From NCBI RefSeq assembly GCF_902774605.1, contig NZ_CACYJE010000030.1, positions 1 to 38,912 of the forward strand: a stretch of 38,912 nt of DNA. Reading direction: 5' to 3'. The notes under the pieces are model-generated. The model saw only the letters and a program-made list of their open reading frames with translations, was not told the DNA's origin and ran no database searches. The translations under genes and the position numbers were made by a program. Numbering within the stretch: the stretch's first letter is position 1; the number at the start of each line of letters is the position of its first letter. Below are positions 1 to 38,912 of the stretch, in pieces. This stretch comes from an uncultured Methanobrevibacter sp. GTDB lineage: Archaea > Methanobacteriota > Methanobacteria > Methanobacteriales > Methanobacteriaceae.

Positions 1-82
1 TTTTTTTGGTGGAAATCTTGCATGAATTGATCTAGAGGGTCTATTCCTATTTCATTATGAATATTATTAGATAAAGTATTAT
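1..82. other. window-edge segment with no assignable gene
   Basis: This short stretch lies directly downstream of the adhesin stop codon. On the minus strand one frame stays open through it to the window edge, but that frame has no start codon here and runs back under the adhesin 3' end, so I do not call it a gene. Nothing else is supported. Confidence 0.4.
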
Positions 83-3000
83 TTACCTTTTCTTCAAGAT
101 ACGGCCATCTAAAAATATTACTGAAAACATCAATGCAATCACTAAACTCCAAAATGGATTAGCAGTAGCATGCTTTTCCAACATTCCCATAGGAGATTTT
201 TTCAAATTAGCATTATGATTTCCTCCATTGCCGGATGAATCAGGCACTGGCTTTTCAGTAATGTTAACTATGGCATAATCCTTATTGTTTGACAAATCAT
301 GATCAAAGGTATCGCTAGTTACTGACACCCCATTCCTAACTATTCCTGCACCTGTTGCTATTGCTTTAATGTACAGGACGGCTGATTCACCATAACCGAG
401 ACTGTCAATAACCCATGTTAATGCAGCCTTATTGAATTTGCCCATAGTTGCCTTAAATGACTTTATCTTTAACAGGTCATCTAGAATTTCCTTGACTTTA
501 ATGTTGCGGGCAGTGTCCGGACCGTTGTTAACCACTTCAATGCGATATTCAATAACATCACCTGTCCTATAGTTATATTTTGATGCTATTTTTGTGATTG
601 ACAAATCGCTGGCTGGAGGAACATTGATGGATTTATTTGCATGATTGTTTGTTGTGTTAGGGTCATATTCATCGCTTTTAACGTTAACAGTGTTGGCAAT
701 CTCACCGGTTGAAGTCACTTTGCAGGTGATTTGCAGTTCCCTGGACTCGCCAACATTCAAGTTTCCAACCCTCCATGATTTTCCATCATAGTTTCCATTG
801 GATTTGACAAAGGACAATCCTTCAGGCAGCGCCTCATATACAATGACATTGTGGGCATTGTTTGGACCGTTGTTGGTGACTGTTATAATCCATTTTACCT
901 TTTGGCCATATTTTGGTGTTGGATTATCAGCCACTTTTGTTATTGACAAGTCCACTACAGGCTTAACATTGACCAATGCATCATCATGATTATTATCCCT
1001 TTTCCAGTCATATTCCCTGGACATGACATCAACGGCATTCCTGATTTCGCCCAATGCATTTGAAACCGCAGTTATGTTTAAATATTTGGTTTCACCCACA
1101 TTCAATGAACCAATATTCCATTCCCCGTTGCCATATAATCCATTTGGAGAACTATAATCCTTAAATATCATTTCTTCAGGCAACATGTCAGCCAATACCA
1201 CGCCTGTTGCATTGTCAGGGCCATTATTGGTTACGCTGATTATCCAGTTTACTGCTTCGCCGAAGTAAGGACGGGTATTGTTAACGTTGATTGTCACTGC
1301 CACATCAACTGCTAAAGGAACATCTATGGTCTCATTGTCGACATTGTTGGTTTCATTGGAATCATACTCGTCAGCATGAATAGTTGCCATGTTGGTTATT
1401 TTACCAGTTTTGTTTACTCGGGTCACCATGTTGAACCTTTGCTCTTCACCATTTTCCAGACAACACATTACCCATTTTCCCTCATATAGAATTCCTTTAG
1501 TCGCATTGTAGCTAACGAATATCAATCCTTCAGGCAGGATATCCTCAACTTCAATGTGGTTGGCCTTATCAGGTCCCCTGTTTGAAATGATCAGTGTCCA
1601 TGTGACCAGGTCATTGTAATTCGGATTTGTTTGGTTGACTAATTTGACAAGGAATACGTCTGCAGATTTTTCGACTTCTATTGTTTCGTTAGCCTTGTTG
1701 TTTGTTGTATTGTAATCGTATTCGCTTCCATTTACAGTCACATTGTTTTCAATGTCTCCTGTGGAATTAACCAATGTTTCGATGTTTAATGTGTATGATT
1801 CATCGACATCCAGGACGTCTATGAACAGTTCGCCGGTGACAGGGTTATAATCGCCTTCGCTGTCATCATCAAGCCATATTAATGATTCCGGGAGAAGATC
1901 TTTGATTGTTATGTTATGCGCAATGTCCGGACCATTATTTGTAATCACGATTTCCCATGTGACCTCATCGTGATATTGTGGATTTGAGTCAGATGCTGTT
2001 TTGGTAACTGACAAGTCGCTAGCTGGATTGACATGTATCGGCTCTTCATCCTCATTGTCAGTTAAGTTATAGTCATGTTCGTCGCTTGACACGTTTGCCA
2101 AGTTAATGTAGTCCCCAGTGATGTTGACCTGAGTGACAATGTCCACGACGACTGTTTGTCCCACTTTTAGATGATTGATTGATATTGTATCGTTGATGTA
2201 ATTGGCTGTTGAGCTTATATAATCGAATCCTTCAGGCAGGATATCAGTGATTAAAACGTTTGTCGCTTCATCAGGACCCTTATTGGTTATTGTTATTGTC
2301 CATTTGACGTAGTCTCCATAGTTGACATTGCTTTCGTTGACTGACTTGATGATGCTCAAATCAGCTGCAGGATTAACGTAAATCAATTCCTCATCAAAAT
2401 TATTTGTTAAGTCGTAGTCAAATTCGGAACAGTTTACTGAGACGTTATTCTGGGTCAGGCCGGTTCGATTAACCTTGCAGCGGATATTTAAACTGATGGT
2501 TTGGCCATTGTTTAAAGTTCCAATATTCCAGATTCCTGTAGTCTTATTGTAATTGCCGTCGCAATCAACATATATCAATGTTGAAGGCAATACGTCATGT
2601 GCAGCCACATTATGAGCAACATCAGGGCCTTTATTGCTTACGGTTATTGTCCAGGTTATCTCATCCGGATAGTTTGGAGCATTGCTTGAAACTGTTTTTA
2701 CCACGGACAAGTCAGATGCCGGATTGACATGAATAGTTTTTTCATCACGATTGTTTGTCAAGTTGACGTCAGTCTCCCTTGCGGTGATGTTGGCATCAAA
2801 TGTGATATTTCCAGTTTTATCGATCACGGTGACAATTGTGTAAACTAAATTTTCACCGGGTTTTAACTCACTGATGTTTAAAACCCCATTTTTTTGATCA
2901 TACCTATTTCCAAAAGTGTGATTTGCCAAAATCAAGCCTTCAGGAACAATATTATAAGCAACAACACCAGTGGCATTATTTGGTCCGAAATTTGTAATGT

Positions 3001-5005
3001 TGACTGTCCAGACGACAACATCCTCAAAATTAAATGAATAGCCATTAGGGGTTATTGTTATCTTATTGTCAACTTTCGGATAGACCCTGAATGTTGATTC
3101 ATTAGTTATTCCCTTGTAGTATGTATCTTCAAAGTGTTTGGCAGATACATAATACTTTCCAGGCCTTAAATCAGTTAAGTTGATACTGATTTCACCCAAA
3201 TAACTTGAATTTAATGAATTGTCATATATTACAGTACCATCCTCATGAGTTACTTTCAACAATATTGCAATATTATACTCACGGCCGTCCTGATACAATC
3301 TTCCATCATTTGTAGCTCCATCAACAGGAGTCTGACCGTCAACATCCAATTTAGCATTATCCGCACCATTATATATGGCGTTTGAAACAGCCAGATTATT
3401 GTAATTAGCAATATTATTTCCACCATAGATAACTACCCTGATTTCCTCGCTGTCACCATAGTAGATATCCCTATCATATATAGGCAACTGATAAACCCAT
3501 GCCTGGTTTTCATAGAACTCATTATTCATCAAAATCAGCTTATCCCCACATTCATCATAATAAACCGCACTACCATTTCTTGCAGTATTGTATTTGAAAT
3601 TATTATTCTTGACTGTCGCCTGAGTACTGTTGATATAAATGGCTCCGCCCAATCCATCATTTAGTTTATTCACATCAGGAATTGCTTGATTTGATACGAA
3701 TGATGAATAAGCCACGACAGTCTGTTGACCTTTGATGAAGATGGCTCCACCATCGATTCCAACTGAATTTTTAGTGAAATTAGAATTTTCAACCTTAACA
3801 TTGGTTGCCACTATATTTACAGCACCCCCATAGTCGGTTGCATAATTGTCTTTGAAATTTGAATCAAAGATGTTCACGTTCAAACCACTTGCCTGAACAG
3901 CACCCCCGAGAGGTGCGGTATTGCCCTCAAAATCACAATTCGCTATTGTCAACACCATTGACTCATATAAAAATCCTGTTGATATTGCACCACCATAAAC
4001 GCTTGTGGCCTTGTTTCCTTTAAACACGCAGTTACTTATTCTTCCGGATGCATGGAAAGTTAATGCACCCCCCATATCTGCGGAATTGTTTATAAATTCG
4101 CAGTCTTCATAAATAACCCCATTACGAACGCAGCCTGCACCCCCATGAGATTCTCCAATGTCAGATACTGCCTTATTATTTTTAAAAGTACATTTTCTGA
4201 TAGTTGCATAATAATTCGGTTCATCCAATCCCACTTGTATCGCACCACCATAACAGCTAACAGGACTTCTAACCACATTAGAGTCAAAAATACAATTATA
4301 CACATCAACATTCATTGAATAAGCACCGAGTGCCCCGGCCGAAGTTGCATTGCGATTATTCTGATAAACCTCATTATGGGTGAAGTTGCAGTTGTGAACC
4401 TTGAAATTTTCACCAGTGTACAAGTCGTATTTTGTTGAAACAACACCTTGATACAATGCATGATTTTTATCAAATGCACAATTATCAACCAATACATTTT
4501 TTGCAAGTGCAAAAATACATGATCCCTTTTCCCCTACTGCATTGATAAATTTTATATTCTTTATAGCCACATTCGGAGAGGTAACCATGAACACTGACGA
4601 TACCCCATTACCATCTATTATTGTACCCTGAGTTCCCACTATATTTATGCTTTTGTCAACAGTTATAACAGAGTGCTTATCCTTTGGCAAGTATAATCCT
4701 GACAGATAAATTGTGTCTCCATCATGAGCCTTAGAAATGGCTTTTTTAATATCATCAAACGGTTTAGCGGGCTCTGCAGTTAACATATCATTGTTCGAAT
4801 TATCACCTTCCAACATTTCATTTTCTTGAGAATTTAGTTGAATTTCACTATCTAATTGGGTCCCTACAGTGTCTGAGGTTTCATTTAAATCCACAGCATA
4901 GGAATTTTCAACTGCTAATCCGAATGATGTGAATATTAAACAGATAACGCAAAGACATAGTAGGAAGTTTTTTTGAATAGCTATCTTTCCATTATTTTTT
5001 AACAT
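83..5005 (-). CDS. adhesin-like surface protein: beta-helix plus eight DUF11 domains
   Basis: Predicted secreted, membrane-anchored adhesin-like protein of 1640 residues, of the large family typical of gut and rumen Methanobrevibacter. Residues 1-38 form a signal peptide (KNFLLCLCVICLIF core, cleavage near NSYA). Residues about 80-520 are a right-handed parallel beta-helix with repeated N-C-x-F and GGA turns (Pmp/pectate-lyase-like). After a spacer of about 100 residues come eight DUF11 (CARDB/Ig-like) repeats of roughly 115-120 residues, each with an N-x-G-P-D/N motif followed by an LPE-type motif. The protein ends with a Ser/Gly/Asn linker, one membrane helix and a basic LKKR tail, so the bulk would face outward. 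The start has a good Shine-Dalgarno (AAGGTGA, 8 bases upstream). It is divergent from the secreted protein at 5464. Cell attachment is the inferred role of the family; the ligand cannot be read from sequence. Confidence 0.92.
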   Translation of the reverse strand: MLKNNGKIAIQKNFLLCLCVICLIFTSFGLAVENSYAVDLNETSDTVGTQLDSEIQLNSQENEMLEGDNSNNDMLTAEPAKPFDDIKKAISKAHDGDTIYLSGLYLPKDKHSVITVDKSINIVGTQGTIIDGNGVSSVFMVTSPNVAIKNIKFINAVGEKGSCIFALAKNVLVDNCAFDKNHALYQGVVSTKYDLYTGENFKVHNCNFTHNEVYQNNRNATSAGALGAYSMNVDVYNCIFDSNVVRSPVSCYGGAIQVGLDEPNYYATIRKCTFKNNKAVSDIGESHGGAGCVRNGVIYEDCEFINNSADMGGALTFHASGRISNCVFKGNKATSVYGGAISTGFLYESMVLTIANCDFEGNTAPLGGAVQASGLNVNIFDSNFKDNYATDYGGAVNIVATNVKVENSNFTKNSVGIDGGAIFIKGQQTVVAYSSFVSNQAIPDVNKLNDGLGGAIYINSTQATVKNNNFKYNTARNGSAVYYDECGDKLILMNNEFYENQAWVYQLPIYDRDIYYGDSEEIRVVIYGGNNIANYNNLAVSNAIYNGADNAKLDVDGQTPVDGATNDGRLYQDGREYNIAILLKVTHEDGTVIYDNSLNSSYLGEISINLTDLRPGKYYVSAKHFEDTYYKGITNESTFRVYPKVDNKITITPNGYSFNFEDVVVWTVNITNFGPNNATGVVAYNIVPEGLILANHTFGNRYDQKNGVLNISELKPGENLVYTIVTVIDKTGNITFDANITARETDVNLTNNRDEKTIHVNPASDLSVVKTVSSNAPNYPDEITWTITVSNKGPDVAHNVAAHDVLPSTLIYVDCDGNYNKTTGIWNIGTLNNGQTISLNIRCKVNRTGLTQNNVSVNCSEFDYDLTNNFDEELIYVNPAADLSIIKSVNESNVNYGDYVKWTITITNKGPDEATNVLITDILPEGFDYISSTANYINDTISINHLKVGQTVVVDIVTQVNITGDYINLANVSSDEHDYNLTDNEDEEPIHVNPASDLSVTKTASDSNPQYHDEVTWEIVITNNGPDIAHNITIKDLLPESLIWLDDDSEGDYNPVTGELFIDVLDVDESYTLNIETLVNSTGDIENNVTVNGSEYDYNTTNNKANETIEVEKSADVFLVKLVNQTNPNYNDLVTWTLIISNRGPDKANHIEVEDILPEGLIFVSYNATKGILYEGKWVMCCLENGEEQRFNMVTRVNKTGKITNMATIHADEYDSNETNNVDNETIDVPLAVDVAVTINVNNTRPYFGEAVNWIISVTNNGPDNATGVVLADMLPEEMIFKDYSSPNGLYGNGEWNIGSLNVGETKYLNITAVSNALGEIRNAVDVMSREYDWKRDNNHDDALVNVKPVVDLSITKVADNPTPKYGQKVKWIITVTNNGPNNAHNVIVYEALPEGLSFVKSNGNYDGKSWRVGNLNVGESRELQITCKVTSTGEIANTVNVKSDEYDPNTTNNHANKSINVPPASDLSITKIASKYNYRTGDVIEYRIEVVNNGPDTARNIKVKEILDDLLKIKSFKATMGKFNKAALTWVIDSLGYGESAVLYIKAIATGAGIVRNGVSVTSDTFDHDLSNNKDYAIVNITEKPVPDSSGNGGNHNANLKKSPMGMLEKHATANPFWSLVIALMFSVIFLDGRILKKR

Positions 5006-5115
5006 TATAAATCACCTTTTTGAGGACGATTATACACTATTAATTAACAAAAAGCTATTAACTAGCAATTATCTTTTTATTTTCAGATTAGATTTAAAAA
5101 TAATAATCAAATATG

Positions 5116-5145
5116 ACTAATTTTAAGGATAAACCTTAAATTAGT
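5116..5145. repeat. inverted repeat, 12-bp stem with one bulge
   Basis: ACTAATTTTAAGG is followed by a five-base spacer and CCTTAAATTAGT, giving 12 pairs with a single bulged T. It lies about 110 bases upstream of the adhesin start codon and about 320 bases before the rightward gene, so it is more likely an operator or upstream element than a terminator. Confidence 0.55.
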
Positions 5146-5173
5146 AGGACAATTATTAATTAATCACCTATCA

Positions 5174-5197
5174 CAGAGTATTTTTCTAAATATTCTG
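5174..5197. repeat. inverted repeat, 10-bp arms with one mismatch
   Basis: CAGAGTATTT and AAATATTCTG are separated by four bases (TTCT); nine of ten positions pair, and the tenth can form a G-U wobble in one strand of RNA. It is the second of two hairpins in this divergent gap. Confidence 0.45.
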
Positions 5198-5318
5198 ACC
5201 AAATTTAGTGATTATCCCAATTTAACCATTAAATTAAGATTTTTCAAATCAATGCAAAATTGACTTTAAATAAAAGATAATCTTTCTAAATCCTCAAAAA
5301 CACTATTTTACTTGTTAA

Positions 5319-5327
5319 TATATAAAA
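5319..5327 (+). promoter_or_regulatory. TATA box for the secreted protein gene
   Basis: TATATAAAA matches the archaeal TATA consensus. Initiation about 25 bases downstream would give a leader of roughly 110 bases before the ATG at 5464. Confidence 0.4.
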
Positions 5328-5463
5328 CTATGTACTGACATAAGTCAAAATTAAAAATGGAGAGTTTTAATTCAATTTCAAGTAAATATTGAAATCACTT
5401 TGAAAAAATATTTTATTCAAATAGGACATAAATAAATAATAACTAAAGTTAAGGTAAAGAGAC

Positions 5464-6597
5464 ATGAAAAGACAAATTGCAATACTTCTGATGATAGTAT
5501 TAATTGTAGCACCAGTCATTCAAGATGTGACTGCAGCAAAAACCGTTTTTATTACATCAGACAATATTATAGACCATGATAATGATATCAAAATGTTAAA
5601 CTCCCTTAAGCAATACATTGAGGAGATTAGCGGAGGAGAACTTCAAGTAATTGTGGACAATCAGGCCCCAGCACCAGGTGAAGGCTGGCGGGCAATAGAG
5701 GTGACAAGTGACGTGAGCATATGCCTGGCCGCATCCGATGCCGGAAACTACCTGCAATTGGCCACTGCAACAACAAACTCAGACAAGCAGATTGTGTTTG
5801 TCAATACCGGTAGCTACGACTTGGACAACCATACCAATTTCCTAAGAAGGGCATGGGACGACAATTATTCAAATGAGAGCCTTGCCGGAATGCACGACCC
5901 AGGAACATTCCTTAAAAATGCAGGAATCTATTATGTTCAGCCAACAAAAGAGTTCCCAGATAATGCCAAAGATGGATATTTAGCAAAATACGATGAATCA
6001 ATGAACAAGCAGTTAGCACAAGAGATTGTTGACATTATTAAGACTCATGAAAACGATACAACAATTTTAAGTGACGGATTAATTACCCACAACATCATAA
6101 AGCCTTCAATAATGGCAAATGCAAGCAAGGAATTGATTAAAAGCGGCGACAAGGAAATGGATGGAACATACGGCAATTATTCAGCGCCGCAACTGTTATA
6201 TCAAACAAGTTCATACTTGAATGGTAACGGCTTGGACATTCCTAAGGCATATGATGCACCTGAAAATCCAATGGGCATCTCATTCATGGCTAAAGACACA
6301 TATTCAATTTATGATTATTTCAAAATGGGTGGAATAGTCAGAGACTACATGGATCAAAACGGCAGAGCCCCGGACTCCATTGAATATGAGGGAGCGCATA
6401 TAAGCTATTATGACTTATTATATAACTTTGCGAAAATAACACAAAATCATACTGATGCAAAGCATATGGGCTTTGAAAGTGAATACCACTTCGATAAGGT
6501 TAACGACTCCATACTGCTACATGTATTCCCATTCGTGGCAATATTGTTCGTATTGTTCCTTGCATATTTACTTTACAAAAGATTAAGAAGATTTTAA
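5464..6597 (+). CDS. secreted anchored protein with pseudomurein-binding-repeat-like segment
   Basis: A 377-residue protein with an N-terminal signal peptide (about residues 1-24, ending VTAA), a large extracellular region, and one C-terminal membrane helix (about 350-370) followed by a basic KRLRRF tail. Residues about 300-345 contain the pattern hydrophobic-VRDYMDQNGRAPDSI...ISYYDLLY, which closely follows the pseudomurein-binding repeat plan (a helix, then N-G-x-x-P, then an F/L-L-Y helix). That family binds the pseudomurein wall of Methanobacteriales. The rest of the ectodomain is not recognised, and I see no Cys-His-Asp triad of a pseudomurein endopeptidase. The start is supported by the signal peptide; an AAGGTAA sequence lies upstream. 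It may be co-transcribed with the aquaporin 38 bases downstream. Confidence 0.8.
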   Translation: MKRQIAILLMIVLIVAPVIQDVTAAKTVFITSDNIIDHDNDIKMLNSLKQYIEEISGGELQVIVDNQAPAPGEGWRAIEVTSDVSICLAASDAGNYLQLATATTNSDKQIVFVNTGSYDLDNHTNFLRRAWDDNYSNESLAGMHDPGTFLKNAGIYYVQPTKEFPDNAKDGYLAKYDESMNKQLAQEIVDIIKTHENDTTILSDGLITHNIIKPSIMANASKELIKSGDKEMDGTYGNYSAPQLLYQTSSYLNGNGLDIPKAYDAPENPMGISFMAKDTYSIYDYFKMGGIVRDYMDQNGRAPDSIEYEGAHISYYDLLYNFAKITQNHTDAKHMGFESEYHFDKVNDSILLHVFPFVAILFVLFLAYLLYKRLRRF

Positions 6598-6635
6598 ATA
6601 ATATGATAAAGTAATATTACATTTGAGGGAAATTT

Positions 6636-7319
6636 ATGAAAAGATATATCTCAGAATTAATTGGAACAATGGTTCTAGTCCTTTTCGGATGTGGAAGTGC
6701 CGCAATAGCTGGAACCACATTAGGTACACTTGGAATAGCCTTGGCATTCGGTTTATCTATTGTAGCTATGGCATATGTAATTGGTGACATCTCAGGATGT
6801 CACATCAACCCTGCCGTTTCAATAGGCATGTGGATTGATGGTAGACTGGAAACAAAAGACTTGATAATGTACATTGTATTCCAATGTATCGGTGCAATAA
6901 TCGGTATTGCTCTTTTGGCAATGATAATTAACTCCGCTCCAATTCTTGGAGGATATGCTGCAACCGGCCTTGGTCAAAACGGATTCGGATCAGCATCAAG
7001 TGTCGGATTGGATGTTGTTGGTGCAATACTTGTCGAAATTATCTTAACATTTGTATTTGTATTCACCGTACTTGGAGTAACCAAAAAAGTGGAAAATGCA
7101 GCTGTTGCAGGAATTGTAATCGGTTTAACACTTACATTCGTGCACATCATGGGAATTCCATTAACCGGAACCTCAGTCAACCCTGCACGTAGTTTAGCGC
7201 CCGCCCTATTCATTGGCGGTCAAGCCCTACAGCAAGTTTGGGTATTTATTCTAGCCCCAATAGTCGGTGCGGTCATTGCAGGTTTACTGTACAAAGGATT
7301 AATTTCAGAGGATGCTTAA
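6636..7319 (+). CDS. aqpZ: aquaporin, AqpZ-like water channel
   Basis: A 227-residue major intrinsic protein with six membrane helices and the two half-helix NPA motifs (HINPAVS, N58, and SVNPARS, N182). The aromatic/arginine filter reads Phe38, His170, Thr179 and Arg185 when counted from the NPA motifs, the same set as the water-specific E. coli AqpZ (F43/H174/T183/R189). The Methanothermobacter channel AqpM instead has Ile and Ser at the second and third positions. Length is close to AqpZ (231). A Shine-Dalgarno (GAGGG) lies nine bases ahead of the ATG. Predicted role: rapid water movement across the cytoplasmic membrane. The symbol reflects filter type, not a phylogenetic test. Confidence 0.9.
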   Translation: MKRYISELIGTMVLVLFGCGSAAIAGTTLGTLGIALAFGLSIVAMAYVIGDISGCHINPAVSIGMWIDGRLETKDLIMYIVFQCIGAIIGIALLAMIINSAPILGGYAATGLGQNGFGSASSVGLDVVGAILVEIILTFVFVFTVLGVTKKVENAAVAGIVIGLTLTFVHIMGIPLTGTSVNPARSLAPALFIGGQALQQVWVFILAPIVGAVIAGLLYKGLISEDA

Positions 7320-7340
7320 ATCCTCTATTTTTTACTTTTT
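7320..7340. terminator. oligo-T terminator in convergent gap
   Basis: The 21 bases between the convergent aquaporin and nitroreductase genes contain two T tracts (6 and 7 Ts), which fits archaeal oligo-T termination of the rightward transcript. Confidence 0.4.
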
Positions 7341-8033
7341 TTAAATTTTAATACTTCCAGTGTAAGTATAACCCTTCATTTCATCAAAACTAGTTTTCTT
7401 GTAAAATTCAAATGTATCCTCATTGGATACGTATAAGTGAGCCAATGCAATGCCCATATCAATTGGATTCCATTTCTTCAACACTTGGCGCTTTAAAATG
7501 TTCTGCTTTTTCTGATAGACGTCAAATCCTTCCCCATCATGCTTAAAGTACCATGGCTGTGAGTTGATGGCTGATGGTGCAAGCTGTGCCGGAATCAATT
7601 TCTCATCAGCAAAATCGGAAATTTCCTCCAATCCCCTTCTTTTGAATTCTGATTTTTCACGAGTCATCCTGTCGGATTTTCCAAAAGACATTACAATAAC
7701 GAAATTATCCTTTTTAACTTTAGGGGAAGCCATTCCCACCCAGCAGCTGCCAATACCCATGCTTTGAAGGTATAATGACAGTTGCTGGAAAACAAAACCC
7801 AAATTTTCCAGGCCATATTCTTTTTCATCGCCATACAATGCCAGATAGTATGGTGAGGACCATCCTGCGCGAACTTTAACCTCATCGGCGTCAAGTATCT
7901 CATATGAATAATTTACACCCTCAACCAATGGTTTAACATTGCTCATGAATTCATGTATTACTGTCATGTCGATTTCATCATCCAAATAATTTCTACTGGA
8001 TTTCCTGATATATATCTGATTTTCTAAACTCAT
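7341..8033 (-). CDS. nitroreductase-fold protein (TM1586-type)
   Basis: A 230-residue protein with two halves of the FMN-dependent nitroreductase fold: an N-terminal RKSSRNY segment typical of FMN phosphate binding, a middle motif GSCWVGMASP, and a second half with APSAINSQPWYF, the S/T-x-x-N-x-Q-P-W flavin signature. The order of these motifs fits the putative TM-nitroreductase family (TM1586-like), in which one chain holds a pseudo-dimer. Substrate unknown; role would be a NAD(P)H- or flavin-linked reduction in the cytoplasm. The start has an AGGGTG Shine-Dalgarno about eight bases upstream. It is divergent from the UMP kinase gene, with a direct repeat in the shared promoter region. Confidence 0.82.
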   Translation of the reverse strand: MSLENQIYIRKSSRNYLDDEIDMTVIHEFMSNVKPLVEGVNYSYEILDADEVKVRAGWSSPYYLALYGDEKEYGLENLGFVFQQLSLYLQSMGIGSCWVGMASPKVKKDNFVIVMSFGKSDRMTREKSEFKRRGLEEISDFADEKLIPAQLAPSAINSQPWYFKHDGEGFDVYQKKQNILKRQVLKKWNPIDMGIALAHLYVSNEDTFEFYKKTSFDEMKGYTYTGSIKI

Positions 8034-8049
8034 GAAAAAACACCCTTGT

Positions 8050-8075
8050 TGATTAATTATAATTATGATTAATTA
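8050..8075. repeat. 10-bp direct repeat in the nitroreductase/pyrH promoter gap
   Basis: TGATTAATTA occurs twice (8050-8059 and 8066-8075), 16 bases start to start, inside the 87-base divergent gap. It overlaps where the nitroreductase promoter should lie, so it could be an operator. AT-richness makes chance similarity possible. Confidence 0.45.
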
Positions 8076-8120
8076 AAATTTAAATAATATTGCATTGATA
8101 AATTATTATAAGGTGAATAT

Positions 8121-8798
8121 ATGAAAATTGTTGTTGCAATTGGAGGATCAATTTTACTTAAAGAATATGATTGTAAAAAATTCCAGGAATACAGTGCCAT
8201 CCTAAAGGATTTGGCAACCGAACATGAACTGTTTGTTGTTGTAGGTGGAGGAAAGCCTGCAAGGGAATACATTAGTGTCGTTCGTGATTTGGGTGCCGGA
8301 GAAGCGCAATGTGACGATATTGGAATCGAAGTTACAAGAATCAACGCTAAACTAATGCTGTCTGCACTTGGCGATGCGGCATACCAAAGAGTCCCTCATA
8401 ACTTCCAGGAAGCATTGGAATTCTCAGCCACTGGAAAAATCATCGTCATGGGCGGAACCGAACCTGCACACAGTACCGATGCGGTTTCAGCAATATTGGC
8501 CGAATACATTCAAGCCGACAAACTCATTAACCTGACTTCCGTTGACGGAATGTACACCAAAGACCCAAACAAGTTTGATGATGCCGAACTTGTCCCTGAA
8601 ATAACTGCAACAGACTTGCTTGAATTTTTAAGCGGCAAAGACGTCAAGGCAGGAACCTATGAGTTCTTTGACACCACTGCCGTGCAGATGATTAAAAGGT
8701 CAAATCTGGAAACAGTAATTACAAATGGTTTTGAACCTGAAAACCTAATCAAGGCAGTTAACGGCGAAACCGTTGGAACCAGAGTTCTTAGCGAATAA
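8121..8798 (+). CDS. pyrH: UMP kinase (archaeal type)
   Basis: Phosphorylates UMP to UDP with ATP in pyrimidine nucleotide synthesis. The 225-residue amino-acid-kinase fold is complete: N-terminal [11 protein letters not shown] phosphate loop, [12 protein letters not shown], the [14 protein letters not shown] segment binding the UMP side, and the [11 protein letters not shown] nucleotide-binding motif. The archaeal form is about 225 residues, shorter than the bacterial enzyme. An AAGGTGA Shine-Dalgarno lies seven bases before the ATG. It leads a tight forward gene run with tatD nine bases downstream, probably one operon. Confidence 0.95.
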
Positions 8799-8807
8799 GG
8801 TGATTAG

Positions 8808-9596
8808 GTGGATAATCTCATTGACATTGGGTTAAATTTAATGCATTCCTCTTTTAAAAAGGACCGCATTGAAATAATCGAAGAAGCGAAAAAGGTTGGA
8901 GTCAACAAATTCATCATTACCGGAACCAACATCAACTCAAGCCAAATGGCTGCAGAATACGTTTCCAAGTACCCTGGAACACTATATTCAACATCTGGTG
9001 TCCATCCCCATGACGCTAAAACATGCAACGGACACAGCATGTTCGAATTGGAGAAAATATCAAAAAATGATTGTGTAGTGGCCATCGGCGAGTGCGGGCT
9101 TGACTACAATAGGAATTTCTCACCGCAGGATCTTCAAAGAAAATGGTTTGAAGCGCAGGTCGAACTTGCCGAAAGACTTGAAATGCCATTGTTTTTGCAT
9201 GAGCGTGAAGCACATAAGGACTTGTATTCCATTTTGGAAAGGCATGACAGCGTTGTTGAAAAATCAGTTGTTCACTGTTTTACAGGAACCAAGCAGGAAG
9301 CTCAAAATTACATTGACTTAGGTTGCTACATCGGAGTTACCGGTTGGATTTGTGACATGAAAAGAGGAAGAGACCTGCAGGAAGCGGTCAGCGTGATTCC
9401 TCCTGAAAAACTAATGATTGAAACCGATGCCCCATTCCTAATACCTAAGAATTTCGACAAGAAACCTAAAAAGAATAGGAACGAACCAAAATATTTACCT
9501 CACATCCTCGAAACAATTGCACTATGCATGGGAATAGATGCAGAAGAGTTAGCTATTCAAGTTACCAAAAATACTGAAGAATTTTTTAAAATATAA
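8808..9596 (+). CDS. tatD: TatD-family metal-dependent hydrolase (GTG start)
   Basis: A 262-residue TIM-barrel amidohydrolase of the TatD family, whose members act as Mg-dependent DNases in bacteria and yeast; the archaeal substrate is unproven. Visible motifs are IDIGLNLMHSSF at the N terminus (the variant replacing H-x-H), SGVHPHDA, the metal-ligand Glu in IGECGLDY, FLHER, VVHCFTGT and the catalytic Asp in MIETDAPFLIP. The start is GTG at 8808, preceded by AAGGTGAT; no better ATG exists upstream. It sits nine bases after pyrH and 14 bases before a zinc-ribbon gene. Confidence 0.92.
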   Translation: MDNLIDIGLNLMHSSFKKDRIEIIEEAKKVGVNKFIITGTNINSSQMAAEYVSKYPGTLYSTSGVHPHDAKTCNGHSMFELEKISKNDCVVAIGECGLDYNRNFSPQDLQRKWFEAQVELAERLEMPLFLHEREAHKDLYSILERHDSVVEKSVVHCFTGTKQEAQNYIDLGCYIGVTGWICDMKRGRDLQEAVSVIPPEKLMIETDAPFLIPKNFDKKPKKNRNEPKYLPHILETIALCMGIDAEELAIQVTKNTEEFFKI

Positions 9597-9610
9597 AAGG
9601 AGATGATAAA

Positions 9611-9802
9611 ATGGCAGTAGACCCTCATAAACATTGCCCGATTTGCGGAACACCAATACCTTTAAACGAACTCGTATGCTCCCCTGATTGTCAGAAAGTC
9701 TGGGATGCTAGATTAGCTCAAACAAGAAGAAGCAGAATAATATTATATGTGGTTATTGCAATCTTTTTAATCGTATGGGCAATAATGACATTCCTGAAAT
9801 AA
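9611..9802 (+). CDS. DUF2116-type zinc-ribbon membrane protein
   Basis: A 63-residue protein with an N-terminal zinc ribbon (CPICG at about residue 10 and CSPDC at about residue 24, a Cys-x2-Cys/Cys-x3-Cys arrangement), a short basic stretch QTRRSR, and one C-terminal membrane helix. This matches the archaeal DUF2116 family, whose function is not known; the zinc ribbon would sit in the cytoplasm. An AAGGAGATGA Shine-Dalgarno precedes the ATG. It lies between tatD and a YbjQ-type gene in one apparent operon. Confidence 0.85.
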   Translation: MAVDPHKHCPICGTPIPLNELVCSPDCQKVWDARLAQTRRSRIILYVVIAIFLIVWAIMTFLK

Positions 9803-9811
9803 GTGATATTC

Positions 9812-10135
9812 ATGATTTTAACTTCATCAAGCACTCTTGAAAATAAGAAAATTATAGATTACCGAGGATTAGTCACTGGAGAGTCACTAATCGGAGCCAA
9901 CATCTATAAGGACCTGTTTTCAGGAGTTCGTGATGTTGTTGGCGGGAGAACCTCAAGATATGAGGAAGAGCTTCAAAAGGCAAGGGACATAACACTTAAC
10001 AGTATGATTGAAAAGGCCGAGCAAATGGGCGCTAATGCAATTGTTGGCCTTAAAATTTCATATGATAACCTTGGCGGCACCATGGGAAACACCATTCTTG
10101 TAACAGCCTATGGTACAGCAGTAAAATATGAATAA
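9812..10135 (+). CDS. YbjQ/UPF0145 family protein
   Basis: A compact cytoplasmic protein of 107 residues in the UPF0145 (YbjQ, heavy-metal-binding-domain-like) family. It begins [14 protein letters not shown], contains the family block [14 protein letters not shown], and ends with a [13 protein letters not shown]... AYGTAV block. Family members form pentameric rings; their role is not settled. I choose the ATG at 9812 rather than the GTG at 9803 because the family starts at this Met and AAGTGAT lies just before it. The next gene encodes a divergent second copy of this domain. Confidence 0.85.
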
Positions 10136-10137
10136 CC

Positions 10138-10989
10138 ATGAAGTCCACATTTAAAAATCGGAATTTTAAATATAACGGAAGGGCAATCCTATGCGTTGCA
10201 ATAGGCACTGGCATTGGTCTTCTTGTATATATCATATTTCTAATTTTGCACATTGACATTTACGGATGGAATTTGGGCCTGATTTTTGCTCCATTGTCCG
10301 CTGGCTATGTGGAAACCATAGTGGCAAACAGGCTGCTTGGTGAAAACATTGGAGCCATCAGTGCGTTCATCCTTTTTATAGACACTACTTTTTACAGTTT
10401 TATTTTGAAAAATCCCACATTAGGATTCAACATCATCACTGCAGGATCAATCATAATAATCCTTCAAGCGGCATTTCCCACATTGGTCAACTATATCCTT
10501 TTAGTGGTTGTTGGAGGATTCCTTGCAAGCTTCTTTAAGACAATCAAGGAGTATGAGAATAAAATTAAAAACATGATAAAAAACCAGCAAATATTCAAAT
10601 GGGAAACTAAAGATGTTGAAATCGATGCCGATGCCATGCCCGTTTATGATGAATTGGAAAGCAACCATCTAATAAACAGCTTGAATTTTTACTTTATAAC
10701 AAGTCCTGAAATGTTTGACAGGAAGCATAAAATAATCAGACAGTTCCACAGCGAGGTCATTGTTGAAAAAGACAATATTGTCCTACAGGCCGAACGTGAA
10801 AAAACAGAATACCTTCAGTTGATTCGTATCAAAGACGGAAAGGACGAATGCCTGGTTAAGCTAGCCAGTAAAGTTAAGCAGCATGGTGGAAACGGGATTA
10901 TGGATTTGACCCTGAACTATTCACTGATCGGTTTTGGCGGCGACAACATTCAAATCACTGCAATGGGAACTGGAATTTATATAGAATGA
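10138..10989 (+). CDS. membrane protein with C-terminal UPF0145-like domain
   Basis: A 283-residue protein with about four to five membrane helices in residues 18-140, then a charged linker, then a C-terminal region of about 110 residues. That region looks like a divergent copy of the preceding YbjQ-type protein: it has YFITSPEMFDRKHKII matching the [14 protein letters not shown] start, EVIVEKD matching the ANIYKD position, and GGNGIMDLTLNYS...AMGTGIYIE matching [13 protein letters not shown]...AYGTAVKYE. The gene starts two bases after the previous stop, so the pair is translationally coupled. Inferred arrangement: a membrane-tethered partner of the soluble ring protein. Function unknown. 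Confidence 0.75.
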   Translation: MKSTFKNRNFKYNGRAILCVAIGTGIGLLVYIIFLILHIDIYGWNLGLIFAPLSAGYVETIVANRLLGENIGAISAFILFIDTTFYSFILKNPTLGFNIITAGSIIIILQAAFPTLVNYILLVVVGGFLASFFKTIKEYENKIKNMIKNQQIFKWETKDVEIDADAMPVYDELESNHLINSLNFYFITSPEMFDRKHKIIRQFHSEVIVEKDNIVLQAEREKTEYLQLIRIKDGKDECLVKLASKVKQHGGNGIMDLTLNYSLIGFGGDNIQITAMGTGIYIE

Positions 10990-11024
10990 TGATTTTAGAC
11001 TGATTGAATGGGAGGTGAAAAAGA

Positions 11025-11222
11025 ATGGGAAACATGATCATACCAATTATAGGATACATTGTTGCAATACTGTCTCCGATTATAGGTTTGCTTTACGGAG
11101 CGGTCTTGTTCTTCTTTAAAAAAGACGATGAGGAGTACCGTAAACACGGAAGGTTCATAATTTACTTTGCAATAGTCATGTTCATAGTTGGTTTCATTGT
11201 AAGAATGGTTCTTATACATTAA
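11025..11222 (+). CDS. small two-helix membrane protein
   Basis: A 65-residue protein with two hydrophobic helices (about residues 4-30 and 44-63) joined by a charged hairpin KKDDEEYRKHGR. It has a strong GGAGGTGA Shine-Dalgarno eight bases before the ATG and follows the UPF0145-fusion gene by 35 bases, so it is likely the last gene of that operon; a hairpin with a T tract follows directly. Family not recognised. Confidence 0.75.
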   Translation: MGNMIIPIIGYIVAILSPIIGLLYGAVLFFFKKDDEEYRKHGRFIIYFAIVMFIVGFIVRMVLIH

Positions 11223-11256
11223 CTTATTTAACTTTAATAAGTTTTTTCTTTTTTTA
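11221..11256 (+). terminator. hairpin plus oligo-T terminator
   Basis: AACTTATT (11221-11228) and AATAAGTT (11236-11243) form a perfect 8-bp stem with a seven-base loop, followed by TTTTT-C-TTTTTTT. It ends the pyrH-to-small-membrane-protein run and overlaps the stop of the convergent permease. Confidence 0.7.
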
Positions 11257-12063
11257 AGGCAGTATGCCCAGCATTTTCAATGCAATGTATAATACCAGCA
11301 CCGAAAATATTATTTTCAGCTTTTTTTGAGGAATCCTATGTGCATACTTGGCGCCTACAGAAGCCAATGGCACTGAAAATGCCGCTATCAAGGCAAGATT
11401 TATCAAGCTGACATAACCTATCGAATATGGGAATGTTGACACTCCCCAACCGGAAACAATATATGACAGGAATCCTCCAATGGCAGTCAGGCTAATGAAA
11501 ATCGAGGATGTTCCAATCGCCTCAATCAATGAAAATCCTAAAAGCGATGTCAGGATAGCTATTAAAAACACTCCTCCGCCAACGCCAAGCAATCCTGATG
11601 AAAAACCAACCAGCAATCCAATTATTCCGGTTGTGATCAGGTTGAATGGTATTCTGGCATTTTCTCGCTCCTTGTTGATGTTGATGATATTGTTCACGGC
11701 CACGAAAAGCAACAGGCAGCCGAATATTATTTCCAATACTCTGAATGGCAATCCTGATGCTACCAATCCTCCGACGGCTCCTCCTATTATTCCAAAGATT
11801 CCCAGTTGAACGCCGGGTTTTATAATGTCATCCATTGTTCTTGTATGACGGTATGCTCCGCTGAGGGATGTTGGAATGATAATTGCCAAGCTGGTTCCCA
11901 GGGATATCAGCATTGCCAGGTTGGAGTCCACTCCAATGTATTGAAGCAGAAAGTATTGAAGCGGCACGATTAGAAATCCTCCTCCGACACCTAAAAGTCC
12001 GGAGGCAAATCCTGCAAACACACCTATCAGAATCAACCCTATGAAGTATTCGATTGGAAACAT
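11254..12063 (-). CDS. TauE/SafE family permease
   Basis: A 269-residue integral membrane protein of the TauE/SafE (DUF81) family, putative exporters of sulfite, sulfoacetate or related small anions. It contains the internal duplication typical of the family: GFASGLLGVGGGFLIVPL near residue 18 and GFSSGLLGVGGGVFLIAIL near residue 160, with about eight membrane helices. Substrate cannot be deduced. It is divergent from the membrane protein at 12104, with only about 40 bases between starts. Confidence 0.88.
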   Translation of the reverse strand: MFPIEYFIGLILIGVFAGFASGLLGVGGGFLIVPLQYFLLQYIGVDSNLAMLISLGTSLAIIIPTSLSGAYRHTRTMDDIIKPGVQLGIFGIIGGAVGGLVASGLPFRVLEIIFGCLLLFVAVNNIININKERENARIPFNLITTGIIGLLVGFSSGLLGVGGGVFLIAILTSLLGFSLIEAIGTSSIFISLTAIGGFLSYIVSGWGVSTFPYSIGYVSLINLALIAAFSVPLASVGAKYAHRIPQKKLKIIFSVLVLYIALKMLGILP

Positions 12064-12103
12064 GGCATCACCTATTTAAACTATTAATATTAAATTATTG
12101 TTA

Positions 12104-13183
12104 ATGAAAGTTAATAAAACTATACTTGTTGGAATCATATTAATACTGCTTGCAGGGGTGATTTTCCTAACTGATGTGCTGAACCCCATTATCAGGCCAG
12201 TCACTTACCTGTTTTTGATGGGTTCATCCAAGGGCAAGGATGTTATATTTTTTGGCCTTTTTGGATTATTATTAATTTTATCCCAAGCGGTTAAAAAAGA
12301 CATTGACAATACCAGGTTTTTAAAGATTTCACTCATTTTAGGTTCGGTTTTATTGATTTTAGGCATTTTTTTAGAAGTGATATTTAGGCTGCAGATGGGC
12401 ATTGGACTCAACACTGTTTTCTGCTCCATGACTAACGGCATGAGTTCCACAAGCATATTGCATACCCATCTTCTAAAGTCCGTTTTAGGCGCAGTTCTAA
12501 GCAATATTATGGGACCATTTATCCAAAGCGGCATCAACACTGGCGTCGGCCTATATGCATATCTTCCAAGTTATGCATTTTTAGTGGTTTTGATCATTCC
12601 AGTGCTATTCGCCACAATAGTTCTTTCAATGCAGAATTGCCCATGGCCTTCCAACTTCCTTATGGCATTCGTTTCCAGTTGCCTGTTTATAGGAATCCTT
12701 GATGGAGGAATGTTTGCAACACCATCCTATTTCGGAATAGTTGGACTTTACTTCGTCTACCTGGATGGAAAGTACTTAAATTACTATATAGGGTTTCACT
12801 TAAATGATGAAAAGTTATGCAAAAGCGACAAGTCCATAGCGCCACCCCCATTGCCTCAGGCATTCAAGGATTACGGATACATGATTAAGCACTTATTGAT
12901 ATTGTCTGTAGTCGTGGCAATGATATATCTAAGGTTCACAATCGCATTTGCGGGAGCGGAACCCGACTATTTCACTGTTGATGTTGCAAATCCAACCCAT
13001 GAAATCGACTTGGGAAACGTGAGCACTGAAGTCATCAGCCAGGAGCATGATGCCGGTTTGAATAAGACCACTTATCATATAGACCCTAGTTATAATGAAA
13101 TGCAGCTAATTAATGACTTGAAGTATCCATTGAACAATTCGTGTGAATATTACACAGTCTCATGGAACATCTACTCTTATTAG
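12104..13183 (+). CDS. polytopic membrane protein of unknown function
   Basis: A 359-residue protein with about seven to eight predicted helices: residues 5-30, several between 40 and 220, and one near 265-290. It ends in a hydrophilic C-terminal domain of about 70 residues, probably outside the cell. I do not recognise the family. The ATG at 12104 is preferred over an in-frame TTG at 12098 because it begins M-K-V-N-K before the first helix. No Shine-Dalgarno is evident. The EamA transporter gene begins nine bases downstream, so the two are probably co-transcribed. Confidence 0.7.
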   Translation: MKVNKTILVGIILILLAGVIFLTDVLNPIIRPVTYLFLMGSSKGKDVIFFGLFGLLLILSQAVKKDIDNTRFLKISLILGSVLLILGIFLEVIFRLQMGIGLNTVFCSMTNGMSSTSILHTHLLKSVLGAVLSNIMGPFIQSGINTGVGLYAYLPSYAFLVVLIIPVLFATIVLSMQNCPWPSNFLMAFVSSCLFIGILDGGMFATPSYFGIVGLYFVYLDGKYLNYYIGFHLNDEKLCKSDKSIAPPPLPQAFKDYGYMIKHLLILSVVVAMIYLRFTIAFAGAEPDYFTVDVANPTHEIDLGNVSTEVISQEHDAGLNKTTYHIDPSYNEMQLINDLKYPLNNSCEYYTVSWNIYSY

Positions 13184-13192
13184 GACGATATT

Positions 13193-14083
13193 ATGAAAAA
13201 ATTATACATGATTTTACCTATTCTAGCCGGATTGATGTTTGGGTCCAGCGGAATATTCGTGAGAACATTGACTGAAAACGGAATTGACTCCACAACATTG
13301 CTATTCCTAAGGTTTTCAATAGCAATCATTCCTCTTCTAATAGCCATCATCCTTACCGACAGGGAATTGTTGAAGATAAACTTAAGAGACATTCCACTGA
13401 TTATTGCTTGTGCAATCTGCATTGTCGGACTCAATCTATGCTATAACGAGTCAATGAATACTGTGCCGTTGTCCCTTGCAGCAACCCTGCTATCCACCGC
13501 ACCCATTTTCGTTCTGATTTTTGCATATGTCATGTTTAGGGAGAAAATCACATCAAGAAAGATTGTTTGCATGATTCTTGCAATCATAGGATGTTTGCTT
13601 ATGACCGGATTTCTTGAAAGCGACATGGTTCACATTCCACCATTGGGAATCATTGCAGGAGTCGGCGCAGCATTGTTCTGGGCAGTTTACCTGATGTCCT
13701 CTAAAAAGTCAATTGAAAGCGGGAAGCACACTTTCACAATACTCATTTACTCAATAATATTCATATCAATTGCACTGTTGCCGTTCACTGACTTCAGCCA
13801 GATTAACGGCTTCATTTCAATCAACCCTTCAATGACAATAATATTCCTGATTATTCATTCCACATTTTCATTCGCCCTGCCTTATATCTTCTCAACACTC
13901 AGCCTGAATTATATTGACTCCGGAGTCTCATCAATAATTTTATCAGGCGCAGAGCCTTTTGCAGCATTAATGTTCGGCTTTTTGATCTATTCGGAGATTC
14001 CAACAGTGCTGATGTTTACAGGATTCATCCTAACAATCGTTGCAATGCTGATGCTGAGCAGACAAGACAATGTCAAAAATTAA
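13193..14083 (+). CDS. EamA-family (drug/metabolite superfamily) transporter
   Basis: A 296-residue protein with ten predicted helices arranged as two EamA repeats. Motifs include GLMFGSSGIFVRTL at the N terminus, the first-repeat end LLSTAPIFVLIFAYVMFREK, and the second-repeat equivalent ILSGAEPFAALMFGFLIYSE. Members move amino acids, metabolites or drugs; the substrate here is unknown. The start follows the preceding stop by nine bases, with a GGA element before the ATG. Confidence 0.88.
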   Translation: MKKLYMILPILAGLMFGSSGIFVRTLTENGIDSTTLLFLRFSIAIIPLLIAIILTDRELLKINLRDIPLIIACAICIVGLNLCYNESMNTVPLSLAATLLSTAPIFVLIFAYVMFREKITSRKIVCMILAIIGCLLMTGFLESDMVHIPPLGIIAGVGAALFWAVYLMSSKKSIESGKHTFTILIYSIIFISIALLPFTDFSQINGFISINPSMTIIFLIIHSTFSFALPYIFSTLSLNYIDSGVSSIILSGAEPFAALMFGFLIYSEIPTVLMFTGFILTIVAMLMLSRQDNVKN

Positions 14084-14536
14084 TTGCACCACGAATGAAA
14101 GGTATATTTCAACTGTAAACCCCTTAAATTACAAAACAAGAGAAAATGAGATTATTTTAATAAATCCAAGCCGAATTAACATTCAAACATTCAATCAAGA
14201 TTAAAGACGCCGACAAATTGAAAACATATGAAAAATCCCAATTTACTGAGAAACAATCATTATACTGTAATTAACACATATTGATTGAAATCAAAAAAGC
14301 AATGATGAAAATTCCCTAATGCCAAAATTACACACATAAAATCACTATGCTAAAAATCCATTATGATTAATATCTGATCTTTCAAAAACAGCTCCTTTCA
14401 GTAACATCAAATCATGCGTGAAACATGTTACATCTAGAATGAGACCCGATTCAAGAAAACAACTGAAAACAAGTGAAAAACAAAATAACACCCAATATCA
14501 AAAAGATTTATTTATTTAGAAAATATATCTTAACAT
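14084..14536. other. intergenic region, possibly degraded sequence
   Basis: These 453 bases carry no complete gene. A 36-codon open stretch around 14160-14275 has protein-like composition but no start codon and could be a gene remnant. A 7-bp inverted repeat, GTAACAT (14401-14407) with ATGTTAC (14425-14431), is present. The right end contains the promoter for the glycosyltransferase gene. Confidence 0.45.
14507..14514 (+). promoter_or_regulatory. TATA box for the glycosyltransferase gene
   Basis: TTTATTTA is centred about 26 bases before the ATG at 14537, and no Shine-Dalgarno is visible, so the transcript is probably leaderless or nearly so. Confidence 0.5.
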
Positions 14537-16435
14537 ATGATTTTAAGCATTATCATACCCACATACAATGAAGAGGAATACCTCCCAGTCCTATTGGAAA
14601 GCATTAAGGAGCAAAGCTTCGACGACTATGAGGTAATCGTGGCCGATGCCAACTCAACCGACAAAACCAGAGAAATTGCAAAGGAGTACGGTTGCATAGT
14701 GGTTGATGGAGGGCTTCCAGCTGTGGGAAGGAACAATGGTGCGAAAGTGGCTAAGGGAGAATACTTGTTATTCCTCGATTCCGATTTGAAACTGACAGAG
14801 GATTATTTGAGAAATGTCATATATGAGTTCAGAATGGAGAAGCTTGGAATAGCAATCACTCAAATGCTGCCACTATCCAATAAGATAGAAGACAAATTGT
14901 TCCACGATTTTGCAAATTACTTCATGATAAGCGTCGAACACATCAAGCCTCATGGTGCGGGATGTTACGGAATCATCGTTAAAAAGGATCTGCATGATAA
15001 AAACGATGGATTCGACGAATCCCTGACTTTTGGAGAAGACACTGATTATATTGAAAGACTTGCAAAACAAGAACCGTTCAAAGTGCTAAGAAATGCAAAG
15101 ATTGGCGTTTCAACCAGGAGGCTTGAGGAAGAGGGCATTCAAACCCTCATAAGACAATACGGCAAAAGCACCGTGAATGATTTCTTGGGAAAAAGAACTG
15201 ATGCCGCTGAACTCAACTACAACTTTGACCATGGACATGAAAGGCTACCTGCATCACGATTTAAAGCATTGGAAAAGCATGCTGAGAGAATAAACCGCAT
15301 CAAATCAAGTTATGATGAATCCATTCAAAAAATCAACTCCAACCGGTCACACTTTAGGGTGAGGAAAAACAGGAAGAAAAAGGTAGTTTTCTATTGTGTC
15401 TGCGGTGAAGGAATGGGCCATGCCATCAGGAGCGGAGTAATCCTTGAAAGGATTAAGGAGCATTATGACATTCACATCTTCTCAAGCGACAGGGCCTACA
15501 GTTACCTGAATTCCAAATTCGACAACGTCTATGAGATTGGTGGATTCAATACCGTCTACATCAACAATAAGGTCAACAACTTAAAAACACTGTCCAATGC
15601 ATTGAAGAGAAATCCAACCAACATCAAGGTGGGATATGAAAAACTATACAAAAAAGCGCGTGAGCTTCGACCAGACGTCATTGTTACTGATTTTGAGATA
15701 TACGCCACAATGGTATCAAAAATGTTGCATATTCCATTGATCAGCCTGGACAATATCCATATGATTACCCAGACTAAAATCCATTATCCTCCAGACAAGA
15801 GGATGGAAATGCTTAAGGCCAAAGGCGTTATAAAAACCTATGTCGTCAAGCCAAAAATTCATATCCTGACAAGTTTCTTCTATCCGAAAGTCCGCCCGAG
15901 AAAGCATGCGGTCATCTACCCGCCAGTCATCCGCGAGGACATCCTTAGATTAGAACCAAGTAATGAAGACCACGTGATTGTTTATCAAACCAGTCGTGAA
16001 AGCGTTAAACTTATCAATAAGCTAAAAACATTAAGCGATGAGAAATTTATCGTTTACGGGTTCAACAAGAATGAGGTTGACGGCAATTTAACTTTCAAGA
16101 CATTTAATGAGGATGAGTTCTATGATGACTTTGCATCCTCCAAAGCGGTGATATGTAATGGAGGATTCACATTTATTTCAGAGGCGATTTGCCTTAAAAA
16201 ACCTATTTACTCAGTTCCTGCACAAGGCAATTTCGAACAGACCCTGAACGGATACTATGTCCAGCGTTTAGGGTATGGGGAGTATCATGAGTCCATGAAT
16301 GCCCGAAAGATTAAAAGCTTTTTAGACAACCTGCAGAAATACCAGGATAAACTTGACACCGTTAAAAAAACCGATAACGAGGGAATAATTAAGGAGCTGA
16401 TGTATAGGATAGAACAATATTCCAGAACCCCTTAA
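14537..16435 (+). CDS. two-domain glycosyltransferase: GT2 plus MJ1255-type GT-B
   Basis: A 632-residue protein with two transferase modules. Residues 1-230 are a GT-A family 2 domain: IIIPTYNEEEYL, DANSTDKT, RNNGAKVAKGEYLLFLDSD with the metal-binding D-x-D, and a later GEDTDYIERL acid motif. Residues about 278-620 are a GT-B domain of the MJ1255/MurG-like family, with the GEGMGHAIRS glycine loop, VTDFEIYA, and a C-terminal nucleotide-sugar block CNGGFTFISEA...PAQGNFEQ. No signal or membrane helix is seen, so it acts at the cytoplasmic face. Donor and acceptor are unknown; glycolipid, glycoprotein or wall precursor synthesis is inferred. Each module alone is a common methanogen gene, so the fusion suggests two successive sugar transfers. 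Its stop overlaps the convergent hydrolase stop. Confidence 0.9.
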   Translation: MILSIIIPTYNEEEYLPVLLESIKEQSFDDYEVIVADANSTDKTREIAKEYGCIVVDGGLPAVGRNNGAKVAKGEYLLFLDSDLKLTEDYLRNVIYEFRMEKLGIAITQMLPLSNKIEDKLFHDFANYFMISVEHIKPHGAGCYGIIVKKDLHDKNDGFDESLTFGEDTDYIERLAKQEPFKVLRNAKIGVSTRRLEEEGIQTLIRQYGKSTVNDFLGKRTDAAELNYNFDHGHERLPASRFKALEKHAERINRIKSSYDESIQKINSNRSHFRVRKNRKKKVVFYCVCGEGMGHAIRSGVILERIKEHYDIHIFSSDRAYSYLNSKFDNVYEIGGFNTVYINNKVNNLKTLSNALKRNPTNIKVGYEKLYKKARELRPDVIVTDFEIYATMVSKMLHIPLISLDNIHMITQTKIHYPPDKRMEMLKAKGVIKTYVVKPKIHILTSFFYPKVRPRKHAVIYPPVIREDILRLEPSNEDHVIVYQTSRESVKLINKLKTLSDEKFIVYGFNKNEVDGNLTFKTFNEDEFYDDFASSKAVICNGGFTFISEAICLKKPIYSVPAQGNFEQTLNGYYVQRLGYGEYHESMNARKIKSFLDNLQKYQDKLDTVKKTDNEGIIKELMYRIEQYSRTP

Positions 16436-17289
16436 TCCAGAATCTCCTTTTTGATTATTTTGAATGCTTTTTTAGCTTCCGGAATCGGAAACAATGGGTA
16501 AATGTGGAATAATCCCTTGCCCGTGATGAATTTTACATTCACATTATCCTCTTCAAGCCTTTCAACATATCTTTTAATGTCCTTATAGAATATCTCATTG
16601 GTTCCTGCGAAAACCAGAGTGTCGGCTAAACCCCTATTGTCACCATATAACGGACTTACCTTAAAATCTTTAGCATCCAAATGCCCTGCCCATCTTTTGC
16701 CGATTTCCTTCAAGCCCACTTCCCCCAAAATGGGGTCATCATCATTGTCATATGGAGGATTATCCATTGAAATATCAACCCATGGGGAAAACGTGACGAT
16801 ATGGTCAGGTTGCGGCAAGTCGATTGTATTTAAATATTGGCAAAAACCCAATACAAAGCCTCCGCCTGCCGAATCGCCCATTAAAGTCAGATCATTATCA
16901 TTCTCAATCAGGATTTTATACAATTCAGTGATTAGATCATATGTTTCCATTGCATGATGTGACGGGGCTAACGGATAAACCGGACATAACACCTTGGCGT
17001 TTAGATTGCGGGCCAGCTTGTAGCAGTACAAATGGTGCTGATAGTTGATATCATTGACGTATGCTCCTCCATGCATGAACAAAATAGTGTTTTTGGAATT
17101 TTCGCCACCATAATGAAATACCTGCATGCAATTGAAGTCAAAGCTTTTGAAAACACTCTTTACAGGATTAGCATCATCAGTTTTTTCTTTTAAAAATTCT
17201 AAAACCTTTTCAGAAGAATCCATATAATCCGGTTTGGTGGATTTTAAAATAGAAGTTGCCATTCTTGCTATGAAAGATATTTCTGCCAT
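16432..17289 (-). CDS. alpha/beta hydrolase, HSL-like esterase family
   Basis: A 285-residue alpha/beta hydrolase related to the hormone-sensitive-lipase esterases. The oxyanion-hole motif is MHGGAY (residues 72-77), the nucleophile is Ser140 in GDSAGGG, and His262 in GLFHIYPL is the likely catalytic histidine; the acid probably lies in the segment preceding it. It would cleave carboxylic esters, possibly lipid or acetyl esters, in the cytoplasm; the substrate is unknown. An AAGGAT element precedes the ATG by six bases. The stop codon shares the palindrome TTAA with the stop of the convergent glycosyltransferase gene. Confidence 0.88.
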   Translation of the reverse strand: MAEISFIARMATSILKSTKPDYMDSSEKVLEFLKEKTDDANPVKSVFKSFDFNCMQVFHYGGENSKNTILFMHGGAYVNDINYQHHLYCYKLARNLNAKVLCPVYPLAPSHHAMETYDLITELYKILIENDNDLTLMGDSAGGGFVLGFCQYLNTIDLPQPDHIVTFSPWVDISMDNPPYDNDDDPILGEVGLKEIGKRWAGHLDAKDFKVSPLYGDNRGLADTLVFAGTNEIFYKDIKRYVERLEEDNVNVKFITGKGLFHIYPLFPIPEAKKAFKIIKKEILD

Positions 17290-17304
17290 TATTGATCCTT
17301 AATA

Positions 17305-17358
17305 ATTTAAAAAAAAATAAGTGAATTGATTAACCAGTACTTGTACTAGATTAATCAA
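17305..17358 (-). terminator. terminator downstream of tfb
   Basis: Reading the minus strand after the tfb stop, a T9 tract leads into an inverted repeat with outer arms TTGATTAA/TTAATCAA (17351-17358 and 17326-17333) and inner arms AGTAC/GTACT, followed by a second T9 tract. This is a strong combination of hairpin and oligo-T signals. Confidence 0.7.
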
Positions 17359-17373
17359 AAAAAAAGGGATTAA

Positions 17374-18342
17374 CTATAAGGTTACTCCCATTTCCAGTTG
17401 TTCAGTCAATTCCTTGTACCTGTTACGGATGGTCACTTCAGTGACCCCGGCAATGTCTGCAACATCCCTTTGTGTTTTTCTCTCACCGAGTAAAACGGAT
17501 GCAATGTATAATGCAGCTGCTGCCACACCTGTTGGTCCTCTACCGGAAGTCAATCCTTTTTCCATTGCTTTTTCAATGATTTCAATAGCTTTGGATTGCG
17601 CTTCACCGGATAAGCCTAACTCTGATGCGAATCTTGGCACATAATCAACTGGTGAAGTTGGCGGCAATTTGATATTTAGCTCACGGGTCAGGAACCTGTA
17701 TGTTCTTCCAACTTCCTTTTTGGTTACACGGGAAACTTCTGCAATCTCATCCAGGGTACGCGGTACATTACAACGTCTGCATGCAGCGTATAATGATGCT
17801 GCAACTACGCCCTCAATACTTCTTCCCCTGATCAGTTTATTGTCCACTGCACTTCTGTATACTACACTTGCAGCTTCCCTTACGCTTCTAGGAAGTCCGA
17901 GTCTTGAGGAGTCACGGTCCAATTCGCTTAATGCGAATGCAAGGTTTCTTTCAGTTGCACCGGAAATCCTGATTTTTCTTTGCCATTTCCTTAACCTATA
18001 CCATTGAGCCCTGTTTCTTGCAGGAATGTCACGACCGTAGATGGTACTTAGACCTTTATCGTGAATAGTGTAAGTAATTGGAGCTCCAACACGTGTACGT
18101 TTGTCTCTTTGTTCGTGGTCAAATGCTCTCCATTCTGGACCCATATCTACAAGGTTTTCATCGATTACTAAACCGCAGCGAGCACATACTACTTCTGCTC
18201 TTTCGTAGTCCCCGATTAATTCTTCAGAACCACATTCAGGACATACTGTCTGTTTAGTGTCGTCATAAACATCCCTTTGTCTTTTGTCCCCAATTACTGA
18301 TTTGCGTCCTCTTTTAGGAGCCTCTTTTACTTTTTGTGTCGT
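17374..18342 (-). CDS. tfb: transcription initiation factor TFB, with unusual start
   Basis: The archaeal TFIIB homologue, which recruits RNA polymerase to TBP-bound promoters. Taking the inferred start at 18342 gives 322 residues. The zinc ribbon has Cys34, Cys37, Cys53 and Cys56; the conserved [21 protein letters not shown] region follows, then two cyclin repeats (about 120-210 and 215-305) with GRSIEGV and [17 protein letters not shown], and an HTH end [13 protein letters not shown]. The open frame before the ribbon contains no ATG, GTG or TTG up to a stop at 18361; the first ATG (18144) lies after the ribbon and would give a 256-residue truncated factor. The best candidate is ACG at 18340-18342, eight bases after GGAGG. 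The sequence also reads LST-IYGRD where archaeal TFBs normally have about eight extra residues (type MIDWRNKD). The start overlaps the gar1 3' end by 16 bases. Confidence 0.9.
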
Positions 18343-18614
18343 GGTTTCATCCTCCTTTTTCTAGGTTTTTTGGATTTTGGTTTTGATACAAATAGTTTTT
18401 CACCACAATTTTTTTCTATCTTGTCCCTATTGGCTGACCTGAATAGGCGAATAGAGACATATGGATTTTTTGTAGGTCCGAAAACATAACTTACCTTGCC
18501 TATCTTGTTTTTGTTACTGTCAAAAACTATTCCGCCTGGTGAAGGTGTTTTATTTGACCTAGCTATCAATTTTCCTGAATTTGCTATGTGCAAACTTTTT
18601 CCTAAAACTTTCAT
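18327..18614 (-). CDS. gar1: H/ACA RNA-protein component Gar1
   Basis: A 95-residue Gar1-type protein, part of the H/ACA ribonucleoprotein that guides pseudouridylation of rRNA together with Cbf5, Nop10 and L7Ae. Seen: a small beta-barrel core with [21 protein letters not shown] and NPYVSIRLF, which are diagnostic for Gar1/Naf1, and a strongly basic C-terminal tail [18 protein letters not shown]. Length fits archaeal Gar1. It overlaps and precedes tfb, a gene pair common in methanogens, so both are probably on one transcript. No Shine-Dalgarno is visible; a TATA-like box (minus strand, about 18643-18654) lies 29-40 bases upstream, suggesting a very short leader. Confidence 0.92.
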
Positions 18615-18642
18615 AAAATCAAACTTAAAATCAAATCTGTAT

Positions 18643-18654
18643 CATTTATATAAT
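18643..18654 (-). promoter_or_regulatory. TATA box for gar1-tfb
   Basis: ATTATATAAATG on the minus strand lies 29-40 bases before the gar1 ATG. Just upstream is the 34-base palindrome at 18665-18698, which itself contains TATA-like arms. Confidence 0.5.
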
Positions 18655-18664
18655 TAGAAATAGG

Positions 18665-18698
18665 TTATATATAAAGGTATCGATATCTTTATATATAA
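18665..18698. repeat. 34-base near-perfect palindrome between rraA-like gene and gar1
   Basis: TTATATATAAAG (18665-18676) and CTTTATATATAA (18687-18698) are exact reverse complements, and the ten central bases GTATCGATAT continue the symmetry except for one G:T position. Sixteen of seventeen symmetric pairs match. It lies 24 bases past the RraA-like stop and about 50 bases before gar1, so it could terminate the former, bind a dimeric regulator of the latter, or both. Confidence 0.8.
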
Positions 18699-18721
18699 AT
18701 ATTGATTTGTATTTAAATGTT

Positions 18722-19468
18722 TTACTGTTTTTTCGCAAGTCCCACAATCTCGGCCAGACCCACTCCATCATTGATCAAATCGATGATGTTGGATTCCTTA
18801 ACCTTGACCGCCAGGGTTGCAATCATGGTTTGTGTGAACATTTTCTTGGGAATGACAACGATGCCGCTTTCATCGCCGAAGAGGAAGTCTCCGGGATTCA
18901 CCTCAACGCCGTCCACAACGATTGTATCATTCAAGGTGCCCAGACCCAAGGCCAAACCGGCATTCGGACAGAAGTTGCTTGCAAAAACTGGATAATCGAT
19001 ATACAGCAATGCATCCAGGTCACGTGCTGAACCGTAGATGACGGTTGCCTTGATGCCGTTGTCCTGAGCGCACCTGGATGCCAACTCGCCCCATATCGCC
19101 ATGTCTTCAGAGTCCACCTTGAAAAACAATATGTCCCCTTCACAGGCACCATCTATTGCAAGGGCGGAGGTTCCCCAATCGTCGCAGGATGTTTCGGCAG
19201 TGTAGATTGATCCCCAAACCTTCTTGTTGTTGACGGGTTTGATTGACGGAATTACGCCTGATCTTCTTGATATTCCATTGTAAGCATCTGAAATCTGGCA
19301 TGCAGACACGTTTTCAAGCAATGACTGCAGATTGACATATTCCTCATAGTTATTGCCGTTGAACTTTAAATCATCAATAGTAACATTATCTAAATTGATT
19401 TTATCGATACCAATGCGTTTATTCAAATTCTTATTTTTATTCAAAACATCTTTTGGACTAATTGACAT
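18722..19468 (-). CDS. RraA-like protein (HMG/CHA aldolase family fold)
   Basis: A 248-residue protein with the RraA/DlpA fold. The core motifs are GDILFFKVDSEDMAIWGELAS, VIYGSARDLDAL with the catalytic-type Arg-Asp pair, a YPVFA segment and VNPGDFLFGDESGIVVIP. Homologues include 4-hydroxy-4-methyl-2-oxoglutarate aldolases, oxaloacetate decarboxylases and the bacterial RNase E inhibitor RraA; archaea lack RNase E of that type, so an aldolase or decarboxylase role is more likely, but the substrate is unknown. It has an N-terminal extension of about 60 residues before the RraA core. The ATG at 19468 is chosen because GGTGA lies six bases upstream; an in-frame ATG at 19519 has no such support. 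Confidence 0.85.
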   Translation of the reverse strand: MSISPKDVLNKNKNLNKRIGIDKINLDNVTIDDLKFNGNNYEEYVNLQSLLENVSACQISDAYNGISRRSGVIPSIKPVNNKKVWGSIYTAETSCDDWGTSALAIDGACEGDILFFKVDSEDMAIWGELASRCAQDNGIKATVIYGSARDLDALLYIDYPVFASNFCPNAGLALGLGTLNDTIVVDGVEVNPGDFLFGDESGIVVIPKKMFTQTMIATLAVKVKESNIIDLINDGVGLAEIVGLAKKQ

Positions 19469-19520
19469 AAATTCACCACTGTAATATAATTTATCGCAAT
19501 GGGTTAAAAAACATTTCACA

Positions 19521-19545
19521 TATTTTATATATTAGTTTAAACTAA
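19521..19545 (-). promoter_or_regulatory. promoter with 14-bp palindrome for the RraA-like gene
   Basis: On the minus strand a perfect palindrome TTAGTTTAAACTAA (19532-19545) abuts a TATA box TATATAAAA, at the position of the B-recognition element. Start of transcription would be near 19500, about 35 bases before the ATG. A bound regulator could block TFB access. Confidence 0.5.
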
Positions 19546-19890
19546 ATATTAATTGGAGTATTGAAAAAAATACTTAAAATCATTATATGCTCATAGAGTT
19601 TATTTACATTTATTCATTATTATTAATTATCATTTAATTGAAAGACAGGAGAAAAACTATTATTAAGGGAAAAATTAAAGAGAAGAGATTTATCAATCAA
19701 TAAAAACAGAAAATAAAGTAATTCCTTAATAGTAACCCGCTCCAAATGTATTAACTCTTTTTAGTGTATAAAAGGTCAAAAGACCGAAATTATCGTATAA
19801 TTTATGCAAATTACTCGCCTAAAAATAATTTATATTTTTAGTTTCATTACATAAATTATCCCGATTGAATTAAGCTCAGGAGGCTTAAAA
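19546..19890. other. intergenic region upstream of dnaG with tandem hairpins
   Basis: No ORF is supported here. Two adjacent inverted repeats occur: GGTC-AAAA-GACC (19774-19785) and AAATTAT-CGT-ATAATTT (19787-19803). A TATA-like stretch (AATTTATATTTTTAG, about 19827-19841) would start a transcript close to 19860. The dnaG Shine-Dalgarno AGGAGG is flanked by AAGC/GCTT and could be partly sequestered. Confidence 0.45.
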
Positions 19891-21126
19891 ATGGGAAAAG
19901 GTGAAGAATTAACAACAACAAAATATTTAATCCATGCCCAAATCACAGCTAATGGTATTGTTGAAAAACCAGATGTCGTAGGTGCTGTATTCGGGCAAAC
20001 TGAAGGTTTATTAAGTAACGATTTAGATTTAAGAGAACTCCAAAGAACTGGAAGAATAGGAAGAATCCAAGTGAACATCCATTCAAATAGTGGAAGGGCA
20101 AAGGGAGAAATTGTAATTCCTTCCAGTTTAGACAGGGTTGAAACCGCCATACTCGCTGCATCACTCGAAACAATCAACAGGGTTGGTCCTTGTGAAGCAG
20201 AAATTCAAACCTTAAAAGTTGAAGACGTAAGGGCAGTCAAAAGGGAGCAAGTCGTCAACCGTGCAAAAGAAATCTACAAGAACATGGTTGAAAGCGTTGG
20301 TCCTACCAGCATGAAAATGATTGAGGAAGTAAGGGAGGCCATGAGGGTTCATGAAATCTCAGAGTACGGTTCAGACCGCCTGCCAGCAGGCCCTAGCATC
20401 CACACATCCGATGCGATCATCGTGGTTGAAGGACGCAGCGACGTTTTAAACCTGCTCAAGTACGGAATCAAAAATACCGTGGCTGTTGAAGGAGTGAGCG
20501 TTCCTAAATCCATTGGAGAGTTAAGTAAAAAAAGAACCACAACCGCATTTGTTGACGGTGACAGGGGTGGAGAATTGATCCTGAAAGAGTTGCTCCAAAT
20601 TGGTGAAGTCGACTACATTACCCGTGCACCAAAAGGCAAGGAAGTTGAAGACCTGGAAAAAGATGAGGTCCTGGTTGCACTCAGGGACAAGGTTCCGACC
20701 GCACAATTCCTGGCCACCTCAAATATCTTAAACGATTCAAATAGCAGCCATAAGAAAGACAACAACAGGCACAACAAAAAACATCAAAGATACAACCGCA
20801 ACGAAAAGCAGCAAGCTGTAAAAGAACCTGAAATCGAAGACGATGAAGTCAGCCTCATGAAGGACATGCTGAAAGAATTTGAAGGATCAGGTTGCGGAGC
20901 CATCTTGGATGAAGCATTGAATATGACCAAGGAAGTTGAAGTCGAAAATATTTACGAGGAAATCAAGAATATTGAAGGCACAGCAGATACAGTGATATTC
21001 GATGGTGTCATCTCCCAAAGGTTAGTGGATGTTGCATCCGAAAAAGGAATCAAGAAACTGGTTGCATTCAAGTCCATGAACATCGTTAAAAAACCTCAAA
21101 ATGTCAAGCTAATAACAGTTCACTGA
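19891..21126 (+). CDS. dnaG: archaeal DnaG-like primase (Toprim protein)
   Basis: A 411-residue archaeal DnaG homologue. Archaeal DnaG synthesises short RNAs in vitro in some species and is also a stable component of the RNA-degrading exosome. The N-terminal archaeal domain (TKYLIHAQITANGIVEKPDVVGAVFGQTEGLL in type) is followed by a Toprim domain from about residue 170, with the catalytic Glu in VVEGRSDVLNLLKYG (about 179) and the metal-binding DGDRGG (about 221). A His/Asn/Lys-rich low-complexity linker around residues 285-315 precedes a helical C-terminal domain. AGGAGG lies eight bases before the ATG. Confidence 0.95.
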   Translation: MGKGEELTTTKYLIHAQITANGIVEKPDVVGAVFGQTEGLLSNDLDLRELQRTGRIGRIQVNIHSNSGRAKGEIVIPSSLDRVETAILAASLETINRVGPCEAEIQTLKVEDVRAVKREQVVNRAKEIYKNMVESVGPTSMKMIEEVREAMRVHEISEYGSDRLPAGPSIHTSDAIIVVEGRSDVLNLLKYGIKNTVAVEGVSVPKSIGELSKKRTTTAFVDGDRGGELILKELLQIGEVDYITRAPKGKEVEDLEKDEVLVALRDKVPTAQFLATSNILNDSNSSHKKDNNRHNKKHQRYNRNEKQQAVKEPEIEDDEVSLMKDMLKEFEGSGCGAILDEALNMTKEVEVENIYEEIKNIEGTADTVIFDGVISQRLVDVASEKGIKKLVAFKSMNIVKKPQNVKLITVH

Positions 21127-21202
21127 TTGCTGAACTATACGAAATAATAAATATCATTACCCATAAATTAAATTTGGGATTCGAAAAATTGGAGGATATA
21201 TA

Positions 21203-21811
21203 ATGAATATAAATATGGAAAATTATTATAGTACTAGGAAAAATGTTTTTGAAAGAATACAAGATGCTAGTACTGCAACTAAGGTACTCATGTCTTTATT
21301 GATGGCATGCTTTACTGGTATAATGGCGCAAATAATTATCCCACTTCCATGGACTCCAGTCCCTATTACTGCTCAAACATTTGCAGTATTGTGTTCTGGT
21401 TTATTCTTAGGTAAAAAATACGGATGCCTAAGCCAAATCTTTTACGTGATTTTAGGTGTAGCATTTATCCCATGGTTTGGTGGAATGACCGGAGGACTTG
21501 AAATCTTATTAGGTTCCACTGGAGGATTCTTAATTGGTTTCATCATTGCATCTTACTTTATCGGATACATTACCGAAAAATATGCAAATGCACGTAACTT
21601 CACTAGAATGACTGCAGTTATCGGAATCGCTAACTTTGCATTAATTTATATTCCAGGTTTAGCAGGCCTTGCACTATTCCTAACTTCACAAGGAACCTCA
21701 TTCGGAGTTATGGATCTTTTAATGATGGGACTCATTCCATTCATTGCAGGAGACATCGTGAAAATATTAGGTGCAGCAACTGTATCCAAGGTATTTTTAC
21801 CAAAAGACTAA
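21203..21811 (+). CDS. bioY: biotin ECF transporter S component BioY
   Basis: A 202-residue integral membrane protein of the BioY family, the substrate-binding subunit of energy-coupling-factor biotin transporters. Diagnostic motifs are LPWTPVPITAQTFAVLCSGLFLG near residue 48 and GCLSQIFYVILGVAFIPWF, with six predicted helices. The ATPase and EcfT partners are not in this window, so it either uses a shared energising module elsewhere or acts alone. GGAGG lies eight bases ahead of the ATG. An oligo-T terminator follows immediately. Confidence 0.92.
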   Translation: MNINMENYYSTRKNVFERIQDASTATKVLMSLLMACFTGIMAQIIIPLPWTPVPITAQTFAVLCSGLFLGKKYGCLSQIFYVILGVAFIPWFGGMTGGLEILLGSTGGFLIGFIIASYFIGYITEKYANARNFTRMTAVIGIANFALIYIPGLAGLALFLTSQGTSFGVMDLLMMGLIPFIAGDIVKILGAATVSKVFLPKD

Positions 21812-21850
21812 AAAAAAAAAGTTTTTAAACTTTTTTTCTTTTTTTATTTT
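21811..21850 (+). terminator. bioY terminator
   Basis: A run of A, then AAAAAGTTT/AAACTTTTT (an inverted repeat with a two-base centre), then two T tracts (TTTTTTT-C-TTTTTTT). The oligo-T tail is the main archaeal termination signal. Confidence 0.6.
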
Positions 21851-21863
21851 ATTTTTGATTATA

Positions 21864-22262
21864 ATGAAGCTTATTTTAAGAGGACATCACCTATTGTGCC
21901 TTAAGGGTTTTCAGGGCTATGGCTATGATGAGTCATTCACCGAGAACATGACTGATGTCAACGTGAAAAGAAAGCAACCAGGCACCGCCGTGACACTGGT
22001 GTCATCACCAGATGACATATGCAGGTCCTGTCCCAACTTGATCAACAACATGTGCGAAAACGAAAAGCAGAACGCAAGAATTGTCAACATGGACAATGCA
22101 GTGCTTAAAAACTTTGACACTTCAATCGAACATGATTCCGTTGAGTTGTTTGATAGGATTGATGATATTTTCAGCACGAAAGAGAGCGTTTGTGAAATTT
22201 GCTTTAATTGCATATGGCATGAAAAATGCTTATTTTATCAAAATTTATCGGATAACCGATAG
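21864..22262 (+). CDS. DUF1284 cysteine-rich protein
   Basis: A 132-residue protein of the DUF1284 family. It starts MKLILRGHHLLCLKGFQGYGY, the family's hallmark R-x-H-H-L-L-C segment, and carries further Cys groups DDICRSCPNL, MCENEKQ and, at the end, VCEICFNCIWHEKC, so an iron-sulfur cluster or zinc site is likely. Function is unknown. I choose this ATG because the family begins here; an upstream in-frame start at 21771 would overlap bioY and read through the terminator as a Lys/Phe-rich stretch. No Shine-Dalgarno is seen. Confidence 0.85.
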   Translation: MKLILRGHHLLCLKGFQGYGYDESFTENMTDVNVKRKQPGTAVTLVSSPDDICRSCPNLINNMCENEKQNARIVNMDNAVLKNFDTSIEHDSVELFDRIDDIFSTKESVCEICFNCIWHEKCLFYQNLSDNR

Positions 22263-22277
22263 ATTTAAATACTACAT

Positions 22278-22293
22278 GATAAATATATATTAA
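22278..22293 (+). promoter_or_regulatory. TATA box for tRNA-Gln
   Basis: The AT run ATAAATATATATTAAA sits 29-44 bases before the mature tRNA 5' end, fitting an archaeal promoter with a short 5' leader. Confidence 0.55.
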
Positions 22294-22296
22294 ATG

Positions 22297-22311
22297 TTGT
22301 ACACAGTACAA
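22297..22311. repeat. 15-base inverted repeat ahead of tRNA-Gln
   Basis: TTGTAC-ACA-GTACAA is a perfect 6-bp inverted repeat between the TATA box and the tRNA, near the expected transcription start. It may be part of the precursor leader or a protein site. Confidence 0.45.
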
Positions 22312-22321
22312 TACATTGATT

Positions 22322-22393
22322 AGTCCCGTAGGGTAGTGGTAATCCTTCTAGGCTTTGGACCCGGAGACGGCGGTTCGACTCCGCTCGGGACTA
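22322..22393 (+). tRNA. tRNA-Gln (anticodon TTG)
   Basis: The acceptor stem AGTCCCG/CGGGACT pairs fully and begins with the A1-U72 pair that archaeal tRNA-Gln uses for the GatDE transamidation route. The anticodon loop CTTTGGA places TTG at 34-36. The T arm is GGCGG-TTCGACT-CCGCT, with a closing G-U pair, and the discriminator is A. CCA is not encoded. The anticodon stem CTAGG/CCCGG contains one A-C mismatch. A T7 tract follows at 22402-22408. Confidence 0.95.
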
Positions 22394-22422
22394 CTAATAA
22401 CTTTTTTTACGGATATTTTTTT

Positions 22423-23607
22423 ATGGAAAAGCTTTTACTTATTGGAATTGATACAAGAAGTATGCTTAACAGTGCATTGAAATTAGATTATGACATTTAT
22501 TCCACCAGCTATTTTTCAACTTCAGACACTCCATGCATCAAAAATCAGAAGATCATCCTGAATGAAAGCGAGGATGAAAGCTGCGGCATCTTTGAAGAGA
22601 ATTTTGACAGCAGGCACATTCTTGAAATATCCTCTGACTTTATCGATGAAGTCGACCACATCATACCGATTTCAGGCGTTTCGCCGTCTGACTTTAGGAA
22701 AAAAGATCAAAAGAAGATTTTAGGAAATGTGGATGTTAAGGATATTGAGAACAAGAATAATTTTTACAAAAGAATCAAGAATGAATTCTTAACTCCCATG
22801 ACTTTTAGTGTAAGTGATATAGGTGAAGCTTTTGAAATAAGTGAAAATTATCCGAAGAATCAATTTATTTTAAAACCCGTTCAAGGAAGTGGAGGGTATG
22901 ACATCAACCTATTGAATAATGATACAGATGTCGAATTTAATGATAATGAATTCATCCTCCAGGAATATGTCACAGGAATAAGCCTAAGCTCATCAGTGCT
23001 TGCAACAGGAAACAATGCAAAAACACTAACCAACACCAGACTGCTCACCATGAATGACTTTGAAAAAAACAACAGCTTCATTTATGTGGGAAACATTCTG
23101 CCACTAACAGAAGAATCCATTCTCGCAGAAATTGACAACATCAATGAAATCACATCAGAAATGAATGAAACCTCAGAAAAGCTAGCGCATGAATTCAAGC
23201 TGAAGGGGTCAAACGGCATAGACTATATCCTAAATGAAAACGGATTATATGTCATTGAAATAAATGCAAGGTTGCAGGGAACATTCGAATGCGTTGAAAA
23301 GGCATATGGAATCAACATGCTTGACGCACATATAAGGGCATGCCAGGGCGAGATCATAAAAATCCCAAAGGCAAGAAAGTATGCCTATAAAAAAATAATC
23401 TACTCACCAACAAGAATGAAATATTCAAAAATTAACCTGGACAACATATATGACCTTCCCCACATCGGGTCAATCACAGAAAAAGACGAGCCGTTGCTGA
23501 CAATTATAGACTCAGACGCTGATTTTAGAAAATTATGTGAAAAAATAGAATTTACCACTAAAATAGTTAATAGAACATCTAGAAGAAACCAACTAGATGA
23601 AGAATAA
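22423..23607 (+). CDS. ATP-grasp superfamily enzyme (COG2232-like)
   Basis: A 395-residue ATP-grasp protein. After an N-terminal Rossmann-like region starting LLLIGIDTRSMLNSALKLDY, the ATP-grasp core includes FILKPVQGSGGYDI (the Lys and glycine-rich loop), FILQEYVTGISLSSSV, and a metal-ligand end NGLYVIEINARLQGTFECVE. This pattern is typical of the archaeal COG2232 carboxylate-amine ligase-like group; the substrate is not known. The ATG at 22423 is chosen: a longer reading frame begins inside the tRNA gene at 22336 and would translate the tRNA. Its 3' end overlaps a convergent small gene by 29 bases. Confidence 0.87.
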   Translation: MEKLLLIGIDTRSMLNSALKLDYDIYSTSYFSTSDTPCIKNQKIILNESEDESCGIFEENFDSRHILEISSDFIDEVDHIIPISGVSPSDFRKKDQKKILGNVDVKDIENKNNFYKRIKNEFLTPMTFSVSDIGEAFEISENYPKNQFILKPVQGSGGYDINLLNNDTDVEFNDNEFILQEYVTGISLSSSVLATGNNAKTLTNTRLLTMNDFEKNNSFIYVGNILPLTEESILAEIDNINEITSEMNETSEKLAHEFKLKGSNGIDYILNENGLYVIEINARLQGTFECVEKAYGINMLDAHIRACQGEIIKIPKARKYAYKKIIYSPTRMKYSKINLDNIYDLPHIGSITEKDEPLLTIIDSDADFRKLCEKIEFTTKIVNRTSRRNQLDEE

Positions 23608-23728
23608 ATAATATTACTCCAATTGTTATCATAAAAGTAGTGATAATCATTGCACGAGTCATCCAGATAAATACTTTAGCCTTATTATCCGGGTCCTTCA
23701 TAAACTGGTCTATTGGATTTCTTTTCAT
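23579..23728 (-). CDS. 49-residue single-helix membrane peptide
   Basis: A short ORF, ATG at 23728 to TAG at 23579. It reads a charged start MKRNPIDQFMKDPDNKAKVF, then a hydrophobic helix (residues about 24-46) and ends VGFF. The composition (amphipathic head plus one clear membrane helix) and the DPDNKA stretch look protein-like rather than random. No strong Shine-Dalgarno is visible. It lies convergent to the ATP-grasp gene, overlapping it by 29 bases, and downstream of the ATP synthase operon on the same strand. Function unknown. Confidence 0.6.
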   Translation of the reverse strand: MKRNPIDQFMKDPDNKAKVFIWMTRAMIITTFMITIGVILFILHLVGFF

Positions 23729-23875
23729 ATTTAACACGCTTTCTGAAATTTTCTAGTAAAAAAAATTTTTACAGTAACTAATTAAAAAATATTCTTTATT
23801 AAAATCAAATGATAATATTGGTTTATTTAAAAAAATAATAAAAAATAAAAGAAAATGAAGAATATTAAGAAAAAT

Positions 23876-24562
23876 TTAAGCTTCTGCATTTTGAGCTGCT
23901 TCAGCTGCAGCAGCCGCTTTTTCATTTTTCTCAATAGTGGATCTAATCATTTTCAATCTTACAAAGTTTTCCCTTTCCATTTCTTGGAGTCTCATATCAA
24001 TATACTTTTCAGTATTTTGGAATCTTGGAATCATAATGTGCTCTAAAGCATTTACCCTACGTTTAGTAGCTTCGATTTCCTCAGCAAGCAGGAAAATAGT
24101 TTTCTCCACTTCACCAAGTTCGATTAAATACTTAAGAGATTCCTCAAATTTCTTTGCAGCTTCGTCTAATTGGATAGTGGTGTCAGAGAAACCGTAACCC
24201 CTGTCGATAATGGACCTTTCTTCCATTTTAACATTGGTCACAGGCACTGCTACACCCATAACGCTTCTTGATGTGATTTCCACATCAATAGATTCTTTAA
24301 CTGATAAGGAAGCTTTCCTTACAGCTAAATCACCCATAGCAATTTGAGCTTCGACTAAAGCTTCATTTGCTTCTTTTAGACTTTTTTCTGCGTTTTCACG
24401 AATACCTTTGACACGATCCAAGATATCAAAAAACTCTTTGATTAAAGCATCCCTTTTTTCCTTGAGTAAACCATGCCCTTTAACAGCTAGTTTAGTCCTG
24501 TTTTTAAGAGATAATAATTCCATACGAGTTGGATTAATTCCATCTATAATATCTTGTGCCAT
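23876..24562 (-). CDS. atpD: A-type ATP synthase subunit D
   Basis: The central-shaft subunit of the A1AO ATP synthase, a long antiparallel coiled coil that turns inside the A3B3 head. 228 residues. Visible: the N-terminal [32 protein letters not shown] motif (quoted in part: [14 protein letters not shown]), and the C-terminal helix with [20 protein letters not shown]. The extreme C terminus is Ala/Glu-rich, as usual. Last gene of the operon, 28 bases after atpB; T-rich sequence follows on the minus strand. Confidence 0.96.
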
Positions 24563-24590
24563 TTAATCACCTACATTAACTGTAATGAGA

Positions 24591-25982
<1,392 letters not shown>

Positions 25983-25984
25983 TT

Positions 25985-27727
25985 TTAAGCCTCACTGCAT
26001 TGTTTAGTAATTGCGGATTGAATTTCTTCAATTTTTGCATCAAATTCCTCTTGTGGGATGTATTTCATTTTACCGATGTCTTCTTTAACAGGTAATGCTA
26101 CAATGTTTGCGATTGGAGCTCCTCTGTTAACTGCTGCAAGAGATTCTTTGTAGAATAATAAAATGGTTTTTAACATTTTGTACTGTTTATCTGGTGCACA
26201 GTATGTATCTACATCATCAAATGCGTTTTGTTGCAAGAAGTCTTCTCTTAACATACGGGTAGTTTCTAAAGTAGCTTGGTCAGTTTCTGGTAATGCATCA
26301 GGACCTACTAATTGTACAATTTCTTGTAACTCGGATTCTTTTTGCAGTAATCCCATAGCTTGGTCACGGGTTGCTCTCCAATCTGGAGCTACGTTTTCAG
26401 CCCACCATCCTTCGATACTGTCTACGTATAATGAGTAACTTTGTAGCCAGTCGATTGAAGGGAAGTGACGTTTATCTGCAAGGGATGCATCTAACGCCCA
26501 GAACACTTTACAGATACGTAAGGTGTTTTGTGTAACAGGTTCGGATAAGTCCCCACCAGGAGGTGATACTGCACCAACTACGGAAATTGAAGCCACATGA
26601 GGTTCGGTTCCGATAGTTTTTACCCTTCCAGCTCTTTCGTAGAATTGTGCTAATCTGGATGCTAAGTATGCTGGGTAACCTTCTTCCCCAGGCATTTCTT
26701 CTAACCTACCAGAAATTTCCCTCATAGCTTCAGCCCATCTTGAGGTTGAGTCTGCCATGAGCGCTACGTCGTAACCTTGGTCACGGTAGTATTCTGCGAT
26801 TGTAATACCAGTGTATACGCATGCTTCACGAGCTGCTACCGGCATGTTGGAAGTGTTTGCAATAAGAACTGTTCTGTCCATCAATGGGTTTCCAGTTTTA
26901 GGGTCGTCGAGGAATGGGAATTCGGTAAGTACTTCTGTCATTTCGTTACCACGTTCTCCACATCCGATATATACCACAATGTCTGCGTCTGCCCATTTAG
27001 CTAATTGTTGTTGTGTAACTGTTTTACCTGATCCGAAAGGACCTGGAATAGCAGCTGCTCCTCCTTTTGCTACGGAGAAGAAAGTGTCTTGTGCCCTTTG
27101 ACCAGTTACTAATGGTACATCTGGATCTAATTTTTCAATGTATGGACGACTTCTTTTTACAGGCCATTTTTGGAGCATTTGGATTTTTTCACCGTCAACT
27201 GCTGCAATGTCTTCTAATACAGTGTATTCGCCTTCTGCTGCGATTTCTGTAACTTCTCCCTCCATTGTTGGAGGAACCATGATTTTGTGTAAAACTGCAG
27301 TTGTTTCCTGTACTTCACCAAGTACGTCTCCGCCTTTTACTTTGTCTCCTACTTTAGCTACTGGTTTGAATGCCCATTTTTTCTCTTTGTTGATTGAGTC
27401 TACATCAATACCTCTTGCAATGAAGTCACCAGATTCTTCTCTGATGATTCTTAAAGGCCTTTGAATTCCGTCGAAAATAGAACTCATTACACCAGGACCG
27501 AGTTCTACTGACAATGGACCTCCAGTACATTCAACTACTTCACCCGGTTGAATACCGGCTGTTTCTTCGTATACTTGGATAGTTGCGGTGTCACCTTCTA
27601 ATTCGATGATCTCCCCGATAAGCTTTTCGTCACCTACCCTAACCATCTCAAGCATCTGAGCCCCTCTCATACCATCTGCAATAATAACAGGCCCAGCAAT
27701 CTTAATAATATTTCCTTCAATAATCAT
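25985..27727 (-). CDS. atpA: A-type ATP synthase catalytic subunit A
   Basis: The catalytic subunit of the A1 head, 580 residues. The P-loop is [13 protein letters not shown] (about residue 230), followed by [11 protein letters not shown], the Walker B region [22 protein letters not shown] (in part), and the [10 protein letters not shown] motif. The non-homologous bulge of about 90 residues typical of A/V-type A subunits is present (residues about 110-200). It overlaps the atpF end by four bases. No intein is present. Confidence 0.98.
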
Positions 27728-28041
27728 TTAACCATCTCTACCCCAATAACTCTTTTAATAAGGTCATTTATTTGATCAGATGAACCTTCTGAGGACCCAT
27801 CTTTATCTGGTATTTCAATTATCATTGGTAAAACACTAGAACCAATTTTCCTATTAATATGATTTCTTATTTCATTAGCCATTAATTGGGTAATGATAAT
27901 AATTGAAATTTCATCATCTAAAAATTTATCAAAAGCTGCGATAGCTTCTTCAGGAGTATTAACTACTTCCGCTTGTTTGACACCACCTAATCTAAATCCT
28001 GAAACAGTGTCAATATCACCTATAATTGCTACTGAACTCAT
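27724..28041 (-). CDS. atpF: A-type ATP synthase subunit F
   Basis: A small Rossmann-like shaft subunit, 105 residues, starting [19 protein letters not shown], with [20 protein letters not shown] following and an IPD segment near the C terminus. It sits with D in the rotor. The gene overlaps atpC (four bases) and atpA (four bases), so the three are translated in a chain. Confidence 0.96.
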
Positions 28042-29192
28042 ATTAACATCTCCATGATTTTAGAATTAGGGAAGTCTGCTTCTCTTTTTGCTCTTGCAAT
28101 AATTTTTAAATTCTTAATTTCATTTTCTTTTTGACTTAAATAACCAATAATTGGACCAATTCCTAATGGTTTTTTAGAAGCTAAAGATTTTGAGTAATCA
28201 GAAGCGTATGTGTCTAAAGCCTTTTCGAACACTGCAACTGAACCGGTATCGTTGTATACTGGCATCACGTCAGTTAAAGCTTCAGCATATTTTGTTCCTT
28301 CTAATCCAGAAACTACGTTTGTAACGTCCGGGGATTCCATTAAATCTTTGAGTTTCCATTCACGTAATTGGTATCCTTCTTCTAATATATAAGGAGAGAT
28401 TGCATCATAATCAAGGCCATCTTCTTTTGCCCTTATAATTAGTTTTAGATTAGCTACATCGACTTGTGTTCCCACATATGAGTATAATATCTGTTTGTTT
28501 TCATCGGAAGGAACATCAGTAGAACGTAATAATTTGCCTAAGTAATATTTATCTAAAGCTGATTCTAATGGAAGAATCATTTTAGTATCTTCATATTGTG
28601 GAAGAGCATCTTCTAGTGCTGTTGAATATTCAGTGTTGTCTAAACTTGTTACAATGTCAGTCACGCTTTCGGAGTCTGCCAAGGAATCCAGGTCTTCGTA
28701 CAGTGATCCGCAAGGAATTAATAATTCTCTTGTTTCGTCAGCTGTAAGGCCTACTTCTTTAGCTGTTAAAAGGCTTTTTATGTTGTCGATGTCTGCTTTT
28801 TTAGACATGACATCAAAAGGCTTTTTAATGTCCTTTGGAGCTAATCTTGCAACGAAGTCGTAGGTATTAGCACGTTCAACGTCTAATGCCTTGTCGAGTG
28901 GATATTCATCTAACACGTCAGCATAGTCAGGAGTATTTTTGAGGTAATTCTCAACTTCTTCAACGTTGTTGGTTTCAACAAGTTCAGAAATTTGTTTTTC
29001 ATCAAATAATCTTCCTTTTCTTGCTCTTACTCTTGCACTTGGGTTAAGATAAGGATAAATGTCCAAAATTGGTCTGGATGTAATGATTACAACTACTGCA
29101 CCAACAACAAGTATTGCGATTACACAGAACACTAGGAATGTTTCTTGTGTAAGCCCAACAGAACTTATTAATGTTGCAATTCCATCTGCCAT
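28038..29192 (-). CDS. atpC: A-type ATP synthase subunit C with N-terminal membrane helix
   Basis: Subunit C (AC39/d-like) is the cone that couples the shaft to the c ring. 384 residues. The core begins near residue 45 with YPYLNPSARVRARKGRLF and contains three repeated helical units, with LKLIIRAKEDGL and LKIIARAKREADFP at the inner-helix positions. Ahead of the core is an extra hydrophobic helix (about residues 18-39, TFLVFCVIAILVVGAVVVII). Minimal subunit C proteins lack this, so it may anchor the cone in the membrane or sit in the c-ring pore. From memory a similar extension occurs in other Methanobacteriales; I could not check that. Confidence 0.93.
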   Translation of the reverse strand: MADGIATLISSVGLTQETFLVFCVIAILVVGAVVVIITSRPILDIYPYLNPSARVRARKGRLFDEKQISELVETNNVEEVENYLKNTPDYADVLDEYPLDKALDVERANTYDFVARLAPKDIKKPFDVMSKKADIDNIKSLLTAKEVGLTADETRELLIPCGSLYEDLDSLADSESVTDIVTSLDNTEYSTALEDALPQYEDTKMILPLESALDKYYLGKLLRSTDVPSDENKQILYSYVGTQVDVANLKLIIRAKEDGLDYDAISPYILEEGYQLREWKLKDLMESPDVTNVVSGLEGTKYAEALTDVMPVYNDTGSVAVFEKALDTYASDYSKSLASKKPLGIGPIIGYLSQKENEIKNLKIIARAKREADFPNSKIMEMLI

Positions 29193-29207
29193 AATTTATC
29201 CTCCTAA

Positions 29208-29825
29208 TTATTTAAATAATATTTCAGCAACTTCACTACGTAAGATACTTTTAAATCTTTCTAATCTAGCTTCAATTGTATTATTTACTTCAATATCTCC
29301 ATTAACGGTTTTTAAAATAGCTCCGCCCATAGCGTCAATTGGTTCACCTAATGTGAAAGTGACATCTTCTAACTGGAAGGAGTCTGAACCATTTGCAGAT
29401 AATTCGCTTTTAAGTTGATTTGTATCAGCTTCATTTAATTGGATAATTAAATCTTTACTACCAATTTCATCAGCAGCTTCTTTAATCATTTTACTTAAAG
29501 AATCTTCATATTCTTCATCACCAGAAGAAGCTTTAACTTTTAATTCTCCAATAGCTTGATTGAAAGCAGCTTCTATAACTTCTTCTTTAGCGCCTAATTC
29601 TGCTCTACGAGCATTCATCTTAGCTTCAGAGATAATTTGCTGATATCTCATATCAGATTGTTTTTTACCATTTTCTAAAATTTTAGTTTTTTCGGCTTCT
29701 GCAGTTTTTTCAGCATTTGCTTGAATTGCTGTAACTTCAGCGTTGGCATCTTGAATGATTACATCAGCTTTCTCTTGGGCTACAGACATTATACTTTCAA
29801 CAATTTTGCTTGTGCCTGCGCTCAT
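29208..29825 (-). CDS. atpE: A-type ATP synthase subunit E
   Basis: The peripheral-stalk subunit that pairs with H and caps the A1 head; 205 residues. The N-terminal half is a long Ala/Glu/Lys coiled coil (residues 1-100), and the C-terminal half is a globular domain with GGAILKTVNGDIEVNNTIEARLER. GGAGGCAATTT lies before the ATG. Located between atpK and atpC. Confidence 0.93.
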   Translation of the reverse strand: MSAGTSKIVESIMSVAQEKADVIIQDANAEVTAIQANAEKTAEAEKTKILENGKKQSDMRYQQIISEAKMNARRAELGAKEEVIEAAFNQAIGELKVKASSGDEEYEDSLSKMIKEAADEIGSKDLIIQLNEADTNQLKSELSANGSDSFQLEDVTFTLGEPIDAMGGAILKTVNGDIEVNNTIEARLERFKSILRSEVAEILFK

Positions 29826-29838
29826 ATAAATTGCCTCC

Positions 29839-30324
29839 TTAACCTAAGATTCCACCGAATACCATGAGTAAAATAGCAATCAAGAAACCGTAAATAGCCT
29901 GAGTTTCTGGTAAAGCGGAGAAAATAATACCACGAGCAAACATATCATTGTCTTCTACAATTGCTCCTACAGAGGATGCTGCTGCCATACCTTGTCCCAT
30001 ACCGGAACCTAAACCAGCAAATCCGATGGATGCACCTACACCGATAGCAACAATACCTGCTTCGGTAGGTAATCCTTGTCCTCCTCCTAATAATCCGGAG
30101 AATACTAATAATAAGATTGCAACCAAGAAACCGTAAATAGCCTGAGTTTCTGGTAATGCAGAGAAAATAATACCTCTTGCAAACATGTCATTGTCTTCTG
30201 CTACTGCACCGACAGATCCAGCAGCTGCCATACCTTGCCCTAAACCGGAACCTAATCCAGCAAAACCAATTGCTACTCCAGCACCAATAGCTGCTAAAGC
30301 AGTACCTAAAGCAATTTCTACCAT
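29839..30324 (-). CDS. atpK: A-type ATP synthase subunit K (duplicated c subunit)
   Basis: The rotor ring proteolipid. 161 residues form two tandem hairpins (four membrane helices), each with GLGSG-x-GQGMAAA in the first helix and FSALPETQAIYGFL in the second. The essential carboxylate is present twice (Glu59 and Glu140), each with adjacent Thr-Gln and an upstream Gln (Gln30, Gln111). These match the sodium ligands known from Enterococcus NtpK (Leu61, Thr64, Gln65, Gln110, Glu139), so sodium coupling is likely, with two ion sites per chain. The two DNA halves are also strikingly alike, including 33 identical bases. A 71-base gap separates it from atpI, and AAAGGTGA precedes its ATG. Confidence 0.96.
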   Translation of the reverse strand: MVEIALGTALAAIGAGVAIGFAGLGSGLGQGMAAAGSVGAVAEDNDMFARGIIFSALPETQAIYGFLVAILLLVFSGLLGGGQGLPTEAGIVAIGVGASIGFAGLGSGMGQGMAAASSVGAIVEDNDMFARGIIFSALPETQAIYGFLIAILLMVFGGILG

Positions 30325-30395
30325 ATTTATTCACCTTTGAAATAATATTGATTTTTTTAAATTTTATTTTAAGATATTAAATGAAAAATTTTTAA

Positions 30396-32396
30396 TTATT
30401 TAATTTTAGTAAATGTTCTTTTTGCTTTGAAAGCTTCGAATTTACCTTTACCTTCCATGAAGAATTGTGAGAAGAACTCTACATAGTTAAGACGTAAAGC
30501 GTTAATAAATGCACCTAATACTTGGAAAGCGAAGTTTGCAATATGACCAAATATGAATACGAATACTGCAAGCACAACACCTGCAAATGGAATCATTTGA
30601 TCTAACATTTGTGCTAAGATGTTTACTGTCATAGCAATACCACCAGTAGCTAAACATAATGCTAAAAGACGAGCGTAGGACAATACATCACCCATGTAAC
30701 CGAAGATATCCATTACACCGTATGCACCGTTAGCCCATACTAACATTCCAATAGTTGCAATTACTAAAATTCCTCCAAGGACCATTCCAATCATGCCTAT
30801 TGCAGGCATCATGAATCCTAAGGCAAGTAAGATAATACCAGCTTCAAATACAAACCAACAAATTTGAGAACCGATAGCTTCTTTCTTGTTTCCGTATCTT
30901 AAGTTGTTGATAGCACCTAATATGAATCCTATATTGGTGTAGATAAGACCTACAATGATAGCGATTATCAAGATAGTGTCTGGGTGTACGAACGCTTCAA
31001 CTGCAGGGATTACAGTTGGTAAACGGAAACCAGCTATTCTTTCTGGGAAGTCCCCAATAAAACCATTGGTTATCAAACCTAGTACAACGGCCCACAGACC
31101 TGACCAGATTAAGATCCAACCGAATGAATGCATTGATTCTTTAACTTTACCCATACCTCTTAACAGGACTACACCAATAGCTGCTACAACTAAACCGTAA
31201 ACTGCATCGGTTAAACAGAAACCGAAGAAGAATGGGAATGTGATTGCAACAAATATTGTTGGGTCCATTGCATTGTAACGTACCGGAGAGTACATATCAA
31301 CAAGGTATTCGAAAGGTTTTGCATACCATCCGTTTTGTTGTAGAACTGGAACATTTTCATCATCAGTACCTTCAACCTCTATTGTTTCAAAGGCACAATG
31401 TCCGTCAGAACTTTTTTCAACCAATTGTTCAACCTTTTCGGTATCCTTTACAGGCACCCATGCTTCAAGAACGTAAGCGTCTTTGGTTTGAACAAAAGAG
31501 GAAAGGATTTCGTTCTTTTCTTTTTCATTTTCTAATTGTTCTTTGAGTGCTAATATATCATCGTCCCATTGTTCCGCAACTGCCCTTAATTCTGATTTGA
31601 CAGATGCTCTTTCGGATTCAATGGTTAAGAGTCTTGAATCAGCATTTGAAATGATTTGTTGAGGGGTTCCTTCAACGTCACCTACTTCAATTTTCTCAAA
31701 GTCAAACTTACGAAGTGTTGAATAAACATCATCACTATATTCATTTAATGTTACCACTACGATGATTTCTCCCTCTTTATCATCGCTTGGAACAGTAAAT
31801 ATTTCTAATTCATCAGTCAAGTTACTTAATTCATTTTTGATTTCTGAAGCAGATCCAGCATTAATCCTTCCAACAGTAGTAGAAGTGTACTTAGAATCTT
31901 TTAAGTCAGCTAAATTCATGTCAAAATTGGATAAGCGATTAGCCAAACTTTTATTAGACTGTAGTTCACTTGTTTCAGCGTCGAGTGCGGCCAGTTTTCC
32001 TTCAATCACGCTTGTTTTAGCTTCTACCTGGGATAAAGTGTCTTCAGCTTTTGCAATAAAAGCTTCAGTGTCTAGTTTCTCTACTTCTTTTTGAACAGGT
32101 AAATCTGGACTAATAAAAGACATTAAAGTGTCCTTTAACCCATGGCCTTCTGATAAAGAATTTCCTAATAGTTCAGATATACCGTTTGTTTTCATGAGAA
32201 GTGAAGATAACTTACCAGTGTAGGGAGTGGCTTTTGAAGGAGTTACTAACTCCGCTAATTCAGGATCTTGCTGAATGCTGTCAGAAATATCACTGATTTG
32301 TATGAGTCCTGACTCGTGGAGAGCGTCCACTGTAGGTGCTACATACTTATCCAGTGTAACAATTCTAATTTTACGCATTCTAGCTGTCTTGAACAT
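30396..32396 (-). CDS. atpI: A-type ATP synthase subunit I (a subunit)
   Basis: The membrane stator that provides the ion half-channels. 666 residues: an N-terminal cytoplasmic half (about 1-360) with coiled coil that joins the peripheral stalks, and a C-terminal membrane half with about eight helices. The conserved essential arginine is Arg635 in INALRLNYVEFFSQFF, which faces the Glu of the c ring. Also typical are PTIFVAITFPFFFGFCLTDAVYG and YLLSYARLLALCLATGG-like VLSYARLLALCLATGGIA. It follows atpH by 11 bases. Confidence 0.96.
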   Translation of the reverse strand: MFKTARMRKIRIVTLDKYVAPTVDALHESGLIQISDISDSIQQDPELAELVTPSKATPYTGKLSSLLMKTNGISELLGNSLSEGHGLKDTLMSFISPDLPVQKEVEKLDTEAFIAKAEDTLSQVEAKTSVIEGKLAALDAETSELQSNKSLANRLSNFDMNLADLKDSKYTSTTVGRINAGSASEIKNELSNLTDELEIFTVPSDDKEGEIIVVVTLNEYSDDVYSTLRKFDFEKIEVGDVEGTPQQIISNADSRLLTIESERASVKSELRAVAEQWDDDILALKEQLENEKEKNEILSSFVQTKDAYVLEAWVPVKDTEKVEQLVEKSSDGHCAFETIEVEGTDDENVPVLQQNGWYAKPFEYLVDMYSPVRYNAMDPTIFVAITFPFFFGFCLTDAVYGLVVAAIGVVLLRGMGKVKESMHSFGWILIWSGLWAVVLGLITNGFIGDFPERIAGFRLPTVIPAVEAFVHPDTILIIAIIVGLIYTNIGFILGAINNLRYGNKKEAIGSQICWFVFEAGIILLALGFMMPAIGMIGMVLGGILVIATIGMLVWANGAYGVMDIFGYMGDVLSYARLLALCLATGGIAMTVNILAQMLDQMIPFAGVVLAVFVFIFGHIANFAFQVLGAFINALRLNYVEFFSQFFMEGKGKFEAFKAKRTFTKIK

Positions 32397-32407
32397 ATAA
32401 TCTCACA

Positions 32408-32722
32408 CTACAAAATATTTTTGACAATTATTGAAGCAGCTTCATCTACATTTGCCATAGCCTTGTCCTTTAAAGCTTGAACATCTTTTTTGGACTGCGC
32501 AGCAATAGATTGAGCCTCTTTTTTAGCTTTATCTTCTGCATCAAAAACAGTATCTTTCGCGTCGTCTTCTGCTGCTAGCTTAGCTTGGGAAATAATTTCT
32601 TCAGCTTTAACTTGTGATTCAGCGATTAAGTCCTTGGATTGGGACTCTGAATCAATAATGAGTTGTTCAGCATCAGATTCAGCTTTTTTTATCATTGCGA
32701 TTGCGTCTGATATCTCTGCCAT
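32408..32722 (-). CDS. atpH: A-type ATP synthase subunit H
   Basis: The peripheral-stalk partner of subunit E, 104 residues, almost entirely alpha-helical and charged with heptad Ala/Glu/Lys patterns (AESDAEQLIIDSESQSKDL). First gene of the operon; promoter and GGTGA Shine-Dalgarno lie directly upstream. Confidence 0.92.
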   Translation of the reverse strand: MAEISDAIAMIKKAESDAEQLIIDSESQSKDLIAESQVKAEEIISQAKLAAEDDAKDTVFDAEDKAKKEAQSIAAQSKKDVQALKDKAMANVDEAASIIVKNIL

Positions 32723-32755
32723 AATTAATCACCATGGTGTACTTATTTTTGTTGT

Positions 32756-32771
32756 GTAATATATATATCTT
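32756..32771 (-). promoter_or_regulatory. promoter of the atpHIKECFABD operon
   Basis: On the minus strand AAAGATATATATATTAC gives a purine-rich B-recognition element followed by a long TATA box, ending about 33 bases before the atpH ATG, with GGTGATTAATT just before the ATG. Confidence 0.6.
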
Positions 32772-32887
32772 TTACTATTCAATTTTGATTAGACTTCGTA
32801 AAATTGTATTTTGAATTAAAAAAAGTATTTAAAAAATAATAATTACATGAAAAAATTTTATAAAAAAAAGAATAAAAGATAAATAAA

Positions 32888-33238
32888 TTATCTATAGAAC
32901 CATTTCAATATACTAGGAGGTAATTTCTGCAAATAAGCAAGGATAGCAATGATAACTATAATTAGACCCACAATAACAAAGCCTAAATTGTATGGATGAG
33001 CCAGTAGCATATACCCACTTACACCTATGACGATACCTTCAAAGAAAAACACTGCCTTGGTCCATCCGGGATTGAACAGTATGATGAAGTATGCGATTGC
33101 AATCAGAATCAGTATAATTGCGGTGGCCATGACATCATTGGTTATTGGCTGGTGCCTTAGGAATGGTGCTATCGCCCATACTATCAGCATTAACGCCAAC
33201 ATTACACCTAGCAATTTAAACATTTTAATGTTCGCCAT
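32888..33238 (-). CDS. four-helix membrane protein of unknown function
   Basis: A 116-residue integral membrane protein with four helices (about 9-27, 36-56, 61-80 and 84-103) and little soluble sequence, ending KLPPSILKWFYR. Family not recognised. It lies 165 bases upstream of atpH on the same strand; the gap contains T tracts on the minus strand that may terminate it and the atp promoter, so it is probably a separate unit. It is divergent from the gene at 33293. Confidence 0.7.
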   Translation of the reverse strand: MANIKMFKLLGVMLALMLIVWAIAPFLRHQPITNDVMATAIILILIAIAYFIILFNPGWTKAVFFFEGIVIGVSGYMLLAHPYNLGFVIVGLIIVIIAILAYLQKLPPSILKWFYR

Positions 33239-33262
33239 AATGAAAAGTTAGTCATTCATAAT

Positions 33263-33269
33263 ATTTATA
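33263..33269 (+). promoter_or_regulatory. TATA box for the gene at 33293
   Basis: TTTATAT is centred about 27 bases before the ATG at 33293, and no Shine-Dalgarno is present; a leaderless transcript is likely. Confidence 0.5.
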
Positions 33270-33292
33270 TCATTTTGTATAAACTATTAAAT

Positions 33293-33622
33293 ATGGAAAG
33301 AGCAGTTTGGATTATTTTAAATAAGAATTTTTCACTTACCCTTGACGGCGAAATGCTGAACGGCAAGGTGGTCGACATGAAATTCTCACCTGGCAATGAC
33401 TTGTGGACCGGTGAACTTCCGCGCTTGGGTTTCAGCGATGAGAATGTTCAAAACGATTATGATGAGTTCATCACTGACATATCGACACTGTTTTCAGAGC
33501 CGACTGTTGACGAGGTCTTGATTAATGCGAAACTCGGTGAGGAATCCGAGTACCTCAACTGTGAAAACCCATTGCTGATAAGGAAAATTGAAGAATACAG
33601 CGTTGATGAAATCATAGGATAG
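33293..33622 (+). CDS. hypothetical acidic soluble protein
   Basis: A 109-residue acidic protein without membrane helix or cysteine pair, beginning MERAVWIILNKNFSLTLDGE and ending in an Asp/Glu-rich helix. Family not recognised. I choose the ATG at 33293 over an upstream in-frame TTG at 33275 because a TATA box at the leaderless distance precedes the ATG. Its 3' end overlaps the convergent gene by 11 bases. Confidence 0.65.
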   Translation: MERAVWIILNKNFSLTLDGEMLNGKVVDMKFSPGNDLWTGELPRLGFSDENVQNDYDEFITDISTLFSEPTVDEVLINAKLGEESEYLNCENPLLIRKIEEYSVDEIIG

Positions 33623-33950
33623 CTGTCGCCTTCATCATGACCTCATCCATTGTGTTGAACTGCAAATCCTCACCGTCCTCCCCTTTTGTTTCAGTCGTAA
33701 TCAAAACATTTGGAGATGCCCACAGGAAGGAATATGTGAAATAGATTACATTTATGAATATCGCAACGGAGAGAAACATCAGCGCGACAATCAAGCATAC
33801 CACATGAATCAAGACATTGCCGTATCTTCTGCGCTTCATCAATATGAAGTTATCCTGTTTTTCTATTGTTTTAAATTTATTTTCTAACAATTCCGCAGAT
33901 ATCCTATCCATATCCTCAGAATCGTTAGCCTTTAAGATAAATAAACTCAT
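33612..33950 (-). CDS. membrane protein with N-terminal soluble domain
   Basis: A 112-residue protein: residues 1-42 are a small soluble domain (SLFILKANDSEDMDRISAEL...), followed by KRRR and one or two hydrophobic helices (about 46-80), then a polar tail. Family not recognised. The ATG lies three bases after the nitroreductase stop, so it is probably the last gene of the right-edge operon. Confidence 0.65.
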   Translation of the reverse strand: MSLFILKANDSEDMDRISAELLENKFKTIEKQDNFILMKRRRYGNVLIHVVCLIVALMFLSVAIFINVIYFTYSFLWASPNVLITTETKGEDGEDLQFNTMDEVMMKATAIL

Positions 33951-33953
33951 TTT

Positions 33954-34463
33954 CTAATCCATGTATACAACGAATTCATCCAATTCTTTTCTAGGAGTGT
34001 CCCTAGGCTCGGCATTTCCGTAACCTAACGGTGTGAACAATACAACTTCCTCGTTCTCATCAAGGTTGAGGAATTCATGAGCCCTGTACTTTTTGAAGGC
34101 CCCAATATAGCATGTTCCAAGCCCAACGTCTGCGGCTGCAAGAATCATGTGGTCCATCACAATAGTTGCATCAATGTCTGCAATGTTCTTCTGGTCCCAT
34201 GGCCTGGTCCATGCCTTATTCTTTATTCCAACAACTGCCAGGACCAATGGCGCTTCCACGAACCATTTTGCAGAGTAGATTTCAGACAATTCGTCTTTAT
34301 ACTTTTTAGTGTCAATCACATAAACTTTAAAAGGCTGTGCGTTAACGCCTGTTGGCGCTATGGTTGCCGCTTTTAAAACGTATTCCAATTTTTCCTTTTC
34401 AACTTCCTTGTCAAGGTATCCCCTTACACTGTATCTTTCATTTATCACGTCAATGAATTCCAT
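33954..34463 (-). CDS. nitroreductase family protein
   Basis: A 169-residue FMN-dependent nitroreductase, single-domain type that works as a homodimer. The FMN-binding N terminus is RYSVRGYLDKEV, followed by APTGVNAQPFKVYVI and, in the second half, AAADVGLGTCYIGAF and a C-terminal LGYGNAEPRDTPRK, the family's usual L-G-Y-P-x-E element. GGGAGGAAAA lies inside the 3' end of the citrate-synthase-like gene, one base before this start, so translation is coupled. As part of the acid operon it may supply or consume reducing equivalents, but the substrate is unknown. Confidence 0.88.
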   Translation of the reverse strand: MEFIDVINERYSVRGYLDKEVEKEKLEYVLKAATIAPTGVNAQPFKVYVIDTKKYKDELSEIYSAKWFVEAPLVLAVVGIKNKAWTRPWDQKNIADIDATIVMDHMILAAADVGLGTCYIGAFKKYRAHEFLNLDENEEVVLFTPLGYGNAEPRDTPRKELDEFVVYMD

Positions 34464-34464
34464 T

Positions 34465-35265
34465 TTATTTTCCTCCCATGTACTCTATGTCATCAAGGTC
34501 GCAGAATCTTCGAAATTCCTCTTCATCCATATGTTCCTCATGAATATGGGCGATTATTCCAGGCACCCTTCCTATGATGAACACTCCCAATCCCAATTCA
34601 GGGTCAAAACCCAGATCAGACAGGATTGCTGCGTTTGCACCATCCACATTCAGCCTTACGCCTTTTTTCTCATGCACCAAGTCTTGCAAAGCCAATGCCA
34701 GTTTAATATGAGGGCCTATGAAACCTTCTTTGATTGCAACCTCTATCAGTTTATCGGCTCTCGGGTCGGTACTGTGATACCTGTGGCCGAAACCAGGAAC
34801 CTTCTTTCCCTTAATGACATAATCCTTATAGATGTCTATGGCCAAGCTTGCGATTTGCTTATTGTCAATGTCCGGATCATCAATTAAGCGTGCGGAGTTA
34901 ATGCTTGATTGGTATAGCTCCATTGCCTTTTCAATGGCGCCGGCATGCTTATGGCCAAATGACAATAATGCCCCGGCCACGGCTGAATTTACTGGAGAGC
35001 CTGATGAGGCAATCAATCGTGCAGTCTGAGTGCTTGGAGGGGTTACGCCATGGTCGCAGAATGAAACCAGGACATGATTGAAAATCCTGCTTTGCTTGAC
35101 TGACGGCAATTTACCCTTCAATAAAAGGTAAACCATGTCACTATAGCGGATTTTTTCAATTAAATTCCTTTGATTGTAACCTCTGGTAACCAGCTTATCC
35201 TTTTCAACTTTTGTTATGGCAGTTTTTAAAGACTTTGGATTGACTTTAAAATTATTTTCTTGCAT
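34465..35265 (-). CDS. short citrate synthase / citryl-CoA lyase-like protein
   Basis: A 266-residue member of the citrate synthase fold, lacking the long N-terminal domain of full citrate synthases and thus closer to short citryl-CoA lyases. The catalytic triad positions are filled: His107 in GHKHAGA, His161 in GFGHRYHSTDPRA and Asp208 in RLNVDGANAAIL; the CoA-side GRVPGIIAHIHEE is present. Members condense or cleave CoA thioesters of citrate-like acids. Neighbours (fumarase-like, PrpD-like) imply a substituted citrate or malate skeleton. A separate promoter may lie in the 52-base gap upstream. Confidence 0.85.
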   Translation of the reverse strand: MQENNFKVNPKSLKTAITKVEKDKLVTRGYNQRNLIEKIRYSDMVYLLLKGKLPSVKQSRIFNHVLVSFCDHGVTPPSTQTARLIASSGSPVNSAVAGALLSFGHKHAGAIEKAMELYQSSINSARLIDDPDIDNKQIASLAIDIYKDYVIKGKKVPGFGHRYHSTDPRADKLIEVAIKEGFIGPHIKLALALQDLVHEKKGVRLNVDGANAAILSDLGFDPELGLGVFIIGRVPGIIAHIHEEHMDEEEFRRFCDLDDIEYMGGK

Positions 35266-35298
35266 TTCTAAAACCTTTAACCTTAATCTTAAATACTT

Positions 35299-35311
35299 TT
35301 ATAATACTATA
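35299..35311 (-). promoter_or_regulatory. possible internal promoter in the acid operon
   Basis: Minus-strand GTTTATATAGTAT lies 34-46 bases before the citrate-synthase-like ATG, in the only sizeable gap inside the downstream half of the operon. Confidence 0.35.
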
Positions 35312-35317
35312 TAAACT

Positions 35318-36190
35318 TTATAACTTTATTGTAGCAACGCGGGGCTCCACAAAACATGACGGCCTGATTGACACTATCCTAACGCCGCTTGCCCTTTGAT
35401 TGCCAATATTCAAATAAGTGCCTAAGACAGTAGTCCTGCCGCCGAAGCCTAACGGCCCGATATTGGTGTTGTTTAACCTTTCAGTAATTTCCTTTTCAAC
35501 GCTGCTTTGATTATCAAGGCTTCCATAAGCAATCGATTTGAGCAGTAGTGAAGTGGCCTCGTAATGTGTTCTTCCAATGCCTATCGAAGGTATCGATGGA
35601 GTGCAGCCCAACATTTTAAGGGATGATTCCAGCCATTCGCAGGCAGTGCCTATCACATTATCGAATGAACGCTGATGGTAAACCCTATATGTCTTGGACC
35701 TGATTTCAGGACCTCCCCCTTCAAGCAGAAGATGAACGTTCAGCGTGTCCTCGGAAATATCTCTCTTATAGGTGGATTCGTCATTGGCATTGTCGATTAG
35801 CACTGATGCGGGGCGAAGCATTCCTGGCTTTTCATATAATCCTTGGCTTTGCTCTATTCTTTCAACGGCATTTCCTTTAACTGCCATTGGGCGTGCGGGA
35901 AGATTGTTCAATCCGTCATATATCCCCTCATGAATCTGGTTCAGCATTTCACCGGTGATTTGTCTTTTCGAACCGATTTCAATTATCACATGAGGAATTC
36001 CAGTGTCATCACATAATGGGAATCTGTTTTTCTCTGCGACTTGATAGTTTTCCAGAATTATTTCCAATGCCCATTTAGCATTCTCATCTTCCTCTCTTGA
36101 TATGGCATCTTTTAAAGCTTTATGCTTGTCTTCGGATAGTGTGGTTGAAGCTTTAATGATTGTTTCGCTAACTTCTTCGGATATGCTCAT
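35318..36190 (-). CDS. class I fumarase alpha-type protein without beta partner
   Basis: A 290-residue protein of the class I fumarase/tartrate dehydratase alpha family, which holds an oxygen-sensitive 4Fe-4S cluster for hydration chemistry. The three cluster cysteines are conserved at the right spacing: Cys60 in PLCDDTG, Cys196 in LGCTPSIPSIGIGRT, and Cys279 in IRPSCFVEPR; NIGPLGFGGRTTVLG is the family motif before the last. No beta (swivelling) subunit is encoded in the window, so either it is elsewhere or this protein acts differently. I choose the ATG at 36190 (GAGTGAT before it) over a frame start at 36262, which would overlap the upstream gene by 68 bases. Confidence 0.82.
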   Translation of the reverse strand: MSISEEVSETIIKASTTLSEDKHKALKDAISREEDENAKWALEIILENYQVAEKNRFPLCDDTGIPHVIIEIGSKRQITGEMLNQIHEGIYDGLNNLPARPMAVKGNAVERIEQSQGLYEKPGMLRPASVLIDNANDESTYKRDISEDTLNVHLLLEGGGPEIRSKTYRVYHQRSFDNVIGTACEWLESSLKMLGCTPSIPSIGIGRTHYEATSLLLKSIAYGSLDNQSSVEKEITERLNNTNIGPLGFGGRTTVLGTYLNIGNQRASGVRIVSIRPSCFVEPRVATIKL

Positions 36191-36194
36191 ATGA

Positions 36195-37097
36195 TCACTC
36201 TGGAGTTGCCAGATCACTTGATTTGTCTGGTGATGCGATAGCTTCTGGATAGTATTCATCAATCATTCTTTTAACAAGTTTAACCTGTTTTATGCGTGCA
36301 ACCGCTTCTGCTTCGGTAGTGTCCCAATTATGATTGGCGGCGACTGACCCTCCGGTTTTAAGATAGACTGGAGAAGCCACCTTAATGAAGCTTGGCACCT
36401 CATAATGTCTTATGAATCCTCCTGTTGATTTCGGGTTTTCAGTATGCAAGTCCAATGACATGTCAGTTGCTTTCCTGATTGCCGCAATCATTGGTATCTG
36501 AAGGTCTCGAACAGGGTTTAAAGAGTTTAAACCATTGGCCTCCAATAGCTTTGCTGATGCCGGATTGGAATGGCCTGCATGTGCGGATAATTTGAAATGG
36601 GCATTTTGTGGAATTTCGCCTTCACTTCTCATTTGGTTTAAAACCCATAGCAATCCCTCATCATACAATAATATTCCGCGAACGCCAAGCCTGCATGCTC
36701 TTTTAACATCCTCTATTGCATAGACCAGATTATCATAGCCTCTAAGGCGATAACCGATCCTGCTTCCTTCCTTGGTGTGAACTGTAGCGGAAGTGTCGTA
36801 TGTTGCTCTTGGACCTACTGAAAGGAACAATTCGCATCCGTAATCCTTTGCAAGCATGACCATTTCAGTGATTTCCTCATCAGTGAGCATCATTATTCCC
36901 TTTGTCTGGGTTACCCTGTGAATGAACACGTCATTTTCCTTGGATGCCTCAAGCAATGCCCTCATTGTCTTTGGAGACTGTATTCCTGGAACTTCAAAAC
37001 GATACTGTCCGCCATCAGCGAATCGCTTAGGTGAATTGTAATCTTTTGAAGCATCTTCAATACCAATTTTTTTAAGGAATTCCATTGTATCATCCAT
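36195..37097 (-). CDS. U32-like TIM-barrel protein
   Basis: A protein of about 300 residues that resembles the peptidase U32/YegQ-type TIM barrel group: LAKDYGCELFLSVGPRA, a beta-strand/turn GVRGILLYDEGLLWVLN and SAHAGHSNPASAKLLEANGLNSLNP. Despite the name, characterised U32 proteins mostly act in RNA hydroxylation or ring modification with iron-sulfur partners; here no cysteine cluster typical of those is obvious, and the setting suggests acid metabolism instead. ATG 37097 has AGGAG at suitable spacing; ATG 37106 is adjacent to that element. It follows the PrpD-like gene directly and precedes the fumarase-like gene by four bases. Confidence 0.68.
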   Translation of the reverse strand: MDDTMEFLKKIGIEDASKDYNSPKRFADGGQYRFEVPGIQSPKTMRALLEASKENDVFIHRVTQTKGIMMLTDEEITEMVMLAKDYGCELFLSVGPRATYDTSATVHTKEGSRIGYRLRGYDNLVYAIEDVKRACRLGVRGILLYDEGLLWVLNQMRSEGEIPQNAHFKLSAHAGHSNPASAKLLEANGLNSLNPVRDLQIPMIAAIRKATDMSLDLHTENPKSTGGFIRHYEVPSFIKVASPVYLKTGGSVAANHNWDTTEAEAVARIKQVKLVKRMIDEYYPEAIASPDKSSDLATPE

Positions 37098-37109
37098 GAA
37101 TCTCATCTC

Positions 37110-38516
37110 CTAACCGTTTAATTTTCGAACGACATATTTCATCGTATACTCTTCAAGTGAATCGATCACTGTCAAATTGTTGATGTCATATTGAGGGTTC
37201 AGTCCCTTGAACTTGTCAATGAGGTCGCGCAGCTGGAACGGGTTTTCGAAATCGCCCTTTGGAAGCAGGGTGATGTTCTGGAACACTCCGTTTCTGAAGT
37301 GCTCATCCAGTTTTATAATGACGTTTGAAGGTCTCTTGTCCGGATAGAGTTCGTTTAACTTATCATCAGATAATAACAGCATGTTATTGACGAGGTTCTT
37401 GATGCTGTTAACCTTATCGACAGTCGAGTAGTTATCCAAAAGGCCGAATTCTATCAGTTGATTAATCTCATCTACACTGACTTCCCCGACAACCAGCGCT
37501 ATTGCCACTGCATACGGGAGGCTTTGCTTGAGTTCCTCGAGGTTTTTGGGATTGAAGTTATTGTGGTCAGCGGCGATTGCATAAGTCTTGACTGCCACAT
37601 TCTTGATATGGTCATATTCCTCTCCAATGCTTGCCTTCAGCTTCAGTGCAGTGTCTATTGAGGAGTGCAGGTGCCTGCAGAATGGGTATTTCTTAAAGTA
37701 TATGTCTCTCACGCGCACTTTGCCAACGTCTTTAAGTGCATCTTCAAGTGAGAAGCTTTCTGCATCATAATCATCATCATAGACCATTGTTTTAAGAAAT
37801 CCTTCTTTTCCTTCAAATATTGTTCCGCTTCCTGTGAAGCCGTTTCTTGCAAGGAATGCTGATAGCAATCCATTATACACTGCTTTTCCTGCATGCAATG
37901 ATTTGCCCATAGATCCGCCATGGTCTGATTCGAGAAGTCCGGCCGCTTGTGTTCCGCATAATCCCAATGCATTTAATATTTGAGTTTCATCAAGCTTAAG
38001 GAGTTTGGATGCAACCACTCCAGAAACGAAAGTACCTACTGTTCCGGTCGTGTGGAATCCCTTGTTTCTGTGTTCGGGATTGACTATTTTGCCCAGAAGT
38101 ATTCCCACTTCATAACCTACCATGACTCCCTCCAGGAATTCCTTTCCGCTTAAATCATAGCTTTCGGCAATGGCAAGTGCGGTTGGGAAAATCACCGCTC
38201 CCAAATGGATTTGAGCTCCCCTGTGACCATCATCCAATTCCAGCGTGTGAGCAGCCACACCATTTACGAATGCTGCATTCAAAACATCTGTTTTTATCCC
38301 CGTTCCAATAACAGTTGCCTTTAAATTAGAATTCTCGTTAGTTGAAAATATTTCTCCAATGGTGTTTAATGCTATTTTTGAAGCATCCTCCTTGATTCCG
38401 CGATAGGTTACTCCAAAAAAGTCCAGGAATGCTGCTTTTACAGTAGTGATGGATTCCACAGTTGCCTGTTCATAGCGATAGTTTGATATAAATTTAGAAA
38501 TATTTTGTAAAAACAT
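37110..38516 (-). CDS. MmgE/PrpD family protein (2-methylcitrate dehydratase-like)
   Basis: A 468-residue protein of the MmgE/PrpD family, which includes 2-methylcitrate dehydratase, cis-aconitate decarboxylase and iminodisuccinate epimerase. Seen: the N-terminal helical domain, the active-site stretch LELDDGHRGAQIHLGAVIFPTAL (in part: DDGHRGAQIHLG), a GKSLHAGKAVYNGLLSA block (Gly-Lys and His near the site), and YFKKYPFCRHLHSSID, the K-x-Y-P-x-C-x-x-x-H family motif. Length is typical. A GGTG element lies before the ATG. It is flanked by a transporter-like gene upstream and the U32-like gene downstream, with a three-base gap to that stop. Substrate not deducible; a tri- or dicarboxylic acid is likely. 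Confidence 0.9.
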   Translation of the reverse strand: MFLQNISKFISNYRYEQATVESITTVKAAFLDFFGVTYRGIKEDASKIALNTIGEIFSTNENSNLKATVIGTGIKTDVLNAAFVNGVAAHTLELDDGHRGAQIHLGAVIFPTALAIAESYDLSGKEFLEGVMVGYEVGILLGKIVNPEHRNKGFHTTGTVGTFVSGVVASKLLKLDETQILNALGLCGTQAAGLLESDHGGSMGKSLHAGKAVYNGLLSAFLARNGFTGSGTIFEGKEGFLKTMVYDDDYDAESFSLEDALKDVGKVRVRDIYFKKYPFCRHLHSSIDTALKLKASIGEEYDHIKNVAVKTYAIAADHNNFNPKNLEELKQSLPYAVAIALVVGEVSVDEINQLIEFGLLDNYSTVDKVNSIKNLVNNMLLLSDDKLNELYPDKRPSNVIIKLDEHFRNGVFQNITLLPKGDFENPFQLRDLIDKFKGLNPQYDINNLTVIDSLEEYTMKYVVRKLNG

Positions 38517-38601
38517 AAAACACCCACTAATAGTATTATGTAATAGGTAGTATTAAAATAGTTAAGTTATGAGTTGAAACAATATTCAATGCCCAATTCA
38601 A

Positions 38602-38912
38602 TTATGCGATTGGAACCCCTGTTAAAACTAGAACGATGTGCGCTACAATTGCCGCTCCATAGTATGTTGATGCAATAACAAGCACTGTTATTACGATTGC
38701 TCTCCATCCCAATGCCTTGAATTCATTCCAGCTTTTGCCCATTCCAATACCAACGTATGCCAGAAATACGGTCACTATTGACAAAAGTTCAACTTGAGAC
38801 ACATACTTCAAAACGAATTCTGATGTCGGCATGCCTGGAAAAGCCAAGATAATGCCGATTACGCTTATGTAAAGGATTGATGAAATGTTGAATGGCAGGT
38901 ACCTCTCCATCC
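38602..38912 (-). CDS. C-terminal part of a transporter-like membrane protein
   Basis: Open frame running off the right window edge: about 102 visible residues with three to four membrane helices and a short charged turn GKSWNEFKALGW between them, typical of the last part of an anion or solute transporter. The first visible Met (38910) may be internal, since the frame is still open at the edge. A carboxylate permease or DUF3100-type membrane protein would fit the context, but family assignment is uncertain. It ends 85 bases before the PrpD-like start. Confidence 0.6.
   Translation of the reverse strand, partial: MERYLPFNISSILYISVIGIILAFPGMPTSEFVLKYVSQVELLSIVTVFLAYVGIGMGKSWNEFKALGWRAIVITVLVIASTYYGAAIVAHIVLVLTGVPIA

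Follow-up and report, generated by a model that had tools for sequence, protein, structure and literature searches.

What acid would a run of citrate- and fumarate-type genes handle in a methanogen, and would it be broken down or made? The window, meaning the whole stretch of DNA analysed here, is contig C30 (38,912 nucleotides) of a 2.14-Mb genome, and its sequence stops at position 38912, inside the first gene of the run. An earlier note on this DNA described seven same-strand genes and proposed that they serve either the uptake and breakdown or the synthesis of an unusual citrate-like acid. All seven reading frames were found on the minus strand. They are listed below in the direction of transcription, together with one intergenic gap.

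38602..38912, minus strand: C-terminal part of a DUF3100/LysO-like transporter, truncated where the contig stops and outside the conserved unit
37110..38516, minus strand: MmgE/PrpD-family dehydratase-like protein, core gene 1, 468 aa (PF03972/PF19305)
36195..37106, minus strand: U32-like TIM-barrel-type protein, core gene 2, 303 aa, the signature of the set (sub-threshold PF01136)
35318..36190, minus strand: fumarase-alpha-like subunit (alpha2), core gene 3, 290 aa, ATG at 36190 (PF05681, E 1e-52)
35266..35317, minus strand: gap of 52 nt before the citryl-CoA-lyase-like gene, with a TATA-like AAAGTTTATATA (direct sequence reading)
34465..35265, minus strand: citryl-CoA-lyase-like protein of short citrate-synthase fold, core gene 4, 266 aa (NF004866, 417 bits)
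33954..34463, minus strand: nitroreductase-family flavoprotein, lineage-specific neighbour, 169 aa (PF00881, E 8e-28)
33612..33950, minus strand: small membrane protein, lineage-specific neighbour, 112 aa (no family matched)

Gene layout and protein families

The earlier note had called several of these neighbours coupled or only bases apart. Between the PrpD-like gene and the small membrane gene the gaps are 3, 4, 52, 1 and 3 nt in order, the 52 nt lying before the citryl-CoA-lyase-like gene, and there are 85 nt on the upstream side of the PrpD-like gene. The TATA-like AAAGTTTATATA in the 52-nt gap may be an internal promoter ahead of core gene 4, and because of it the genes possibly form two transcription units. 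The families assigned at first reading mostly stand (PrpD, fumarase alpha, citryl-CoA lyase and nitroreductase), but the barrel protein matches Pfam U32 (PF01136) with 18.2 bits, below the gathering cut-off of 22.4. The supposed membrane transporter fragment is indeed the C-terminal end of a protein of the DUF3100/LysO-like kind, but it does not belong to the conserved unit. For the small membrane protein, no family was found in Pfam and NCBIfam profile searches.

The PrpD-like protein matches its Pfam family with an E value of 4e-71, and its nearest solved relatives are IDS-epimerase and the Bacillus IRG1/aconitate decarboxylase (E ~1e-34). The His and Lys residues typical of the family are kept, with H98, H104, H155, K205, H282 and H284 invariant. 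The likeness of the set to the methylcitrate cycle (PrpC-PrpD-PrpB) lies in the pairing of a citrate-synthase-fold enzyme with a PrpD-family dehydratase for a substituted citrate. However, the set contains a short enzyme of the citryl-CoA-lyase type and not PrpC, the PrpD-like protein scores only 35-49 bits against PrpD equivalog models whose cut-offs are 458-950, and neither methylisocitrate lyase nor full-length methylcitrate synthase is found in the conserved neighbourhood. The earlier view that this is not the methylcitrate cycle is borne out by these differences.

The citryl-CoA-lyase-like protein exceeds the cut-off of NF004866 (PRK06224.1-3) with 417 bits against 245, and its best solved relative is the citryl-CoA lyase 6hxp (E 1e-53). 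Its citrate-synthase triad (H107, H161 and D208) is invariant, which suggests that the enzyme is able to link an acyl-CoA with a 2-oxo acid or to split the two apart. This relative and the full catalytic triad are what it has in common with the citryl-CoA lyase (CCL) of two-step citrate cleavage in Aquificales, from which the set differs in having no adjacent citryl-CoA synthetase and in forming a class-specific operon with dehydratases instead. The fumarase-alpha-like subunit, alpha2, is 29% identical to the canonical fumarase alpha of the genome, and its invariant C60, C196 and C279 are at cluster-binding positions. It is probably not a fumarase proper, because it reaches only 121 bits against the fumarate hydratase equivalog PRK06246 (cut-off 276). 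Judged from sequence, the catalytic residues are intact in these three enzymes.

The U32-like protein is the most conserved member of the set, with ~95 invariant residues among 20 sequences. It resembles the U32 family (UbiU/UbiV, TrhP and RlhA) through a weak PF01136 match common to 19 of its 20 members (best E 8.6e-05). Two points set it apart from that family: the window protein falls below the cut-off, and no cysteine that could hold an Fe-S cluster is invariant. Single-sequence and profile searches against solved structures returned no relative, and an AlphaFold model made without an alignment had a pLDDT of 46.

A four-gene core in Methanobacteria

We read the genes around the U32-like gene in a diverse sample of 20 genomes. 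The order and strand of the PrpD-like, U32-like, fumarase-alpha-like and citryl-CoA-lyase-like genes are kept in 15 of the 20 Methanobacteria loci, in addition to the window, and these 15 loci range from what we take to be Methanothermus and Methanothermobacter to Methanobrevibacter. Such an arrangement of four genes is far beyond chance. The unit of seven genes proposed earlier shrinks accordingly to a conserved core of four, as the transporter, nitroreductase and small membrane genes are lineage-specific. The latter two have the same distribution, adjoining the core in some genera only, on the Methanobrevibacter side, and the DUF3100/LysO-like transporter gene lies upstream of the core in several genera, fewer than those with the nitroreductase and small membrane genes. 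Some genera have genes for a cation transporter and a DNA glycosylase inserted between core genes; these look unrelated.

Unrelated phylogenies of the genes had been named beforehand as an outcome that would undo the idea of a pathway. The pairwise distances of the four core proteins are in fact correlated (Spearman 0.71-0.82, values to which host-species relatedness alone contributes), as they should be if the genes were inherited vertically together, so that outcome did not occur.

The U32-like gene was detected in 129 of 152 Methanobacteriota genomes, 91 of which are of good quality. Of these 91 genomes, 78 contain the gene: all 78 outside one genus, g12 in our set, and none of the 13 within it (0/13). 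All 20 genomes of g12 lack the gene, as do three draft genomes that are 67-72% complete, which makes 23 genomes without it. We take genus g12 to be Methanosphaera, with M. stadtmanae DSM 3091 presumably among its members. A search of named methanogens recovered the gene from four of four Methanobacteriaceae and from none of 46 genomes belonging to other orders. With this 4/4 result as the control, it was likewise missing from the Methanosarcina phylum (393 genomes) and from the Methanococcales phylum (36 genomes). In total, ~475 archaea outside Methanobacteriota were searched, and none had the gene; a search of viral contigs for relatives also returned none. Because the gene occurs throughout Methanobacteriota except in one genus, and in no other archaea searched, we regard the set as a core, class-specific pathway and not as a niche catabolic operon. 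The class-wide pattern argues for the biosynthesis of something common to the class. This is a real, uncharacterised and class-specific pathway; its enzyme families are known, and the pathway itself would be new.

The second fumarase beta subunit and mfnA

The earlier note had suggested extending the region to the right in search of a CoA-transferase or fumarase beta gene. The contig stops at 38912 and allows no extension. No CoA-transferase gene was found, but a beta gene was found elsewhere in the genome. The genome contains exactly two fumarase alphas, the canonical one on contig C20 and alpha2 in the operon, and exactly two fumarase betas, the canonical one on contig C4 and a divergent one, beta2, on contig C8. 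Beta2 is 36% identical to the canonical beta of the genome and keeps the motifs RD, PT-S and GKG. Orthologues of beta2 (E < 1e-40) are present in nearly all operon-bearing genomes, the exceptions being fragmented drafts. Nineteen Methanosphaera genomes have the canonical beta only (E 1e-13 to 1e-17), and all Methanosphaera genomes with any fumarase alpha (18/18) carry the canonical alpha only. In this genus, alpha2 and beta2 have disappeared along with the U32-like gene.

We infer from these sequences that alpha2 and beta2 form one Fe-S hydro-lyase. Like the two-subunit Class I (Fe-S) fumarase or tartrate dehydratase, it would have its beta part as a protein of its own and three cluster cysteines in alpha. 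It differs in that alpha2 and beta2 are a divergent, paralogous second pair whose subunits are encoded apart, and in that the canonical fumarase is kept as well, everywhere checked.

The surroundings of beta2 were read in nine genomes, and the positions of mfnA and beta2 were compared across 152 genomes. The conserved neighbour of beta2 is mfnA, which encodes L-tyrosine decarboxylase (TIGR03812, 551-572 bits, cut-off 299). In 13 of the 19 operon-bearing genera, with all four families represented, mfnA precedes beta2 and shares its strand. The two genes are as close as 5 nt in the deepest branches and as far apart as about 1.4 kb in the genus of M. ruminantium. In the genus of the window, beta2 is not beside mfnA and adjoins the genes of 2-oxoglutarate:ferredoxin oxidoreductase and succinyl-CoA synthetase. 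The core operon itself has ATP synthase, TiaS and regulator genes as neighbours, with no mfn gene adjoining among the loci read. The connection between the operon and methanofuran runs via beta2: the operon encodes alpha2, alpha2 would pair with beta2, and beta2 adjoins mfnA. This linkage is a further respect in which the set is unlike the methylcitrate cycle.

A probable role in making the methanofuran cap, and alternatives

Methanofuran takes up CO2 when methane formation begins, and its core is made by MfnA-F. The methanofuran of Methanobacteria carries a tetracarboxylic cap, of which a hydroxylated form has been reported from M. smithii, and other methanogen orders have polyglutamate methanofurans. 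The cap is 4,5-dicarboxyoctanedioic acid, also named 1,3,4,6-hexanetetracarboxylic acid, and it was reportedly the subject of isotope-labelling work by White (1987). In Methanothermobacter, methanofuran bears a terminal 4,5,7-tricarboxyheptanoyl group (PMC13397495). Methanofurans have a common core and unlike side chains. In MFR-a and MFR-c the chain bears terminal residues, and which enzymes introduce these moieties was still to be identified in 2021 (PMC8141765). The MfnA-F enzymes, to which our set is related through the position of beta2, build the core and the first glutamate, and the enzymes for the terminal acid were then unassigned (PMC8141765). Our literature search found no enzyme for the methanofuran cap.

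We lean towards the view, with a little above even confidence, that the four core genes and beta2 serve to make the tetracarboxylic acid with which methanofuran of the Methanobacteria type is capped. The cap pathway fits because the enzymes are of types that condense and dehydrate large polycarboxylates, because they are confined to the class and went missing where CO2 reduction did, and because one subunit gene lies beside mfnA. The distribution of the gene set appears to match that of capped methanofurans, the cap structures being known for few species. More tentatively, and with somewhat less than even confidence, we propose that the operon and beta2 constitute the complete carbon-skeleton pathway to the cap, for which enzymes of the methylcitrate and fumarase types would have been repurposed and joined by a new TIM-barrel enzyme akin to U32. 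The earlier idea of an uncharacterised carboxylate pathway, working by condensation and dehydration and acting in our reading on a tri- or tetracarboxylate, gains support, and of the two roles then considered for it, the synthesis of an unusual citrate-like acid is the one favoured here.

Methanosphaera reduces methanol, not CO2, to methane (PMC10658910). It retains mfnA and mfnB, so core methanofuran genes remain. The loss of the set in Methanosphaera is one evolutionary event, and another function tied to CO2 reduction could explain it. The set might instead supply some other acid specific to the class, with no relation to methanofuran, that CO2-reducing Methanobacteria need and Methanosphaera does not. 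The phyletic pattern would be identical, and the placement of the core operon beside ATP synthase, TiaS and regulator genes, and not beside mfn genes, agrees with this explanation. It is nevertheless unlikely, as the mfnA-beta2 adjacency would have to be incidental while being kept in so many genera across four families, and we know of no other class-specific polycarboxylic acid of Methanobacteria.

The genes might otherwise encode a parallel version of the oxidative arm of the citric acid cycle, in which citryl-CoA would be formed, the PrpD-like protein would act as aconitase and the alpha2/beta2 enzyme as hydratase, leading to 2-oxoglutarate. We consider this improbable. The families suit citrate chemistry, and beta2 adjoins 2-oxoglutarate synthase genes in the genus of the window; however, such a route does not need the class-specific U32-like protein, leaves the Methanosphaera-only loss and the mfnA linkage unexplained, and would operate beside a canonical fumarase that is retained wherever it was looked for.

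The other option of the earlier note, that a citrate-like acid is taken up from the environment and broken down, is very improbable, because the set is class-wide and the transporter is not in the conserved unit. The DUF3100/LysO-like gene upstream in several genera would suit it, but the set is also present in autotrophs of all families, presumably including Methanothermus and M. thermautotrophicus, without a transporter nearby, and universal conservation suits biosynthesis.

Enzymes of the PrpD and fumarase types can use methylated C5 acids. An alternative citramalate/mesaconate branch for isoleucine, which this versatility and the amino acid requirement (L, I) listed for M. stadtmanae (PMC10658910) would favour, is hardly credible, since the set turned up in none of the other methanogen orders searched, many of them isoleucine makers, and the mfnA linkage would again be unexplained.

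If the cap reading is true, it would account for a set of Methanobacteria genes misannotated under the "citrate cycle", and the step, its genes being restricted to the class, would be specific to the main rumen and human gut methanogens. No enzymes had been assigned to the making of the terminal acid in the methanogens that dominate gut and digester, and a defined gene set makes the question testable.

A cap pathway would begin with a condensation of the citrate-synthase type, followed by dehydrations. The citryl-CoA-lyase-like enzyme would join an acyl-CoA and a 2-oxo acid, most likely 2-oxoglutarate, to form a citryl-CoA-like tertiary alcohol. A glutaryl-CoA-like ester and 2-oxoglutarate would give an alpha-substituted citrate with the right ten-carbon skeleton. 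The PrpD-like enzyme would dehydrate the tertiary alcohol, comparable to 2-methylcitrate dehydratase acting on an alpha-substituted citrate, and the alpha2/beta2 enzyme would carry out a hydration or dehydration at a second position. The U32-like barrel may catalyse a further step, of the aldol or isomerase type. A reductase would saturate the double bond, and methanofuran would receive the acid on its gamma-glutamyl chain through a ligase. How these steps follow one another, and exactly which CoA ester takes part, is guesswork. The reductase and the ligase are missing from the four-gene core and beta2; the nitroreductase is a candidate for the reductase, in the Methanobrevibacter-side genera only.

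Integrity and candidate internal promoter of the core operon

The core operon keeps its setting in many genera, with the A-type ATP synthase cluster on one side and, on the opposite side, a gene resembling TiaS and a divergently oriented HTH regulator gene. In the window, the adjoining ATP synthase cluster lies at about 28000-32800. At two draft loci, L046 and L053 (genomes G128 and G005), the U32-like gene is separate from the remaining three core genes; therefore, the operon is split apart in some lineages. Genus g7 has an extra, broken U32-like gene with stops close to the intact copy (G010:C114:5446-5888).

Direct sequence reading found a TATA-like AAAGTTTATATA within the 52-nt gap preceding the citryl-CoA-lyase-like gene (window 35266-35320), which suggests a second, candidate promoter ahead of this gene in the window's genus. 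The corresponding gap is smaller at Methanothermobacter and Methanothermus loci.

Neighbors and length of beta2

In the window's genus, beta2, the second fumarase-beta gene, is divergently oriented next to genes for succinyl-CoA synthetase and 2-oxoglutarate synthase (kor) (locus L194:7900-12485). This proximity hints at 2-oxoglutarate as a candidate substrate. Beta2 has only 134 aa at L195:7095-7520 (G149:C1:1027597-1027998; G149 is presumably M. thermautotrophicus delta-H), compared with about 163 aa in relatives, and the short form may reflect a frameshift, a sequencing error, or a true truncation.

Upstream transporter

The DUF3100/LysO-like transporter was located as follows:
Window 38602-38912, minus strand: C-terminal piece, cut by the contig end
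L203:9633-11032: transporter at a compared locus

It is undivided at locus L054 (one gene, 451 aa) and forms two separate genes in the genome we take to be M. smithii. In the genome that contains the window's piece, contigs C13 and C10 carry two more stretches resembling this transporter.
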